DNA from: Microbacterium sp. LWH7-1.2
GTDB lineage: Bacteria > Actinomycetota > Actinomycetes > Actinomycetales > Microbacteriaceae
Direction: 5' to 3'
Assembly (NCBI RefSeq): GCF_038397755.1
Contig: NZ_CP151637.1
Coordinates: forward strand, 4,340,001 to 4,404,000
Length of the DNA: 64,000 nucleotides
Shown here: positions 1 through 64,000 of the stretch, one piece after another
Position numbering within the stretch: the stretch's first letter is position 1
How the letters are laid out: the number at the start of each line of letters is the position of its first letter
Notes under the pieces: generated by a model
What the model was told of the DNA's origin: nothing
Seen by the model: only the letters and a program-made list of their open reading frames with translations
The model's database searches: none
Translations under genes and position numbers: made by a program

Positions 1-567
1 CAGGAAGATCTCGCGGCAGATCGCGGTGATGATGGGGACGATCATCACCGCCAGCACGATCGCGGCGGTGAAGATGGTGCGGCCGGTGCTCGAGACCGTG
101 CCGCCGAAGAGGGGGAACCAGCCCATGTTGGCGTTGAGCCACGCGTAGACGGGTTGGACGGCGGGCGCCAGCACGATGATGCCCCACAGGCCGAAGACGA
201 CGGACGGCACCGCAGCCAGCAGGTCGACGATGTAGCCGAGACTCTGCGCGAGGCGGCGCGGCGCGTAGTGCGAGATGAAGAGGGCGACCGACACCGCGAG
301 CGGCACCGCCATGAGGAGCGCAAGGAACGACGCCCAGACGGTGCCGAAAGCCAGCGGCCAGACGTACTCCCAGAAGTTCCCGCTGAGAAGGCTGGCGTCT
401 TCGCTGGTGGCGGTGAGGCCCGGGATCGACTGGACGATGAGGAAGATCGCGACGGCGGCGAGCGTGACGAGGATCATCACGCCGGCGCCGAGCGCGGTTC
501 CCGAGAACCAGCGGTCGCCTGGCCGCTGCTTGACCTTGCCCCACTCAGGGGCGGTCGTCGTGGTCAT
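1..567 (-). CDS. pstC: Phosphate ABC transporter permease PstC (3' end beyond window)
   Basis: Inner-membrane permease of the PstSCAB high-affinity phosphate importer. The 189 visible residues begin MTTTTAPEWGKVKQ and hold three membrane segments: a first helix near residues 27-47, then a conserved block with AVPLAVSVALFISHYAPRR and LLAAVPSVVFGLWG, which is the typical PstC start of the binding-protein-dependent transport domain. The rest of the permease lies outside the window. The gene sits 74 bases downstream of pstS on the same strand, and pstA and pstB are expected further on. The family assignment is firm from these motifs and from the neighbouring phosphate-binding lipoprotein. Confidence 0.93.
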   Translation of the reverse strand, partial: MTTTTAPEWGKVKQRPGDRWFSGTALGAGVMILVTLAAVAIFLIVQSIPGLTATSEDASLLSGNFWEYVWPLAFGTVWASFLALLMAVPLAVSVALFISHYAPRRLAQSLGYIVDLLAAVPSVVFGLWGIIVLAPAVQPVYAWLNANMGWFPLFGGTVSSTGRTIFTAAIVLAVMIVPIITAICREIFL

Positions 568-597
568 GGTGTCCTTCTGGATTCGGGTCTCGGGGGG

Positions 598-634
598 ATT
601 CCCGGCCCGGTCGTGCGACGACCGGGCCGGGAAT
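598..634 (-). terminator. Strong hairpin between pstS and pstC
   Basis: A perfect 17-bp stem (598-614 pairing with 618-634) with a 3-base loop lies between the pstS stop and the pstC start. No T-run follows in the direction of transcription, so it may act as a partial terminator or as a 3' stabiliser that raises pstS mRNA above pstC mRNA. That is common where a binding protein is needed in excess of its permease. The structure is seen directly; the role is inferred. Confidence 0.6.
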
Positions 635-641
635 CGGGGTC

Positions 642-1751
642 CTACTCGGCGACGATCAGGTCGATCGCGGCGTTGACCTGCTCGCGGAGCGTGTCGGAGA
701 TCGGCGCGTTGCCGGCCGCGGCGGCGGCCGCGTCCTGGCCCTCGGCGCTGGCCACGTACTGGAGGTAGCCCTTGACGATCGGCGCGACGGCCGCGTCGGC
801 GTACTCCTGGCACGCGATCATGTAGCTGACGAGGACGATCGGGTACACGCCAGCGGCGTCCGAGGTGCGGTCGAGCTCGATCGCGAGGTCGCCCTCGCCA
901 CGGCCCTGCTCGAACGGCGACTCGTCGACGATCGCGGCGGCGGCCTCGGGCGAGTACTCGACGAACTCGTCGCCGACCTGGATGGCGGCGGTCGACAGGC
1001 CCTCTTCGGCGGCGCGCGACGCGTCGGCGTAGCCGATGGTGCCGTTGCCGCCCGCGACGGCCGAGACGACACCCGAGGTGCCCTGGGCGGCCTCGCCGCT
1101 GGAGAGCGGCCACACGCCGTCGGGCTCGTTGGTCCAGACGTCGCCGGCGGCCTGGAAGAGGTAGTCGGTGAAGTTCTCGGTGGTGCCCGAGTCGTCGGCA
1201 CGGTGCACGGGCGTCACGGCCAGGTCGGGGAGCGTCGCGTCAGGGTTGAGCGCGGCGATCGCCGGGTCGTTCCAGTTCGTGATGGTGCCGGCGAACAGGC
1301 CCGCGGCGGTCGCGGCGTCGAGGTTCAGCGCGTCCACGCCCTCGACGTTGAAGATGATCGCGATCGGCGAGATGTAGGTGGGGAGCTCGATGATGCCCGA
1401 GCCGTCGACGCACGCGTCGAACGGGCCGGCCTCGATCTCCTCCACCTTGAAAGCACGGTCGGAGCCCGCGAACGGGAAGGCGCCCGCCTGGAACGACTCG
1501 CGGCCCGCGCCCGAGCCGGACGGGTCGTAGTTGATGGTGACGTCGGGGTTCGCCGTCTGGAAGCCGGAGGTCCAGGCCTGAACCGCGACCTCCTGCGCCG
1601 ACGAGCCGCCGCCCGCGATCTCGCCGGACAGGGTCGACTCGGGCGCGTCGGTGGTGTCGCCGCCGGGGGTCTCGTTCGAGGCGCAGCCGGCGAGAGCGAG
1701 AGCCGCGACTGCGGCGACAGCGCCCACCTGGGCGATGCGAGAGATCTTCAC
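642..1751 (-). CDS. pstS: Phosphate-binding lipoprotein PstS
   Basis: Extracellular phosphate-capturing component of the Pst importer, 369 residues. The N terminus is a lipoprotein signal: MKISR, a hydrophobic core, then lipobox LALAGC with Cys23 as the lipidated residue. The mature part shows PstS features such as GGGSSAQEVAVQAW, the phosphate-contact segment YDPSGSGAGRESF, and HRADDSGTTENFTDYL. Length is normal for actinobacterial PstS. It is the first gene of the operon, and a PHO box lies about 115-130 bases upstream, so induction by phosphate starvation through SenX3/RegX3 (encoded at 18-20.5 kb) is likely. Confidence 0.96.
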   Translation of the reverse strand: MKISRIAQVGAVAAVAALALAGCASNETPGGDTTDAPESTLSGEIAGGGSSAQEVAVQAWTSGFQTANPDVTINYDPSGSGAGRESFQAGAFPFAGSDRAFKVEEIEAGPFDACVDGSGIIELPTYISPIAIIFNVEGVDALNLDAATAAGLFAGTITNWNDPAIAALNPDATLPDLAVTPVHRADDSGTTENFTDYLFQAAGDVWTNEPDGVWPLSSGEAAQGTSGVVSAVAGGNGTIGYADASRAAEEGLSTAAIQVGDEFVEYSPEAAAAIVDESPFEQGRGEGDLAIELDRTSDAAGVYPIVLVSYMIACQEYADAAVAPIVKGYLQYVASAEGQDAAAAAAGNAPISDTLREQVNAAIDLIVAE

Positions 1752-1840
1752 TGTGTGAATCCTTCACGTGTCAGGGAAACAGGCCGAAACGGCCTTCGGG
1801 TTCGAACCCGGTGCGGGGTTCGTTCTGAAACGTAGGCTCG

Positions 1841-1854
1841 GACTCTTAAGAGTC
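1841..1854. promoter_or_regulatory. 14-bp perfect palindrome GACTCTTAAGAGTC in the pstS promoter region
   Basis: A perfect AT-centred palindrome in otherwise GC-rich DNA, between the PHO box and pstS. A TACGTT hexamer just downstream on the minus strand could be the -10 element, which would place the palindrome at about the -35 or spacer region. Whether a second regulator binds here is unknown. Confidence 0.35.
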
Positions 1855-1865
1855 TGGGCTGTGCG

Positions 1866-1883
1866 GGTGAACGGAAGGTGAAC
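1866..1883 (-). promoter_or_regulatory. PHO box upstream of pstS
   Basis: Read on the minus strand, two exact GTTCACC heptamers (1877-1883, then 1866-1872) are spaced by 11 bases. This matches the direct-repeat-unit PHO box bound by PhoP or RegX3 in actinobacteria (consensus about G[G/T]TCAYYYR[G/C]G repeated every 11 bp). It lies at the right place for activating pstS. Confidence 0.8.
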
Positions 1884-1990
1884 GGGATGCCGACATCCCC
1901 GCATGGGCATTGACACGTGGACCGGCGCGGCCCCGGAATTCCGCGTCGCGGACCGCCGGCCGTTCACGCGGGCCCGCTAAGGTGCCTGGC

Positions 1991-2668
1991 ATGAGCAAGA
2001 CCACGAAGGCCCAGCGTAAGGCGCTCGACGCGATCGATGACGCGGAGTCGGCGGCGAAGAAAGCCCGACGCGTCGCGAAGAGCCTGCCGGGCAAGAGCGC
2101 CAAGAAGTTGCGCGAGGTCGCGGCCGAGACGGTCGACGACGTGGACCTGTCGAAGAAGGCCATTCGCAAGAACCCGCGCAAGGTCGCGGAGAAGGCGCGT
2201 CGCGCGGAAGAGCGGGTGCGCAAGGCCACCCGCGTCGCCGTCGCGAAGGCGGAGAAGAAGGCACGCCTGCGCGCGGAGGCCGAGCGCGCCGCAGCCGAGG
2301 CTGCGAAAGCCGCCGAAGAGGTCAAGGCGCATGCCGCAGAGGCCAAGGCGCTGAAGAAGGCGGCCGCCAAGGCAGAGCGCTCGGCCGCCAAGGCCGAGCA
2401 GGAGGCGCTCGAGGCCGACCGCGTGCTGGAGGCCGAGCTCACGTCCGGTGAGGCCGAGACGGATGCTGCCGCCACCGCCGCGCCGGAGCCGGCCGCTGCA
2501 GAAGCCACGCCGAAGCCGGGGACCTCCCCGACCGCGGCTGCCACCGCATCCGCCTCCTCCGATCTGGACACGCTCACCGTCGCGCAGCTGCGCGAGCGCG
2601 CGCGTGCCACGGGCAGGACCGGCTACTCGCGGCTCACCAAGGCCCAGCTGATCGCCCTGCTGTCCTGA
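1991..2668 (+). CDS. Lys/Ala-rich coiled protein with C-terminal Rho-N/SAP-like motif
   Basis: A 225-residue highly basic, alanine- and lysine-rich protein (repeated KKA, AEKA, AAKAE), predicted as a long alpha-helical or coiled rod. It ends in about 35 residues, LDTLTVAQLRERARATG followed by YSRLTKAQLIALLS, resembling the Rho-termination-factor N-terminal/SAP helix-loop-helix that binds nucleic acid. The start at ATG 1991 is preferred to the in-frame ATG at 1910 because AAGG lies just upstream and the 27 extra residues look non-native. It ends one base before the synthetase gene start, so the two are probably cotranscribed. A nucleoid- or RNA-binding role is inferred; no close functional homologue is recognised. 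Confidence 0.7.
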   Translation: MSKTTKAQRKALDAIDDAESAAKKARRVAKSLPGKSAKKLREVAAETVDDVDLSKKAIRKNPRKVAEKARRAEERVRKATRVAVAKAEKKARLRAEAERAAAEAAKAAEEVKAHAAEAKALKKAAAKAERSAAKAEQEALEADRVLEAELTSGEAETDAAATAAPEPAAAEATPKPGTSPTAAATASASSDLDTLTVAQLRERARATGRTGYSRLTKAQLIALLS

Positions 2669-2669
2669 C

Positions 2670-5600
2670 GTGCGCTCGATCGATTCGCCGCCGGGCGTGC
2701 CGGCACCGCTGGATCGCATCGACGCGGCACCGGAGCCGCGCACGCTGCTGGACATCCTCCGCGCAACCGTGCAGCGCACGCCGGAGGCCTCGGCTCTCGA
2801 CGACGGCTCGGGCGCGCTCAGCTACCGCGAGCTCATGGCGCGCGTCGCACGCACCGCCGCCCTGCTGCACGAGGCGGGCGTCCGCCGCGGCGACCGCGTC
2901 GGGGTGCGGATGCCCTCGGGCTCGAAGGAGCTGTACATCTCGATCCTCGGTATCATCGCCGCGGGCGCGGCGTATGTCCCGGTGGACGCCGACGACTCCG
3001 ACGAGCGGGCGCGGCTCGTGTTCGGCGAAGCGCACGTGCACGGTGTGATCGGCGAGGGCGGCGCGTACGTCCCCGCAGCCGCCGCGGATGGCCAGGAATC
3101 AGCCGCGCTGTTCGGCGGCGCGGCGCCCCATCCGAGCACTCACGCGATCGTCACGGTGCCGCCGCCGACGATCGACGACGACGCGTGGATCATCTTCACC
3201 TCGGGGTCGACGGGGGTGCCCAAGGGCGTGGCGGTCTCGCATCGCTCCGCCGCGGCCTTCGTCGACGCCGAGGCGCGCCTGTTCCTGCAAGGCGCGCCGC
3301 TCGGCCCTGGCGACCGCGTGCTGGCGGGTCTGTCCGTCGCCTTCGACGCCTCGTGCGAGGAGATGTGGCTCGCGTGGCGGCACGGAGCGTGTCTCGTGCC
3401 CGCGCCGCGCTCGCTGGTGCGATCGGGCGAGGACCTGGCGCCGTGGCTCATCCGTCAGGCGATCACCGTCGTCTCGACGGTGCCGACGCTCGCCGCGATG
3501 TGGCCGGCCGACGCGATCGAGAACGTGCGGCTGCTCATCTTCGGCGGCGAGGCGTGCCCGCCGGAGCTCGTCGCGCGACTCGTCGCCGACGGCCGCGAGG
3601 TGTGGAACACGTACGGCCCCACCGAAGCCACCGTCGTGGCCTGCGCGGCGCTCCTGGACGGCGAGGGACCGGTGCGCATCGGGCTGCCGCTCGACGGCTG
3701 GGCGCTGGCGGTCGTCGACGGCCACGACCGGCAGGTCGAGCCCGGGGGGCTCGGAGAGCTCATCATCGGCGGCGTGGGCCTGGCCCGCTACCTCGATCCC
3801 GTCAAGGACCTCGAGAAGTACGCGCCGATGCCGACCCTGGGCTGGGACCGCGCCTACCGTTCCGGCGACCTGGTTCGCTACGAGCCGGAGGGGCTCCTGT
3901 TCCAGGGCCGTGCCGATGACCAGGTCAAGGTCGGCGGCCGTCGCATCGAGCTCGGCGAGGTCGAGAACGCCCTGCAGGAACTGGCGGGCGTGACGGGCGC
4001 CAGCGCCGCCGTGCGCATGAGTGATGCGGGTGTGCCCGTCCTCGTCGGCTACCTCGTTGTCGACGGCGAACTCGACCGCGCCGCCGCCCGCGCCCATCTC
4101 GCCGAGCGGCTGGCCGCCGGCGTCATGCCTGTCCTTGCCGTCGTGCCCGACCTCCCGGTGCGCACCTCCGGCAAGGTCGATCGCGCCGCGCTGCCGTGGC
4201 CGCTGCCCGACCTCGACATCCCCCGGGCCGATCTGAGCCCCGACGAGGCGTGGCTCGCCGACCAGTGGCAGGCGGTGCTGGGACTTCCGGTGCCCGACCG
4301 CAAGGCCGACTTCTTCGACCTCGGCGGCGGCTCGCTCGCCGCGGCCCAGCTCGTCTCGCGCATCCGCGCCCGCGTGCCCGATTTCTCGGTCGCCGACATC
4401 TACGACGTGCCGCGTCTCGGGGCGATGGCGAAGGCGCTGCAGCCGTTCCTGTCGCGCGAAGAGGCGGGGGACTTCCGGATGCCGGAGCCCACGCCCCGCA
4501 CCACGCAGTGGGTGCAGTCGCTCCTCGGCGCGCCGCTGTTCATCCTCTCCGGCGTCCGGTGGCTCCTGTATCTGCTGACCGCCGGGACGATCCTGCAGCT
4601 CTTCCCCGGATTCGATGCGCTCCCCTCGGCGCCCTGGTGGCTGCTGATCATCGGTCTCGTCCTCTTCGCGACGCCGTTCGGCCGCATGGCGATCGCCGCG
4701 GCATCCGCCCGACTGCTCCTCGCGCGACTGCGTCCCGGGGACTACCCGCGCGGCGGCTCGGTGCACCTGAGGCTCTGGCTCGCCGAGCAGATCTCCGACC
4801 AGGTCGACGCCGTCGGTCTCGCCGGCGCGCCGTGGGTTTCGTACTACGCGCGCGCCCTCGGCGCCCGCATCGGCACGGATGTCGACATGCACACCCTTCC
4901 GCCGATCACCGGGATGCTGAAGGTCGGCGATCGTGCGTCGATCGAGCCCGAGGTCGACCTCAGCGGCTACTGGATCGACGGCGACCTCGTGCGGATCGGC
5001 GAGGTGCGCATCGGCGCCGACGCGACCGTCGGCACGCGCAGCACCCTCGCGCCCGGCACGCGGATCGGCCAGCGGGCCGAGATCGCGCCCGGCTCGGCGG
5101 TCTTCGGCCGCGTGCGCGCGAACCAGTCGTGGGCGGGCTCGCCCGCCGTGCGCGTCGGCGGCACGACCGAGGGGTGGCCGGCCGGGCGCCCGCGCGCCGC
5201 GCGCCGATGGCTCTGGGCGTACGCCGCATCGGCGATGGCCCTGGGCCTCCTCCCCATCGTGAGCTTCGCCGCCGGCGGTGTGGTGCTCGCGATCGGCATG
5301 CGCGGTGCCCCGGACCTCGGCAGTGCGCTCGGCGCCACGCTCGTCTGGCTCGTGCCGGCGGTGCTCCTGACCGGCGTCGTCTACGCCGGCGCGGTCGTGC
5401 TGGGCGTCCGCTTGGCGGCCATCGGGCTCCACGAGGGCACGCACCCGGTGCGTAGCCGCATCGGGTGGCAGGCGTGGACCACGGAGCGCCTGCTCGACTC
5501 CGCCCGCACGGTCCTGTTCCCGCTCTACTCGAGCCTGTTCACCCCGGTCTGGCTGCGCCTGCTCGGGGCGCGAGTCGGACACGGTGTCGAGGCATCCACC

Positions 5601-6617
5601 GTTCTCCTCATCCCGGCGATGACCCGCATCGAGGATGGCGCGTTCCTCGCCGACGACACAATGGTCGCCTCCTACGAGATGCGGGGCGGATGGCTGCGGC
5701 TCGGCGAGGTGCGCATCGGCAAGCGCGCGTTCCTCGGCAACTCCGGCATGGCATCGCCCGGGCACACCGTGCCGAAGGACGGCCTCGTCGCGGTGCTCTC
5801 GGCCGCGCCGGTCAAGGCGAAGGCGGGCTCGTCGTGGCTCGGCTCACCGGCGACGCGCCTGCGCCGCCGGCCGAACGAAAGCGACGCGAGCCGCACCTAC
5901 AACCCGCCGGCGTCTCTGCGTGTCGCACGGTCGCTGTGGGAGATCTGCCGCTTCATCCCCGTCGTCGTCACGTGCGGCCTCGGGCTGCTCGTGCTGTTCG
6001 CACTCGCCGCGCTCGTCGACACGGTCGGTCCGTGGATCGCTCTCCTGCTGTCGGGCTTCGTGCTCCTCACGGCCGGTGCGGTCGCCGCGGGCATCTCGAC
6101 CGCTGCGAAGTGGCTGTTCGTCGGCCCGATCCGGGCGGGGGAGCAGCCGCTGTGGTCGAGTTTCGTGTGGCGCACCGAGGTGTCGGACACCTTCACCGAG
6201 ATGCTCGCGGCGCCGTGGTTCGCGCGCGCGGCCGCCGGCACGCCGGCGCTCGCGGTGTGGCTCAGAAGCCTCGGCGCCCGCATCGGGCGCGGCGTGTGGT
6301 GCGAGAGCTACTGGCTGCCCGAGCCCGACCTCGTGACGCTCGGCGAGGCGTCCACGGTCAACCGGGGGTGCGTCGTGCAGACGCACCTGTTCCATGATCG
6401 AATCATGAGCATGGACACCGTCGAACTCGAACCCGGTGCGACACTCGGCCCGCACAGCGTGATCCTCCCGGCCGCCTCGATCGGGGCCCACGCCACCGTC
6501 GGCCCCGCGTCCCTCGTGATGCGCGGCGAGAGCGTGCCCGTCGGCTCCCGCTGGAGCGGCAACCCGATCGGGCCTTGGCGCGCGGTCACCGTCCGGGCGT
6601 ATCAGTCGACGTCGTGA
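2670..6617 (+). CDS. Pls/PosA-type nonribosomal peptide synthetase (polyamino-acid synthetase)
   Basis: A 1315-residue membrane NRPS with the architecture of epsilon-poly-L-lysine synthetase (Pls, about 1319 aa). Adenylation domain about 25-510: IIFTSGSTGVPKG near 174, FDASCEEMW at 225-233, NTYGPTEAT, and the catalytic Lys of TSGKVDR near 502. Carrier domain about 525-595, with DFFDLGGGSLAAAQLV carrying the phosphopantetheine Ser. Three pairs of membrane helices then alternate with three C-terminal acyltransferase-like domains rich in hexapeptide-type repeats (about 720-850, 970-1075 and 1190-1310). There is no thioesterase or standard condensation domain. GTG start; the stop overlaps the M1 peptidase start by four bases. 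The family is known to make amino-acid homopolymers through side-chain amide bonds. The product here is unknown, but Glu230 in the substrate pocket suggests a basic amino acid. Confidence 0.88.
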   Translation: MRSIDSPPGVPAPLDRIDAAPEPRTLLDILRATVQRTPEASALDDGSGALSYRELMARVARTAALLHEAGVRRGDRVGVRMPSGSKELYISILGIIAAGAAYVPVDADDSDERARLVFGEAHVHGVIGEGGAYVPAAAADGQESAALFGGAAPHPSTHAIVTVPPPTIDDDAWIIFTSGSTGVPKGVAVSHRSAAAFVDAEARLFLQGAPLGPGDRVLAGLSVAFDASCEEMWLAWRHGACLVPAPRSLVRSGEDLAPWLIRQAITVVSTVPTLAAMWPADAIENVRLLIFGGEACPPELVARLVADGREVWNTYGPTEATVVACAALLDGEGPVRIGLPLDGWALAVVDGHDRQVEPGGLGELIIGGVGLARYLDPVKDLEKYAPMPTLGWDRAYRSGDLVRYEPEGLLFQGRADDQVKVGGRRIELGEVENALQELAGVTGASAAVRMSDAGVPVLVGYLVVDGELDRAAARAHLAERLAAGVMPVLAVVPDLPVRTSGKVDRAALPWPLPDLDIPRADLSPDEAWLADQWQAVLGLPVPDRKADFFDLGGGSLAAAQLVSRIRARVPDFSVADIYDVPRLGAMAKALQPFLSREEAGDFRMPEPTPRTTQWVQSLLGAPLFILSGVRWLLYLLTAGTILQLFPGFDALPSAPWWLLIIGLVLFATPFGRMAIAAASARLLLARLRPGDYPRGGSVHLRLWLAEQISDQVDAVGLAGAPWVSYYARALGARIGTDVDMHTLPPITGMLKVGDRASIEPEVDLSGYWIDGDLVRIGEVRIGADATVGTRSTLAPGTRIGQRAEIAPGSAVFGRVRANQSWAGSPAVRVGGTTEGWPAGRPRAARRWLWAYAASAMALGLLPIVSFAAGGVVLAIGMRGAPDLGSALGATLVWLVPAVLLTGVVYAGAVVLGVRLAAIGLHEGTHPVRSRIGWQAWTTERLLDSARTVLFPLYSSLFTPVWLRLLGARVGHGVEASTVLLIPAMTRIEDGAFLADDTMVASYEMRGGWLRLGEVRIGKRAFLGNSGMASPGHTVPKDGLVAVLSAAPVKAKAGSSWLGSPATRLRRRPNESDASRTYNPPASLRVARSLWEICRFIPVVVTCGLGLLVLFALAALVDTVGPWIALLLSGFVLLTAGAVAAGISTAAKWLFVGPIRAGEQPLWSSFVWRTEVSDTFTEMLAAPWFARAAAGTPALAVWLRSLGARIGRGVWCESYWLPEPDLVTLGEASTVNRGCVVQTHLFHDRIMSMDTVELEPGATLGPHSVILPAASIGAHATVGPASLVMRGESVPVGSRWSGNPIGPWRAVTVRAYQSTS

Positions 6618-7945
6618 TCGGGCCCGATCCGTACACGCCGCGCAGCGGCGACGCCTCGTTCGACGTCGTCTCGTACGACCTCGATCTGCGCTATCGCGTC
6701 CCCACGAACCGGCTCGAGGGGACCGCGCTCGTCAACGCCGTCGCGAACGAGCGGACCCGCTCGGTGCGCCTCGACCTGATCGGCCTGCGCGCGTCGCGGG
6801 TGCGGGTGGACGGCGACGCGCGGACGAAGTTCGCACAGGATGCCGCGGGCCTGCGTGTCACGCCGCCGCAGGCGCTCGAGGTGGGCGAGGAGTTCTCCAT
6901 CGAGGTGCGTTACGCGGGGGCGCCGCGGCCCCGCCGGTCACGGTGGGGCACGATCGGGTGGGAGGAGCTCGAGGACGGGGCGCTCGTCGCCTCCCAGCCG
7001 GTGGGCGCGCCGACGTGGTTCCCGTGCAACGACCGCCCTGACGACAGGGCCCGGTACCGCATCGCGGTCACGACGGACGCCGAGTACGCGGTTGCCGCGA
7101 CGGGGGTGCCCCGGCCGCCGGTGCGCAGCGGCGCGCTCAGGCGCTGGGAGTTCGCGTCGGAGGTGCCCACGGCGACATACCTCGCCGCCGTGCACATCGG
7201 CGCGTACCGCGAGAGCGCGATCGGACCCGTGCGGTTGATGGCACCCGCGCCGCTCGTGACCGCTGCGCGGCGATGGTTCTCGGACGCGCCGCGCATCGTG
7301 GAGTGCTTCGAGGGAGCGTTCGGCCCGTATCCGCAGGAAGGCTGCACGGTCGTCGTCACCGCCGACCCGCTGGAGATTCCGCTGGAGGCACAGGGGCTCG
7401 TGGTGTTCGGTGCGAACCACTTCGAGCCCGAGGCCGCGCGCCTGGTTCCGCACGAGATCGCCCATCAGTGGTTCGGCAACAGCGTCGGCGTCGAGCGGTG
7501 GCGCGACATCTGGCTGAACGAGGGGTTCGCCTGCTACGCGGAGTGGCTGTGGTCGGAGGCCTCCGGCGGGGCCGATATCGCCACGCTCGCCGACGAGCAT
7601 CACGCGCGCCTCCGGGCGCTGCCCCAGGACCTCGTGATCTCCGACCCCGGTCCCGCGCTCATGTTCGACGACCGCGTCTACAAGCGCGGCGCACTGACGC
7701 TCGAGGCCCTGCGCCGGACGGTCGGCGCCGAGGTGTTCGCCGACCTGCTCCACACGTGGGTGCGTGAGCACCGCCACGCGCTCGCCACCACCGCGGCTTT
7801 CCGCGACTGCGTCGCGCGGGTCGCGGGTGCGGCAGCGGCCGACGTGCTCGGCGACTGGCTCGACGCCGCGGCCCTCCCGCCGCTGCCCGACCGGCTGCCG
7901 GCGCCCGCGGTGCGACCGCTCAGGCTGCCGGGCTCTGGGGACTGA
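6614..7945 (+). CDS. M1-family zinc metallopeptidase, coupled to the Pls-type synthetase
   Basis: A 443-residue aminopeptidase-N-like metalloenzyme. The zinc motif HEIAHQWFGN (His280, Glu281, His284) is followed 18 residues later by the third ligand Glu303 in NEGFACYAEW, the standard M1 spacing. An N-terminal beta domain with WFPCNDRP precedes it. The exopeptidase motif is the variant EAQGLVVFG. No signal peptide is visible. The GTG start at 6614 is preferred because it gives a 4-base overlap with the upstream stop and implies translational coupling; an in-frame ATG lies at 6575. Zinc aminopeptidases that degrade epsilon-polylysine are known in producers, so this one may trim or protect against the synthetase product (inference). 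Its 3' end overlaps the convergent phosphopantetheinyl transferase by 26 bases. Confidence 0.88.
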   Translation: MIGPDPYTPRSGDASFDVVSYDLDLRYRVPTNRLEGTALVNAVANERTRSVRLDLIGLRASRVRVDGDARTKFAQDAAGLRVTPPQALEVGEEFSIEVRYAGAPRPRRSRWGTIGWEELEDGALVASQPVGAPTWFPCNDRPDDRARYRIAVTTDAEYAVAATGVPRPPVRSGALRRWEFASEVPTATYLAAVHIGAYRESAIGPVRLMAPAPLVTAARRWFSDAPRIVECFEGAFGPYPQEGCTVVVTADPLEIPLEAQGLVVFGANHFEPEAARLVPHEIAHQWFGNSVGVERWRDIWLNEGFACYAEWLWSEASGGADIATLADEHHARLRALPQDLVISDPGPALMFDDRVYKRGALTLEALRRTVGAEVFADLLHTWVREHRHALATTAAFRDCVARVAGAAAADVLGDWLDAAALPPLPDRLPAPAVRPLRLPGSGD

Positions 7946-8462
7946 GCACCGCGACGCTCACGAGGATGCCGGGCGGCCCGGGCGCATCCCACCCGATGTA
8001 GACCTCGCCATCGGGAACGGCCGCCGTCCAGCCGCCCGCCGCCGCCGAGACGACCACCGTCGCGGGCTCGACGCGCAGTCCCCGGCCGTCCGCCTTCAAC
8101 GCCGCCTCGACGCGGACCCAGTCGCGGACGGTGGCCTCGCCGTCGCCGAGCACGCCCGCCATGCCCGCCGCGTCCCGGCGCACATCGTGCTCGGGCTCCG
8201 CGTCGACGCCGAGCGCCGCCGCGTCCCGCGAGGCCGCCACAGCCACGATGGCGTACCCGCCCGCGTACGTGACACTCGCGATGAACGGCGCCCGGGAGAC
8301 GATCACCGGACCATGCGGACCGCCGCAGCGCGAGCACGCATTGCTCAGCTCGGCGCCGGCGGGCAGCATCCCCGTCAGCAGCCGCCACGCGTGCTCGCGT
8401 CGGGGCGGGCGGGGCGGCACCTCGGCCCACGCGACGTCGACGATCGACCTCGCGGGCGTCAT
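7920..8462 (-). CDS. 4'-phosphopantetheinyl transferase superfamily protein
   Basis: 180 residues. It transfers 4'-phosphopantetheine from CoA to the conserved Ser of carrier domains. The two family signatures are visible: GVDAEPEHD (Mg2+/CoA-binding Asp, normally GVDxE) and WVRVEAALKADGRG (normally WxxKEAxxKxxG; here Arg-Val replaces the usual Arg-Lys context). It is short for a Sfp-type enzyme but complete. ATG 8462 overlaps the upstream mutT1-like stop by one base (TGATG), so it is at the end of the ppk-mutT1 operon. It is also next to the Pls-type synthetase, whose carrier domain is its likely substrate (inference). Confidence 0.8.
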   Translation of the reverse strand: MTPARSIVDVAWAEVPPRPPRREHAWRLLTGMLPAGAELSNACSRCGGPHGPVIVSRAPFIASVTYAGGYAIVAVAASRDAAALGVDAEPEHDVRRDAAGMAGVLGDGEATVRDWVRVEAALKADGRGLRVEPATVVVSAAAGGWTAAVPDGEVYIGWDAPGPPGILVSVAVLSPQSPAA

Positions 8463-9400
8463 CACACCTTCGGCTCGTGCGTCTCGATCGTGACGATTCC
8501 CGAGCCCGGGTTCTCGACCGACAGGTGCACCACCGAGAACGCGGCGGGCTCCAGGGCCGAGGCGCTGCCGAGGTACGAGCCCCGCAGCGTGCCGGTTGCG
8601 AGGGCGAGCTCGCTCAGGATGTCGGGGAGGACGGGCCCGTGGGTGCACAGCACGGCGGCCTTGCGCGAACGCACCCGCTCGCCGATCACTGCGCGCGCGT
8701 CGGACTTGCCGTCCTCCCACGCGTCCTGGCTGATCAGCTTGGTCGTGTCGATCTCGCGGCCGATCGCGGCCGACAGCGGTGCGACGGTCTTGACGCAGCG
8801 CACCGCGGGGCTCGACACGATCCGCCGGACACCGAAGGCCAGGAGGGGTCCGACGATGGAGGCCGCCTGCCGGCGGCCGCGCGTGGCGAGCGGCCGCGCG
8901 GCATCCTTCCCCTGCCATTCCTCGCGGGCGACCGCCTTGGCGTGCCGGAGGGCGACGATCGGGAAGGTTCGCAGCACGCCCTCGTCGATGAGCCGGTGGA
9001 AGTTCTCCATGATCTCGGCGTCGACGGGATAGCTGAGCCGCTTCAACGCCTTCTTGGGCGAGACCCATTCGAGCGCCGCGATCTCCTTGTTCGGCACGAA
9101 CGCCGACGCGCGGATCGCGGCATCCGTCGCCTCCGCGGCCCAGTAGTGCACGATCTTGGTGCGCTTGCTGGGCAGCCGGTAGCGCGACACCCCGACGGGT
9201 ACGCCGAGGGAGACACGGATGCCGGTCTCTTCGTGGATCTCGCGCACCGCCGTCTCGGCGAGCATTTCGCCGGGGTCGACCTTGCCCTTGGGAAGCGTGA
9301 CGTCGCGGTACTTCGTGCGGTGGATCAGGAGCACGCGCAGCTTGTCGTCGACGACACGCCAGACGACGCCCCCGGCCGCGTAGACGGCCGTCTCGGTCAT
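8462..9400 (-). CDS. mutT1: Nudix hydrolase/histidine phosphatase fusion (MutT1-like)
   Basis: 312 residues. Residues 1-135 are a Nudix domain with a complete Nudix box (Gly39, Glu45, then REIHEETG at 53-60). Residues about 145-300 are a histidine-phosphatase domain starting with the phosphate-accepting motif ALRHAKA. This two-domain layout is that of mycobacterial MutT1, which hydrolyses 8-oxo-dGTP and diadenosine polyphosphates. ATG 9400 overlaps the ppk stop by four bases (ATGA), so the two are translationally coupled. The same ppk-mutT1 pairing occurs in Mycobacterium. The substrate in this organism is inferred from the family. Confidence 0.88.
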
Positions 9401-11562
9401 CGCACCGCCCGCGCCCGTCGGCGCCGCTGCACGTTGTTCATCGTCCGGTCCTGGAGGTCGACGAGCGGCTTGTCCTCGTCGTCCCGGCTGTGCCTCGTCC
9501 ATTCGCCGTCGGGCTGCAGGTGCCACGAGCTCGTCGAATCGCTCATCGACAGCGTGAAGAGGTCGTTGACCTCCTTGATGTGCGCCGGGGTCGAGACCCT
9601 CACGAGCGCCTCGACGCGGCGGTCGAGGTTGCGGTGCATCATGTCGGCGCTGCCGATGTACACGATCGGGTCGCCGTCGTTGTGGAACGCGAAGATGCGC
9701 GAGTGCTCGAGGTAGCGCCCGAGGACCGAGCGGACCGTGATGTTCTCGCTCATGCCCGCGACTCCGGGCTTCAGCGAGCAGATGCCCCGCACGCATACCT
9801 CGACCTTCACGCCGGCCTGGCTGGCGCGGTAGAGCGCGTCGATGATCTGCTCATCGACGATCGAGTTGACCTTGATGCGCACACTCGCCGGCTTGCCGGC
9901 CAGTGCGTTGCGCCGCTCTTTGTCGATGAGGCGCAGCAGTCCCTTGCGCAGATGCAGGGGCGCGACGAGGATCCGCTTGAACTTCTTCTCGATCGCATAG
10001 CCGCTCAGCTCGTTGAACAGGCGGGTGAGGTCGCGGCCGACCTGGTCGTCGGCCGTGAACAGGCCGAAGTCCTCGTAGATGCGGCTCGTCTTGGGGTTGT
10101 AGTTGCCCGTGCCGACGTGGCTGTAGCTGCGCAGCACGCCGTTCTCCTCGCGGATCACGAGGGCGAGCTTGCAGTGGGTCTTCAAGCCCACCAGGCCGTA
10201 CACGACATGCACGCCCGCCTTCTCGAGCTTGCGCGCCCAGAGGATGTTGTTGGCCTCGTCGAAACGGGCCTTGATCTCGACGAGCGCCAGCACCTGCTTG
10301 CCGGCCTCGGCCGCGTCGATCAGCGCCTCGACGATGGGGCTGTCACCTGATGTGCGGTACAGCGTCTGCTTGATCGCGAGGACATGCGGGTCTTTCGCGG
10401 CCTGCTCGAGGAACGCCTGCACGCTCGTCGCGAACGACTCGTAAGGGTGGTGCACGAGCACGTCGCCCTTGCGGATCGCCGCGAAGATGTCGGGCCGCTC
10501 GTTGTTGTCACCGGGCTGGAACGCCAGCGCGGTCGTGGGCAGATGCGGCTTGTAGTGCAGATCCGGCCGGTCGATGCGGGCCAGATCGAACAGGCCCCGC
10601 AGGTCGAGCGGGCCGGGGAGGCGATAGACCTCCTGCGCGGTGATGTCGAGCTCCTTGATGAGAAGGTCGAGCGTCACGTCGTCCATGTCGTCGGTGATCT
10701 CGAGGCGGATCGGCGGACCGAACCGGCGACGCAGCAGCTCAGCCTCGAGCGCCTGGATGAGGTTCTCGGTCTCGTCCTCCTCGATCGCGACGTCCTCGTT
10801 GCGCGTGAGGCGGAACGCGTGGTGGTCGAGCACCTCCATGCCGGGGAAGAGGTCGTCGAGGTGGTTCGAGATGAGGTCCTCGAGCGGCAGGTAGCGCACG
10901 GTGCCGTCGACGGGAGGCAGCTCGACGAAGCGGGGAAGCATCGGCGGCACCTTGAGGCGCGCGAACTCCTGACGCCCGGTGCGGGCGCTGCGGATGCGGA
11001 TCGCGAGGTTGAGCGACAGACCCGAGATGTACGGGAACGGGTGGGCGGGGTCGACGGCGAGCGGCATGAGGACCGGGAAGACCTGCGCCTGGAAGTAGTC
11101 GTAGAGCGCCTCGCGCTCGGCCTGATCGAGCGACTCGTACGAGACGACCTGGATGCGGGCCTGCGCCATCGCGGGCTTCACGAGCGAGGTCCACGCCTCG
11201 GCGTGGCGCAGCTGCAGCTTGTGCGCCTCCGCCGAGATGTCGGCGAGCACGTCGGCGGGGGAACGGCCCACGTTGGTGGGAAGGGCGAGGCCCGTCACGA
11301 TGCGGCGCTTGAGGCCTGCGACGCGCACCATGAAGAATTCGTCGAGGTTGCTCGCGAAGATCGCGAGGAAGTTCGCACGTTCGAGCGTCGGGAGGTTCGG
11401 ATCCTCGGCGAGCTCCAGCACACGCTGGTTGAACGCGAGCCAGCTCAGCTCGCGATCGAGATACCGGTGGTCGGGAAGCTGCGAGTCGAAGACCTCGGAG
11501 AGGTCGAAGTCGTCGTCGTCCGCGTCGCCCAGGCCGGCGTCGAGCACCTCGGGTTCGATCAT
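9397..11562 (-). CDS. ppk: Polyphosphate kinase
   Basis: 721 residues. PPK1 reversibly polymerises the ATP gamma-phosphate into inorganic polyphosphate. The N-terminal domain opens with [17 protein letters not shown] and [18 protein letters not shown]. The catalytic phospholipase-D-like half has [22 protein letters not shown], and the histidine motif [15 protein letters not shown]. Start ATG 11562 (MIEPEVLD) is chosen because the reading frame further upstream lies in the intergenic gap and in glnR. An acidic Asp-rich N-terminal stretch precedes the domain. It lies 77 bases downstream of glnR and upstream of mutT1. Confidence 0.95.
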
Positions 11563-11639
11563 CCCTTCATCATTGCAGGGTGACGTGACGAGAGTGTGAA
11601 CGATGTGTCGGGCAGGTGAATGGCGGCGTGCCGCCCGGG

Positions 11640-12338
11640 TCAGGCGTCGGTGCGCTCGCGCGAGGCGGGCTCGGGCTCGTCTTCGTACACGTTGAAGCGG
11701 TACCCGACGTTGCGCACGGTGCCGATGAGCTGCTCCATGTCGCCCAGCTTGGCGCGCAGGCGTCGTACGTGCACGTCGACCGTGCGGGTGCCGCCGAAGT
11801 AGTCGTAGCCCCACACCTCGCTCAGCAGCTGCTCCCGGGTGAAGACGCGCGAGGGGTGCGTGGCGAAGAAGTGGAGGAGCTGGAACTCCTTGTACGTGAG
11901 GTCGAGCGGACGCCCGTGCACCTTGGCCGAGTACGACGACTCGTCGATCGTGATGCCCGATGTCTGGATGCGCGTCGAGACCTGCTCGGCCGACTGGCGC
12001 CCGACGGCGAGGCGGATGCGGGCATCGACCTCGGCCGGGCCGGCGGTGAAGAGGATGACGTCGTCGACGCCCCAGTCGGGCGAGACCGCCGTCAGACCGC
12101 CCTCGGTCACGATGAGCAGCAGCGGCGCGTCGAGCCCGGTGGTGTTGAGGATCTTGCACAGCGACTTCGCGCCGACGAGGTCGACGCGGGCGTCGACGAA
12201 GATGATGTCGGCGCTCGGGGCGTTGACGAGCTGGGCGGGCTCGGCGGGGATCAGGCGCACGCGGTGGCTCAGCAGTTCGAGCGAGGGCAGCACGGGGCCG
12301 CCTCCGTGTGTGGAACTGAGAACCAGGAGCTGTGCCAA
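11640..12338 (-). CDS. glnR: GlnR-type orphan response regulator of nitrogen metabolism
   Basis: 232 residues, OmpR-like. The receiver domain (about 1-115) is atypical: instead of a phosphorylatable LDLxLP pocket it has [10 protein letters not shown], and it carries the GlnR-typical [24 protein letters not shown] and [22 protein letters not shown]. The winged-helix domain (about 125-222) contains [34 protein letters not shown] and [14 protein letters not shown] 12338 is the start, supported by GGGAAGG just upstream; the next candidates would cut the conserved first strand. GlnR activates glnA, amtB and nir genes under nitrogen limitation in actinobacteria. Confidence 0.88.
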
Positions 12339-12480
12339 TGGATCGCCTTCCCGGCGCAGGGGGGTGCGCCGCGAACCCCAGTGTAGGGCGTGGGGGAGGG
12401 GCGTTCCGCGCGCATTTCGTCCGCCGACACGCCCGCGGCCCGTGTCGCGGCGGGTGCGCCGCTCGGACCTATGCGCGATG

Positions 12481-12780
12481 ATGGGACGCGTGGCCGTGCC
12501 TGAACTCGCCCCTCGTCGCACCATCGGCGGCATCGTCGCCGTCTGGGTGCTCGCGGCGCTGATCGCCATCGTCGTCGGTGTCTTCGCGACGCCCGACTGG
12601 CGCGCCGCATGGCTGGGCGTCGGATTGGGCGGATGCCTCATCGCGGCGTTCGCGGTCCAGCTCTGGTCGGGCCGGTCCCAGGGGTTCACCGAGCGCGTGG
12701 CGGCGAGTGTTCTGGGCGCCGCGCTCGTGATGGGCGTGATCAGCCTGGGGTTCGGTCTGGCGGCCCTCGTTCCCGGCTAG
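12481..12780 (+). CDS. Small membrane protein, three predicted helices
   Basis: About 99 residues ([17 protein letters not shown]...), with an alternative ATG one codon earlier. Three hydrophobic segments ([65 protein letters not shown]) fill the protein. It is divergent from glnR and directly upstream of a 37-residue membrane peptide gene. I recognise no named function; coding status is supported by strong codon bias and helix pattern. Confidence 0.65.
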
Positions 12781-12790
12781 ACTCCCTCGT

Positions 12791-12904
12791 ATGGATACCG
12801 TCGCGCTCGAACTGTTCTTCGTGGGCCTGCTCGGTCTGGCGTCTCTGGCGATCGTCTTCGTCTCCGCGGTCGTCGTCAAGAACCTCTATCGCGGCCAGCG
12901 CTGA
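12791..12904 (+). CDS. 37-residue membrane microprotein
   Basis: A short open frame beginning MDTVALELFFVGLLGL, then a single transmembrane helix ending VVVVKN-like, with a positively charged tail LYRGQR, giving the expected inside-positive topology. It starts 10 bases after the preceding stop and ends 11 bases before the nitrobindin-like gene, so it is probably part of that operon. Function unknown. Confidence 0.55.
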   Translation: MDTVALELFFVGLLGLASLAIVFVSAVVVKNLYRGQR

Positions 12905-12915
12905 CGGGCCCGGTC

Positions 12916-13518
12916 GTGCTCGACATCCCGACCGACCTTCCCGCGGAGCTCGTCCCGCTGTCGTGGCTCATCGGAGTGTGGGAGGGCACCGGCGTCATCG
13001 ACTACGGCGACCACACGTACACCGGCGAGTTCACGCACCGCGTCAGCTTCAGCCATGACGGCGGCGACTACCTGAACTACTCGGCCGACGCCTGGCTGCA
13101 CGACGCGGAGGATCCCGAGAAGCGCTCGCGCCTAGTGGCCGAGCTCGGGTACTGGCGTCTCGCGCTCACCGCCACCGACGCCGATGCAGGCCCGGGGCTT
13201 CTTCCGGCGCTCGCTGCTCCTGTCGCCCGCACGGCCGACGACATCGAGCGGCTGCGCAACGCCGACGGCGGCTTCGATCTCGAGGCGGCCCTCGTGCACG
13301 CCGACGGCGTGAGCGAGCTCTACCTCGGTCAGATCAAGGGCCCCCGCATCGACATCGCCACCGACGCGGTGGTGCGTCCTGCCGGCGCGAAGGCCTATGC
13401 GGCCGCCACCCGCATGTACGGGCTGGTCGAGGGCCACCTGCTGTGGGCGTGGGACATCGCCGCGCTCGGCTTCGAGCTCGGCGCCCACGCGTCGGCACGG
13501 CTCGCCCGGGCGGAATGA
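12916..13518 (+). CDS. Nitrobindin-like FABP-family heme-binding protein
   Basis: 200 residues, GTG start. Beta-barrel protein of the nitrobindin (formerly DUF1794/FABP) family, which binds ferric heme and can isomerise peroxynitrite. The N-terminal signature WLIGVWEGTG (about 17-26), the central YLNYSADAWL, and the C-terminal EGHLLWAWDIAALG followed by LGAHASARL are present; the His in GAHASARL corresponds to the proximal heme ligand. Its stop overlaps the YgfZ gene start (ATGA), so the two are coupled. Heme binding here is inferred from the family. Confidence 0.85.
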   Translation: MLDIPTDLPAELVPLSWLIGVWEGTGVIDYGDHTYTGEFTHRVSFSHDGGDYLNYSADAWLHDAEDPEKRSRLVAELGYWRLALTATDADAGPGLLPALAAPVARTADDIERLRNADGGFDLEAALVHADGVSELYLGQIKGPRIDIATDAVVRPAGAKAYAAATRMYGLVEGHLLWAWDIAALGFELGAHASARLARAE

Positions 13519-14624
13519 TGACGAGCCCGTTCGCCGCTGTTCCGGGGGCCGTCGTCGACGACGCCGGCCTGCAGCACGTCGGAAACCCTCTGGTCGAGCA
13601 GCGCCGGCTCGCCGCGGGCGCGGCTCTCGCCCCCCGCGCCGACCGCGTCGTCATCGCCGTCCCCGGTGAGGACCGCCTGTCCTGGCTCGACTCGCTGTCG
13701 TCGCAGGCGCTGACCCGGCTCCCGCCCGGCGTCGGCACGGAGCTGCTGATCCTCGACCCGCAAGGACACGTCGAGCACGCGGCATCCGTCGTCGATGACG
13801 GTGAGACCACATGGCTCATCGCCGATCGCGCCGACGCCGAGGGACTCTACGACTGGCTCCGCAAGATGCGGTTCCGCCTGCGCGTCGACCCGCGCATCGC
13901 CGACGACGAGTATGCGGTGATCGGCGGCACGGCCGCTGCGCTCGAGCGCATCTCGCCCGCGACGCCGGCCGGGGTTCCCCTGGTGTGGCGCGACCCGTGG
14001 CCTTCGGTCACGCCCGGCGGTCACGCGTACGCGCTGGTCGACCCGCACCCGGGTGCCGATCGCGATTGGGCCGAGGCGATCGTCACGCGCGACGAGGAGC
14101 AGAGGATCGCGGATGCTGCGGCCCGCGGTGAGCTCGAACTCGCCGGTCTCACGGCGGCCGACGCGCTGCGCGTCGCCGCCTGGCGTCCGCGGTGGGCCAC
14201 CGACATCGACGAGCGAGCGCTGCCCCACGAGCTGGACTGGCTGCGCACCGCAGTGCACCTCGACAAAGGCTGCTACCGCGGGCAGGAGACCATCGCCAAG
14301 GTTCACAACCTCGGTCACCCGCCGCGTCGCCTCGTCTCGCTGCAGCTGGACGGTTCGGGCAGCGTGCTCCCCGAACACGGCGCGGCGGTACACCTCGGCG
14401 ACACCGAGGTGGGCATCGTGACCTCGTCCGCGCTGCACTACGAAGAGGGCCCGATCGCGCTCGCGGTCGTCCGCCGCACCACACCGGTCGACGCCGCGCT
14501 GACGGTCGACACCGCCGACGGCCCTGTCGCGGCGGCCCAGGAGATGGTCGTGCCGCCGGATGCCGGGGCCACGGCGAACGTGCCGCGGATCACCCGGCTG
14601 TCGCGCCGCGCGGCGGCCCAGTAG
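13515..14624 (+). CDS. ygfZ: YgfZ/GcvT-domain folate-binding protein
   Basis: 369 residues. Tetrahydrofolate-dependent Fe-S cluster assembly/repair protein of the YgfZ (IBA57) family. The hallmark KGCYRGQE motif is at about residues 251-258 (DKGCYRGQETIAKVHNLGHPPRRLV), with the GcvT-like N domain GEDRLSWLDSLSSQAL before it. Two ATGs (13515, 13518); the first overlaps the preceding stop. The neighbouring nitrobindin-like protein fits a theme of metal and heme handling. Confidence 0.88.
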   Translation: MMTSPFAAVPGAVVDDAGLQHVGNPLVEQRRLAAGAALAPRADRVVIAVPGEDRLSWLDSLSSQALTRLPPGVGTELLILDPQGHVEHAASVVDDGETTWLIADRADAEGLYDWLRKMRFRLRVDPRIADDEYAVIGGTAAALERISPATPAGVPLVWRDPWPSVTPGGHAYALVDPHPGADRDWAEAIVTRDEEQRIADAAARGELELAGLTAADALRVAAWRPRWATDIDERALPHELDWLRTAVHLDKGCYRGQETIAKVHNLGHPPRRLVSLQLDGSGSVLPEHGAAVHLGDTEVGIVTSSALHYEEGPIALAVVRRTTPVDAALTVDTADGPVAAAQEMVVPPDAGATANVPRITRLSRRAAAQ

Positions 14625-14635
14625 GAGAGCGGTCG

Positions 14636-15748
14636 GTGAGCGGCGACGGCGAGACCGCCGCGATCACGCAGGTCGTGCCCACGGGCTGGCGCGCCCGGCT
14701 GGACCTGCGCCCGCAGCTGTCGCGCGTCCGGGGATCGGCGCTCGCGATCGTGCAGATCACGGTGGCGGCGACCGCCGCCTGGGCGTTCGCGCACTACGTC
14801 GTCGGGCATGCTGCGCCGCTGCTCGCGGCCACCGTGACGATCACCAGCCTCGGCCTCGTGCGCGACGCGCGCCCGCGGCGCGTGCTCGAGACCGTCGTCG
14901 GGATGCTGGTCGGCATCCTCGTCGCGGAGGGCTTCGTCGTGGTCGTCGGACCCGGCTGGTGGCAGCTCGCTCTCGCCCTCGGCGTGACGCTGCTGGTCGC
15001 CCGGTTCCTCTCGCCGTACCCGCCGTTCGCGATCATGGCCGGCGTCCAGGCGTGCATCGTGATGTCCTTGCCGGCGACAGAGCCGTTCTCCCGGCTCATC
15101 GACGGTGCGGTGGGCGGCGTCGCCGCCCTCGCGGTGACCGCGCTCATCCCGCGCAATCCCCGACGAGAGGAGGCCCGCGACGGCCACGCGGTCTTCGCGG
15201 CGGCGGATGCCGCGGCGCGCACGATCGTGCAGGCGCTGCGCCGGGGCGACGCGATCCGAGCCGCCCGCGGCCTCGAGAAGGCGCGGGCGATCGCCCCGCG
15301 CATCGACGAGTGGCGCGCCTCGCTGGACTCCGGGCTCGCCGTCGCCGGCTTCTCGCCGTGGCTGCGCCCGCAGCGCGCCGAGCTGCGTCGGCACCACGCG
15401 GTGCTGCAGGCGATGGACTTCGCCACCCGCAACCTCCGCGTGGTCGCCCGCCGCGCGGTGTATCTGTGCGACGACGGCCAGCGTCGGCCGGTGCCGGCGG
15501 AGGTGCTGGCTGAGCTCATGCGCGCGGCCGAGCTGGTGGGCGAGAGCCTCGACGACATCTCGCTCCAGCCGGCGGCCCGCGAGGCGGTGCGCGCGGTCGC
15601 CGTGCGCCTCGACCCGGAGCAGATCCTCCCGGACGGTTCGCAGGGCGAGCAGAACCTCATCACGGCCATGCGGCCGTTCGCGGTCGACCTCCTCACCGCG
15701 ACCGGCATGTCGTCCGCCGAGGCGCGCGCCGTGCTGCCTCGCGTGTGA
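14636..15748 (+). CDS. FUSC-family integral membrane protein
   Basis: 370 residues, GTG start behind an AGGAGAG ribosome site. The N-terminal half (about 25-165) has the paired transmembrane helices of the FUSC/aromatic-acid-exporter family, including HYVVGHAAPLLAATVTITSLG and VLETVVGMLVGILVAEGFVVVV. The C-terminal half is a cytoplasmic, Arg-rich helical domain. Homologues export aromatic acids or act at the cell envelope, but the substrate cannot be read from sequence. Tail-to-tail with the downstream methyltransferase. Confidence 0.75.
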   Translation: MSGDGETAAITQVVPTGWRARLDLRPQLSRVRGSALAIVQITVAATAAWAFAHYVVGHAAPLLAATVTITSLGLVRDARPRRVLETVVGMLVGILVAEGFVVVVGPGWWQLALALGVTLLVARFLSPYPPFAIMAGVQACIVMSLPATEPFSRLIDGAVGGVAALAVTALIPRNPRREEARDGHAVFAAADAAARTIVQALRRGDAIRAARGLEKARAIAPRIDEWRASLDSGLAVAGFSPWLRPQRAELRRHHAVLQAMDFATRNLRVVARRAVYLCDDGQRRPVPAEVLAELMRAAELVGESLDDISLQPAAREAVRAVAVRLDPEQILPDGSQGEQNLITAMRPFAVDLLTATGMSSAEARAVLPRV

Positions 15749-15766
15749 CGAGCGGAGCGGTGCGGC

Positions 15767-16585
15767 TCAGCGCGGGGCCACGGCATCCCACGGCACGGTG
15801 ACCTCGCCGAGACGCCACCGCGACCGTTCGAGGATCGGCCAGCCGCCGTCGACCAAGGACGACAGCGCCGTGCGCCAGCGATGCACCGGACCGAAGGGCG
15901 ACACGCTCGCCGCGCGCTCCCACTCCGCGTCGAGGGCGACGAGGAACGCGTGCACACGCTCCCCGGGGACGTTGCGGTGGATCAGCGCCTTGGGGAGCCG
16001 CTCCGCGGCGACGGACGGATGCTGCAGCCCTGCCAGTCGCAGCGACACGGTCAGCGTCCGCGGCGCGGCGTCGGGGCCGAGCGCCGCCCAGGTCGCGACG
16101 CGACCGATCTCATCGCACGTCCCCTCGACGAGGAGGCCCTCCGGTGCGAGACGAGCGCACATCGTGGCCCACGCCGCCGCGACCTCCGACTCGTCGTACT
16201 GCCGCAGTACGTTGAACGCCCGCACGACCGCCGGCCGCCGCCCGCCCGGCACGGGCACCTCGAAGCCGCCGCGCGCGAACGAGACGCGGGCCTCGGGTGC
16301 GAACGGGGTGCCGCCCGCGCGCACGAGCTCGAGCTGGGCCCTCGCCCGCGCGACCCGCGCGGGATCGATCTCGAGGCCCAGCACGTCGACGTCGGGCCGT
16401 GTGCGGACCAGCCGCGAGTACAGCTCGAGCGCCGTGACGCCGCTCGCGCCGTAGCCGAGGTCGACCACGAGTGGATCCGCCGCGCGGCGGAGCGCAGGGT
16501 GCCGCGCGATCCAGCGGTCCACGCGCCGCAGCCGGTTGGTGCCGGTGGTGCCGCGCGTGATCTGCCCGACCGGTCCCCGCGCCAT
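15767..16585 (-). CDS. SAM-dependent methyltransferase
   Basis: 272 residues. Motif I VVDLGYGASGVTALEL and the acidic ribose-binding strand VLGLEIDPARVARA give a class I Rossmann methyltransferase fold. ATG 16585 is chosen because GGAGG precedes it; the open frame upstream lacks family sequence. Target unknown. The gene is divergent from gpmA with about 70 bases between. Confidence 0.75.
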   Translation of the reverse strand: MARGPVGQITRGTTGTNRLRRVDRWIARHPALRRAADPLVVDLGYGASGVTALELYSRLVRTRPDVDVLGLEIDPARVARARAQLELVRAGGTPFAPEARVSFARGGFEVPVPGGRRPAVVRAFNVLRQYDESEVAAAWATMCARLAPEGLLVEGTCDEIGRVATWAALGPDAAPRTLTVSLRLAGLQHPSVAAERLPKALIHRNVPGERVHAFLVALDAEWERAASVSPFGPVHRWRTALSSLVDGGWPILERSRWRLGEVTVPWDAVAPR

Positions 16586-16655
16586 GCCTCCATGATGCCA
16601 GCCGTGCCCGTCACAGCATCGGGACGCGGCATCCGGCGCGGATATCATGGGGCGC

Positions 16656-17405
16656 ATGACCGCGCCCTACACGCTGATCCTCCTCCGACACGGCCAGAGC
16701 GAGTGGAACAAGACCAACCAGTTCACGGGCTGGGTCGACGTCCGCCTCACCGACCAGGGCAAGGCCGAAGCCCAGCGCGGCGGCGAGCTGCTCGCCGAGT
16801 CCGGCATCCTCCCCGACGTGCTGCACACCTCCGTGCTCAGCCGCGCCATCCAGACCGCCGACATCGCGCTGGATGCGGCCGATCGCCTCTGGATCCCCGT
16901 CAAGCGCTCGTGGCGCCTCAACGAGCGCCACTACGGCGCCCTGCAGGGCAAGGACAAGGCGCAGACGCTCGAAGAGTTCGGCGACGAGCAGTTCATGCTG
17001 TGGCGCCGCTCGTTCGACGTCCCGCCGCCGCCGCTTCCGGCCGACGACCAGTACAGCCAGGTCGGCGACCCGCGCTACGCCGGCATCGACGGCGCTGTTC
17101 CCGACACCGAGTCGCTCAAGATCGTCATCGACCGCATGCTGCCGTACTGGCACAGCGACATCGTCCCCGACCTGAAGGCCGGCAAGACGGTCCTCGTGAC
17201 GGCGCACGGCAACTCGCTGCGTGGCCTCGTGAAGCACCTCGACGGCATCAGCGACGCCGACATCTCCGAGCTCAACATCCCCACCGGCATCCCGCTGGTG
17301 TATCGCCTCGACGAGAACCTCGAGCCGCTCGCACCGGGCGAGTACCTCGACCCCGAGGCCGCCGCCGCCGGCGCCGCCGCGGTCGCGAACCAGGGCAAGG
17401 CCTGA
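16656..17405 (+). CDS. gpmA: 2,3-bisphosphoglycerate-dependent phosphoglycerate mutase
   Basis: 249 residues. Interconverts 3- and 2-phosphoglycerate in glycolysis. The RHG catalytic motif [12 protein letters not shown] is at residues 7-18, with [28 protein letters not shown], and the second catalytic His region [12 protein letters not shown]. Start ATG 16656 gives the usual [14 protein letters not shown] terminus; ATG 16647 is possible. A 15-bp terminator hairpin follows 16 bases after the stop. Confidence 0.96.
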
Positions 17406-17420
17406 TCTCACCGGCGACGG

Positions 17421-17455
17421 AAGAGCGGATGCCTCCCCACGAGGCATCCGCTCTT
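17421..17455. terminator. Bidirectional terminator hairpin between gpmA and phoU
   Basis: Perfect 15-bp stem (17421-17435 with 17441-17455) and a CCCAC loop, followed by a pyrimidine run. It serves two convergent genes. The stem contains the recurring GCGGATGCC motif as an inverted repeat. Confidence 0.85.
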
Positions 17456-17510
17456 CCTCTTCTTCGCCTTCGCAGCGACAGCTCCCAGCCGTCGGGCCGC
17501 GTGACGGGCT

Positions 17511-18188
17511 CTACAGAGACGGAGCGACGTCGATCGAATCGGTGCTCGACGTCCAGTCGCCGGTGGAAAGGTAGGCGACCTTCTTCGCCACCGACACCGC
17601 GTGGTCTCCGAAGCGCTCGTGGTAGCGGCTCGCGAGCGTGGCGTCGACCGTGGCGGACGGGTCGCCCTGCCAGCTGTCGCTGAGCACCTTCTCGAACACC
17701 GAGACGTGCAGCTCGTCGAGCTTGTCGTCGGCGTTGCGGATCTCGTCGATGAGGTCGCCGTCCTGCGTGCGCAGCAGCTCGGTGAGTTGGCGAGCGGCTT
17801 CGACGTCGAGTTCGCCCATCTTGAGGAACGTGGACTTGAGGCCCTTGGGGATGGCCCGCTCGGGAAAGCGCATGCGGGTGAGCTGGGCGATGTGCTCGGC
17901 GATGTCGCCCATGCGCTCGAGCGACGCGCTCATGCGCAGCGCACTGACCACGATGCGCAGGTCGCGGGCGACCGGCTGCTGACGGGCGAGGATCTCGATG
18001 GCGAGCTCGTCGAGCTCGACGGCCTTCTCGTCGATGACCGCGTCGGCCTCGATGACCTCTTCCGCCAGCGCCACGTCACTCGTGCCGAACGCGCGCGTCG
18101 CCTTGTCGATGGCGACCGTGACGAGCTCGGCGATCTCGACGAGACGCCCCTGCACGTCCTCGAGGGACTGGTGGAAGACTTCGCGCAT
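17511..18188 (-). CDS. phoU: Phosphate signalling protein PhoU
   Basis: 225 residues, all-helical, with the two PhoU repeats: the first begins MREVFHQSLEDVQGRLVEIAEL and includes LARQQPVARDLRIVVSALRMSASLERMGDIAEHIAQ; the second ends ASRYHERFGDHAVSVAKKVAYL. PhoU restrains the phosphate two-component system when Pst is active. It is divergent from senX3-regX3, and its upstream region carries three 11-bp PHO repeat units, so it is probably itself a RegX3 target. Confidence 0.95.
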   Translation of the reverse strand: MREVFHQSLEDVQGRLVEIAELVTVAIDKATRAFGTSDVALAEEVIEADAVIDEKAVELDELAIEILARQQPVARDLRIVVSALRMSASLERMGDIAEHIAQLTRMRFPERAIPKGLKSTFLKMGELDVEAARQLTELLRTQDGDLIDEIRNADDKLDELHVSVFEKVLSDSWQGDPSATVDATLASRYHERFGDHAVSVAKKVAYLSTGDWTSSTDSIDVAPSL

Positions 18189-18251
18189 TCCGACGCACCT
18201 TTCATGGATGGCGGAGCTTTCGCCCGCGCCCGGCTGATTGTCGTCAGGGAA

Positions 18252-18280
18252 GGTTAACGGATGGTGCTCCCGTGGTGAAC
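18252..18280 (-). promoter_or_regulatory. Triple PHO box upstream of phoU
   Basis: On the minus strand three units start exactly 11 bases apart: GTTCACC (18280-18274), GAGCACC (18269-18263) and GTTAACC (18258-18252). Two match and one is degenerate to the actinobacterial PHO repeat. The array sits in the 164-bp gap between the divergent phoU and senX3 and reads toward phoU. Confidence 0.72.
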
Positions 18281-18340
18281 AGTACGGGGCGTCGGGGCCT
18301 GCGGCGGGGTCACGGTCCGTTCTCGCGTCCGGCGTGCACC

Positions 18341-18346
18341 TACGCT
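18341..18346 (+). promoter_or_regulatory. Candidate -10 element of senX3
   Basis: TACGCT ends six bases before the senX3 ATG at 18353. If used, the mRNA would be leaderless or nearly so, which is common in actinobacteria. No clear -35 hexamer is seen. Confidence 0.35.
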
Positions 18347-18352
18347 TGAGGC

Positions 18353-19810
18353 ATGGACACGACGCAGCTCGCGCTGCTCGCCCTCCTGGCGGGGATCATC
18401 ATCGGCGGTTCGATCTCCGTCGTCGTCGTCGCGTCGATGCGGGCGCGCGACCGGGCGCACGCGCAGACGTCGGTCGAGATCCCCGACGGGGTACGCGGCG
18501 TCCTTCACGGAATGGACGATCCGGCGGTCGTGGTCGACGCATCGTTCACGGTCCTCGCGGCGTCCTCGGCGGCGGCGGCGTTCGATCTGCTCGAGGGCGG
18601 CACGCTGCCGACCGACGAGCTGCGCACCCTCGCTCGCCGCGTGCGCACCGGCGACGCGGCGATCGCCGAGACGAGCGCGACCGAGACGATGCGGTTGCGC
18701 CGCGGTGCTCCGCCGGCCGAGCCTCGACTCGTGGCGGTGCGCGCGTCGCGCATCTCGCCCAAGCTCACCCTCCTCGTTCTGCGCGACATCTCCGAGCGCG
18801 AGCGGGTGGAGGAGATGCGGCGCGACTTCGTGGCGAACACGAGCCACGAGCTGAAGACCCCCGTCGGTGCGGTGAGCCTGCTGGCCGAGGCGATCGAGTC
18901 GGCGGCCGACGACCCGCCGCAGGTGCGCATCTTCGCGACGCGGCTGCAGAGTGAGGCGAACCGGCTCGCGCTGCTGACCTCCCGCATCATGAACCTTTCG
19001 CGGCTGCAGGCCGCTGACGAGCTTCCGCAGCGGGACGTCTCGATCGACGAGGTCGTGGCATCGGCCCTCGACGCCCACGCGATCCAGGCCGACTCCGCCG
19101 GCGTCGAGGTGGTGCGCGGTGGGGCACGCGGCCTCTACGTGCACGGCGACGCCCAGGTGCTGAGCGAAGCCGTCGGCAACCTCATCGCGAACGCCATCGC
19201 CTACTCGCCGCGAGGCTCGAGCGTGGGCGTCGGCATCAAGGCAGCGGACCGGATCGTCGAGATCGCCGTGACCGATCGCGGCATCGGCATCGCCGAGGGA
19301 GAGCAGGACCGGGTCTTCGAGCGCTTCTACCGATCCGACCCCGCACGCGCACGCCGCACCGGCGGCAGCGGCCTGGGCCTGTCGATCGTCAAGCACGCGG
19401 TGCAGCGGCACGGCGGCGAGGTGCGTCTCTGGTCGCGCCCGGGCCGCGGATCCACCTTCACGATCCGCCTGCCGCAGATCGACGCACCCGCCCTCGAGCC
19501 GGCACCCAAGCGCGGGCGCAAGAAGAAGCGGCCCGCAGCGGCCGAAGGCGGCACCGAGGCGGCTGAGGCCGCGGTCGAGGCGCCCGCCGCTCGGGTTGAA
19601 GCACCACCCCCCGCTCCGGTCGAGACGCCCGCCGCTCCGGCGCCCCCGGCCCCGGCCGACGCCGATCCGGCGGCGAAGCGCCGACCGGCGCGTGCGACCA
19701 GGCCCGCCGCAGTCACGCCCGCCGCTGCCGAGTCCGCCGCAGCCCAGACTTCCGTCGGCCCCGCCGGCGGCAAGAACACCGCATCCGTCGCGAATGGAGA
19801 CCCCGCATGA
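18353..19810 (+). CDS. senX3: SenX3-type sensor histidine kinase of the phosphate response
   Basis: 485 residues. One N-terminal transmembrane helix (about 5-27), a PAS-like region (about 45-150), a dimerisation domain with the phosphorylated His165 in FVANTSHELKTPVGA, and a HATPase domain (about 255-378: GNLIANAIAYSPRG, DRGIGIAEGEQDRVF, GGSGLGLSIVKHA). Unlike mycobacterial SenX3 (about 410 aa) it has a tail of about 100 residues, basic at first (KRGRKKKRP) and then rich in Ala and Pro. Its stop overlaps the regX3 start by four bases. Divergent from phoU. Confidence 0.9.
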   Translation: MDTTQLALLALLAGIIIGGSISVVVVASMRARDRAHAQTSVEIPDGVRGVLHGMDDPAVVVDASFTVLAASSAAAAFDLLEGGTLPTDELRTLARRVRTGDAAIAETSATETMRLRRGAPPAEPRLVAVRASRISPKLTLLVLRDISERERVEEMRRDFVANTSHELKTPVGAVSLLAEAIESAADDPPQVRIFATRLQSEANRLALLTSRIMNLSRLQAADELPQRDVSIDEVVASALDAHAIQADSAGVEVVRGGARGLYVHGDAQVLSEAVGNLIANAIAYSPRGSSVGVGIKAADRIVEIAVTDRGIGIAEGEQDRVFERFYRSDPARARRTGGSGLGLSIVKHAVQRHGGEVRLWSRPGRGSTFTIRLPQIDAPALEPAPKRGRKKKRPAAAEGGTEAAEAAVEAPAARVEAPPPAPVETPAAPAPPAPADADPAAKRRPARATRPAAVTPAAAESAAAQTSVGPAGGKNTASVANGDPA

Positions 19811-20490
19811 CCCGCGTCCTGATCGTCGAGGACGAGCCAGACCTCGCCGACCCGCTCGCCTATCTCCTCCGCCGTGAGGGCTACGAGGTCGAGATCGCCG
19901 AGGACGGCCCGACCGCGCTGTCCGCGTTCCGCGAGCGCGGTGCCGACATCGTGCTGCTCGACCTGATGCTGCCCGGGATGCCGGGCACCGAGGTGTGCCG
20001 CCAGATCCGGATCAGCTCCGCGGTGCCGATCATCATGCTCACCGCCAAGGATTCCGAAGTCGACATCGTGGTGGGCCTCGAGCTCGGCGCGGACGACTAC
20101 GTCACGAAGCCGTACTCCGCACGCGAGCTGCTCGCGCGCATGCGTGCGGTGCTGCGGCGGTTCTCGCAGATCGACGCCGACCTCGAGGACCGCGTGCTGG
20201 AGGGCGGTCGCGTCGTGCTCGACATCGACCGCCACACGGTCGCAGTCGAGGGCGGCGAGATCAACATGCCGCTCAAGGAATTCGAGCTGCTCGAGGTTCT
20301 CATGCGCAACGCCGGACGCGTGCTCACGCGCGGCCAGCTCATCGACCGGGTGTGGGGGAGCGACTACTTCGGAGACACGAAGACGCTCGACGTCCACATC
20401 AAGCGCATCCGCTCCCGCATCGAGAAGAACCCGGGCTCCCCGGAGATGCTGGTCACCGTGCGCGGGCTCGGCTACCGCTTCGAAGGCTGA
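19807..20490 (+). CDS. regX3: RegX3-type response regulator
   Basis: 227 residues, OmpR family. Receiver with acidic pair Glu8-Asp9, phosphoacceptor Asp52 in DIVLLDLMLPGMPG and Lys in TKPYSARELLARMRAVLRR; winged helix with LKEFELLEVLMRNAGRVLTRGQL and KTLDVHIKRIRSRIE. Closely resembles RegX3, the phosphate-starvation regulator. Translationally coupled to senX3. It is the likely binder of the PHO repeats at 1866-1883 and 18252-18280. Confidence 0.93.
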   Translation: MTRVLIVEDEPDLADPLAYLLRREGYEVEIAEDGPTALSAFRERGADIVLLDLMLPGMPGTEVCRQIRISSAVPIIMLTAKDSEVDIVVGLELGADDYVTKPYSARELLARMRAVLRRFSQIDADLEDRVLEGGRVVLDIDRHTVAVEGGEINMPLKEFELLEVLMRNAGRVLTRGQLIDRVWGSDYFGDTKTLDVHIKRIRSRIEKNPGSPEMLVTVRGLGYRFEG

Positions 20491-20504
20491 GGCACCGCAC
20501 AGAG

Positions 20505-20540
20505 ACGAAGAGGGCGCCCCACGAGGGGCGCCCTCTTCGT
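20505..20540. terminator. Terminator hairpin after regX3
   Basis: Perfect 16-bp stem (20505-20520 with 20525-20540) and a 4-base loop, between the convergent regX3 and lipoprotein genes. Probably bidirectional. Confidence 0.85.
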
Positions 20541-20556
20541 GTCACTGCGACGGCGC

Positions 20557-21024
20557 TCAGGGAGCGAGCGGCGCGAGGTAGTCGAGAGTGCCGTCCAGCA
20601 CGGGCACGGAGACGATCGCGCCTTCGGAGTCGCCGGACTGGAAGAAGGTGGTGACGTCGGTACCGGGGAGGGCGTCGAGGTCTTCGACGAGCAGCGGTTC
20701 GTCCTCGTCGGAGCCGAGGCTCACCGTCGTGTTGGCCGGCACGCGAACAGTGAGCGTGGGGCCGCCCTCGCCGAACTCGACGTTGAGGGTGTGCGAGTCC
20801 TCTGTCTGGTTGACCAGCGCAGCGACGAAGTTGCCCTCCGAGCCGTCCTCGTTCGCGACGATCTGCGCGTTGCGCACCTCGACGGGGCCGGCGTCGTAAA
20901 CGTTCGTGCCCTCCGCCGCCGAGTAGGAGATCGTGGTCGCCTGCGGCGAGATCATGCTGCACCCGGTCGTCGTGAGGACGAGTGCGCCCCCGATGGCCAG
21001 CGACGCGATGAGGCGGCGGTTCAC
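20557..21024 (-). CDS. Conserved-type lipoprotein of unknown function
   Basis: 155 residues. Signal sequence VNRRLIASLAIGGALVL ends in lipobox LTTTGC, so the mature protein is probably anchored on the outer face of the membrane. The rest is an Ig-like beta-rich domain (AQIVANEDGSEGNFVAALVN, TLTVRVPANTTVSLG) like small extracellular or copper-chaperone-like folds, but without Met/His metal motifs. GTG 21024 is chosen because GGAGG precedes it. Divergent from carD. Confidence 0.75.
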   Translation of the reverse strand: MNRRLIASLAIGGALVLTTTGCSMISPQATTISYSAAEGTNVYDAGPVEVRNAQIVANEDGSEGNFVAALVNQTEDSHTLNVEFGEGGPTLTVRVPANTTVSLGSDEDEPLLVEDLDALPGTDVTTFFQSGDSEGAIVSVPVLDGTLDYLAPLAP

Positions 21025-21134
21025 GGATCCTCCATAAGACGGATGACGGTTCTCCAGCATTCTAGGGGCTCGTGATCGACCGCGCGGAGCACCGCCCGGG
21101 CCCGGGGGCGGAGAACCTTAGCGTATTTCGCCTG

Positions 21135-21143
21135 TGGTATCCT
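21135..21143 (+). promoter_or_regulatory. Extended -10 promoter of carD
   Basis: TGGTATCCT combines an extended -10 TG with a TATCCT hexamer, 26 bases before the carD ATG. The AT-rich stretch CTTAGCGTATTT lies just upstream. No convincing -35 element is seen. Confidence 0.5.
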
Positions 21144-21169
21144 GGAGGTTGCCGAAAGGACATAACTCC

Positions 21170-21652
21170 ATGCTTTTTGAGGTTGGCGAGACGGTCGTCT
21201 ACCCCCACCACGGGGCGGCAACGATCATCGAGGTCAAAGACCGGATCATCAAGGGCGAGACGAAGAAGTACCTGAAGCTGAACGTCACGCAGGGTGATCT
21301 CATCATCGAAGTCCCCGCAGAGAACGTCGACCTGGTCGGCGTCCGAGACGTCATCGGCAAGGAGGGCCTCGACAAGGTCTTCGAGGTGCTGCGCGCTCCC
21401 TTCACCGAGGAGCCGACCAACTGGTCGCGCCGCTACAAGGCGAACCTCGAGAAGCTCGCCTCCGGTGACGTCATCAAGGTCAGCGAGGTCGTGCGGGACC
21501 TGTGGCGCCGCGATCAGGACCGCGGCCTGTCGGCCGGAGAGAAGCGCATGCTCGCCAAGGCGAAGCAGATTCTGATCTCCGAGCTCGCTCTGGCCGAGAA
21601 GACCGACGAGGAGAAGGCCAGCGTTCTTCTCGACGAGGTCCTCGCGAGCTGA
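21170..21652 (+). CDS. carD: CarD-family RNA polymerase-binding regulator
   Basis: 160 residues. Binds the RNA polymerase beta subunit and stabilises open complexes at rRNA and housekeeping promoters. N-terminal Tudor-like interaction domain ([19 protein letters not shown]) and a C-terminal helical DNA-binding domain including [38 protein letters not shown]. Nearly the mycobacterial length. ATG 21170 follows AAAGGA; the in-frame ATG at 21134 would fall in the promoter. A terminator follows. Confidence 0.96.
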
Positions 21653-21660
21653 GACTCCTG

Positions 21661-21687
21661 GAACGGCGCCCCCACGGGGCGCCGTTC
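21661..21687 (+). terminator. Terminator after carD
   Basis: Perfect 12-bp stem (21661-21672 with 21676-21687) with a CAC loop, 8 bases after the carD stop. Confidence 0.8.
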
Positions 21688-21757
21688 TGCTGTGTGCGGG
21701 GTTCTGCAGGGGTCGGCCCCGCACGGCGCCGGCCGTCGATCGCGATAGCGTGAACGG

Positions 21758-22960
21758 GTGAGCATCACTCCCGTGCCGCGCGTCGGCGTCATCGTCGTGG
21801 CCGCCGGATCGGGCACCCGTCTGGGCGCCGGAGCGCCGAAGGCGTTCGTCGGCATCGACGGGAGCAGCATCCTGCGCCATGCGCTCGAGGGCGTGTTCGC
21901 CGCTCCGCTCGCGCAGGTCGTGATCGTCGCCCCCGCGGGGCGCGAGGGCGACGCGATCAGCGAGGCGCTGGCCACCGCGGGGGACCGGCGAGACCTCGTG
22001 TCGGTCGTCGCAGGCGGGGAAACCCGGCAGGCCTCCGTGGCCGCGGGGCTCGCGGCGCTCTGGGCGGACGTCGAGGTCGTGCTCGTGCACGACGCCGCGC
22101 GCGCCCTCACTCCCGCAGAGGTCTTCGAGCGCGTGATCGCCGCGATCGACGGCGGCGCGGCGGGCGCCATCCCGGTGCTCCCCGTGATCGACACGATCAA
22201 GCGTGTCGCGGGCGACGAGATCGTCGCCGCGGTCGACCGTGCGGAACTCGCTGCCGCGCAGACGCCTCAGGGCTTCCGGCGAGACGTGCTCGATGAGGCA
22301 TATGATGCCGCCCTCGCCGACTTCACCGACGACGCCGCCTTGGTTGCCGAGGCCGGGCATGCGGTAGCCGCCGTGCCGGGGCATCCCCTCGCCTTCAAGA
22401 TCACCACCCCCGCGGACCTCGATCGCGCCCGCCACCTGATCGCCGAGCCCGCGCCGCACGTCGCTGCCCACCTCGGCAACGTGCCGGCGCTCCCGCGGGT
22501 CGGCGTCGGCACCGACGTGCACGCGTTCGGCGGTGAGGGCACGCTGTGGCTCGCGGGGCTCGAGTGGCCCGGCGAGGCGCCGCTGTCAGGACATTCCGAC
22601 GGGGACGCCGTCGCCCATGCGATCGTCGACGCGCTTCTCGCGGCCGCGGGGCTCGGCGACATCGGCACGCACTTCGGCACGGATCACCCCGAGTACTCCG
22701 GGGCGCACGCCGACGCGTTCCTCACGCGAACGGTCGCACTCCTCGGGGAAGCGGGCTGGCGCGTCGGCAACGTGTCGGTGCAGGTACAGGCCAATCGCCC
22801 GCGCTTGTCCGCACGCCGCATCGAGGCCGAACGCGCCCTGTCCGACGCACTCGGCGGTGCGGCGGTGTCGGTGTCGGCGACGACCACCGACGGCCTCGGA
22901 TTCACCGGACAGGGCGAAGGCGTTTCGGCGTTCGCCGTCGCCCTCGTCGTGCCTGCCTGA
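21758..22960 (+). CDS. ispDF: Bifunctional IspD/IspF (MEP isoprenoid pathway)
   Basis: 400 residues, GTG start. Residues 1-230 are IspD (2-C-methyl-D-erythritol 4-phosphate cytidylyltransferase): [20 protein letters not shown] and [11 protein letters not shown], with [10 protein letters not shown]. Residues about 247-400 are IspF (MEcPP synthase): [30 protein letters not shown] and [14 protein letters not shown]. The fusion covers steps 3 and 5 of the MEP pathway and is common in some actinobacteria and alphaproteobacteria. Both active sites look complete. Confidence 0.96.
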
Positions 22961-22981
22961 GAAGCACCGTCGCGGCGGGCG

Positions 22982-23449
22982 TCAGAGTGCGCGGGTCATG
23001 AACACCGAGAACGGGTCGAGCACGTAGTCCCCGAACGGACCGCAGACGACGAAGCCCTCGCTCTCGTACAAGCGCTGCGCGGGGACGAAGTCCTCGGTGG
23101 TGCCCGTCTCGAGCCACAGGCTCGACATGCCGCGCTGCCGCGCGTCCTCCACGATATGGCGCAGCAGCGCGCGGCCGACGCCGGCGCCCCGGAACCGGTC
23201 GTCGGCACGCATCGACTTGATCTCGCCTCGGTCGGGGTCGAGTGCCTTCAGGGCGCCGACGCCCGCGAGCTCTCCGTCGACCCACGCGGTCCACACCGAG
23301 AGGGACGGATCCCGCAGCGCATCGATGTCGAGCGCGTGCACGCTCTCGGGGGGAGAGCTGTCGTGCATCCCTGCGAGGTGCAGGGCGATGAGGCGGCGGG
23401 TGGCTTCGCCGGTCAGGTCGTCGGGGCGGATCTCGATGGTGCGCTGCAT
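22982..23449 (-). CDS. GNAT-family N-acetyltransferase
   Basis: 155 residues. Acetyl-CoA binding motif A is visible as IKSMRADDRFRGAGVGRALL, followed by MSSLWLETGTTEDFVPAQRLYESEGF, which is characteristic of YafP/ElaA-like GNATs. ATG 23449 gives MQRTIEIRPDDL; the longer frame upstream is not conserved-looking. Substrate unknown. Convergent with ispDF. Confidence 0.82.
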   Translation of the reverse strand: MQRTIEIRPDDLTGEATRRLIALHLAGMHDSSPPESVHALDIDALRDPSLSVWTAWVDGELAGVGALKALDPDRGEIKSMRADDRFRGAGVGRALLRHIVEDARQRGMSSLWLETGTTEDFVPAQRLYESEGFVVCGPFGDYVLDPFSVFMTRAL

Positions 23450-23507
23450 GTCGCGCCCAGTGTGCCATGGGCCGGTTTCGGCCGTGTTTCCGGCCGCGGG
23501 CCGGGTT

Positions 23508-24437
23508 TCACGCCTCGACGGCGTAGGGAGCGGGGTCGCGCGGCGCGCGGGATCCCCACGCAAGGAGCGCCAGCCCCGCGGCGAGGACCACGAGTCCGAC
23601 GATGGCGATCGCCGACAGTCGCTCGCCGAGCACCACGATGCCGAGCACGCTCGCGGTCAGCGGCTCGCCGAGGGTGAGGGTCGCGGCGGTGGCCGCCGTG
23701 AGCCCGCTGAGTCCCCACGTGAACAGCACGTAGGCGATCGAGACGGTGGCGAGGCCCAGCCAGAGCGTCATCACCACGCCCGGCGTGGTGCCGAGCCACG
23801 CCACGTCGACGAAGGGGAGCGCGAGCGCGCAGATCGCCGCGGAGCTCGCGCCCATGGCGCCGACGACGGTGAAGTGATCCCAGCCATCGTCGAGGAGACG
23901 CCGCTGCGCATTGGCGATGACGGCGAACGACGCACCCGCGCCCACCGATCCGGCGATGCCCAGGGGGTCCGTTCCGCCGCCCGTGCCCGCCCCGCCGCCG
24001 AACCCGAGCAGCACGACGCCGATCGTCGCGAGAGCGGTCGCGCCCATCCACGCGAGTGTCGGCATCCGTCGCGTCAGCGCCCATTCGAGCAGGCCCGCGA
24101 GAATCGGTGCGGAGCCGAGGGCGACGACCGTGCCGACTGCGACGCCGTTGCGCGACGTGCCGAGGAAGAACAGCGGCTGGTACAGCGCGAGGCACGCGCC
24201 CGTCAGCACCATGAGCAGGACGGGCCGCAGGCCCCACCGCGGACGCACTGCGCCGGCGGGGAGGCGCCGCTGGTGGCCGGCGGCGAGCGAGAACGCGATG
24301 ATCGCGAGCCCGGTGCCGCCGATCACCATGCGCATGACGCCGATCGACAGGGGAGTGGTGCCCTCGGGGCCGAGCGCCTGCGAGGTGCCGGTCGTGCCGA
24401 ACAGCAGCGCGGCGGCGAGGACGGCGAGCACATGCAC
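23508..24437 (-). CDS. EamA/DMT-family transporter
   Basis: 309 residues with about ten hydrophobic segments arranged as two EamA repeats (first MHVLAVLAAALLFGTTGT..., second around IAGSVGAGASFAVIANAQRR). Drug/metabolite exporter family; substrate not predictable. A glycine-rich linker (FGGGAGTGGG) sits between repeats. It lies in the same direction as the GNAT gene and divergent from cysS. Confidence 0.83.
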   Translation of the reverse strand: MHVLAVLAAALLFGTTGTSQALGPEGTTPLSIGVMRMVIGGTGLAIIAFSLAAGHQRRLPAGAVRPRWGLRPVLLMVLTGACLALYQPLFFLGTSRNGVAVGTVVALGSAPILAGLLEWALTRRMPTLAWMGATALATIGVVLLGFGGGAGTGGGTDPLGIAGSVGAGASFAVIANAQRRLLDDGWDHFTVVGAMGASSAAICALALPFVDVAWLGTTPGVVMTLWLGLATVSIAYVLFTWGLSGLTAATAATLTLGEPLTASVLGIVVLGERLSAIAIVGLVVLAAGLALLAWGSRAPRDPAPYAVEA

Positions 24438-24522
24438 CCTACTGTTCTATCCCGACTCGGCGCCTGCGCCCGTCCACCCGTCTCTCAGGGGTCGTCCCGG
24501 TGCCCGCCGGTAGGCTGGTGCG

Positions 24523-25968
24523 GTGACGGTTCAGCTGTACGACACCAAGGCGCAGACCCTGCGCGATTTCGTGCCCCTCGACCCCGGAAACGTCACGATC
24601 TACGTGTGCGGTCCGACCGTTCAGTCCGGCCCTCACATCGGGCACCTGCGGGGCGCGCTGAGCTTCGACATCCTCCGACGATGGCTCACCCATCGGTACG
24701 GCCGCGTCACCTTCGTGCGCAACGTCACCGACATCGACGACAAGGTGCTCGCGAACGCGACCGACGGCGAGCCGTGGTGGGCGCTCGCGTACCGCATGGA
24801 GCTCGAGTTCACCCGCGCCTACACCGCGATCGGCATCCTCCCGCCGACGTACGAGCCGCGCGCGACGGCGTCGATCCCGCAGATGCAGGAGCTCATCCAG
24901 CGGCTCATCGAGGCGGGTCACGCATATGCCGCGCCGGAGGGAACGGATGCCGCGGGCGACGTATACTTCGATGTCCGGTCCTGGGCGGACTACGGGTCGC
25001 TCACGAACCAGTCGATCGACGCGATGGAGCCGGCCGCCGACGCCGACCCGCGCGGCAAGCGCGACCCCCGCGACTTCGCGCTCTGGAAGGGCGCCAAACC
25101 CGACGAGCCGGCATCGGCCACGTGGGCATCGCCGTGGGGCGCCGGGCGCCCCGGCTGGCACATCGAGTGCTCTGCGATGGCGCGGCGCTACCTCGGTGCC
25201 GACTTCGACATCCACGGCGGCGGGCTCGACCTCCGCTTCCCCCATCACGAGAACGAGCTCGCGCAGTCCACCGCGGCCGGCGACGGCTTCGCGCGGTACT
25301 GGGTGCACAACGGCCTCGTGACGGTCGGCGCGCAGAAGATGTCGAAGTCGCTGTTCAACTTCGTCCTCGCCGAGGACCTGCTCCGCGAGCGCGACGCTCT
25401 CGTGGTGCGCTACGCGCTCGCATCGGCGCACTACCGGTCCAGTCTCGACATCACGACGTCGACATTCGACGAGGCCGAGGCGGCGCTCGAGCGCATCCGC
25501 ACCTTCCTCGAGCGCGCGATCCGCATGTTGCGCGGAGCGGAGGATGTGAGGGTGGATGCCACGGTCCCGGCCGCGTTCGCCGCGGCTCTGGACGACGACC
25601 TCGGCGTGCCCCAGGCGCTCGCGGTGCTGCACGAGACCGTACGCGACGGCAACACCGCGCTGGACGCGGGCGACCGCGCCGGCGCGCTGCGTGCATTCGC
25701 CGACGTCGCCGTGATGGCGGGCGTGCTCGGCATCGACCCCCTTGATCCGCACTGGCGGTCCACGAACGCCTCGGCCGAGGCATCCGCTCTCGATGCACTG
25801 GTGCAGACCATGATCGCCCAGCGCGCCGACGCGCGCGCAGCCAAGGACTGGGCGGCCGCCGACCGCATCCGCGACGCGATCGCGGCGGCCGGCATCGCCC
25901 TCGAAGACGGTCCCGACGGGACGCACTGGAGTGTCGCCGACGCTCCTCGTCCGGTGGAGAGCAACTGA
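24523..25968 (+). CDS. cysS: Cysteinyl-tRNA synthetase
   Basis: 481 residues, GTG start. Class I synthetase: HIGH motif as PHIGHLRGAL, zinc-binding Cys in YVCGPTVQSG, GWHIECSAMARRYLG, HHENELAQS, and KMSKS within VGAQKMSKSLFNF. The N-terminal MTVQLYDTKAQTLRDF is standard for CysS rather than for the paralogue MshC, and the full C-terminal helical domain with ADRIRDAIAAAGI is present. Followed by rlmB after 29 bases, an order common in actinobacteria. Confidence 0.96.
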   Translation: MTVQLYDTKAQTLRDFVPLDPGNVTIYVCGPTVQSGPHIGHLRGALSFDILRRWLTHRYGRVTFVRNVTDIDDKVLANATDGEPWWALAYRMELEFTRAYTAIGILPPTYEPRATASIPQMQELIQRLIEAGHAYAAPEGTDAAGDVYFDVRSWADYGSLTNQSIDAMEPAADADPRGKRDPRDFALWKGAKPDEPASATWASPWGAGRPGWHIECSAMARRYLGADFDIHGGGLDLRFPHHENELAQSTAAGDGFARYWVHNGLVTVGAQKMSKSLFNFVLAEDLLRERDALVVRYALASAHYRSSLDITTSTFDEAEAALERIRTFLERAIRMLRGAEDVRVDATVPAAFAAALDDDLGVPQALAVLHETVRDGNTALDAGDRAGALRAFADVAVMAGVLGIDPLDPHWRSTNASAEASALDALVQTMIAQRADARAAKDWAAADRIRDAIAAAGIALEDGPDGTHWSVADAPRPVESN

Positions 25969-25997
25969 CGGGCCGCGGCCCGCACGAAGGAGAACTG

Positions 25998-26999
25998 ATG
26001 GCAAAGCCAGGACGCCCCGGCGCCAGCAAGAGCAGCAAGAAGGGCCCCACCAAGGGCACCGGCGGCAAGAACAAGCGGTCCCTCGAGGGTCGCGGGCCGA
26101 CGCCCAAGGCGGAGGACCGCGCGTGGCACCCGGCCGGCAAGCGCAAGGCCGCCGCTGAGCGGTACGCGGCGGCCGGCGGCAAAGGAAAGCCCGGGCAGCC
26201 CGCGCCCCGCACGTCGCGCCCGGCGAAGAAGGACGACGACACCGAGACGGTCACCGGCCGCAATTCGGTGCTCGAGGCGCTGCGCGCCAAGATCCCCGCG
26301 ACGGCGTTCTACATCGCGCAGCGCGTCGAGATGGATGACCGGGTCAAAGAGATGCTGGCGATCGCCACGCACCGTGACATCCCGGTGCTCGAGGTGACGC
26401 GTCCCGAACTCGACCGCATGGCCGGCTTCGACGGCGTGCACCAGGGCGTCGCGCTCAAGGTGCCGCCGTACGAGTACGGCCACCCGCAGGATCTGCTCGA
26501 GCAGGTGATCGAGTCGGGTCAGACCCCGCTGTTCGTCGCGCTCGACGGCATCACCGACCCGCGCAACCTGGGCGCGATCCTCCGCTCGACCGCCGCCTTC
26601 GGCGGCCAGGCGGTCATCGTGCCGCAACGCCGCTCGGCCAGCGTCAACTCGGCCGCGTGGAAGACGAGTGCGGGCGCGGCGGCGCGCGTGCCCGTCGCCC
26701 TCGCGTCGAACCTCACGGCGATGCTCAAGGACTTCAAGAAGCAGGGCGTGTTCGTGCTCGGCCTCGACGGCGGCGGTGACGTGTCGCTTCCGGAGCTTCA
26801 GCTCGCCGATCGCCCCGTCGTGATCGTCGTCGGCTCGGAGGGCAAGGGTCTCTCGCGCCTGGTGACGGAGACGTGCGACCAGATCGTGTCGATCCCGATC
26901 TCGTCGGCGACGGAGTCGCTCAACGCCGGGATCGCGGCATCCGTCGCCCTGTACCAGGTGTCGACATCGCGGGCCCAGGGCGCCGCGGGAGGGAAGTGA
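25998..26999 (+). CDS. rlmB: 23S rRNA (guanosine-2'-O-)-methyltransferase RlmB
   Basis: 333 residues, SpoU family. The first 80 residues are a basic, Lys/Gly-rich extension (ASKSSKKGPTKGTGGKNKR), then a substrate-binding domain (TVTGRNSVLEALRA) and the knotted methyltransferase: motif 1 NLGAILRSTAAFG, motif 2 VVGSEGKGLS, motif 3 SIPISSATESLNAGIAAS. The extension probably contacts rRNA. Ribosome site AAGGAG precedes the ATG; NAD(P)-binding gene starts one base after the stop. Confidence 0.93.
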   Translation: MAKPGRPGASKSSKKGPTKGTGGKNKRSLEGRGPTPKAEDRAWHPAGKRKAAAERYAAAGGKGKPGQPAPRTSRPAKKDDDTETVTGRNSVLEALRAKIPATAFYIAQRVEMDDRVKEMLAIATHRDIPVLEVTRPELDRMAGFDGVHQGVALKVPPYEYGHPQDLLEQVIESGQTPLFVALDGITDPRNLGAILRSTAAFGGQAVIVPQRRSASVNSAAWKTSAGAAARVPVALASNLTAMLKDFKKQGVFVLGLDGGGDVSLPELQLADRPVVIVVGSEGKGLSRLVTETCDQIVSIPISSATESLNAGIAASVALYQVSTSRAQGAAGGK

Positions 27000-27000
27000 C

Positions 27001-27642
27001 ATGGCACGCATCGCCGTCATCGGAGGCTCGGGGTACGCCGGCCGTCACATCGTCGCCGAGGCGGTGAGCCGGGGGCACAACGTGCTGTCGATCGCCCGCC
27101 GCCTCCCCGCCGAGCGCCACGAGGGGGCACTCTACGTGGAGGGCTCGCTCACGGACGTCCCCGACCTCCTCGCGCAGATCGAGGGCGTCGACGTCGTCGT
27201 CTCGGCCGTCGCACCGCGCGGCGAGATGCAGGGCCTGGTGCGGCCGAACATCGCTGCGCTCGCCTCGCTCCTGCCTGAAGGGGTCCGCCTGGGAGTGATC
27301 GGCGGAGCCGGCGGCAGCCTCGTCACAGAAGACGGCGAGCGGGTCGTCGACCTTCCCTCCTTCTCCGAGGACTACAAGGCGGAGGCGCTCGAGGCGATCG
27401 GCGTTCTGGACGACCTCAAGGAGGCGCCCGAGTCGCTGGACTGGTTCTACATCCACCCGGCCGGCGGCTTCGGAGCGTACAACCCGGGGGAGCGGACCGG
27501 CGAGTATCGCACCGGCGGCGACGTGATCGTCACCGACGCCGAGGGCGAGTCATACATCTCCGGCGAGGACCTCGCGGTGGCGATCGTCGACGAGATCGAG
27601 AACCCGCAGCACCCCCGCAAGCGGTTCACCGTCGGGTACTGA
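27001..27642 (+). CDS. NAD(P)-binding Rossmann-fold protein (NmrA/SDR-like)
   Basis: 213 residues. N-terminal dinucleotide motif IAVIGGSGYAGRHIVAEA (GxxGxxG) and a short SDR-like body with VVSAVAPRG and IGGAGGSLV. Resembles the small atypical NAD(P)H-binding epimerase/YwnB group, which lacks the SDR YxxxK pair. Probably a reductase or redox sensor. In an operon-like arrangement with rlmB. Substrate unknown. Confidence 0.8.
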   Translation: MARIAVIGGSGYAGRHIVAEAVSRGHNVLSIARRLPAERHEGALYVEGSLTDVPDLLAQIEGVDVVVSAVAPRGEMQGLVRPNIAALASLLPEGVRLGVIGGAGGSLVTEDGERVVDLPSFSEDYKAEALEAIGVLDDLKEAPESLDWFYIHPAGGFGAYNPGERTGEYRTGGDVIVTDAEGESYISGEDLAVAIVDEIENPQHPRKRFTVGY

Positions 27643-27652
27643 CGAGCCGGGG

Positions 27653-28960
27653 TCAGACCAGGTCGCGCCAGTCGATGTCGTCCTCGTCGTCGTCGATCAC
27701 GGGGTTGGGCGACGTGATGATCGAGAGCGACACGGTCTCGGTCGGGGGTCCCATGAGGGTCGCCTCGTCGCGGCGGTGGCGGAGCACGTTGTCGACGTAG
27801 CTCGTCAGCGCCTCGGCGATGGGCACCGACTTGCCCTTGGCTTGCGACAGGTACCAGCGGTGCTCGAGCAGCTGGTGGAACACCTCGGCCGGCTCGAGCT
27901 TCGAGCGCAGGTCCCACGGGATCGCCTTGACGACCGGCTCGAAAACCCGGGTGAGCCACTCGTGGGCGACCATCTCCTCGTCGTCGCCCAGGCGCGAGAT
28001 GCGCACGCGGTACTCGTCGAGGTCGTTGAGCAGGCGCCGCGCCTGGTTCTCCTCGACGTCGAGGCCCGTGAGACGCAGCAGGCGCCGCTGGTGGTGGCCG
28101 GCGTCGACGACCTTCGGCTGGATCGACACGCGGGTTCCGTCGGTGGTGGCCTGGATCGACATCTCGCCGATGTCGAACCCGAGGTCGTTCAGCCGCTGCA
28201 CGCGCTCGGTGAGCCGGTACGCCTCGTCGGCGCGGAACGTCTCCTCGTCGGTGAGCGCGGCCCACAGCGAGTGGTACGACGACACGATCCCGTCGGCGAT
28301 CGCGATGGCGTCGACGCCGCCCTCGAGGCGTCCGCCGGCTTCGAGGTCCATGATCTCGCCGGCGATGTTGGTGCGGGCGACGTCCAGGTCGTGCGCACGC
28401 TGGCCCGGCGTCAGGCCGCTCTCGTGCAGCTCCCCCGTCTCGGCGTCGACGAGGTAGGCGGCGAAGGCGCCCGCATCGCGACGGAACAGCGTGTTCGACA
28501 GCGACACGTCGCCCCAGAAGAACCCGACGTTGTGGAGGCGCACGAGGAGCAGCGCGAGCGCGTCGACGAGGCGCGTGGCGGTGTCGGGGCGCAGCACCTG
28601 CGTGAACAGCGCGCGGTAGGGGAGCGAGAACTTCAGGTGTGCGGTGACCAGAGCTGCCGGGAGAGGTTCGCCCGCGGCATCCGCTCGACCGGCGATCACG
28701 GCGACGCGCTCGACGCACGGCACATCTAGGCGGGCGAGGTTGCCGAGCATGTCGTACTCGCGTTGCGCCATCGCCTTCGTGGTCTCCTTGATGGCGACCA
28801 CCCGGCCTGAGAGGTTGGCGAACCGCACCAGATGGCGCGATATGCCCTTCGGCAGGAACACGATGTGGCTCGACGGCCACTCACCGAGCGGCGTCGACCA
28901 CGGCAGCGTCAGCAGTCCCGGATCGACGCTCGAGGCGGTGATGCTCAGGGCGTCAGGCAC
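27653..28960 (-). CDS. DUF4032-containing kinase-like protein
   Basis: 435 residues, GTG start after AGGAGGGG. The N-terminal part is kinase-like (LPKGISRHLVRFANLSGRVVAIKETTK, with a candidate ATP-binding Lys; LARLDVPCVERVAVIAGR; then the catalytic-loop-like LHNVGFFWGDVSLSNTLFR, resembling the HGDxxxxN loop of RIO/APH kinases). The C-terminal 170 residues, VSIQPKVVDAGHHQRRL onwards, form the DUF4032 domain. Activity undescribed as far as I know. Separated by a terminator from the upstream ABC ATPase. Confidence 0.78.
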   Translation of the reverse strand: MPDALSITASSVDPGLLTLPWSTPLGEWPSSHIVFLPKGISRHLVRFANLSGRVVAIKETTKAMAQREYDMLGNLARLDVPCVERVAVIAGRADAAGEPLPAALVTAHLKFSLPYRALFTQVLRPDTATRLVDALALLLVRLHNVGFFWGDVSLSNTLFRRDAGAFAAYLVDAETGELHESGLTPGQRAHDLDVARTNIAGEIMDLEAGGRLEGGVDAIAIADGIVSSYHSLWAALTDEETFRADEAYRLTERVQRLNDLGFDIGEMSIQATTDGTRVSIQPKVVDAGHHQRRLLRLTGLDVEENQARRLLNDLDEYRVRISRLGDDEEMVAHEWLTRVFEPVVKAIPWDLRSKLEPAEVFHQLLEHRWYLSQAKGKSVPIAEALTSYVDNVLRHRRDEATLMGPPTETVSLSIITSPNPVIDDDEDDIDWRDLV

Positions 28961-28981
28961 GGTCCCCTCCTGGAGAAACGA

Positions 28982-29021
28982 GCGACGGCGCGGGGGAAGA
29001 GTCTCCCACCCGCGCCGTCGC
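28982..29021 (-). terminator. Terminator hairpin after the ABC ATPase
   Basis: A 13-bp GC-rich perfect stem (28982-28994 with 29009-29021) encloses a 14-base loop, between the ABC ATPase stop and the DUF4032 start. Confidence 0.75.
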
Positions 29022-29034
29022 GAACGAATCAGCG

Positions 29035-30138
<1,104 letters not shown>

Positions 30139-30362
30139 GTTCTCTTCTCCTTCACCGGCAGGTACGTGCCGGACGATCCGTAGTGAGGAATGAGCGGGGG
30201 CTTACCCGCACGCCCGCCATCGGGCGCAAGGAACAGTATGACACGGCGCGCGCGGAGCTTGCGTCTGGGCATTTCCCAGGGTGGCTGACTAGCATCGTGG
30301 ACGGCCGATTTCCCGTCTGGCCCCGCCGGATCACCGGCCCACTTTCCGCCCCGAGAGGTTCC

Positions 30363-31304
30363 ATGTCGAGCGACGAGTCACAGAACGCCGCGCCCAGCGA
30401 GCGCCGCGACGCCGTGCGTGAGAAGGCGCAGCAGGTGAAGGCGCGCCAGTCCCGAGCGCGCCTGATCCGCCGCACGTCGCTCGTCGCCGTCGCGATCGCG
30501 TTCGTGGCGGTCATCGCCGTCGTGGTGTCCTGGACCGTCTCATCGAGCGCCTCGAAGCCGACCATGAGTCCCGCGAAGGGCGTCGACGGCGGGTTCGTCG
30601 TGACCGACGTCGCCGGAGCAGGCGTCGCCGCCGACCCCGGCGCCGGCGGCCTCGTCGAGGGCGAGGCGTCGACGACCCCCGAGACCGAGCCGACTCCCAC
30701 CGCGACCCCGACGGAGGCGCCGGCGGTCGACATCCGGGTGTACGTCGACTACCTGTCGACGGGTTCGCGCGAATTCCAGCTCGCGAACATGAAGCAACTG
30801 TCAGAGTGGGTCGACGACGGCGCGGCGACGCTGACGTACTACCCGGTCGCCATGCTCACGGCGAAGTCGAACGGCACGAAGTACTCGCTGCGCGCCGCCG
30901 GCGCCGCCGCCTGCGTCGCCCAGCACGCGCCGGACTACTTCTTCGCCTTCAACGACGCGCTTCTGCGCCAGCAGCCCGAGGTCGACTCCGACGGTCTCAC
31001 CGACACTCAGCTTGCGGACGTGGCGCAGGCGACGGGGCTCGACGGCCCGAAGGTCGTCCGCGCGTGCATCGAGGAGCAGTCGTACGCATCGTGGGCGAAG
31101 TCGGCGACCGAGCAGGCGCTCAAGGAACTCCCCGGCACCGACGGCGCCGCCCTCACCGGCACGCCGATGGTGCTGGTGAACGGCACGCAGTACGTCGGCG
31201 AGCTCGGCGACCCGAAGGAGTTCGCGCAGTTCGTGCTGACGATCGCGAGCGACGCGTACTACAAGGCCACGCCGACCCCCACGCCGACTCCGACGGCCCC
31301 CTGA
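30363..31304 (+). CDS. Membrane-anchored DsbA-like thioredoxin-fold protein lacking the CxxC cysteines
   Basis: 313 residues: a basic N-terminal region, one transmembrane helix (about 38-58), a Pro/Thr-rich linker, then an extracellular DsbA/DSBA-like domain (about 122-300). The start VDIRVYVDYLSTGSREFQL aligns with the family's YVDYxCPxCxxF, but both cysteines are Ser (Ser132, Ser135). The cis-Pro loop TGTPMVLVNG is retained. It therefore cannot be a disulfide oxidase in the usual way; a binding or chaperone role is possible. The tail is a PTPTPTPT repeat. Divergent from the ABC ATPase. Confidence 0.8.
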   Translation: MSSDESQNAAPSERRDAVREKAQQVKARQSRARLIRRTSLVAVAIAFVAVIAVVVSWTVSSSASKPTMSPAKGVDGGFVVTDVAGAGVAADPGAGGLVEGEASTTPETEPTPTATPTEAPAVDIRVYVDYLSTGSREFQLANMKQLSEWVDDGAATLTYYPVAMLTAKSNGTKYSLRAAGAAACVAQHAPDYFFAFNDALLRQQPEVDSDGLTDTQLADVAQATGLDGPKVVRACIEEQSYASWAKSATEQALKELPGTDGAALTGTPMVLVNGTQYVGELGDPKEFAQFVLTIASDAYYKATPTPTPTPTAP

Positions 31305-31342
31305 ACGGGTCCTCGCGCGGGCGCCGCTAGACTGGGCGCTCT

Positions 31343-31418
31343 GCCGACTTGGCGCAATTGGTAGCGCACCGTACTTGTAATACGGGGGTTACGGGTTCAA
31401 GTCCCGTAGTCGGCTCCA
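31343..31418 (+). tRNA. tRNA-Thr (anticodon TGT)
   Basis: Complete cloverleaf: acceptor GCCGACT (31343-31349) with AGTCGGC (31408-31414), D-arm GCGC/GCGC with AATTGGTA loop, anticodon stem CCGTA/TACGG with loop CTTGTAA (TGT), T-arm ACGGG/CCCGT with TTCAAGT loop. The 3' CCA is encoded. 76 bases. Confidence 0.97.
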
Positions 31419-31484
31419 GATTCCCGGGACTCGCCGCCACCGGTCCGCGCCACGCGGTCGGCTCCAGCCCTCGGGCGGGAGAGG

Positions 31485-32441
31485 ATGGATCGGGTGACCG
31501 CACGCCGCCTGCCCGTCTGGATCGGCCTCGGCGGCGCCGCGCTCATCGGCGTGCTCACGGCCGTGCAGGCGCGTGTCAACGGCCAGCTCGGCGTCCGCAT
31601 CGGCGACGGGTTCGCCGCCGCCGTGATCTCGTTCGCTTCGGGGTTGCTCGTCCTCGTCGTGCTGTCGGCGGCGCTGCCGCAGGGGCGCCGTGGATTCGGC
31701 GCCCTGGTCTCGGGGCTGCGCGCCCGCAGCATCCCGATCTGGATGCTGTGCGGCGGCGTGGCCGGCGCGCTCTCGGTCGCTACCCAATCGCTCGCGGTCG
31801 GGATCATCGGCGTCGCATTGTTCACGGTGGGCGTCGTCGCCGGCCAGACGGTGAGCGGTCTGCTGCTGGATCGTGCCGGGATCGGCCCGGCGGGAATCGT
31901 CGCGGTGACCCCTGCCCGCCTCGTCGGCGGCGCGCTCGCGGTGCTCGCCGCGGGGGTCTCGCTCGCCGGAGGCGTGCATGCCCCGCCGGTGCTCCTCGTG
32001 CTGCCGTTCCTCGTCGGCGCGGGCATCGCGTGGCAGTCGGCGGTCAACGGCCGGCTGCGTCAGCGCGTCGGCACGCCCCTGACGGCGACCTTCGTCAACT
32101 TCATCGGCGGTACGGCGGTGCTCGGCGTCGCCGAACTCATCCACACCGCGATCGCCGGGCCGGCGACCTCGTTTCCCTCCGACCCGTGGCTGTACCTCGG
32201 CGGCGTGATCGGGGTGACCTACATCTTCCTGGCGGCGGCGCTCGTGCCCTACACCGGCGTCCTGCTCCTCGGCCTCGGCACGGTCGTGGGCCAGGTCGTC
32301 ACCTCGGTGCTGATCGACGCGATCTGGCCGACCGAAGCCGCGCCGACGCTCGGCCCCTCCCTCCTCATGTCGACGCTCGCGATCCTGTCGGTGGTCGTGG
32401 CTGCCACGCCGTGGGGATGGATGCCGCGCCGCGGCCGCTGA
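31485..32441 (+). CDS. DMT-family transporter (YdcZ type)
   Basis: 318 residues with ten predicted helices in two repeats, each starting with an AVQARVNGQLG- or AWQSAVNGRLRQ-like segment, the signature of the DMT_YdcZ group. Substrate unknown; it is followed by the purine-degradation cluster on the same strand and could serve it, but the 130-base gap makes this only a suggestion. Ribosome site GGGAGAGG before ATG 31485. Confidence 0.82.
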   Translation: MDRVTARRLPVWIGLGGAALIGVLTAVQARVNGQLGVRIGDGFAAAVISFASGLLVLVVLSAALPQGRRGFGALVSGLRARSIPIWMLCGGVAGALSVATQSLAVGIIGVALFTVGVVAGQTVSGLLLDRAGIGPAGIVAVTPARLVGGALAVLAAGVSLAGGVHAPPVLLVLPFLVGAGIAWQSAVNGRLRQRVGTPLTATFVNFIGGTAVLGVAELIHTAIAGPATSFPSDPWLYLGGVIGVTYIFLAAALVPYTGVLLLGLGTVVGQVVTSVLIDAIWPTEAAPTLGPSLLMSTLAILSVVVAATPWGWMPRRGR

Positions 32442-32573
32442 CGCCGGACCACGCGATTGCGCATCCCGCGTCGCGCCGCGGGATGGCATGCTGAGACCGT
32501 GCCGAAGGGGTCGCCGCCGCACCGCACCCTCCCGTCGCGCGCCGACGACGGCGCCCGACCGGAAGAGCGCGCG

Positions 32574-33854
32574 GTGACGGGACCGGTGGTGACGCCCGAC
32601 GACCTCGCGGGCATCGACCGCCTCTTGGCACCCACCGACCGGCTCCTCGCCGACGGCTATCCGGGCGACGACGGCGCCCGGCAGCCCGTGCACACGGTCT
32701 ACGTGTCGGCCGACCGATACGCCCCGGCCCTCCCGCGCGAGTGGGGCGCTGCGGCGCTCGCGGCCGTCGCCGTCCAGGGCGGTATGGACGCCGTCGTCCG
32801 GGACCTGGGCGTGCCCGATGAGTTCGCCCGCGATGTCTCAGCCCTCGTCGCGGCGAAGCTCGCGTCGGAGCCGATCGAAGACCTCCGCCTCGACCTGGAG
32901 GACGGCTATGGCGACCGCGGCGACGAGACGGAGGACGCCGACGTGCGCCGGGCGGCGGGGCTGCTCCTCGACGCTCTCGCGAGCGGCGAGGCGCCCGCGT
33001 TCTTCGGGATCCGCATCAAGGGGCTCGAGCGTGCGACGCGGGGACGCGGCATCCGTTCTCTCGATCTGTTCCTGGCGACGCTGCTGCACGCCGGCGATCT
33101 GCCCGACGGCCTCCGGCTCACCCTCCCGAAGGTGACCACGGTCGCGCAGATCGAGGCGATGGCGCGGCTCTGCGACCGCCTCGAGCAGCATCACGGGCTC
33201 CCGGCCGGGCGGCTGCGGTTCGAGATGCAGGTCGAGACGGCGCAGATCGTGCTCGGCGCGGACGGGACCTCGCCGCTGGCGAGGGCGATCCACGCCGCTG
33301 AGGGTCGCGTGAACGGGCTGCACTACGGCACCTACGACTACAGCGCCGCGTTGGGCATCGCCCCGGGATATCAGTCGCTGGACCACCCTGCGGCCGACCA
33401 CGCCAAGAACGTCATGCAGGTGGCTGCGGCGCAGACCGGCGTGCGGCTGTCGGACGGCTCGACGAATATCCTCCCGGTCGGCGATGCCGACGCCGTGCGC
33501 GCGGCGTGGCGCCTCAGCGCCCGGCTCACGCGGCGGTCGCTGGAGCGCGGCTTCTTCCAGGGGTGGGACCTTCATCCGGCGCAGCTCGTGCCGCGCTTCG
33601 TGGCGAACGCCCGGTTCTACCGGGAGGGGTTCGCGGATGCCGCCATGCGCCTGCGCGCCTACGTGGGCCGTGCCGACGGCGGCGCGGTGCTCGACGAGCC
33701 CGCGACCGTCCGCGCGCTCTCGGCGTTCGTGGTCCGCGGCGTCGCCTGCGGTGCCCTCACCGAGGCCGAGCTGACGGATGCCGCGGGCCTGAACCTCGCC
33801 GCGCTGGCCACGCTCGCGCATCCGGCGTCCGTCAGGAGCGAGGAGAACGCATGA
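32574..33854 (+). CDS. DUF6986-type aldolase/lyase-like protein in the purine cluster
   Basis: 426 residues from GTG 32574 (GTG 32499 is an alternative; the later start has GGAAGAG upstream). It looks like a TIM-barrel enzyme of the HpcH/HpaI-malate synthase type: DLRLDLEDGYGDRGDE (metal/acidic loop), FFGIRIKGLE, LRFEMQVETAQIVLG, LHYGTYDYSAALGI and HAKNVMQVAAAQTGVRLSDGS. The stop overlaps allE by four bases. In this position, an enzyme consuming glyoxylate or a ureide product is plausible, but no activity is established to my knowledge. Confidence 0.68.
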   Translation: MTGPVVTPDDLAGIDRLLAPTDRLLADGYPGDDGARQPVHTVYVSADRYAPALPREWGAAALAAVAVQGGMDAVVRDLGVPDEFARDVSALVAAKLASEPIEDLRLDLEDGYGDRGDETEDADVRRAAGLLLDALASGEAPAFFGIRIKGLERATRGRGIRSLDLFLATLLHAGDLPDGLRLTLPKVTTVAQIEAMARLCDRLEQHHGLPAGRLRFEMQVETAQIVLGADGTSPLARAIHAAEGRVNGLHYGTYDYSAALGIAPGYQSLDHPAADHAKNVMQVAAAQTGVRLSDGSTNILPVGDADAVRAAWRLSARLTRRSLERGFFQGWDLHPAQLVPRFVANARFYREGFADAAMRLRAYVGRADGGAVLDEPATVRALSAFVVRGVACGALTEAELTDAAGLNLAALATLAHPASVRSEENA

Positions 33855-34663
33855 GCTACTACACGCCGCGAGGCGGACTGCCGCCGCAGACCGCACTCCT
33901 CACGGACCGGGCCGTCGTGAAGCAGGCGTACACGTTCATCCCGAAGGGAGCGCTGCGCGACATCGTGACGAGCAGCCTGCCCGGCTTCACGAACACTCGC
34001 TCGTGGATTCTCGCACGCCCGGTCGCGGGGTCGGCGACGACGTTCGCGCAGCTGATCGTCGAGATCGGCCCGGGGGGCGCAGCCGAGGCGCCCGAGCGCG
34101 AGACGAGCGTCGAGGGCGTCGTCTTCGTCACGGCGGGCGTGCTCGCGCTCACTCTCGACGGCGAGCGGCACGCGCTCGAGGCGGGCGGGTACGCGTTCCT
34201 CGCGCCGGGGGTGGACTGGTCCCTCGCCAACGAACACGGTGAGCCGACGACGTTCCACTGGATCCGCAAGGCCTACGAACCGGTCGACGGCATACCGGTG
34301 CCCGCGTCGTTCGTCACGCGCGAGCAGGACATCGAACCGCGCGCCATGCCCGACACCGACGGCGCGTGGGCGGCCACCCGCTTCGTCGATCCCGACGACC
34401 TCGCGCACGACATGCACGTCAACATCGTCACGTTCCAGCCCGGCGGGTCGATCCCGTTCGCCGAGACCCACGTCATGGAGCACGGCCTCTACGTCTTGCA
34501 GGGCAAGGCGGTGTACCGGCTCAACGAGGACTGGGTCGAGTGCGAGGCCGGCGACTACATGCTTCTCCGGGCCTTCTGCCCGCAGGCCTGCTACGCCGGC
34601 GGCCCCGAGCCGTTCCGGTACCTGCTCTACAAGGACGTCAACCGTCAGATCCGTCTCACCTGA
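33851..34663 (+). CDS. allE: (S)-ureidoglycine aminohydrolase
   Basis: 270 residues, bicupin fold. Opens with SYYTPRGGLPPQTALLTDRA and has IPFAETHVMEHGLYVLQGKA, the second-cupin Mn-binding segment (Glu, His, His) typical of AllE/YlbA, and ends FRYLLYKDVNRQIRL. Converts (S)-ureidoglycine to (S)-ureidoglycolate and ammonia, downstream of allantoate. ATG 33851 follows AGGAG. Translationally coupled to the DUF6986 gene. The allantoinase gene immediately after it is broken. Confidence 0.9.
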   Translation: MSYYTPRGGLPPQTALLTDRAVVKQAYTFIPKGALRDIVTSSLPGFTNTRSWILARPVAGSATTFAQLIVEIGPGGAAEAPERETSVEGVVFVTAGVLALTLDGERHALEAGGYAFLAPGVDWSLANEHGEPTTFHWIRKAYEPVDGIPVPASFVTREQDIEPRAMPDTDGAWAATRFVDPDDLAHDMHVNIVTFQPGGSIPFAETHVMEHGLYVLQGKAVYRLNEDWVECEAGDYMLLRAFCPQACYAGGPEPFRYLLYKDVNRQIRLT

Positions 34664-34676
34664 CGCCGGTGACCCC

Positions 34677-35206
34677 ATGAGAGAACGGACCCACAGCACG
34701 ACCTCGTCGTGCGCGGCCGGCGGGTGCCGACCGGCGGCGAACCCGCGATCGGCTCTGGGCGGGGCTCCTCGACGGCACGATCGACAGCATCGTCAGCGAC
34801 CATTCGCCCGCGACCCTCGACCTTATCGACCTGGACCAGGGCGACTTCGGCGTCGCGTGGAGAGGCGTCTCGCCGCTCCAGCTCGGGCTGCCCATCGTCT
34901 GGACCGATGCCAGGCGACGAGGCATCTCCCGCGAGAAGGTGGTGGAATGGATGTCGGCGCGTCCGGCGGCCCTGGCAGGTTTCAACCGCAAGGGCAGGAT
35001 CGCGCTCGGCTTCGACGCCGACCTGTCGGGTGTTCGCACCCGACGCCGGGTTCGTCGTCGACGTCGCCCGCCTGCACCACAAGAACCCGCTCTCGCCGTA
35101 CGACGGCCGCGCCCTGACGGGCGTCGTCCGCGAGACCTTCCTGCGGGGTGAACGGGTCGACTTCGCCGAGCCCCGCGGTCGCCTGCTGCGCCGCGACGCG
35201 GCCTGA
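34677..35206 (+). pseudogene. allB: Allantoinase remnant (allB), internal deletion and frameshifts
   Basis: Three pieces in three frames. ATG 34677 opens the gene. From 34697 the frame reads HDLVVRGRRVPTGGEPA, the allantoinase N terminus. Near 34747 it jumps to RDRLWAGLLDGTIDSIVSDHSP and on to GRIALGFDADL (about residues 300 onward of a roughly 450-residue enzyme). A one-base excess in GTCGGGTG near 35027 then shifts to FAPDAGFVVDVARLHHKNP and the native end RGRLLRRDAA. About 280 residues, including the N-terminal metal ligands, are missing, so it cannot encode allantoinase. The flanking genes are intact. Confidence 0.85.
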
Positions 35207-35262
35207 GCGCCGACACCGGCCGCCCCGGCCGGGTAGACGTGACGATACGGAAGAAGAGTGAG

Positions 35263-36177
35263 ATGTCGGCAGATCCCTATGGCGGCGGCGCAGAGGTCCT
35301 CGACGCGGAGGACGACCTGCGGTCGCTGATCCCGTCGCGCCCCGCGCGCCACCGCGCGGTGGACCCATCGATCGCGCGTTCGTGGCTTCTCGTGCCGGGA
35401 ACCCGCCCTGCGTCCTTCGACGACATGGCGGCGTCGCGTGCCGACGCCGTCGTGCTCGACATCGAGGACGCGGTCGACCCCCGCAACAAGCAGCAGGCGC
35501 GCCAGGACGTCGCCGACTGGCTCCGCGGCGGCGGCCGTGCGTGGGTCCGCGTCAACGACGCGCAGAGCCCGTTCTGGGCCGACGACCTCGCCGCCCTGGC
35601 GGGCATCCCGTCGCTCGAGGGCATCATGCTCGCCAAGACCGAATCGCCCGACCAGGTCACGAGCTCGTTCGACCGCCTCGGCGGCAGCGTGCCGGTCGTC
35701 GCCCTCGTCGAGTCGGCGCTGGGCATGGAGGATGCCGCCCACATCGCGCGCGCCCGCGGTGCGTTCCGCCTCGCGTTCGGCAGCGGCGACTTCCGTCGCG
35801 ACACCGGCATGAGCGCGGATGCCGAGGCGATGGCCTACCCGCGCGCCCGACTCGTCGTCGCCAGCCGTGTGGGCAACCTGCCCGGGCCGATCGACGGCCC
35901 GACCGTGGGCAACAGCATGCCGACACTGCGCGACCACTCCGCCATCACGGTGTCGATGGGCATGACCGGAAAGCTGTGCCTCGCGGCCGAGCAGGCGCCC
36001 GTCATCAACGAGGTCATCTGCCCCACCCCGAGCGAGGTGCTGTGGGCGCTCGACTTCCTGGCCGATTTCGAGGGTCGCGGTCGCGTGGTCCGAGACGGCA
36101 GCGACTTGCCACGCCTCGGCCGGGCGCAGAAGATCGAGAAGCTGGCTCTCGCGTTCGGCGTGCACCCGACCTCGTGA
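35263..36177 (+). CDS. HpcH/HpaI (citrate lyase beta/CoA-ester lyase-like) enzyme
   Basis: 304 residues from ATG 35263 (GTG 35239 is possible). TIM-barrel lyase of the CitE/malyl-CoA lyase group: SWLLVPGTRPASFDDM, ADAVVLDIEDAVDPRNKQQAR (metal-binding Asp/Glu), VRVNDAQSPFWADDL, VALVESALGMEDA, and RLAFGSGDFRRD in place of the usual GxxD loop. Substrate uncertain. In a pathway releasing glyoxylate, condensation or cleavage of malyl-CoA-type esters would be logical (inference). Confidence 0.82.
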   Translation: MSADPYGGGAEVLDAEDDLRSLIPSRPARHRAVDPSIARSWLLVPGTRPASFDDMAASRADAVVLDIEDAVDPRNKQQARQDVADWLRGGGRAWVRVNDAQSPFWADDLAALAGIPSLEGIMLAKTESPDQVTSSFDRLGGSVPVVALVESALGMEDAAHIARARGAFRLAFGSGDFRRDTGMSADAEAMAYPRARLVVASRVGNLPGPIDGPTVGNSMPTLRDHSAITVSMGMTGKLCLAAEQAPVINEVICPTPSEVLWALDFLADFEGRGRVVRDGSDLPRLGRAQKIEKLALAFGVHPTS

Positions 36178-36215
36178 CCGGCTCCTCACGACGAACCATC
36201 GAAGGGACACGCGAC

Positions 36216-36689
36216 ATGGCAGACGAGCCGCAGCTGAACCAGGGCGACCGGAACCCCGGCTTCGCGCTTCCCGACTCCACCGGCGCGGTCGTGCGGCCCG
36301 AGGACTTCGCCGGCCGCCGTCTCGTCGTCTACTTCTACCCGGCCGCGTTCACGCCCGGCTGCACGACCGAGGCTTGCGACTTCCGAGACAATCTCGCGTC
36401 GCTGCAGGCGGCGGGAGTCGCCGTGGTCGGCGTCTCGCCCGACTCCGTCGAGCGCCTGGCGGAGTGGGCCGAGGCCGAGCAGCTGCAGTTCCCGCTCCTC
36501 TCGGACGAGGACCACGCCGTCGCCGAAGCCTGGGGCGCGTGGGGCACGAAGCTCGTGAACGGCGAACAGCGCGTGGGCCTCATCCGTTCGACCTTCGTGC
36601 TGGATCCCGACGGCACGGTGCAGTCCGCCGAGTACCGGGTGGATCCCCACGGCCACGTCGACCGCCTCCGCGCGCAGCTCGCCGCCTGA
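36216..36689 (+). CDS. bcp: Thiol peroxidase, Bcp/PrxQ type
   Basis: 157 residues. Peroxiredoxin with peroxidatic Cys49 in FTPGCTTEAC and a resolving Cys54 five residues later, the Bcp arrangement; thioredoxin-fold strands LVVYFYPAAF and STFVLDPDG. Reduces H2O2 and organic peroxides. It lies just upstream of uraD-uraH-urate oxidase; urate oxidase releases H2O2, so it may detoxify that product (inference). ATG 36216 is preceded by GAAGGGA. Confidence 0.92.
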   Translation: MADEPQLNQGDRNPGFALPDSTGAVVRPEDFAGRRLVVYFYPAAFTPGCTTEACDFRDNLASLQAAGVAVVGVSPDSVERLAEWAEAEQLQFPLLSDEDHAVAEAWGAWGTKLVNGEQRVGLIRSTFVLDPDGTVQSAEYRVDPHGHVDRLRAQLAA

Positions 36690-36712
36690 GTCCGACGGCG
36701 CTCGCTGCAGCG

Positions 36713-37210
36713 ATGGAGCTCGATGCGTTCAACCGCCTCGACGCCGAGGCCGCACGGGCGGTCGTGCGCCCCTGCGTCGACATCGACCGATGGGTCGACG
36801 CCGTCGTCGAGGGGCGTCCGTACGCGACGACGGCAGAGCTCCTCGAGCTTGCGCGCACGAGCGCCGCGCCGTGGACGCCGGCCGAGATCGACGGCGCGCT
36901 CGCGCATCATCCCCGCATCGGCGAGCGGCCGGGCGGCGACGGTGCCGAGGCGTCCTTGTCGCGGGCCGAGCAGGCGGGGATCGGGATGCCGTCCGCCGAC
37001 GTCGTGACCGCGCTCGCCGCAGGCAACCGCGCTTACGAGGAGAAGTTCTCGCGCGTCTTCCTCATCCGGGCGGCCGGGCGCAGCGCCGACGAGATCCTCG
37101 ATGCACTGAACGCACGTCTGGCCCACACTGAGGAGCAGGAGATCCCGGTCGTGGCGGAGCAGCTGCGTCAGATCGCCCTCCTCCGACTGGAAGGGATCAT
37201 CGGTTCATGA
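36713..37210 (+). CDS. uraD: OHCU decarboxylase
   Basis: 165 residues, all-helical. Catalytic His is in AHHPRIGERPGG; other family segments are RPCVDIDRWVDAVVEGRPY and NRAYEEKFSRVFLIRAAGRSADEIL. Converts 2-oxo-4-hydroxy-4-carboxy-5-ureidoimidazoline to (S)-allantoin. Stop overlaps uraH (ATGA). A strong ribosome site is not visible; translation may be coupled from bcp. Confidence 0.92.
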   Translation: MELDAFNRLDAEAARAVVRPCVDIDRWVDAVVEGRPYATTAELLELARTSAAPWTPAEIDGALAHHPRIGERPGGDGAEASLSRAEQAGIGMPSADVVTALAAGNRAYEEKFSRVFLIRAAGRSADEILDALNARLAHTEEQEIPVVAEQLRQIALLRLEGIIGS

Positions 37211-37533
37211 GCCAGATCACGACGCATGTGCTGGATGCTGCGCTCGGAGGCCCTGCGCGTGGCGTCGGCGTGGTGCTCGCCACGGCGGCCGGCGTCGAGG
37301 TGGCGTCCGGTGTCACCGACGAGGCGGGCCGGATCGCCGATCTCGGCCCCGAGCGGCTCGACGCCGGAACGTTCCGGCTCACGTTCGCCACCGGCGAGTA
37401 CTTCGCCGCCACGGGACGGGACACGTTCTACCCGGTTGTGTCGATCGATTTCGCGGTCGCTGACGACGGGGAGCACCACCACGTGCCGCTGCTGCTCAGT
37501 CCGTTCTCGTACTCCACCTACCGGGGGAACTGA
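37207..37533 (+). CDS. uraH: 5-hydroxyisourate hydrolase (transthyretin-like)
   Basis: 108 residues. N-terminal ITTHVLDAALGGPARGV contains the catalytic His, and HHHVPLLLSPFSYSTYRGN matches the family C terminus, except that the final residue of the usual YRGS is Asn. Hydrolyses 5-hydroxyisourate to OHCU. Overlaps uraD by four bases and precedes urate oxidase by one base. Confidence 0.92.
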   Translation: MSQITTHVLDAALGGPARGVGVVLATAAGVEVASGVTDEAGRIADLGPERLDAGTFRLTFATGEYFAATGRDTFYPVVSIDFAVADDGEHHHVPLLLSPFSYSTYRGN

Positions 37534-37534
37534 C

Positions 37535-38434
37535 ATGACCGAGCCCGGCATCGTGCTCGGCGCGAACCAGTACGGCAAGGCCGAGGTGCGGCTCGTCAGG
37601 ATCGACCGGGACGGTCCGCGGCACAGGGTCACCGACCTCGCCGTGACCTCGCAGCTGCGCGGGGACTTCACGGCGGCCCACACCGAGGGCGACAACGCCC
37701 GCATCGTTGCGACCGACACCCAGAAGAACACGGTGTTCGCCTTCGCGCGCGACGGCGTCGGTGCGCCGGAGGATTTCCTGCTGCGGCTGGGGCGGCATTT
37801 CACCGGCGAGTTCGCATGGGTCACGGGCGGACGCTGGGAGGCCGAGCAGTACACCTGGAACCGCATCCCCGTCGACGGCGAAGGGCACGACCACTCCTTC
37901 GTACGCGGCGGCACCGAGATCCGCACGGCCGTGGTCACGTTCGTCGGAGCCGAGGCGACCGTCATCTCGGGGCTGCGCGACCTCGCGGTGCTCAAGTCCG
38001 CGGGCTCCGAGTTCCACGGATTCGTCCGCGACCGCTACACGACCCTCGCCGAGACGGACGACCGCATCCTCGCGACCTCTGTCACCGCGCGCTGGCGTTA
38101 CCGCAGCCTCGACGTCGACTTCGACGAGGCGTTCGCCGACGTGCGGCGGCTGCTGCTCGTGGCGTTCGCCGAGACCTATTCGCTGGCCCTGCAGCAGACC
38201 CTGTACGAGATGGGCCGGCGCGTGCTCGAGGAGCGCACCGAGATCGACGAGATCCGGTTCTCGATGCCCAACCTGCACCATTTCGCGGTGGACCTCACGC
38301 CGTTCGGACTCGACAACCCGAATGAGGTCTTCTACGCCGCCGATCGCCCGTACGGGCTGATCGAGGCCACCGTGCTGCGCGAGGGCGTCACGGGGGACCA
38401 CCCGGCGTGGCACGGGATCGCGGGCTTCTGCTGA
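37535..38434 (+). CDS. Urate oxidase (factor-independent urate hydroxylase)
   Basis: 299 residues with two tunnelling-fold repeats. Conserved segments: GANQYGKAEVRLVRI (catalytic Lys), TEGDNARIVATDTQKNTVFAFA (catalytic Thr), FVRGGTEIRTA, VSGLRDL-like VISGLRDLAVLKSAGSEFHGF, and MPNLHHFAVDLTPFGLDNPNEVF (catalytic His). Oxidises urate to 5-hydroxyisourate, consuming O2 and producing H2O2. Last gene of the cluster; substrate flow runs uaZ to uraH to uraD within it. Confidence 0.95.
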   Translation: MTEPGIVLGANQYGKAEVRLVRIDRDGPRHRVTDLAVTSQLRGDFTAAHTEGDNARIVATDTQKNTVFAFARDGVGAPEDFLLRLGRHFTGEFAWVTGGRWEAEQYTWNRIPVDGEGHDHSFVRGGTEIRTAVVTFVGAEATVISGLRDLAVLKSAGSEFHGFVRDRYTTLAETDDRILATSVTARWRYRSLDVDFDEAFADVRRLLLVAFAETYSLALQQTLYEMGRRVLEERTEIDEIRFSMPNLHHFAVDLTPFGLDNPNEVFYAADRPYGLIEATVLREGVTGDHPAWHGIAGFC

Positions 38435-38498
38435 CGCCGCTGCGCCGACTCCGATCCCGCGCCGATCAGCGGCGGGGGCTCGGGCGCGGCATCCGTGT

Positions 38499-39041
38499 TC
38501 AGGCCTTCGGCATGCGGCTGACGAAGCGGGTGGCGTCGACGCCCTTGCGCCGGGTCGGACGCGAGCGCTTCGGCTTGCCGCCGACATAGAGCCAGCCGAG
38601 GAGCTCCTCGTTCTTCTTGAGGCCGTGAGCCTTCGCGACGGCCTTCGACCGCGTGTAGTCGCCCGTGCGCCAGAAGACGCCCCAGCCGGCCTCGTCGAGC
38701 ACGAGGCTCAGCACGTGCGCGACACCGGAGGCGACGGCCTCCTGCTCCCACCGGGGAACCTTGTGCGTCTTGCTGTAGCTCGCCACCACCGCGATGAGCA
38801 GCGGTGCGCGCATCGGCTTCGACGACGTGCCCTTGTCGCCCTCGGCCTTGCTGATCGCCCTGCCCAGGCGCCGGCGGTCCGCGCCGCGCAGCTCGATGAG
38901 CCGCCACGGGTGCAGCGACTTGTGGTCGGCGACGCGACCGGCGGCGGCGACGAAGTCGAGGAGCGCCTCGTGCGTCGGCGCCTCGTCGGTGACCTTCGAC
39001 CACGACCGTCGTGCCAGCGCGGCGTCGAGCGCGCCGGACAT
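38499..39041 (-). CDS. Nitroreductase-family protein
   Basis: 180 residues, FMN-binding family. N-terminal ALARRSWSKVTDEAP (family pattern xxRRSxRxF), VADHKSLHPWRLIELRG and KKNEELLGWLYVGGKPKRSR give the NADPH-dependent nitroreductase fold. The C-terminal 20 residues are basic. ATG 39041 overlaps the msrB stop (ATGA). Substrate unknown. Confidence 0.82.
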   Translation of the reverse strand: MSGALDAALARRSWSKVTDEAPTHEALLDFVAAAGRVADHKSLHPWRLIELRGADRRRLGRAISKAEGDKGTSSKPMRAPLLIAVVASYSKTHKVPRWEQEAVASGVAHVLSLVLDEAGWGVFWRTGDYTRSKAVAKAHGLKKNEELLGWLYVGGKPKRSRPTRRKGVDATRFVSRMPKA

Positions 39042-39457
39042 CACCCCGCTCCCGCCTCGTCGCCCGGCGTGAATTGGAGGGAGATCGAGTTCATGCAGTA
39101 GCGGTCGCCCGTCGGCGTGCCGAAGCCGTCGGGGAAGACATGGCCGAGGTGCGAGCCGCAGTTCGCGCACCGCACCTCGGTGCGCACCATGCCATGACTG
39201 TTGTCCTCGATGAGCTCGACCGCCTCCGGGCGGATCGACTCGTAGAAGCTCGGCCAGCCGCAGTGCGAGTCGAACTTCGTCCCGCTCCGGAACAGCTCGG
39301 CGCCGCACGCCGCGCAGGTGTACAGTCCGGCGCGGCTCTCGTCGAGCAGCTCGCCGGTCCACGGCCGCTCGGTGCCCGCCTGTCGCAGGACCGCGTACTG
39401 GTCGGGGGTCAGGTCTTCGCGCCACTGGGCGTCGCTCTTGTCGACGGCGTAGGTCAT
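39041..39457 (-). CDS. msrB: Peptide-methionine (R)-S-oxide reductase MsrB
   Basis: 138 residues. Two zinc CxxC pairs (CAACG and CANCG), SHCGWPSFYE, and the catalytic Cys in RYCMNSISLQF. ATG 39457 follows GAGGAGGAACC. Repairs methionine sulfoxide; cotranscribed with the nitroreductase-family gene. Confidence 0.96.
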   Translation of the reverse strand: MTYAVDKSDAQWREDLTPDQYAVLRQAGTERPWTGELLDESRAGLYTCAACGAELFRSGTKFDSHCGWPSFYESIRPEAVELIEDNSHGMVRTEVRCANCGSHLGHVFPDGFGTPTGDRYCMNSISLQFTPGDEAGAG

Positions 39458-39547
39458 GGTTCCTCCTCGTCCGCAGAATGCGGCACCCTCCATTCAACCC
39501 CAGCGGCCTGCGCGGTGGGGCGGCCGGCCATGCGCGAGGATGGCGGG

Positions 39548-40570
39548 GTGGCGGACCAGACCGATGGTGACGAGACCGACGCGGTCGTCGAGCGGTACGC
39601 CCGCTTCGCGCGCGACGAGGCGCCGGGTCGCTCCGCGCTCTACGCCGAGTGGGCGGACGGGGTCGCCGCCGATTCAGAGCTCGCCGCGCTGCTCGCGCGC
39701 ATTCCGGCGACGCGCCGGCAGCCGCCCCTCGTGTTCGCGGTCACCCGCATGCTCGGCGCACCCGAGGACGCGTTCCCGGCCTGGGCAGGGTGGCTGCGCG
39801 AGCACGCCGACGAGGTCGTGACCGCAGCATCCGTCCGCCGCCTCCAGACCAACGAGCCGCACAGGTGCGCGGCTCTCCTGCCCGCCCTCGCCACGATCGA
39901 CGGGCCGATCGCGCTGCTCGAGCTCGGGGCGAGCGCCGGGCTGTGCCTGTACCCCGACCGCTATTCGTACCGCTACCGGGAAAGCGGCCGCGTCGTGGCG
40001 CTCGACCCCGAGGACGGCACCTCCACGGTGGTGCTGGACTGCGAGGTCACCGGCGGGCCGACGCTGCGGCTGCCCCACGTGGTGTGGCGCGGCGGAATCG
40101 ACCTCGACCCGCTGGATGCCACGGACGCGGCCGACCGGAGGTTCCTCACGAGCCTCGTGTGGCCGGGCGAGAGCGGGCGCGCCGACCGGATCGCGGCCGC
40201 CCTCGACATCGCGGCGGCGGATCCGCCGACGCTGCTGGCCGGCGACGCGTCCGACCCGGACGTGCTGCGCGCCGCCGCCGCGCGCGCGCCGGCCCGCGCG
40301 ACCCTCGTCGTCACGACGCCGGGTGTGCTGCCGCACATCCCGCGCGCGGGCCGCGAACGCCTTCTCGACACCCTGCGCACCATCGAGGCGGTGTGGATCA
40401 CGATCGACCCGCCGGCGCTGCACGATCGATGGGATCCGCCCGTCGACGCGGCGTCGTGGGGCGGTTTCGTGCTCGGCCGCGACGGCGCGGCGCTCGCCGC
40501 GGTGGACCCGCTCGGCTCGTTCGTGCACTGGCGCGCGTGGCGCACGGGAGGAACGGATGCCGCGGGCTAG
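39548..40570 (+). CDS. DUF2332-family protein
   Basis: 340 residues from GTG 39548 (GAGGA upstream; ATG 39530 also possible). Contains ERYARFARDEAPGRSALYAEWADGVA, PATRRQPPLVFAVTRMLG, TNEPHRCAALLPAL, and LLELGASAGLCLYPDRYSYRY, a SAM-methyltransferase-like glycine motif typical of DUF2332. Activity undescribed. It contains one of two copies of an 18-mer (GGAACGGATGCCGCGGGC) that also occurs in cysS. Confidence 0.78.
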   Translation: MADQTDGDETDAVVERYARFARDEAPGRSALYAEWADGVAADSELAALLARIPATRRQPPLVFAVTRMLGAPEDAFPAWAGWLREHADEVVTAASVRRLQTNEPHRCAALLPALATIDGPIALLELGASAGLCLYPDRYSYRYRESGRVVALDPEDGTSTVVLDCEVTGGPTLRLPHVVWRGGIDLDPLDATDAADRRFLTSLVWPGESGRADRIAAALDIAAADPPTLLAGDASDPDVLRAAAARAPARATLVVTTPGVLPHIPRAGRERLLDTLRTIEAVWITIDPPALHDRWDPPVDAASWGGFVLGRDGAALAAVDPLGSFVHWRAWRTGGTDAAG

Positions 40571-40579
40571 CGTGGACGC

Positions 40580-40828
40580 GTGCCTCTGACCGACCGCGAC
40601 CGCGCCATCCTCGATTTCGAGGCCGAGTGGCGCCGGCACGCGGGGGCCAAGGAGGAGGCGATCCGCTCCGATCTCGGGCTGTCGCCGGCGCGGTACTACC
40701 AGCTGCTCGGCCGTCTCATCGACACGACCGACGCGCAGGAGCACGACCCCATGCTCGTGAAGCGGCTGCGCCGCCTGCGCGAGGTGCGTCTGCCCGAGGG
40801 CGCGGGGCGGGCCGCCGACGCGCGCTGA
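40580..40828 (+). CDS. DUF3263 small HTH-like protein
   Basis: 82 residues, GTG start. MPLTDRDRAILDFEAEWRRHAGAKEEAIR and LGLSPARYYQLLGRLID match the actinobacterial DUF3263 family, which resembles a sigma-region-4/HTH helix bundle. Lies nine bases downstream of DUF2332. Function unknown. Confidence 0.85.
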   Translation: MPLTDRDRAILDFEAEWRRHAGAKEEAIRSDLGLSPARYYQLLGRLIDTTDAQEHDPMLVKRLRRLREVRLPEGAGRAADAR

Positions 40829-40896
40829 CCTCCCGCTTCACGCCACACGGGTGGGCCCGCGCGGGACGCTCAGGCTTCGACCGGTAGCATCGACGG

Positions 40897-41466
40897 GTGC
40901 CGACCACCAGCTTCCCCCGGGATCGTTTCGACGATGTGCCGGAGACGGACCGCGTCGGCGCCCACCGGGCCGAGAATCCGCGCATGCGCGGATGGGTCGT
41001 GCTGCTGTGGGCGGCGCTGGCGACGGTCGTGCTCATCGTCGTCGGCATCTTCGGCACCCTGCTGGCGTCCGGCCGCATCGAGCTGGTCCCCACGCCCACC
41101 CCGACCGTCGAGCCGGTCCCCGAGGTGACTCCGGTGATCGACGTGAACTACGACGTCATGATCCTCAACGCGACTCCCGAGCAGGGACTCGCGACGCAGA
41201 TGAAGGACGTCGTCGTGGGTGCGGGCTGGACAGACGACAAGGTGACTGCGGGCGAGGCGGGCTCGCAGGACTTCCCGACGACCACGGTCTTCTACGTCGA
41301 TCCCGCCGATCAGGCGGCTGCCGCGGGCCTGGCAGGAGTCATCGGCGGCGCTGAGATCGAGCAGAGCGAGGCGTACCCGGCGACCACGGAGGGCGTGCCG
41401 CAGCTCACGGTCGTGATCGGCCTCGACCGCACGGCGGCGGGGCAGTCGCCGGCTCCTACGCCCTGA
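40897..41466 (+). CDS. LytR C-terminal-domain membrane protein
   Basis: 189 residues, GTG start. A cytoplasmic N terminus of about 38 residues, a single transmembrane helix ([21 protein letters not shown]), a [11 protein letters not shown] linker, and an extracytoplasmic LytR_C domain ([27 protein letters not shown] ... TTTVFYVDP). Such proteins accompany cell-wall glycopolymer attachment, but without the catalytic LytR-CpsA-Psr domain its role is unclear. Often next to DUF3263, as here. Confidence 0.85.
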
Positions 41467-41496
41467 CCCGCCGGTGGCGTGTTTCGCGCCGGTAAA

Positions 41497-41524
41497 CACT
41501 TGTGTGCCTGCATGTCAACAAGTG
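41497..41524. promoter_or_regulatory. Interrupted inverted repeat upstream of cspA
   Basis: CACTTGT (41497-41503) and ACAAGTG (41518-41524), 14 bases apart, lie about 35 bases before a TACGAT -10 candidate (41558-41563) of cspA. It could be an operator or part of a terminator for the LytR_C gene. No T-run follows. Confidence 0.35.
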
Positions 41525-41596
41525 ACGAAACGGCCGGATGCCGCGATTTCGCCTGCATACGATGAAGCCCTGCACCGCCGGCAACAGGAGAGACGC

Positions 41597-41797
41597 ATGA
41601 CCCAGGGCACCGTGAAATGGTTCAACGCCGAGAAGGGATTCGGCTTCATCACCGTCGCCGACGGCCAGGATGTCTTCGTCCATTACTCGAACATCGACAT
41701 GTCGGGCTTCCGTGTGCTGGAGGAGGGGCAGACCGTGGAGTTCACGGTCGGCTCCGGCCAGAAGGGACCCCAGGCCGAGTCCGTGCGCGTCGTCTGA
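41597..41797 (+). CDS. cspA: Cold-shock protein
   Basis: 66 residues. Nucleic-acid-binding cold-shock domain with RNP1 KGFGFI and RNP2 DVFVHYS; starts [17 protein letters not shown]. Ribosome site ACAGGAG before ATG 41597. RNA chaperone. The 5' leader is short (about 30 bases), unlike E. coli cspA. Confidence 0.95.
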
Positions 41798-41833
41798 ACG
41801 CCCGGCTCAGCGCCCGGCGCTGAACCGACACCG

Positions 41834-41863
41834 GAGACGGGATGCCGAAAGGCGTCCCGTCTC
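41834..41863 (+). terminator. Terminator after cspA
   Basis: A 13-bp stem (41834-41846 with 41851-41863) with one T-G pair and a 4-base loop, followed by TTCGTGTTT. Confidence 0.75.
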
Positions 41864-41890
41864 TTCGTGTTTCCGCATCCGTCATCGCGG

Positions 41891-41917
41891 CTTGCACTCG
41901 ATAGGGTCGAGTGCCAG
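41891..41917 (+). promoter_or_regulatory. Degenerate second CIRCE element upstream of groEL
   Basis: CTTGCACTC (41891-41899), 9-base spacer, GAGTGCCAG (41909-41917): the CIRCE 9-9-9 pattern, with 7 of 9 bases matching the consensus in each half. It starts exactly 33 bases upstream of the perfect CIRCE. A TTGCAC -35 (41892-41897) and CAGAAT -10 (41915-41920), 17 bases apart, overlap it. Confidence 0.6.
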
Positions 41918-41923
41918 AATGAG

Positions 41924-43607
<1,684 letters not shown>

Positions 43608-43638
43608 TCCAGAACTCCACGACCGCGTAACGCGTTCA

Positions 43639-43672
43639 CAGAACGGCCCCTCCTCGCGGAGGGGCCGTTCTG
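43639..43672. terminator. Terminator between groEL and the WXG100 gene
   Basis: Perfect 15-bp stem (43639-43653 with 43658-43672), TCGC loop, between two convergent genes. Confidence 0.88.
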
Positions 43673-43683
43673 CGTTCCCGGGG

Positions 43684-43971
43684 TCAGCGGAACAGGCTGG
43701 TCGTCGCCACTTCGGTCTCGGCATACTGGCGGCCTGCCGCCGCGAGCGAGGCATTGATGCTCGCCAGGGACTCCTCGACCTGACGCTGCGTCGCGCGCCA
43801 CTGCTCGACCACGCCCGCGAAGGCTGCCGAGGCGGAACCGGTCCACGAGGACTGCAGCTGCGTGAGCTGCGCCAGCATCGCGTTCGACTCGGCCTGCAGG
43901 CGGTCGATCGTGCCGCGCACCGTGGCGGTCGAGGTGAGGATGGTGTCGCTGTCGACGGTGAAGACGGCCAT
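43684..43971 (-). CDS. WXG100-family secreted small protein
   Basis: 95 residues, helix-turn-helix hairpin of the ESAT-6 superfamily: long N-terminal helix (TVRGTIDRLQAESNAMLAQLTQLQ), the turn SSWTGSA containing W-x-G, and a second helix ending with a YxxxE-like signal (QYAETE), the type VII secretion motif. ATG 43971 follows AGGAG. No partner WXG gene and no type VII (EccC/EssC) gene is next to it. Confidence 0.85.
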   Translation of the reverse strand: MAVFTVDSDTILTSTATVRGTIDRLQAESNAMLAQLTQLQSSWTGSASAAFAGVVEQWRATQRQVEESLASINASLAAAGRQYAETEVATTSLFR

Positions 43972-44109
43972 TCGTGGCTCCTGATCAACGTGCGGCGGCC
44001 GGATGCCGAACCGCGGTGAAGCCACGCTAGGCGTCCGACGGGGCGGGGTCGCGGCATCCGTCGTCCGTTGTGCACGATGCGGAGCGAGCGGCGACTGGGG
44101 AGGAGGCGA

Positions 44110-45864
44110 TCACTCCGGACCGTCGGCGAGCCTCGCCATCGGCTGGGTCGCGAGGTCGAGGTGCTCGGCGGCGTCGCGGACGTCGGCGAGCGGGAACGCC
44201 ACACGGAAGGTCGCACCGCCGCCCGGCGTGTCGACGACGCCGACGGATCCGTGCAGCGCCTCGACGATCGAGGCGACGATCGACAGGCCCAGTCCCGACC
44301 CGCCGGTCTCGCGCGTGCGCGAGGTGTCGGCCCGCCAGAAGCGCTGGAAGATCTTGTCCTTGATCTGGTCGGGGACGCCCTCCCCGTGGTCGATCACCTC
44401 GATCCATCCCATGCGGTCGCGCACATCGACGCCGACGCGCAGTTCGACGGGGGAGTCCTCCGACGAATAGCGCCGGGCGTTGCCCAGCAGGTTCGTGACG
44501 ACCTGGCGGATGCGGTTCTCGTCGCCGAGCACGACCGGCGGCAGGCCGCTCGCCGGCGGCTGCTGCTCCTCGTCGGGAAGGATCGGCGGGAGCGCGGCGC
44601 TGGCGGCGCCCGCCGCGGGCACGGGCTTCGGGCGGCGGCGCAGCAGCGACAGCGTCGCACCGGCTCGCGACCTCGCCGACGGCGCGCCCGCGCGGCGCTT
44701 CGGCTCGGGCCGCTCGGACGCCTCTTCCTCGGGCGGCAGCGCGGGCTCGTCGATCGTGGTGTCGATGACCGCGACCGAGCGCATCGGCGACGCGGCGCGC
44801 ACATCGAGGGCAGCGTCCCGTGCGATGGGCCGCAGGTCGACAGGTCCGATGACGACATCGCGGCGCTCGTCGAGCCGGGCGAGGGCGAGAAGATCCTCGA
44901 CGAGGACGCCCATGCGGATCGCCTCCTTCTCGATGCGCTCCATCGACTGCGCCACGTCCTCGTCGCCGCGGATCGCGCCCATGCGGTACAGCTCGGCGTA
45001 GCCGCGTACGGTGACCAGGGGAGTGCGCAGCTCGTGGCTCGCGTCGCCCACGAACCGGCGCATCTGGCGCACGGTCGAATCGCGTTGCGAGAGTGCCGCG
45101 TCGACACGGTCGAGCATCGCGTTGATGGCGGTCTTGAGGCGGCCGACCTCTGTCGTCGTCGGCTCGATGTCGGTCATGCGCAGGCTGAAGTCGCCGCCCG
45201 CGATGGCGTCGGCGGTGGACTCGACCTGCCCGAGGCTGCGGAACGTCAGCGTGACGAGGAAGCGGGTCGCCACCGCGCCGGCGATGAGCACCACGAGCGC
45301 GAGGATCGAGTAGATGCCGATGTACTGCGCGATCGTGCGGTTGACGGCGGCCAGCGGGACCGCGACCAGCTGCGGGTAGAGGATCCCGGTGTCTTCGGAC
45401 TGCTGGTTCGACACGGTGGCCAGGAACTCGGCCTCGCCGTCCTCCGACATGAGCTGCTGGATCTGCAGCTCCTCCGTGACGGCACGCTCGGGGGTCAGGG
45501 TGGTGGGCACGTCGGGGGAGGGGCCGCCTCGACCACCGACGAGGGCGAGGAGGTTGTCCTCCTTCTGGGTGGGCTCGTAGACGGCGACGAAGTAGTCGGC
45601 TCCGGCGGTGCCCTCCTTCTCCTCCACCTCGAGGCGTCCGTCGACCGACGAGAACTCGAGCAGCGGTGCGGCGGCCTCCTGGCGTCCGAGTGCGATCAGC
45701 TGGGTCTCGACCCCGTCGATCAATGAGTTGCGCAGGAAGAGCGCCGTGCCGACGCCGGCGGCGATGAGCCCGATCCCGAGGAGCGCGACGGTGACCCCGG
45801 TGACCTTCGCGCGCAGACTCGTGCCGCGCCACCACCGGGTGATCGCGTCGGGCTTGTGCGCCAG
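44110..45864 (-). CDS. Sensor histidine kinase with probable CTG start
   Basis: 584 residues if initiated at CTG 45864. The N-terminal region AHKPDAITRWWRGTSLRAKVTGV then enters transmembrane helix 1, followed by an extracellular loop (about 50-180), helix 2 (IGIYSILALVVLIAGAV), a HAMP domain, the phospho-His motif FVGDASHELRTPLVTV, and HATPase (VTNLLGNARRYS, GGSGLGLSIV). A roughly 70-residue low-complexity insert (ERPEPKRRAGAPSARSR...) splits the kinase core. After the last in-frame stop, no ATG, GTG or TTG occurs before the TTG at 45723, which lies after helix 1; CTG 45864 has GAGGGGG just upstream. Overall MprB/TcrY-like. Confidence 0.8.
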   Translation of the reverse strand: MAHKPDAITRWWRGTSLRAKVTGVTVALLGIGLIAAGVGTALFLRNSLIDGVETQLIALGRQEAAAPLLEFSSVDGRLEVEEKEGTAGADYFVAVYEPTQKEDNLLALVGGRGGPSPDVPTTLTPERAVTEELQIQQLMSEDGEAEFLATVSNQQSEDTGILYPQLVAVPLAAVNRTIAQYIGIYSILALVVLIAGAVATRFLVTLTFRSLGQVESTADAIAGGDFSLRMTDIEPTTTEVGRLKTAINAMLDRVDAALSQRDSTVRQMRRFVGDASHELRTPLVTVRGYAELYRMGAIRGDEDVAQSMERIEKEAIRMGVLVEDLLALARLDERRDVVIGPVDLRPIARDAALDVRAASPMRSVAVIDTTIDEPALPPEEEASERPEPKRRAGAPSARSRAGATLSLLRRRPKPVPAAGAASAALPPILPDEEQQPPASGLPPVVLGDENRIRQVVTNLLGNARRYSSEDSPVELRVGVDVRDRMGWIEVIDHGEGVPDQIKDKIFQRFWRADTSRTRETGGSGLGLSIVASIVEALHGSVGVVDTPGGGATFRVAFPLADVRDAAEHLDLATQPMARLADGPE

Positions 45865-45889
45865 ATCGTCCCCCTCGCTCGCTCCCGCG

Positions 45890-46582
45890 TCAGGCGGTCT
45901 TGCCGGCCTTCAGCATGTAGCCGAAGCCGCGCTTGGTCTGGATGAGCGGCTCGGACGAGTGCGGGTCGATCTTGCGGCGCAGGTACGAGATGTAGCTCTC
46001 GACGATGCCCGCGTCGCCGTTGAAGTCGTACTCCCACACGTGGTCGAGGATCTGGGCCTTCGACAGCACGCGGTTGGGGTTGAGCATGAGGTAGCGCAGG
46101 AGCTTGAACTCGGTGGGACTGAGGTCGATGGAGGCGTCGCCCACCTGAACGTCGTGGGTGTCCTGGTCCATCGTGATCTCGCCGGCGCGGATCATCGACT
46201 CCTCGTCGGCCTGCATCGTGCGGCGCAGGATCGCCTGGATGCGGGCGACGATCTCGTCGAGGCTGAAGGGCTTGGTGACGTAGTCGTCGCCGCCGGCGTT
46301 GAGCCCGGTGATCTTGTCTTCGGTCTCGTCCTTCGCGGTGAGGAACAGGATCGGCGCGGTGTAGCCGGCGCCGCGGAGGCGCTTGGTGACGCTGAAGCCG
46401 TTCATATCGGGCAGCATCACGTCGAGGATGATGAGGTCGGGCTCCTCCTCGAGCACCGCCGAGATCGTCTGGGCGCCGTTGGACACGGCGCGTACCTGGA
46501 ATCCGGCGAATCGCAGGCTCGTGATCAGCAGGTCGCGAATGTTCGGTTCGTCGTCCACGACGAGGATGCGCGGTGCGGTCAT
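45890..46582 (-). CDS. OmpR-family response regulator
   Basis: 230 residues. Receiver with Asp10-Asp11, phosphoacceptor Asp54 in LIILDVMLPDMNGFSV, and KPFSLDEIVARI; winged helix with LSPTEFKLLRYLMLNPNRVLSKAQIL and VESYISYLRRKID. Cotranscribed with the kinase (25-base gap). Resembles TrcR/TcrX-type regulators; target genes unknown. Confidence 0.92.
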   Translation of the reverse strand: MTAPRILVVDDEPNIRDLLITSLRFAGFQVRAVSNGAQTISAVLEEEPDLIILDVMLPDMNGFSVTKRLRGAGYTAPILFLTAKDETEDKITGLNAGGDDYVTKPFSLDEIVARIQAILRRTMQADEESMIRAGEITMDQDTHDVQVGDASIDLSPTEFKLLRYLMLNPNRVLSKAQILDHVWEYDFNGDAGIVESYISYLRRKIDPHSSEPLIQTKRGFGYMLKAGKTA

Positions 46583-46646
46583 GCCCTCATTATGTCGGCG
46601 GAACCGATGCGGCGTCTGGATATCCTGCGACGCGGCCGAGAATCGA

Positions 46647-47339
46647 TCAGCCGGCGCCGCGGCGTATCTCGACGCAGCAGCGGCCCGCCGCGGGCGCGAG
46701 AACGGGTGTCCGGGCGTCGCCGGCAGCGGTCGCGAGACCCCGGACGAGCTCGAGGTTCGCCCCGCAGATGAGGGTGGTGTGCCGGGTCGCCAGGGCGTGG
46801 AAGGGGCAGTTCTCGAGCACGAGATCGGCGGTGGATGCTGCGTCGCCCTCGCCGTCCGCAGCGGCCGCGTCCTTCGCGCGCGGTGCGTAGCCGCACATCG
46901 TGAGCGCCTCCTCGAGATCGGCGCACCCGGCGCCGATCACGGCGCCCGCGGCGAAGGCGCCGGCATCGAGCGCGTCGCGGACGGGCACCCCGCGCTCGTC
47001 GGCCTCCTCCGCCGCGGCGGCGAGCAGCTCACCCGCGAGCTCGTAGTGACGCTCCGGGATCGTGGCGGCGAGTTCGCCTGCTACGGCCCGGTACAGCTTC
47101 GCCGGGCGCCCGGCGCCGGGGCCGGTGCGACCCGATCGCCGCTCGTACGAGACGGTCAGGAGCCCGGCCTCCGCCAATCGATCCAGGTACATCGCCGCTG
47201 TGCTGCGCGGCATTCCGAGCGCGGCCGCGGCCTCGTCGCGGCCGATCGGGCGTTCGGTCGCGAGGCGGTACAGTTCGCGGCGATGCGGGTCGGCGAGTGC
47301 CGCGACCGCCTCGGCGCGGTTGGGGGTGAGGGTGCTCAC
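46647..47339 (-). CDS. SufR-like HTH regulator with candidate Fe-S cysteines
   Basis: 230 residues. N-terminal ArsR/winged-helix domain (ADPHRRELYRLATERPIGRDEAA ... STAAMYLDRLAEAGLL), then an all-helical part ending in the Cys-rich block LENCPFHALATRHTTLICG and GRCCVEI. The CPFHALA...LICG pair (Cys-X13-Cys) is the SufR-type Fe-S ligand spacing; the first Cys (TMCGYAPR) and last pair (RCC) could complete it. GTG 47339. Divergent from folE, which it may regulate according to iron-sulfur or redox status. Confidence 0.78.
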   Translation of the reverse strand: MSTLTPNRAEAVAALADPHRRELYRLATERPIGRDEAAAALGMPRSTAAMYLDRLAEAGLLTVSYERRSGRTGPGAGRPAKLYRAVAGELAATIPERHYELAGELLAAAAEEADERGVPVRDALDAGAFAAGAVIGAGCADLEEALTMCGYAPRAKDAAAADGEGDAASTADLVLENCPFHALATRHTTLICGANLELVRGLATAAGDARTPVLAPAAGRCCVEIRRGAG

Positions 47340-47369
47340 GGCACGAGTCTACCTCTAAAAGCAGAAACC

Positions 47370-47398
47370 TTGACAAAAGAATCTGAGAGTTCTAGCGT
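47370..47398 (+). promoter_or_regulatory. Promoter of folE operon
   Basis: TTGACA (47370-47375), 17-base spacer and TAGCGT (47393-47398), 44 bases upstream of folE; the best -35/-10 pair in the window. It lies in the AT-rich gap shared with the divergent SufR-like gene. Confidence 0.7.
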
Positions 47399-47441
47399 CG
47401 GGGTCAGGCGAGCCGATCGTGCTCAGGACGAAGGAGTGGGG

Positions 47442-48044
47442 ATGATGTCGCCCCCGGCGCACGCGACGGCGCTGCACGTCCTGCCCGACGAGGCGCCGAT
47501 CGATCGCGACGCGGCGATGGTCGCCGTCGCCGATCTGCTCGCGGCGCTCGGCTTCGATCCGGACGAGGGCGATCTCGTGGAGACGCCGCGGCGCGTCGCC
47601 GACGCCTTCATCGAGATGATGACACCCGAGCCCTTCGAGATGACGACCTTCGCGAACGAGGACGCCTACGACGAGCCGGTCGTGGTGCGCGGCATCCCGT
47701 TCGTCTCCCTCTGCCGGCACCATCTCCTGACCTTCCGCGGCACCGCCACCGTCGGCTACGTGCCCGGGGAGCGGCTCGTCGGCCTCTCGAAGCTCGCGCG
47801 CGTCGTCGCGCACCACGCACGCGGGCTTCAGGTGCAGGAGGCCCTGACCATGCAGATCGCGCGCACTCTCGAGCGCGCATTGGAGCCGCAAGGCGTCGGC
47901 GTCGTCATCGAGGCCGAGCACCTGTGCATGTCGGCGCGGGGTGTGCGCACCGAGGGAGCGCTCACCACGACCACGGCGTTCCGGGGAGTGCTGGCCACCG
48001 ACACCGCGCTGCAGGGGCGATTCATCGGAGCGCGCCCCGTCTGA
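47442..48044 (+). CDS. folE: GTP cyclohydrolase I (FolE family)
   Basis: 200 residues from ATG 47442 after AAGGAG. Converts GTP to dihydroneopterin triphosphate. Zinc/catalytic segment SLCRHHLLTFRGTATVGYVP (typical CEHHLLPF; here Arg replaces Glu and Thr replaces Pro), VGLSKLARVVAHHARGLQVQE, and EAEHLCMSARGVR with the third zinc Cys. The substitutions suggest a diverged paralogue. First gene of a four-gene operon-like set. Confidence 0.9.
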   Translation: MMSPPAHATALHVLPDEAPIDRDAAMVAVADLLAALGFDPDEGDLVETPRRVADAFIEMMTPEPFEMTTFANEDAYDEPVVVRGIPFVSLCRHHLLTFRGTATVGYVPGERLVGLSKLARVVAHHARGLQVQEALTMQIARTLERALEPQGVGVVIEAEHLCMSARGVRTEGALTTTTAFRGVLATDTALQGRFIGARPV

Positions 48045-48072
48045 CGCACCGAGAGAGACGAGAGGAGTCGTC

Positions 48073-49293
48073 ATGAGCCACATGCTGATCATCGGGGGAG
48101 GCCTCGCCGGCGGAACGGCCGCGGAGGCGCTCCGAGCCGAGGGGTTCGACGGCGACATCACCGTCGTGGCCGCCGAGGCGCATCCGCCCTATCAGCGGCC
48201 CCCGCTGTCGAAGGGCTACCTCGCGGGTGACGAAGGGCTGGATGCCGTCATCCTGCACCCCGCCGAGTGGTACGCCGAGCGCGGCATCCGCCTCCTCACC
48301 GGCGTCGCGGTCACCTCGCTCGAACCCGCCGCGCACGCGGTGGAGCTCGAGGACGGCGAACGGCTGACCTACGATGCGGTGCTGCTCGCGACCGGAGCCA
48401 CCCCGCGCACGATCCCGCTGCCCGGTCACGATCTGCCCGGAGTCTCGACGCTGCGACGCCTCGACGACTCCGACGCCCTGGCGGCGCAGCTTCGCGACGG
48501 CGGACGGCGGCTGGTGGTGATCGGTGCGGGCTGGATCGGCATGGAGGTCGCCGCCACGGCGCGCGGATTCGGCAACGAGGTCGCGATGGTCGAGCGCGAC
48601 GCCGTGCCGCTCGCGACGGCGCTCGGCAGCGAGATGGGGGAGGTCTTCCGCAAGCTCCATCTCGAGCACGGCGTCGACCTCCGCACGTCGGTCGGCGTGG
48701 ACCGGATCATCGGCGACGGCCGCGCCGAGGGCGTCGTGGTCGACGGCGAGACGCTTCCCGCGGATCTCGTGCTCGTCGGCGTCGGGGCGTCGCCGAACAC
48801 GGCGCTCGCCGAGGAGGCGGGACTCGACATCCTCAACGGCGTCCTCACCGATGGGGCCCTGCGCACCAGCGCGCCCGACGTGTACGCCGCCGGCGACGTC
48901 GCGAACGCGTACCACCCGGTGCTGCAGCGGCATCTGCGCAGCGAGCACTGGGCGAACGCCCTGAATGCCGGCAAGGTCGTGGCGAAGTCGATGCTCGGGA
49001 AGCCGGCATCCTTCGACGGCATCCCGTACTTCTACACCGACCAGTACGACCTCGGCATGGAGCTCTCGGGCTACCCGCCGCTGATGGCGGATGCCGAGAT
49101 CGTGGTGCGCGGCGATCTCGACGCGCGCGAGTTCATCGCCTTCTGGACCGACGACGGCCGTATCGTCGCGGGCATGAACGTCAACGTGTGGGACGTGAAC
49201 GACGAGGTGCAGGAGCTCATCCGCTCGGGAGCTCGAATCGACCCGGACCGGCTCCGCGACTCCGACGTGCCCCTGGAGGATCTCGCGCCGTGA
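48073..49293 (+). CDS. FAD-dependent ferredoxin/rubredoxin-type reductase
   Basis: 406 residues. FAD motif LIIGGGLAGGTAAEALR, second dinucleotide motif RRLVVIGAGWIGMEVAATA, VYAAGDVAN, and the C-terminal domain with YTDQYDLGMELSGYPP, of the putidaredoxin/rubredoxin reductase group. ATG 48073 follows AGAGGAG. Electron donor to a ferredoxin or oxygenase is the family role; none is nearby. In the folE operon. Confidence 0.88.
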   Translation: MSHMLIIGGGLAGGTAAEALRAEGFDGDITVVAAEAHPPYQRPPLSKGYLAGDEGLDAVILHPAEWYAERGIRLLTGVAVTSLEPAAHAVELEDGERLTYDAVLLATGATPRTIPLPGHDLPGVSTLRRLDDSDALAAQLRDGGRRLVVIGAGWIGMEVAATARGFGNEVAMVERDAVPLATALGSEMGEVFRKLHLEHGVDLRTSVGVDRIIGDGRAEGVVVDGETLPADLVLVGVGASPNTALAEEAGLDILNGVLTDGALRTSAPDVYAAGDVANAYHPVLQRHLRSEHWANALNAGKVVAKSMLGKPASFDGIPYFYTDQYDLGMELSGYPPLMADAEIVVRGDLDAREFIAFWTDDGRIVAGMNVNVWDVNDEVQELIRSGARIDPDRLRDSDVPLEDLAP

Positions 49294-50198
49294 CGCTCGC
49301 TCCCGACACCGCCTCGGCCCTGGCCGCTCCGGTGCTCGACCTGCCAGGGGGTGCGCTCGACCTGTCGCGGCACATCGCCGTGATGGCGATCGTGAACCGT
49401 ACACCCGACTCGTTCTACGACCGGGGGTCGACGTTCGCGCTCGACGCGGCGGTCGCCGCCGGTTTCGCTGCGGCCGAGGCCGGCGCCGAGATCATCGACG
49501 TCGGTGGCGTGAAGTTCGCGCCAGGGCCGGCGGTGCCGGTCGCCGAGGAGATCGCGCGCGTCGTGCCGGTCGTGCGGGAGCTCGCGCCGGTCGCACGTGT
49601 GAGCGTCGACACGTTCCACGCCGAGGTCGCGCGCGCGGCGATCGAGGCGGGCGCAGCGATCATCAACGACACGACGGGCCTGCACGATCCGGCGATGGCC
49701 GACGTGGTCGCGCAGGGCGGCGCCGGGGTGGTCATCGCCCACAGCCTCGCGGCGCCTCGCACGCAGCATCCGCTCCCGTACTACGACGACGTGATCGGCG
49801 ACATCGCCGAGTTCCTCGTCGCACGGCGGGACCGGGCAAGAGAGCGCGGCGTGCCCGACTCGCGCATCGTGCTCGACCCCGGCCACGACCTCAACAAGAA
49901 CACGCGTCAGACGCTGGAGCTCACTCGACGGCTCGGCGAGCTCGCCGGACTGGGCGCGCCGCTGCTCGTGGCGCTCTCGAACAAGGATTTCGTGGGCGAG
50001 ACGCTCGACCGCGAGAAGGGCGACCGCCTCCCGGGCTCGCTCGCCGCGGCGGTCTTCTGCGCCCTGAACGGCGCGCGCATCGTGCGCGCGCACAACGTGC
50101 GCGAGACGGTCGACGCGATGCGCATGGTGGAGGCGATCCTCGGCTGGCGCGATCCTGCCTACGAGCTGCACAACACCCGACCCGAGGGGAACGACTGA
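49290..50198 (+). CDS. FolP2-type dihydropteroate synthase homologue
   Basis: 302 residues, GTG start overlapping the reductase stop. DHPS TIM-barrel: MAIVNRTPDSFYDRGSTF, AEIIDVGGVKFAPG, AIINDTTGLHDPAM, LDPGHDLNKNTRQTLE and LVALSNKDFVGETL. These features (NRTPDSFYD, DPxHDxxKNT, ALSNKDFVGETL) are those of mycobacterial FolP2, a paralogue reported to lack DHPS activity, rather than of FolP1. Its reaction here is therefore open. Confidence 0.85.
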   Translation: MTLAPDTASALAAPVLDLPGGALDLSRHIAVMAIVNRTPDSFYDRGSTFALDAAVAAGFAAAEAGAEIIDVGGVKFAPGPAVPVAEEIARVVPVVRELAPVARVSVDTFHAEVARAAIEAGAAIINDTTGLHDPAMADVVAQGGAGVVIAHSLAAPRTQHPLPYYDDVIGDIAEFLVARRDRARERGVPDSRIVLDPGHDLNKNTRQTLELTRRLGELAGLGAPLLVALSNKDFVGETLDREKGDRLPGSLAAAVFCALNGARIVRAHNVRETVDAMRMVEAILGWRDPAYELHNTRPEGND

Positions 50199-50905
50199 TG
50201 CCCACGCACTCCGAGCTCTTCGACGCCTATGCGCTCCACGGCCGCGACGGCACGCGGGTCCGCATGAACTTCGTCTCGAGCGCCGACGGCGCCGTCACGC
50301 TCGGGGGCCAGAGCGGCGCGCTCGGCGGCGACACCGACCGCGAGCTCATGCAGGTGCTGCGCGCGATGGCCGACGTCGTGCTCGTCGGAGCCGGAACCGT
50401 GCGCGCCGAGGGCTACGGCGGGCTGAAGGTCGATGAGGGGGATGTCGAATGGCGTCGCGCGCGAGGCCTCGACGACCAGCCCGCGCTCGCCGTGCTCAGC
50501 GGCCGTCTGCACCTCGATCCGGCCGACTCCGTCTTCACCGAGGCCGTGCGCGCGCCGGTGATCGTGACGACGGATGCTGCGGCCGCCGCAGACGGAAGGC
50601 GCTTCGAATCGGTGGCCACGGTGCTGGCGTGCGGCGAGGACGAGGTCGATCTCGCCGCCATGCTGGACGCGTTCGCGCGGCGGGGCTGGACGCAGGTGCT
50701 GTGCGAGGGCGGCCCGCACCTCTTCGGCGCACTGCTGCAGGCGGACCTCGTCGACGAGGTCTGCATCACGCTGGCGCCCCGGTTCGTCGGGGGAGAGGCC
50801 GGGCGCATCGTGCAGGGCGCCGCCGAGGCCGACCGGCGCTTCCACCTGGCGGGGGTCGTGACCGACGACGAGGGATTCGTGTTCTTCCGCTACGTCGCGT
50901 CCTGA
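50198..50905 (+). CDS. RibD C-terminal-type reductase (dihydrofolate reductase-like)
   Basis: 235 residues; ATG overlaps the preceding stop (TGATG). RibD_C/DHFR-like fold: RVRMNFVSSADGAVTLGGQSGALGG, DVVLVGAGTVRAEGYGGL (NADPH loop), LCEGGPHLFGALLQADLVDEV. Annotated elsewhere as pyrimidine reductase family; mycobacterial relative Rv2671 can reduce dihydrofolate. With folE and a FolP2 homologue in the same operon, a pterin reductase role is plausible. Confidence 0.83.
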   Translation: MPTHSELFDAYALHGRDGTRVRMNFVSSADGAVTLGGQSGALGGDTDRELMQVLRAMADVVLVGAGTVRAEGYGGLKVDEGDVEWRRARGLDDQPALAVLSGRLHLDPADSVFTEAVRAPVIVTTDAAAAADGRRFESVATVLACGEDEVDLAAMLDAFARRGWTQVLCEGGPHLFGALLQADLVDEVCITLAPRFVGGEAGRIVQGAAEADRRFHLAGVVTDDEGFVFFRYVAS

Positions 50906-50925
50906 CGCGGCGCGGGTGCGATCGG

Positions 50926-51474
50926 TCAGTTGAGGCACGCGCGCACAGCGCGCTCGACGATCGGCCGGATCTCGGCATCCGGATCCACGGTCACCCGATG
51001 CAGGGCGAGCCCGTCGCCCGCGGCCATGAGGGCACGCGCCGCCTCATCGGGAGAGCGGGCGCCGATCCGCCCCAGCAGGCCGATCGTCCACTCGACGAAG
51101 AGCCGGCGCTGGGCGAGGAGCGGGGCGAGCAGCTCGGGATCGCCCGCGCCCTCGAGGAACAGTGCGTAGCGCGCTCTCGTGCGGGAAGCGCGTGGCCCGG
51201 TCTGAAACGCGATCATGCTGCTGAGCGCCTCGATGAACTGCTCGGGCGTCTCGACCGGGGGCGCGTCTGCGGCCGCGAACTCGGCCCGCTCGCCTTCTGC
51301 GAGCCAGGCGACCACCCCGGCGACGAGCGCATCGCGGGTCCGGAACCAGTTCGAGGTCGACCCCTTCGGCAGACCGGCGCGTTCGTCGACCCGAGCGTGG
51401 GTCAGCGCGCGGATGCCCTGCTCGCCCACGAGCGCGAGCGCGGCGTCGAGCGCGCGATCGCGGGTGGATGCCAT
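50926..51474 (-). CDS. TetR/AcrR-family transcriptional regulator
   Basis: 182 residues. HTH at residues about 5-50 (DRALDAALALVGEQGIRALTHARVDERAGLPKGSTSNWFRTRDALVAGV), all-helical ligand domain afterwards. Convergent with the RibD-like gene and divergent from the secreted nucleotidase, so the latter or an unlinked gene could be a target. Confidence 0.88.
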   Translation of the reverse strand: MASTRDRALDAALALVGEQGIRALTHARVDERAGLPKGSTSNWFRTRDALVAGVVAWLAEGERAEFAAADAPPVETPEQFIEALSSMIAFQTGPRASRTRARYALFLEGAGDPELLAPLLAQRRLFVEWTIGLLGRIGARSPDEAARALMAAGDGLALHRVTVDPDAEIRPIVERAVRACLN

Positions 51475-51669
51475 GCATCGACAGTAGGTGAAGAGTGGAT
51501 ACTGCAGAAGTAGTGGCGTTCTCGGCCGCCTGCATCGTTCCGGTTTCATGAAGTTCACCGATCTCCCCTGTCGCATCCGCAGGGCCTGTATTAGGTTTCT
51601 CGTGATCGCGCCCACGAGGACGCGTGCATCTCGGCGGGCAGAGCCGCCCGCCAGAAAAGGGAGGGTTCT

Positions 51670-53478
51670 GTGCACATGCGCAAGACATCGACGGCTCGGC
51701 TCGCGGGAGGCGCGGTCATCACCGCCGCCGCGGTCGCGCTCGCCCTGGTCGGGTCAGGGGCCGCGTCGGCGGCACCGCCGACGGGGCCCAACAACGGGGG
51801 CAACACGCCCAACGGACCGACGATCGACATCCAGCTGCTGTCGTTCAACGACTTCCACGGCAACCTCGAGCCGCCCACCGGGTCCAGCGGCCGCCTCAAC
51901 CTTCCGGGTGGCGTGACCACGGACAGCCTCACCCCTCCCGGAGTCGGCGGGGTGGAGTACCTCGCCACGCACCTCGCACAGGCGCGCGTGGGACACGAGT
52001 ACTCGCTCACCGTCGCCGCGGGCGACCTCATCGGCGCATCCCCGCTGCTGTCCGGGGCGTTCCACGACGAGCCGTCGATCGAGGCGATGAACGCCCTCCA
52101 CCTCGACGTCTCCGCCGTCGGCAACCATGAGTTCGACGAGGGTTTCGTCGAGCTGCAGCGCATGGCGGACGGCGGTTGCCTCGACGACGGCGACGGCGCG
52201 AACAACCAGAACTCGTGCCCTGATGGATCATTCGACGGTGCCGACTTCGATTACCTCGCCGCGAACGTGGTGTACGAGGGTACGAGCGAGACGATCCTTC
52301 CCGCGTACTCCATCGAGAACATCAAGGGCGCCAAGATCGGCTTCATCGGCATGACGCTCGAGGAGACGCCCGACATCGTCACCGCCTCCGGCGTCGCGGG
52401 CCTGGAGTTCAAGGACGAGGTCGAGACGGCGAACGCGCTCGTTCCGGTGCTGAAGGCCCAGGGCGTCAACGCGATCGTGGTGCTGATCCACCAGGGCGGC
52501 ACGCCTCCGTCGAGCGCGGCGTACAACGCGGCGTGCGGCAACGGGGCGGAGATCGCGGCCAACAGCCCGATCATCCCGATCGCGCAGAACCTCGACCCCG
52601 CGATCGACCTGATCGTGTCGGGGCACACCCACGCGCCGTACATCTGCAACATCAAGGACCCGGCAGGTCAGGACCGCCTGGTCACGTCCGCGTCGTCGTT
52701 CGGCCGGCTGTACACCGACACGAACCTCACGTACGACCGCCGCACCCAGGACATCGTTCGCACCTCGGTCAAGAGCGCGAACATGCTCGTGACGCGCAAC
52801 GCCGACAGGGACCCGGTGCAGACCGACCTGATCGCCAAGTACAAGGTTCTGGTGGCGCCCATCGCGAGCGAGGTGATCGGCTCGATCACCGCCAACATCG
52901 ACCGGACGCCGAACGCCGGAGGAGAGACGGCGCTCGGCGATCTGATCGCCGACGCCCAGCTGGCAGACCCGAGTGTGGTCGGCCCGTACTCGCAGCCGGT
53001 GATCGCACTGATGAACCCCGGCGGCATCCGCACCGATCTCACCTATGCGAGCTCCGCGTGGGGGGAGCTCCCGGGCCAGATCACGTACGAGGAGGCGTTC
53101 AACGTCCAGCCCTTCAACAACTATCTGGTCTCGCTCGACCTCACGGGCGCCGAGATCAAGAACCTGTTGGTCCAGCAGTGGTCGGGCGCCAACACGGCTC
53201 AGCCCAAGATCCTGCAGGTGAGCGAGGGCTTCTCCTACACCTATACGGGCACCACGGTCACCTCGGTCACGCTCAACGGTGTGGCACTCGACGACACCGC
53301 GACCTACCGCGTGGTGACGAACAACTTCCTCGCGGGAGGCGGGGACGGATTCTCGACCTTCGCGGAGGGCGGCGAGAACGTCTACTACGGCGGGCTCGAC
53401 ATCGACGCGTTCGCCGCGTACCTCGAGGCGAACAGCCCGTACTCTCCGACACCGCTCGATCGCATCATCAAGAACTAG
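51670..53478 (+). CDS. Secreted 5'-nucleotidase (UshA-like metallophosphatase)
   Basis: 602 residues. Sec signal peptide (VHMRKTSTARLAGGAVITAA ... ASA), then a metallophosphoesterase domain (LLSFNDFHGNLEPP, DLIGASPLLSG, GNHEFDEGF, LIVSGHTHAPY) and a C-terminal 5'-nucleotidase domain (ALMNPGGIRTDL, NNFLAGGGDGFSTF). Hydrolyses extracellular nucleotides to nucleoside and phosphate, which suits the phosphate-scavenging theme. GTG 51670 has GGGAGGG upstream; ATG 51676 is an alternative. No cell-wall anchor is visible. Confidence 0.93.
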   Translation: MHMRKTSTARLAGGAVITAAAVALALVGSGAASAAPPTGPNNGGNTPNGPTIDIQLLSFNDFHGNLEPPTGSSGRLNLPGGVTTDSLTPPGVGGVEYLATHLAQARVGHEYSLTVAAGDLIGASPLLSGAFHDEPSIEAMNALHLDVSAVGNHEFDEGFVELQRMADGGCLDDGDGANNQNSCPDGSFDGADFDYLAANVVYEGTSETILPAYSIENIKGAKIGFIGMTLEETPDIVTASGVAGLEFKDEVETANALVPVLKAQGVNAIVVLIHQGGTPPSSAAYNAACGNGAEIAANSPIIPIAQNLDPAIDLIVSGHTHAPYICNIKDPAGQDRLVTSASSFGRLYTDTNLTYDRRTQDIVRTSVKSANMLVTRNADRDPVQTDLIAKYKVLVAPIASEVIGSITANIDRTPNAGGETALGDLIADAQLADPSVVGPYSQPVIALMNPGGIRTDLTYASSAWGELPGQITYEEAFNVQPFNNYLVSLDLTGAEIKNLLVQQWSGANTAQPKILQVSEGFSYTYTGTTVTSVTLNGVALDDTATYRVVTNNFLAGGGDGFSTFAEGGENVYYGGLDIDAFAAYLEANSPYSPTPLDRIIKN

Positions 53479-53492
53479 TCGGACGGAGACGA

Positions 53493-53525
53493 GATGCCCG
53501 GCGCTGCACCGCAGCGCCGGGCATC
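53493..53525. terminator. Terminator between nucleotidase and XPB helicase genes
   Basis: Perfect 15-bp stem (53493-53507 with 53511-53525), ACC loop, shared by convergent genes. Confidence 0.85.
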
Positions 53526-53535
53526 TTCGCGTCTC

Positions 53536-55191
53536 TCAGGCCGCGAGCGAGTGGGCGTCGAGGATCGTGTACGCGTAGCCCTGCTCGGCGAGGAAGCGCT
53601 GGCGGTTCTGCGCGAAGTCCTGGTCGACGGTGTCGCGCGCGATGAGCGTGTAGAAGCTCGCGGTGTGGTTCGACTGCTTCGGGCGCAGCAGGCGTCCGAG
53701 CCGCTGGGCCTCCTCCTGGCGCGAGCCGAACGATCCGGAGACCTGGATGGCGACGGATGCCTCGGGCAGATCGATCGAGAAGTTCGCGACCTTCGACACC
53801 ACGAGCACCGAGATCTCGCCGACCCGGAACGCCTGGTACAGCTCCTCGCGCTCGTCGACAGGTGTCTGACCGGTGATCTTGGGGGCGTCCAGCGCCTCGG
53901 CGAGCACGTCGATCTGGTCGAGGTACTGGCCGATGATGAGGATCCGCTCGCCCTCGTGGCGCTCGACGAGCTGGCGCACGACGCCGATCTTCGCCGGTGC
54001 GGTCGCGGCCAGGCGGTAGCGCTCGTCGTCGGCCGCGGCGGCGTACTCGAGGCGGTCGCCGGCAGGCAGGTCGACGCGCACCTCGTAGCAGACGGCGGGG
54101 GAGATGAAGCCCTGGGCCTCGATCTCCTTCCACGGCGCGTCGAACCGCTTGGGGCCGATGAGGCTGAACACGTCGCCCTCGCGGCCGTCCTCGCGCACGA
54201 GGGTGGCGGTGAGGCCGAGGCGGCGCCGCGCCTGAAGGTCGGCGGTCAGCTTGAAGACGGGCGCGGGGAGCAGATGCACCTCGTCGTAGACGATGAGGCC
54301 CCAGTCGAGGGCGTCGAGTAGGGCGAGGTGCGCGTACTCCCCCTTCCGCTTCGCGGTGAGGATCTGGTACGTCGCGATCGTGACCGGCTTGATCTCCTTG
54401 GTCTGACCCGAGTACTCGCCGATCTCCTCGGCCGTGAGCGACGTGCGCTTGAGAAGCTCGTCACGCCACTGCCGGGCGCTGACGGTGTTGGTCACGAGGA
54501 TGAGCGTCGTGGTCTTGGTGTCGGCCATCGCGGCCGCGCCGACCAGCGTCTTGCCGGCGCCGCAGGGCAGCACGACGACGCCCGAGCCGCCCTGCGTGAA
54601 GATGTCGACCGCCTGTCGCTGATAGGGACGCAGGTGCCAGCCGTCCTCCGCGAGGTCGATCGGGTGCGGCGTTCCCGGCGTGTAGCCGGCGAGGTCCTCG
54701 GCCGGCCAGCCGATCTTCAGCAGCTCCTGCTTGATCTGGCCGCGCGCCCACGCGTCGATGACGTACGAGTCGGGGGAGGGGTGGCCGATCAGCAGCGGCT
54801 GGATGCGCTTGTTCTTCGACACCTCGGTGAGGACCGCAGCATCCGTCGAGCGCAGGACCAACTCGCCGTCGCCGCCCTTGTCGACGCTGTTGCGCTCGAT
54901 GACGAGGCGGCCGTAGCGGCCGACCGTCTCGGCGATGTCGATCGACACCGACGGCGGCACGGGGAAGCGCGACCACCGGTCGAGGGTCGCCAGCATGTCT
55001 TCGGCGTCGTGGCCGGCGGCGCGCGCGTTCCACAGTCCGAGCCGCGTGATGCGATACGTGTGGATGTGCTCGGGGGCACGCTCGAGCTCGGCGAAGATCG
55101 CGAGTTCGTGCCGCGCGCTCTCGGCGTCGGGGTGCGCGACCTCGAGGAGCACGGTGCGGTCGCTCTGGACGATGAGGGGGCCGTCAGCCAT
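53536..55191 (-). CDS. XPB-type DNA repair helicase
   Basis: 551 residues, SF2 helicase of bacterial XPB type. N-terminal damage-recognition region (about 1-180), Walker A VVLPCGAGKTLVG, DEVH box VYDEVHLLPAPVF, the XPB-specific RED motif in TATLVREDGREGDVF, and motif VI in RQEEAQRLGRLLRPK. Known relatives unwind or anneal DNA during repair. Directly upstream on the same strand is a helicase-associated protein gene, 45 bases away. Confidence 0.92.
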   Translation of the reverse strand: MADGPLIVQSDRTVLLEVAHPDAESARHELAIFAELERAPEHIHTYRITRLGLWNARAAGHDAEDMLATLDRWSRFPVPPSVSIDIAETVGRYGRLVIERNSVDKGGDGELVLRSTDAAVLTEVSKNKRIQPLLIGHPSPDSYVIDAWARGQIKQELLKIGWPAEDLAGYTPGTPHPIDLAEDGWHLRPYQRQAVDIFTQGGSGVVVLPCGAGKTLVGAAAMADTKTTTLILVTNTVSARQWRDELLKRTSLTAEEIGEYSGQTKEIKPVTIATYQILTAKRKGEYAHLALLDALDWGLIVYDEVHLLPAPVFKLTADLQARRRLGLTATLVREDGREGDVFSLIGPKRFDAPWKEIEAQGFISPAVCYEVRVDLPAGDRLEYAAAADDERYRLAATAPAKIGVVRQLVERHEGERILIIGQYLDQIDVLAEALDAPKITGQTPVDEREELYQAFRVGEISVLVVSKVANFSIDLPEASVAIQVSGSFGSRQEEAQRLGRLLRPKQSNHTASFYTLIARDTVDQDFAQNRQRFLAEQGYAYTILDAHSLAA

Positions 55192-55236
55192 AACGGATCA
55201 GTCTACCGGCGCAGACGGAGGACGGATGCTGCGGCC

Positions 55237-56964
55237 TCAGCCCCCGCGGACGCTCACGATGCTCGACACGGGCAGCGTGCGCTCGATGTCGGCGGCGCGG
55301 TCGCGCCCGCGCAGGCGCCCGCCGCCGAGACCGGCGGCCTCGAGGGTGAACGACCGCTCGGAGCCGTCGGGCATGCGCACGACCACCACGATCTCGGCGC
55401 GGGCGCGCACCGCCTGCTCCAGCTCGCGCTCGAGCCAGCCGGAGTCGCCGTCCGTGCCGTGTCCGCCGCGGAGCGTTCCGATGAGGCGGGCGTAGGCGTG
55501 CTGCGGGGTGGCGGCCGGTTCGGACGCCGTCGCGGCGGTCCGGCGGTGGATCGATTCGGGTACGCCCCGGGCGTCGACGGCGATGACCGGGTACCGCGCG
55601 TCGGCGAGGGTCCAGTACACCGCGTCTCGGGGGACGCGCGACGAGAGCGCGTCGTCACCCTCGAGCATCAGCAGACCCAGCGGCCGCAGCGCCTGGTCGA
55701 CCGTGATCGCGTCGAGGAGGCCGGCGTCGGGGCTCTCGACGCGGGTGCGGCCGGTGGCCTCGTCGGCGCGCACCCGCACCAGGCCATGCCGGGCCGCCGT
55801 GCTCTCGATGAGGTAGGCGAGGGGCTGCGGAATGCCGGTGAGCGACAGGCCCGCGAGGAAGTCGCGGATCGACTGGGCCGTCTCGCCCTCGGTCATGCCG
55901 GCGCCGATCGACTCCGCCGTGAAGCGATAGGTCGATGCCTGGGCGCGCGATTCCCGCAGCGCGATGGAGCGCAGGCGCAGGTCGAGGGCGGGCGCGAGCG
56001 GCCCGGGGGCGATCGCGGTGAGATCGGCCTGCAGGTAGACCCGGTCGATCTCGGCGGGCAGGTACGGCCCCATGGTGGCGGCATCCGCACGCCCTCCGGC
56101 GCGAAGCGCCGCCGTCCATGGGAACTCGGCAGGGGAGCGGTCGGGGGCGAACAGCCCCCAGCGCACGCCGATGCGGTGCAGTCGTTCCGCACGCGCTGGC
56201 CACTCGGGGTCGAGGGGATACATGCCCGGCCACGCGTCCGGCGGGAGGAAACCATGCGACGACGTGCGCAGCCCGCGCGGAAGGCTCGCGCGGAAGCCGG
56301 CGGCGATCGCTTCCCACCGATCCGCGGTCGGGGCCTTCAGCCACCTCTCGCCGGCCGTGGTGACGGTCCACTCGCGCTCGTGCGCGGTCGCCAGGTCCGC
56401 GCCGGCCGCCGAGGCGAGCAGTTCCTCAAGGTCGTCGGCGAACTCGAGGGCTCCCGCGTCCATCAGACGCCGGCGGTCCGCCGCGCTCACCGGTCCCGCG
56501 CCGGTGCGGGCCAGAGGCGTGTGCGAGCACAGGAGCAGGACGTCGGCGAGCGAGCCCGCGGTGGTGAACGCGCGCTCCGCAGCGGCGGCGGCCGCGCGGG
56601 CGTCGGCGGGAACCGGATCCGCGCTCGCCGGCGCAGCGGCGAACGCGTCGGGTGCGGCGGCGGCGGCAGCGGCCACCCGCTCCGCGACCGCCCCGTACGG
56701 CGTGCCGTCCGCGGCGGTGAGAGCGAGCCGTGCGGGTTCGCCGTCGACGCCGGCATCGCGCGCGACGAGGGCGAGGAGGTCGTCGCGGTCGAGGTGCGTC
56801 AGGGCCCGGTCGATCGACGCGGGATCGAGTAGGCCCTCGGCGGCGTCGAAGAAGTCGTGCCAGCCCGCCTGCGGCGAGACCCCGCGCGCCGCGAGCGTCG
56901 TGGCGAGCGCGGCATCACCGAGCTCGGCGAGCCGCGTCGCCAGGGCGCGCGCGTCGGAGACCAA
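55237..56964 (-). CDS. Helicase-associated domain protein (XPB partner)
   Basis: 575 residues from TTG 56964, no ATG/GTG nearby in frame; GAGGGGG lies about 10 bases upstream. N-terminal winged-helix-like repeats (ALATRLAELGDAALATTLAARGV...; ALTHLDRDDLLALVA) and the C-terminal helicase_C_3/XPB-Ssl2 domain (YRFTAESIGAGMTEGETAQSIRDFLAGLSLTGIPQPLAYLIESTAARHG). It is the usual neighbour of bacterial XPB; a DNA-repair partnership is inferred from this synteny. Alanine-rich middle section. Confidence 0.85.
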   Translation of the reverse strand: MVSDARALATRLAELGDAALATTLAARGVSPQAGWHDFFDAAEGLLDPASIDRALTHLDRDDLLALVARDAGVDGEPARLALTAADGTPYGAVAERVAAAAAAAPDAFAAAPASADPVPADARAAAAAAERAFTTAGSLADVLLLCSHTPLARTGAGPVSAADRRRLMDAGALEFADDLEELLASAAGADLATAHEREWTVTTAGERWLKAPTADRWEAIAAGFRASLPRGLRTSSHGFLPPDAWPGMYPLDPEWPARAERLHRIGVRWGLFAPDRSPAEFPWTAALRAGGRADAATMGPYLPAEIDRVYLQADLTAIAPGPLAPALDLRLRSIALRESRAQASTYRFTAESIGAGMTEGETAQSIRDFLAGLSLTGIPQPLAYLIESTAARHGLVRVRADEATGRTRVESPDAGLLDAITVDQALRPLGLLMLEGDDALSSRVPRDAVYWTLADARYPVIAVDARGVPESIHRRTAATASEPAATPQHAYARLIGTLRGGHGTDGDSGWLERELEQAVRARAEIVVVVRMPDGSERSFTLEAAGLGGGRLRGRDRAADIERTLPVSSIVSVRGG

Positions 56965-56969
56965 CCGGG

Positions 56970-57233
56970 TCAGCCCCCTCGGTTCGCCCGTGCCCTCCGC
57001 ACGAAGCTCATGATGAGGACGGCGAGCAGCAGTGCGAACGCGACGATGGGGGCGATGTACACGAGTACGCCGACGAGCGGCCAGATGCCGGCGCTCATGT
57101 CGGCACCGGACGCCGAGGCGATCATGATCGCGAAGAAGCTCACGATCGAGAGCACGAGCAGGCCCAGCGACATGAAGGCCAGGATGCGGTCGATGCGGCG
57201 GACGGGAACGTCGCCGGAAGGGTTCGTGCTCAT
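56970..57233 (-). CDS. Small membrane protein, two to three helices
   Basis: 87 residues, MSTNPSGDVPVRRIDRI then hydrophobic segments FMSLGLLVLSIVSFFAIMIA and GVLVYIAPIVAFALLLAVLIMSFV, ending RRARANRGG. ATG 57233; the longer upstream frame is not native-looking. Its stop (TGA) lies just before the helicase-associated gene, so the three are likely one operon. Function unknown. Confidence 0.7.
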   Translation of the reverse strand: MSTNPSGDVPVRRIDRILAFMSLGLLVLSIVSFFAIMIASASGADMSAGIWPLVGVLVYIAPIVAFALLLAVLIMSFVRRARANRGG

Positions 57234-57427
57234 CCGCACCAGCCTACTCGCTGACGCCCGCGCCGCGGTCAGCGCGCGCGGCCGTGATCGTGGATGACGG
57301 ATGCTGCGCCATGGGGTCGCGGCGGACGCCGTGCCGTTAGGCTGGTAGGTGGGGTTGGAAGACCCCGGTTTCGTCATGCTCTGTTTCGTCCGCGACGCGT
57401 CGCGGACGCCGATCCAGCGAGGTTTCC

Positions 57428-57811
57428 ATGCCCACCGGCAAGGTCAGGTTCTACGACGAGGAGAAGGGGTTCGGCTTCATCTCCTCCGAAGACGGTCAGG
57501 ACGTCTTCCTGCACGCCACTGCCCTTCCGCCCGGCACACCCGCGCCCAAGGCGGGGACCCGCCTCGAGTACGGCATCGCCGACGGCAAGCGCGGCCCGCA
57601 GGCCCTCTCGGTGCGCGTGCTCGAGGCTCCGGTGAGCCTGGCGAAGCGCGCCCGCAAGCCCGCCGACGACATGGCGATCATCATCGAGGACCTCGTGAAG
57701 CTCCTGGACGGCATCGGCGGAGACCTCCGTCACGGTCGCTACCCGAGCGGCGCGCACGCCAAGAAGGTCGCCGCGGTCCTGCGCAAGGTCGCCGATGAAC
57801 TCGACGCCTGA
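57428..57811 (+). CDS. Cold-shock-domain protein with C-terminal extension
   Basis: 127 residues. Residues 1-68 are a cold-shock domain (TGKVRFYDEEKGFGFISS, DVFLHATAL) and residues 69-127 are a helical, Lys/Arg-rich extension (LAKRARKPADDMAIIIEDLVKLL; GAHAKKVAAVLRKVADEL) absent from cspA. Its 3' end overlaps the DUF3027 gene by 17 bases, so the two are tightly coupled. Confidence 0.88.
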   Translation: MPTGKVRFYDEEKGFGFISSEDGQDVFLHATALPPGTPAPKAGTRLEYGIADGKRGPQALSVRVLEAPVSLAKRARKPADDMAIIIEDLVKLLDGIGGDLRHGRYPSGAHAKKVAAVLRKVADELDA

Positions 57812-58610
57812 CCCGATCGAGGGCGTCGTCGACGCCGACGCGGCTGCAGACGGCGTCGAGGAGGCTCCGGAGAGCGTCGACGAGGTCTCGGAGAGCTCGG
57901 AGACCGCCGAGAGTGTCGACGTCGTCGCCGTCGTCGAGGCATCGGAGACTGCGGAGGTCGTCGAGGTCGTGGAGGCCGTCGTGCCCGTCGATCCCGATCC
58001 TCAGCTCCTGGCGGCGCACGATCTGGCGCTCGCCGCGCTCCGCGAGATCACGCCCGAGGCGACGATCGGCGACCCCGCGGGCTACCGCGTCGAGGCCGAC
58101 GGCGTCGTCTCGCTGCGCTTCGCGAATCGCCTCGCGGGCTACCCGGGCTGGTTCTGGACCGTCAGTCTCGCGCGGGTCTACGACGCCGAGCCCACCGTGC
58201 TCGAGGTCGAGCTCCTTCCGGGCGACGGCGCGCTGCTCGCCCCCGACTGGGTGCCGTGGGCGGTGCGACTCGCGGATTACCACGCCGCCCAGGCCGCCCT
58301 GGCGGAGGCCGCGCACGCCGACGAGGACGAGGACGCCGACCACGACGAACTCGAGGACGTCGACGACCTCGACGTGTCGGACTTCGACGAGGACGGCTCG
58401 CCCATCCTCCACGCCGGCGACGTCGACGGCGTCGACATCGACGAACTCGCCGACGCCGCGGCCGGGGACGACTCGGATGAGGACGACGACTATTCCGAGG
58501 ACGACGACTCAGACGACGAGGATGAGGACGACGAGTACGACGAGGGCGAGGACGAGGAGGATTCCGACGAGGACTACTCCGACGAGGACCCCGACCTCGA
58601 AGACGCCTGA
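57795..58610 (+). CDS. DUF3027 acidic protein
   Basis: 271 residues. Acidic N-terminal arm, a DUF3027 core (about 75-160: ANRLAGYPGWFWTVSLARVYDAEPTVLEVELLPG and WVPWAVRLADY), then a tail of about 90 residues made almost entirely of Asp and Glu (DEDEDADHDEL ... DPDLEDA). An acidic chaperone-like or nucleic-acid-mimicking partner of the cold-shock protein is conceivable. Overlap with the cold-shock gene suggests a shared function. Confidence 0.82.
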   Translation: MNSTPDPIEGVVDADAAADGVEEAPESVDEVSESSETAESVDVVAVVEASETAEVVEVVEAVVPVDPDPQLLAAHDLALAALREITPEATIGDPAGYRVEADGVVSLRFANRLAGYPGWFWTVSLARVYDAEPTVLEVELLPGDGALLAPDWVPWAVRLADYHAAQAALAEAAHADEDEDADHDELEDVDDLDVSDFDEDGSPILHAGDVDGVDIDELADAAAGDDSDEDDDYSEDDDSDDEDEDDEYDEGEDEEDSDEDYSDEDPDLEDA

Positions 58611-58626
58611 CCTCCTCCAGACATGA

Positions 58627-58675
58627 CGAAAGGGTGGATCCCGCCGCCCGCAGCGCGGTGGGATCCACCCTTTCG
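58627..58675. terminator. Terminator after DUF3027
   Basis: Perfect 16-bp stem (58627-58642 with 58660-58675) with a 17-base loop, between DUF3027 and the convergent GH3 remnant. Confidence 0.82.
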
Positions 58676-58682
58676 CGTTCTC

Positions 58683-59109
58683 TCAGCGGCGCTCGACCGC
58701 GGGTTCCGCACGTCCCGCCGGGAGCACCGCCGCGTCGGCGACGTGGAAGCGTGCGCTGAGCAGCACGTCGTCGCGCGAAGACGGACCCGCGAGCAGCTCG
58801 AACTCGCCGGCTTCGACGAGCCGGCGGCCCGCAGCATCCACGATCGAGCACTCCGCGACGGGGAGCGACAGCTCGACCGTCGCCGTCTCGCCCGGCTGCA
58901 GGTCGACGTGGCGGTACGCCTTGAGCTCCTTGTCGGCCCAGCTGACCGAGGTGACACTGTCGCGGATGTAGACCTGGACGATCTCGTGTGCGGGCCGGTC
59001 GCCCGTGTTGCGCAGTTCGACGAGGGCGCGCACGGTGTCGGCTTCGCCCACCTCGGATTCGACGAGGCGCAGGCCGGAGTACTCGACCGTGGTGTACGAC
59101 AGGCCTCAT
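58683..59109 (-). pseudogene. GH3 beta-glucosidase remnant (only C-terminal fibronectin-like end)
   Basis: The minus strand reads GLSYTTVEYSGLRL then VRALVELRNTGDRPAHEIVQVY, ADKELKAYRHVDLQPGET and ending PAVERR: the C-terminal fibronectin-III-like domain of GH3 glycosidases, about 140 of some 750-800 residues. A ribosome site AAGGAGGAG (59112-59120) and ATG 59109 are still present, but the ATG is out of frame and an in-frame TGA precedes GLSYTT. So a deletion has joined the start to the 3' end. The divergent TetR gene with an operator between them is probably the former local regulator. Confidence 0.8.
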
Positions 59110-59183
59110 TGCTCCTCCTTGATGTGAGCACGACATCGTGTCTCCCGGGGGGTGACGACGGCGTCTGGGTGATTGCCAAATTA

Positions 59184-59214
59184 ACTTGCAATCAAGTAAG
59201 TAACTCTTGCAAGT
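59184..59214. promoter_or_regulatory. Palindromic operator sites between GH3 remnant and TetR gene
   Basis: In an AT-rich island, ACTTGCAATCAAGT (59184-59197, perfect ACTTG-N4-CAAGT) and a related CTTGCAAG palindrome (59206-59213) lie about 100-125 bases before the TetR start. Such paired dyads are typical of TetR autoregulatory operators. The regulator is inferred, not shown. Confidence 0.6.
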
Positions 59215-59309
59215 ATGGTGATCCAGAGCGCACGGGCAGGCTGTGCGTAGACTCACAGGCGCCGGCGAGGACGCATCCGCGACGCCGGTGAAGAAGGGGG
59301 CGCCGAGCG

Positions 59310-61084
<1,775 letters not shown>

Positions 61085-61173
61085 CTAGAGACGCGCGCAC
61101 CGCGGCCCCGTTCCCGTGACGCGTCGTGACGCCGTGCGGCCGCGGCCGCCGGCCCGGCCTCGGCGCCGAGAGC

Positions 61174-61192
61174 AGAGGATAGGCTGTCCTCA
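61174..61192 (+). promoter_or_regulatory. Iron-box-like operator in front of dtxR
   Basis: The 19-mer at 61174-61192 (AGAGGATAGGCTGTCCTCA) matches 13 of 19 positions of the DtxR/IdeR consensus TTAGGTTAGGCTAACCTAA, including the dyad ends. It overlaps a TAGGCT -10 hexamer (61180-61185), 29 bases upstream of the dtxR ATG, so it is well placed for autorepression. Confidence 0.55.
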
Positions 61193-61220
61193 GCCCCTTG
61201 AGACCCCTGAGGACACCGCG

Positions 61221-61922
61221 ATGACCGACCTGATCGACACCACTGAGATGTACCTGCGCACGATCCTCGAGCTCGAGGAGGAGAACATCGTGCCGTTGCG
61301 GGCGCGCATCTCGGAGCGCCTGGGCCACTCGGGTCCCACGGTGTCGCAGACGATCGGGCGAATGGAGCGCGATGGACTCGTCGTCGTCTCCGAGGACCGC
61401 ACCCTCGAGCTCACCGACGCCGGCCGACAGAAGGCCGTCGACGTCATGCGCAAGCACCGGCTCGCCGAGCGTCTGCTGTCGGATGTCATCGGCCTGGACT
61501 GGGCGTACGTCCACGAAGAGGCCTGCCGCTGGGAGCACGTCATGAGCGAGCAGGTCGAACGCCGCCTCGTCGAGCTGCTCGGCCACCCCACCGAGTCGCC
61601 GTACGGCAACCCGATCCCGGGGCTCGACCAGCTCGGCGACGTGCCGACGAACGGCTTCGAGCAGGGTGTGGTGGGCCTGGTGCGCCGCCTCAACGACGCG
61701 GGTGAGCCCATCACCGGCACCGTCCGCCGGCTCGCCGAGCCCGCGCAGGTCGACCCCGAACTGCTGCAGCAGCTGAAGGGCGCCGGCGTCGTCCCGGGCG
61801 CCTTCGGCGACTATCGCTACAACGAGGGCTACGTGCTCGTCCAGATGCAGGGCAGCGACGAGGGCCTCGAGCTGCCGGTCGAGATCGCCTCGCACATCTT
61901 CCTCGTCGACGACGTCCGCTGA
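61221..61922 (+). CDS. dtxR: DtxR/IdeR-family iron-dependent repressor
   Basis: 233 residues. N-terminal winged HTH (GHSGPTVSQTIGRMERDGL), the dimerisation/metal domain with primary-site residues Met10, Cys102, Glu105 and His106 and ancillary residues His79, Glu83 and His98 exactly at DtxR numbering, and a C-terminal SH3-like domain. Represses iron uptake and siderophore genes when Fe2+ is bound. Confidence 0.95.
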   Translation: MTDLIDTTEMYLRTILELEEENIVPLRARISERLGHSGPTVSQTIGRMERDGLVVVSEDRTLELTDAGRQKAVDVMRKHRLAERLLSDVIGLDWAYVHEEACRWEHVMSEQVERRLVELLGHPTESPYGNPIPGLDQLGDVPTNGFEQGVVGLVRRLNDAGEPITGTVRRLAEPAQVDPELLQQLKGAGVVPGAFGDYRYNEGYVLVQMQGSDEGLELPVEIASHIFLVDDVR

Positions 61923-62052
61923 GGCGGGTGCGTTCCGCCGGATGGGACGCCCGCCAGGGTGTTTGCGCGCTCCTGGCGCCGTGCGAGGACACCGGATGCC
62001 GCATTCCGCAAGCCCTCGTGACGCACTGTGCGGAGATTGCCAGGCGCGGAGC
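61923..62052. other. Gap after dtxR
   Basis: Within the 313-base region 61923-62235. No supported ORF or strong terminator is seen here; the sequence contains one CCGGATGCCGC copy of the recurring motif near 61991. Confidence 0.5.
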
Positions 62053-62080
62053 GTGACATAAACGTGACCTTCGGGTAGCC
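62053..62080 (+). promoter_or_regulatory. Promoter of the M23 peptidase gene
   Basis: GTGACA (62053-62058), 16-base spacer and TAGCCT (62075-62080). It would give a leader of about 150 bases before the TTG start at 62236. Confidence 0.5.
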
Positions 62081-62085
62081 TCGAA

Positions 62086-62235
62086 CAGTCCACCAGGCCA
62101 GAAGCCCGCCGACAGGACCCCGCGTGGATTGCCTCTCCGGCTCGTCGTCCACATGTGGTGAAGCCCGCACATCGTGCCCCGACATCGAGTGCTGACGAGC
62201 CAGGCGCCCCGGCGCAGAGGCGCCGGAGGACCAGT
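62086..62235 (+). promoter_or_regulatory. Structured 5' leader of M23 peptidase gene
   Basis: The leader can fold: a long-range helix GGCTCGTC (62139-62146) with GACGAGCC (62194-62201), an inner palindrome CCACATGTGG (62149-62158), a small hairpin GCAC/GTGC (62167-62170 with 62174-62177), and a hairpin CCGGCGC/GCGCCGG (62209-62215 with 62220-62226) whose 3' arm overlaps the first two bases of the GGAGGA ribosome site (62225-62230). It may control translation. No named riboswitch is confidently recognised. Confidence 0.5.
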
Positions 62236-63159
62236 TTGGCTGAAGAGATCGAGTCGCACGCGAACGTGCCCGAGCACGCCGCGGCGGACCAGAACCGTCG
62301 CGCGCGCAATCGGAAGACCCCCGTGCGACGCTTCGGCGCCGCCGCGCCCGCGAAGCCGACGGCAGCACGGGCGCAAGCCCGCCCCGCCGCATCGGCGGCC
62401 TCGTCGAAGAAGGGCCGCGTGGCGAAGCCGCTGCGCAGCCTCGTGGTGCTCACGATGGTGGGCGGTCTCGTCGCAACTGTCGCGATCCCGGGCTTCGCCG
62501 CCGGCGCCACCGCCGTCGCGGAGGATTCCAAGACGATCCAGCAGATGGCCGTCGACGACGCGCAGACGTTCGTCGCGGCATCCGACGCGAATGCCAGCGA
62601 GCTGTCGCGCGAGAGCTACGCGGCCACCACCGCGGAAGAGATCGAGAAGAAGAAGGCCGAAGAGGCCGCGGCCGAGCGTGCCCGTCAGGTGGCGGCGGCT
62701 GCCGCCTCGGCGGCGAAGTCGCGGTCCACGGTTCCCACCAACATCGCCCTCACGTCGCCGGGCACCGGCGAGGTGCGCTGGCCCCTCCTCAACTTCACCA
62801 AGGGCCGCGGCCTCTGGGATTCGGGCTATCACCAGGGTGTGGACCTCTTGGCGTCGTGCGGCACGCCGATCTACGCGACGGCCGCCGGCGTCGTCAAGGT
62901 CTCGCAGGAGAGCTACGGCGGCTACGGTGTCGGGGTCTCGATCGATCACGTCATCGGCGGTCAGCAGGTCAATTCGCTCTACGGTCACATGACGTACGGC
63001 AGCCGTCAGGTCTCGGTCGGCCAGTCCGTTTCGGCCGGTCAGCTGATCGGCTTCGTTGGCAGCACCGGCAGCTCGACCGCATGCCACCTGCACTTCGAAA
63101 TCCACATCAACGGCTCGGTCGTCGACCCGTGGGCGTGGCTGCAGGCCAACGCAGGCTGA
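62236..63159 (+). CDS. M23-family peptidoglycan endopeptidase (LytM-like), membrane-anchored
   Basis: 307 residues from TTG 62236, preceded by GGAGGA. N-terminal basic cytoplasmic part, one transmembrane helix (about 70-90: LRSLVVLTMVGGLVATVAIPGF), an alanine-rich helical section (AEEIEKKKAEEAAAERARQ), then the LytM domain: GYHQGVDLLASCGTPIYATAAG (zinc His/Asp; here HQGVDL for HxGxD), VNSLYGHM and ACHLHFEIH (HxH). Hydrolyses peptide crosslinks of the cell wall or, with M23 activity lost, regulates amidases. Terminator follows. Confidence 0.9.
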   Translation: MAEEIESHANVPEHAAADQNRRARNRKTPVRRFGAAAPAKPTAARAQARPAASAASSKKGRVAKPLRSLVVLTMVGGLVATVAIPGFAAGATAVAEDSKTIQQMAVDDAQTFVAASDANASELSRESYAATTAEEIEKKKAEEAAAERARQVAAAAASAAKSRSTVPTNIALTSPGTGEVRWPLLNFTKGRGLWDSGYHQGVDLLASCGTPIYATAAGVVKVSQESYGGYGVGVSIDHVIGGQQVNSLYGHMTYGSRQVSVGQSVSAGQLIGFVGSTGSSTACHLHFEIHINGSVVDPWAWLQANAG

Positions 63160-63183
63160 CACACAGACCCTCTGCAATCACAG

Positions 63184-63222
63184 AAGCGAGCGGATGCCCC
63201 GAGCCGGGGCATCCGCTCGCTT
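63184..63222 (+). terminator. Terminator after M23 peptidase
   Basis: Perfect 17-bp stem (63184-63200 with 63206-63222), 5-base loop and TTTCTCGTT tail. The stem is built on an inverted GCGGATGCC motif. Confidence 0.88.
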
Positions 63223-63296
63223 TCTCGTTACCCGACACGCCATCAGCCGTTCAGTCTCGCCGCGCCCCGGGCGTGTCGCGGTGGGTTACCCTGGGA

Positions 63297-63450
63297 TTCG
63301 ACGCTGAGAGAGCGGAGGGAGCCGATGGGCTGCACACCACGCATCCGAACCACGGATGCGCTTGGACGCCTCGTCCTTCGGCATTGCACGAGCGGATGCC
63401 GCGGCACTGCCGTGGCGCCAGGGCGCTGTCTGTAGACAGCGCCTTTTTTC
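63297..63450 (+). ncRNA. Candidate small RNA or leader with intrinsic terminator
   Basis: In the 364-base region 63160-63523, apart from the terminator above, a TACCCT -10 candidate (63287-63292) precedes about 150 bases that hold a perfect hairpin CGCATCCG/CGGATGCG (63340-63347 with 63353-63360), a second stem near GCCGCGGCA/GCCGTGGC (about 63397-63415), and a canonical intrinsic terminator (GGCGCTGTC at 63423-63431 with GACAGCGCC at 63436-63444, then T6). The reading frames across it look non-coding. A T-run after a GC stem upstream of a gene is unusual in this window. It could be a small RNA or a leader attenuator for the HNH gene. Confidence 0.45.
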
Positions 63451-63523
63451 ATGCCCCTGCGCCCTTGATCGTCGCGCAAGTCGAATACCGAGAAGCCGTC
63501 CCGGCCATTCGAGAGGATGATCA

Positions 63524-64000
63524 ATGCGCACTCTGGTGCTGAACGCGGGCTACGAGCCGCTCGCCGTCGTGTCGTTCAAGCGGGCGCTCGTGCTCGTGAT
63601 GAACGAGAAGGCCACCGTGGTGGAACACACCGAGACCGATCCGGTGTGGGGCACCCGACGATCGTACGAACGCCCGGCTGTGATCATCCTGACCCGCTAT
63701 GTGCGGGTGCCGGGCGGTCGCCACGTGCCGGTCACCCGGCGGGGCGTGCTGCGTCGCGACAACCATCACTGCGCCTACTGCGGCAAGGCGGCGTCGACGA
63801 TCGACCATGTGCTGCCGCGCTCGCGCGGCGGCGCCGACTCGTGGGAGAACCTCGTCGCCTGCTGCCTGCGCTGCAACAACATCAAGAGCGATCGCACCCC
63901 GCAGGAGATGCACTGGGAGCTGCGCTTCACGCCGCACCCGCCGCGCGGCGCGCAGTGGACCGTCCGCGGCACCGAGCGCACCGACCCGCGGTGGGAGCCG
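63524..64000 (+). CDS. HNH endonuclease (3' end beyond window)
   Basis: 159 visible residues. MRTLVLNAGYEPLAVVSFKRALVLVMNEKATVVE is the usual start of the actinobacterial HNH family; the active-site block runs CAYCGKAASTIDHVLPRSRGG (two zinc Cys, catalytic Asp-His) and LVACCLRCNNIKSDRTPQEM (second Cys pair, Asn/His). GAGAGGAT precedes ATG 63524. A nucleic-acid processing role is inferred; the family is widespread and mostly uncharacterised. Confidence 0.88.
   Translation, partial: MRTLVLNAGYEPLAVVSFKRALVLVMNEKATVVEHTETDPVWGTRRSYERPAVIILTRYVRVPGGRHVPVTRRGVLRRDNHHCAYCGKAASTIDHVLPRSRGGADSWENLVACCLRCNNIKSDRTPQEMHWELRFTPHPPRGAQWTVRGTERTDPRWEP

Follow-up and report, generated by a model that had tools for sequence, protein, structure and literature searches.

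The locus analysed here raises the question of which polymer a Pls-type synthetase of Microbacterium sp. LWH7-1.2 would make, which neighbouring genes would assist it, and which signal could switch these genes on. The window, i.e. the whole stretch of 64,000 nucleotides that was analysed, covers bases 4340001-4404000 of a genome that consists of one contig of 4.45 Mb and is rated 100% complete; its G+C content, taken in 4-kb steps, is 69-73%. A sequence-only reading of this DNA had proposed a make/activate/degrade set for a cationic homopolymer, and the anatomy of the genes is in line with such a predicted set. The coordinates given there for pls, the M1 peptidase gene and the convergent open reading frame were exact, and the features of the locus are as follows:

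642..1751, minus strand: pstS, coding for a phosphate-binding protein (family match); context, divergent
1866..1883, minus strand: PHO box GTTCACC-TTCC-GTTCACC, between pstS and the Rho_N-like gene, facing pstS
1991..2668, plus strand: Rho_N-like gene, product rich in Lys and Ala, directly 5' of pls with a one-base gap
2670..6617, plus strand: pls, predicted epsilon-poly-L-lysine synthetase, GTG start, 1315 aa (TIGR02353, code DAESIGTVVK)
6614..7945, plus strand: M1 zinc peptidase, PldII-like by family match, motif and gene order
7920..8462, minus strand: protein of 180 aa with predicted phosphopantetheinyl transferase (PPTase) fold, convergent (profile, predicted model, Foldseek, co-occurrence)
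8462..9400, minus strand: mutT1-type Nudix/histidine phosphatase gene (family match); context
9397..11562, minus strand: ppk, polyphosphate kinase, assigned by reading the sequence; context

Very probably, this gene set serves to produce, prime and degrade the antimicrobial polymer epsilon-polylysine, and we assign a probability of roughly 0.87 to synthesis and turnover of epsilon-poly-L-lysine as the role of the cassette. This reading rests on the anatomy of the genes, the lysine code, the tree, the gene order, the PPTase fold and the alternative empty site, all of which are presented below. The core pair of synthetase and peptidase alone would amount to a further epsilon-polylysine operon; the importance of the locus lies in the possible trigger.

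The synthetase combines an A domain (approximately residues 31-514, with an AMP-binding match at 31-373), a T domain (PP-binding match at 528-590, with the motif FDLGGGS and the carrier Ser555) and the Pls/PosA family NRPS terminal domain TIGR02353 (residues 616-1300) in one protein of 1315 aa. The latter domain scores 717.7 bits (cut-off 423.1), which agrees with the earlier assignment of the open reading frame 2670-6617 as a Pls-type synthetase. Hydrophobic stretches in the C-terminal part were located at residues 618-642, 648-679, 848-921 and 1089-1147 by a simple hydropathy scan rather than by a dedicated topology predictor; they fit three helix pairs, yet are not proof of six helices. The same scan also marked residues 87-108 within the A domain, presumably falsely.

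The ten positions of the substrate code were placed on the A domain by means of the GrsA motifs. The top PDB match of the protein was 7wew, the A domain of the S. albulus enzyme deposited as 'Epsilon-poly-L-lysine synthase' (E 8.8e-180), with 64% identity over 483 aligned residues, and the resulting code, DAESIGTVVK, was identical in the window, in 7wew and in all 120 other Pls sequences (120/120). Since the code is the same as in the S. albulus Pls A domain, L-lysine is predicted as the monomer. In the published description of the family, Ala at code position 2 goes with lysine enzymes, Met with ornithine, and Phe with diaminopropionate or diaminobutyrate (PMC10522769). The monomer had been left as unknown in the sequence-only reading; this view is not supported and was rejected on the identity of the code with that of 7wew, including Ala at position 2.

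Microbacterium sp. Leaf288 and M. trichothecenolyticum DSM 8608, the latter a nearest relative among those with a name, each have a Pls that is 96% identical to that of the window. In an A-domain tree of 45 rows, the comparison that had been proposed along with the original assignment, the window sequence paired with M. trichothecenolyticum among 43 rows with a DAE code, including 7wew, and two paralogues with a DFE code (L253 and L254) were placed outside these rows with 100/100 support and on long branches. The placement far from all polymer-forming synthetases that would have refuted the original assignment was thus not obtained: the enzyme falls together with the A domain from S. albulus and with other lysine-code Pls, away from the two DFE-code paralogues.

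We considered whether the synthetase could make another cationic homopolymer, composed of ornithine, diaminobutyrate, diaminopropionate or beta-lysine. Several different polymers are described for members of the Pls/PosA family (PMC10522769), and the prediction of a monomer from the code is indirect. The delta-poly-L-ornithine synthetase PosA of Acinetobacter baumannii, for instance, belongs to the same family and has the same arrangement of A domain, T domain and membrane-bound C-terminus as the window protein, but its code is described as DMEHNGTVSK and its gene as a single-gene operon, whereas the beta-lysine type has the code DGESISVVNK (PMC10522769). The window code differs from both of these and from the DFE-code paralogues, while it agrees with 7wew at 10/10 positions; in addition, a coupled peptidase is reported to occur with Pls and to be absent from the other three synthetases (PMC8117764). 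We therefore regard a product other than polylysine as very improbable.

Judged by sequence matches, this type of enzyme is widespread: in a draw of 394 genomes from the class, 95 encoded a protein that strongly matched 7wew. In a protein search with the Pls of Kribbella, the S. albulus Pls was absent from the best 120 of 7070 matches.

The second gene of the cassette encodes a peptidase of the M1 family (Peptidase_M1, 84.2 bits; Peptidase_M1_N, 41.5 bits) with the motif HEIAHQW and a downstream Glu (H280, E281, H284 and E303). The four-base overlap that had been noticed between the synthetase stop and the peptidase start is present as GTGA, shared by the TGA of pls (6615-6617) and the GTG of the M1 gene (6614-6616). 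An M1 gene was found 3' of pls, at a distance of at most 3.6 kb, in 120/120 further loci (sets of 40 and 80, in which L097 and L098 are apparently repeats of L051 and L057), so the pairing is not due to chance. Its start lay within approximately 140 bases in 114 of them and beyond in L065, L141, L142, L143, L149 and L162. HExxH with a Glu 18 residues further on was present in 121/121 loci, a start with the 4-nt overlap was available in 80 of the 120 further loci, and the nearest start overlapped by one base in 15 more. Among 20 additional loci chosen from a class-wide search, 17 had an M1 gene near pls and three (L244, L251 and L252) had none nearby; likewise, none was found near the DFE-code paralogues.

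The S. albulus pls-pldII pair resembles the window in domain order, ten-residue code and a downstream peptidase, with pldII and pls described as overlapping by 4 bp in one operon (PMC4361855), and PldII is described as an aminopeptidase and the main epsilon-polylysine degrading enzyme (PMC9223678). The order of the genes, their coupling and the protein family suggest that the M1 peptidase of the window corresponds to PldII, and it is therefore termed PldII-like here. Compared to the S. albulus pair, the window has an A domain of 64% identity and adds the convergent PPTase-fold gene and the setting between pstS and mutT1-ppk. Outside Streptomyces, the published description of C. variabile and coryneform Pls likewise contains a synthetase and a coupled peptidase in one operon, reports a lysine-type pocket, and names Microbacterium among the holders of Pls; a PPTase or a PHO box is unmentioned in the Results and Discussion of that account (PMC8117764). 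The pair of synthetase and peptidase is thus already known from S. albulus and C. variabile and is not a new combination.

By analogy to characterised Pls enzymes, the synthetase would adenylate L-lysine and load it onto Ser555, and its membrane-bound C-terminal units would link the lysines via the side-chain amine. The translationally coupled, PldII-type M1 enzyme would trim or degrade the polymer, and the convergent PPTase-fold protein, judging from its fold and its co-occurrence with pls, would most likely put phosphopantetheine on Pls.

The assignment of the latter protein as a PPTase needed closer inspection, as the 180-aa protein alone gave no Pfam or NCBIfam match. However, 17 of its 34 pls-linked relatives matched PF01648 at E <= 0.01, and a profile built from these 34 relatives matched Sfp (E 1e-8) and a human PPTase. 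An AlphaFold2 model of the window protein had a mean pLDDT of 92.5, and all 34 Foldseek matches at E <= 0.001 were PPTases, at 13-21% identity. The view that the PPTase call is unsupported, which the lack of a family match for the single protein would suggest, is overturned, as far as the fold is concerned, by the profile, the model and the Foldseek matches. The earlier annotation as a convergent PPTase thus stands with regard to fold and orientation, but not with regard to the WxxKEA motif, in which Lys is replaced by Val. The protein is therefore termed PPTase-fold here, and is a predicted rather than a proven PPTase: it shares the core Asp, Glu and Lys with Sfp/PptT-type PPTases, but has only 180 aa and differs from them by the replacement in this motif.

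Residues Cys43, Cys46, His50, Asp87, Trp115, Glu119 and Lys123 were invariant in 34/34 members. The motif GxDxE reads GVDAE in the window, and the Glu of DxE is missing in 9/34 members; the motif WxxKExxxK reads WVRVEAALK, in which Trp, Glu and the last Lys are kept and the first Lys is changed to Val, and the full motif is absent. A Lys before Glu119 was found in 0/31 same-genus members and is present, as KEA, in L031, L065 and L070, which lie outside the genus. The genome also encodes a canonical Sfp-type open reading frame (GVDVE, WTVKES) and an AcpS-like one, and the product of either could instead prime Pls. These losses and the additional genes would suit a decayed or repurposed PPTase fold, for instance a carrier-domain binder or a regulator, with an Sfp-type enzyme encoded elsewhere priming Pls. 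We consider this rather unlikely, though a serious alternative, since Asp87, Glu119 and Lys123 are invariant, KEA is retained outside the genus, and the gene is kept with pls in every same-genus genome that has pls.

This last point is based on strong matches to the PPTase profile (E <= 2.7e-29) in 36/36 genomes of the genus with pls and in 0/23 without it, where the best match was 6.9e-18 (n=23). As the profile was built largely from pls-linked copies, only the negative side of this co-occurrence is a clean test; related genomes, moreover, are not independent. In one genome (G058), the PPTase copy and pls are located on different contigs. By BLAST, 33 of 40 loci had a convergent copy 3' of pls, with three weak matches among them, and the profile detected such a copy in 31 of 80 further, named loci; in the set of 80, the copies belonged to Microbacteriaceae, Micrococcaceae, Humibacillus and one Propionibacteriaceae MAG. 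Within the fetched flanks, the gene was absent from the pls loci of Nocardia, Rhodococcus, mycobacteria and Kribbella, and the Streptomyces-like loci examined had no match to the profile beside pls. We found no statement on a PPTase beside pls in the open-access literature; for heterologous production, a dedicated PPTase accompanying pls would matter. In the window, the ATG of the PPTase-fold gene shares one base with the stop of mutT1 (TGATG), and its 3' end shares 26 bases with the M1 gene. Because of the overlap with mutT1, the gene may be expressed together with ppk-mutT1.

The block of pls, M1 and PPTase-fold genes lies between pstS and mutT1-ppk in the window, and the order pstS, pls, M1, PPTase, mutT1, ppk recurred in 17 of the 31 further pls loci fetched from the genus; of the remainder, L048 shows pstS only and 13 are located elsewhere. 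Of the 23 genomes of the genus without pls, 22 were searched for mutT1 and 20 were fetched, and in 19 of these 20, pstS directly adjoins mutT1. Of the 13 genomes that carry pls elsewhere, 12 had an identifiable mutT1; pstS adjoins it, free of the cassette, in nine, and there was no pstS within 1.5 kb in the other three. These empty sites, combined with pls being located elsewhere, show that the pls-M1-PPTase block behaves as a unit at alternative sites.

The location next to pstS leads to the question of the trigger. In Streptomyces and Saccharopolyspora, the PHO box is described as GTTCACC repeats with an 11-base period (PMC4415409, PMC6880422). Across the genome, GTTCACCNNNCGTTCACC is matched perfectly at 1866-1883 alone, and one further site has a single mismatch. 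The window box is located 107 nt 5' of the Rho_N-like gene that precedes pls, yet is oriented toward pstS. A box was present before pstS in 48/48 loci with a detected pstS, with or without pls, so the window box alone says little about pls.

For this reason, a matrix trained on the 19 pstS boxes of pls-free genomes was scanned 5' of pls only at loci away from the pst site. In 29/112 such loci, a box scoring 10 bits or more was detected no further than 300 bases 5' of pls; 300 column-permuted matrices gave 0.65 loci on average and 4 at most. When the two DFE-code paralogues, both without a box, were included, the counts were 29/114 loci versus 12/1140 random 400-base pieces of such loci at 10 bits, and 22/114 versus 3/1140 at 12 bits. 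Grouping of similar Pls sequences left a box in 21/63 groups at the loosest setting. Chance as the origin of the boxes before pls was rejected on the basis of the random pieces, the permuted matrices and this grouping. The boxes point toward pls in 27 loci and away from it in 4, and those loci that have a name belong to Rhodococcus, Arthrobacter, Paenarthrobacter, Pseudarthrobacter, Planctomonas, Plantibacter, Agreia, Cryobacterium, Leifsonia, Compostimonas, Tomitella, Williamsia, Nocardia and one unclassified member of the Microbacteriaceae. In 10 loci chosen from the 29, the upstream genes belonged to transporter, oxidoreductase, glycosylase, aminotransferase, thymidylate synthase, TetR and GTPase families, with no phosphate gene family among them, and in 7 of the 10 the upstream gene is co-directional with pls and ends before the box. 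For these 10 loci, ownership of the box by a divergent phosphate gene was rejected on these grounds. The remaining 83 of the 112 loci had no box of 10 bits, and the surroundings of pls were free of boxes at this level in the Streptomyces-like loci examined, in Kribbella and in 11 of 13 same-genus loci away from pst.

Phosphate control via the PHO box is a separate and weaker claim than the polylysine cassette. In many non-Streptomyces Actinobacteria, epsilon-polylysine may be a phosphate-starvation response in which a PhoP/RegX3-type regulator induces pls via PHO boxes, and the pls-M1-PPTase cassette of one Microbacterium lineage, with a dedicated PPTase, may have been placed between pstS and mutT1-ppk; we give this even odds. 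In an alternative explanation, pls is unconnected with the box and with the pst-mutT1 site, such that the box serves pstS alone and the cassette simply landed there. This would account for the orientation of the window box, for a box before pstS in all 19 pls-free loci with pstS, and for the lack of boxes near pls in most same-genus loci elsewhere and in the Streptomyces-like loci, but not for the boxes that face pls away from pst, which in seven of ten loci examined follow a co-directional upstream gene unrelated to phosphate. We hold this explanation to be a little short of an even chance.

If control by phosphate is true, a secreted polycation would be tied to phosphate and polyphosphate metabolism, the PHO boxes would name low phosphate as the candidate trigger, and the silence of such pls genes in ordinary media could be explained. 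The pls gene of C. variabile is described as giving epsilon-polylysine in S. coelicolor, whereas none was observed from C. variabile itself, 'likely' because an unknown trigger signal was missing, according to that account (PMC8117764). We found no statement on Pho control of pls in the open-access literature. For WG-608, a high-producing strain of S. albulus, upregulation of RegX3-SenX3, alkaline phosphatase D and the phosphate-binding protein is reported, which its authors read as insufficient phosphate late in the fermentation (PMC10157215). These data are side support for a link to phosphate, yet the Streptomyces-like loci examined had no PHO box near pls. The Rho_N-like gene between the window box and pls counts against control by phosphate; its Rho_N match of 21.9 bits lies under the cut-off of 24.9, and such a gene accompanies pls in part of the Microbacteriaceae.

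The gene for the PPTase-fold protein, which converges on pls and the M1 peptidase gene, is chained to two genes on the same strand:

8460-9400, minus strand, mutT1
9397-11562, minus strand, ppk

Since the starts and stops of these genes overlap successively, by 4 bases for ppk/mutT1 and by 1 base for mutT1 and the PPTase-fold gene, the sequence suggests that all three are expressed jointly. Nine of the 34 PPTase-fold proteins linked to pls have lost the GxDxE Glu; these are encoded at the loci L045, L051-L054, L057, L058, L060 and L066 of other genomes.

On its other side, pls is preceded at a distance of one base by the following gene:

1991-2668, plus strand, protein rich in Lys and Ala, bearing a Rho_N-like motif at its C terminus

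When 120 further loci were searched with a regular expression derived from this protein, 21 had the motif 5' of pls. These 21 are all from Microbacteriaceae and include both kinds of site, where pls lies between pstS and mutT1-ppk and where it lies elsewhere in the genome. The neighbouring gene upstream of pls is divergent and encodes an aminotransferase in two other genomes:

L139, Rhodococcus zopfii, 6274-7587, class V aminotransferase
L112, Plantibacter, 6442-7785, class III aminotransferase

Additional ORFs of the TIGR02353 (Pls/PosA terminal domain) family were present in L255-L266, from Streptomyces-like and other genomes. No adenylation domain was found in them with an A4 motif pattern, and they may be terminal-domain proteins partnering separate A domains.

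Within the window, the matrix trained on pstS PHO boxes of genomes lacking pls gave, besides the box between pstS and the Rho_N-like gene, a single match of at least 12 bits, at 30139-30156, which is probably due to chance and lies at the edge of an RNA element:

30140-30198, minus strand, msiK cis-regulatory RNA (62 bits)
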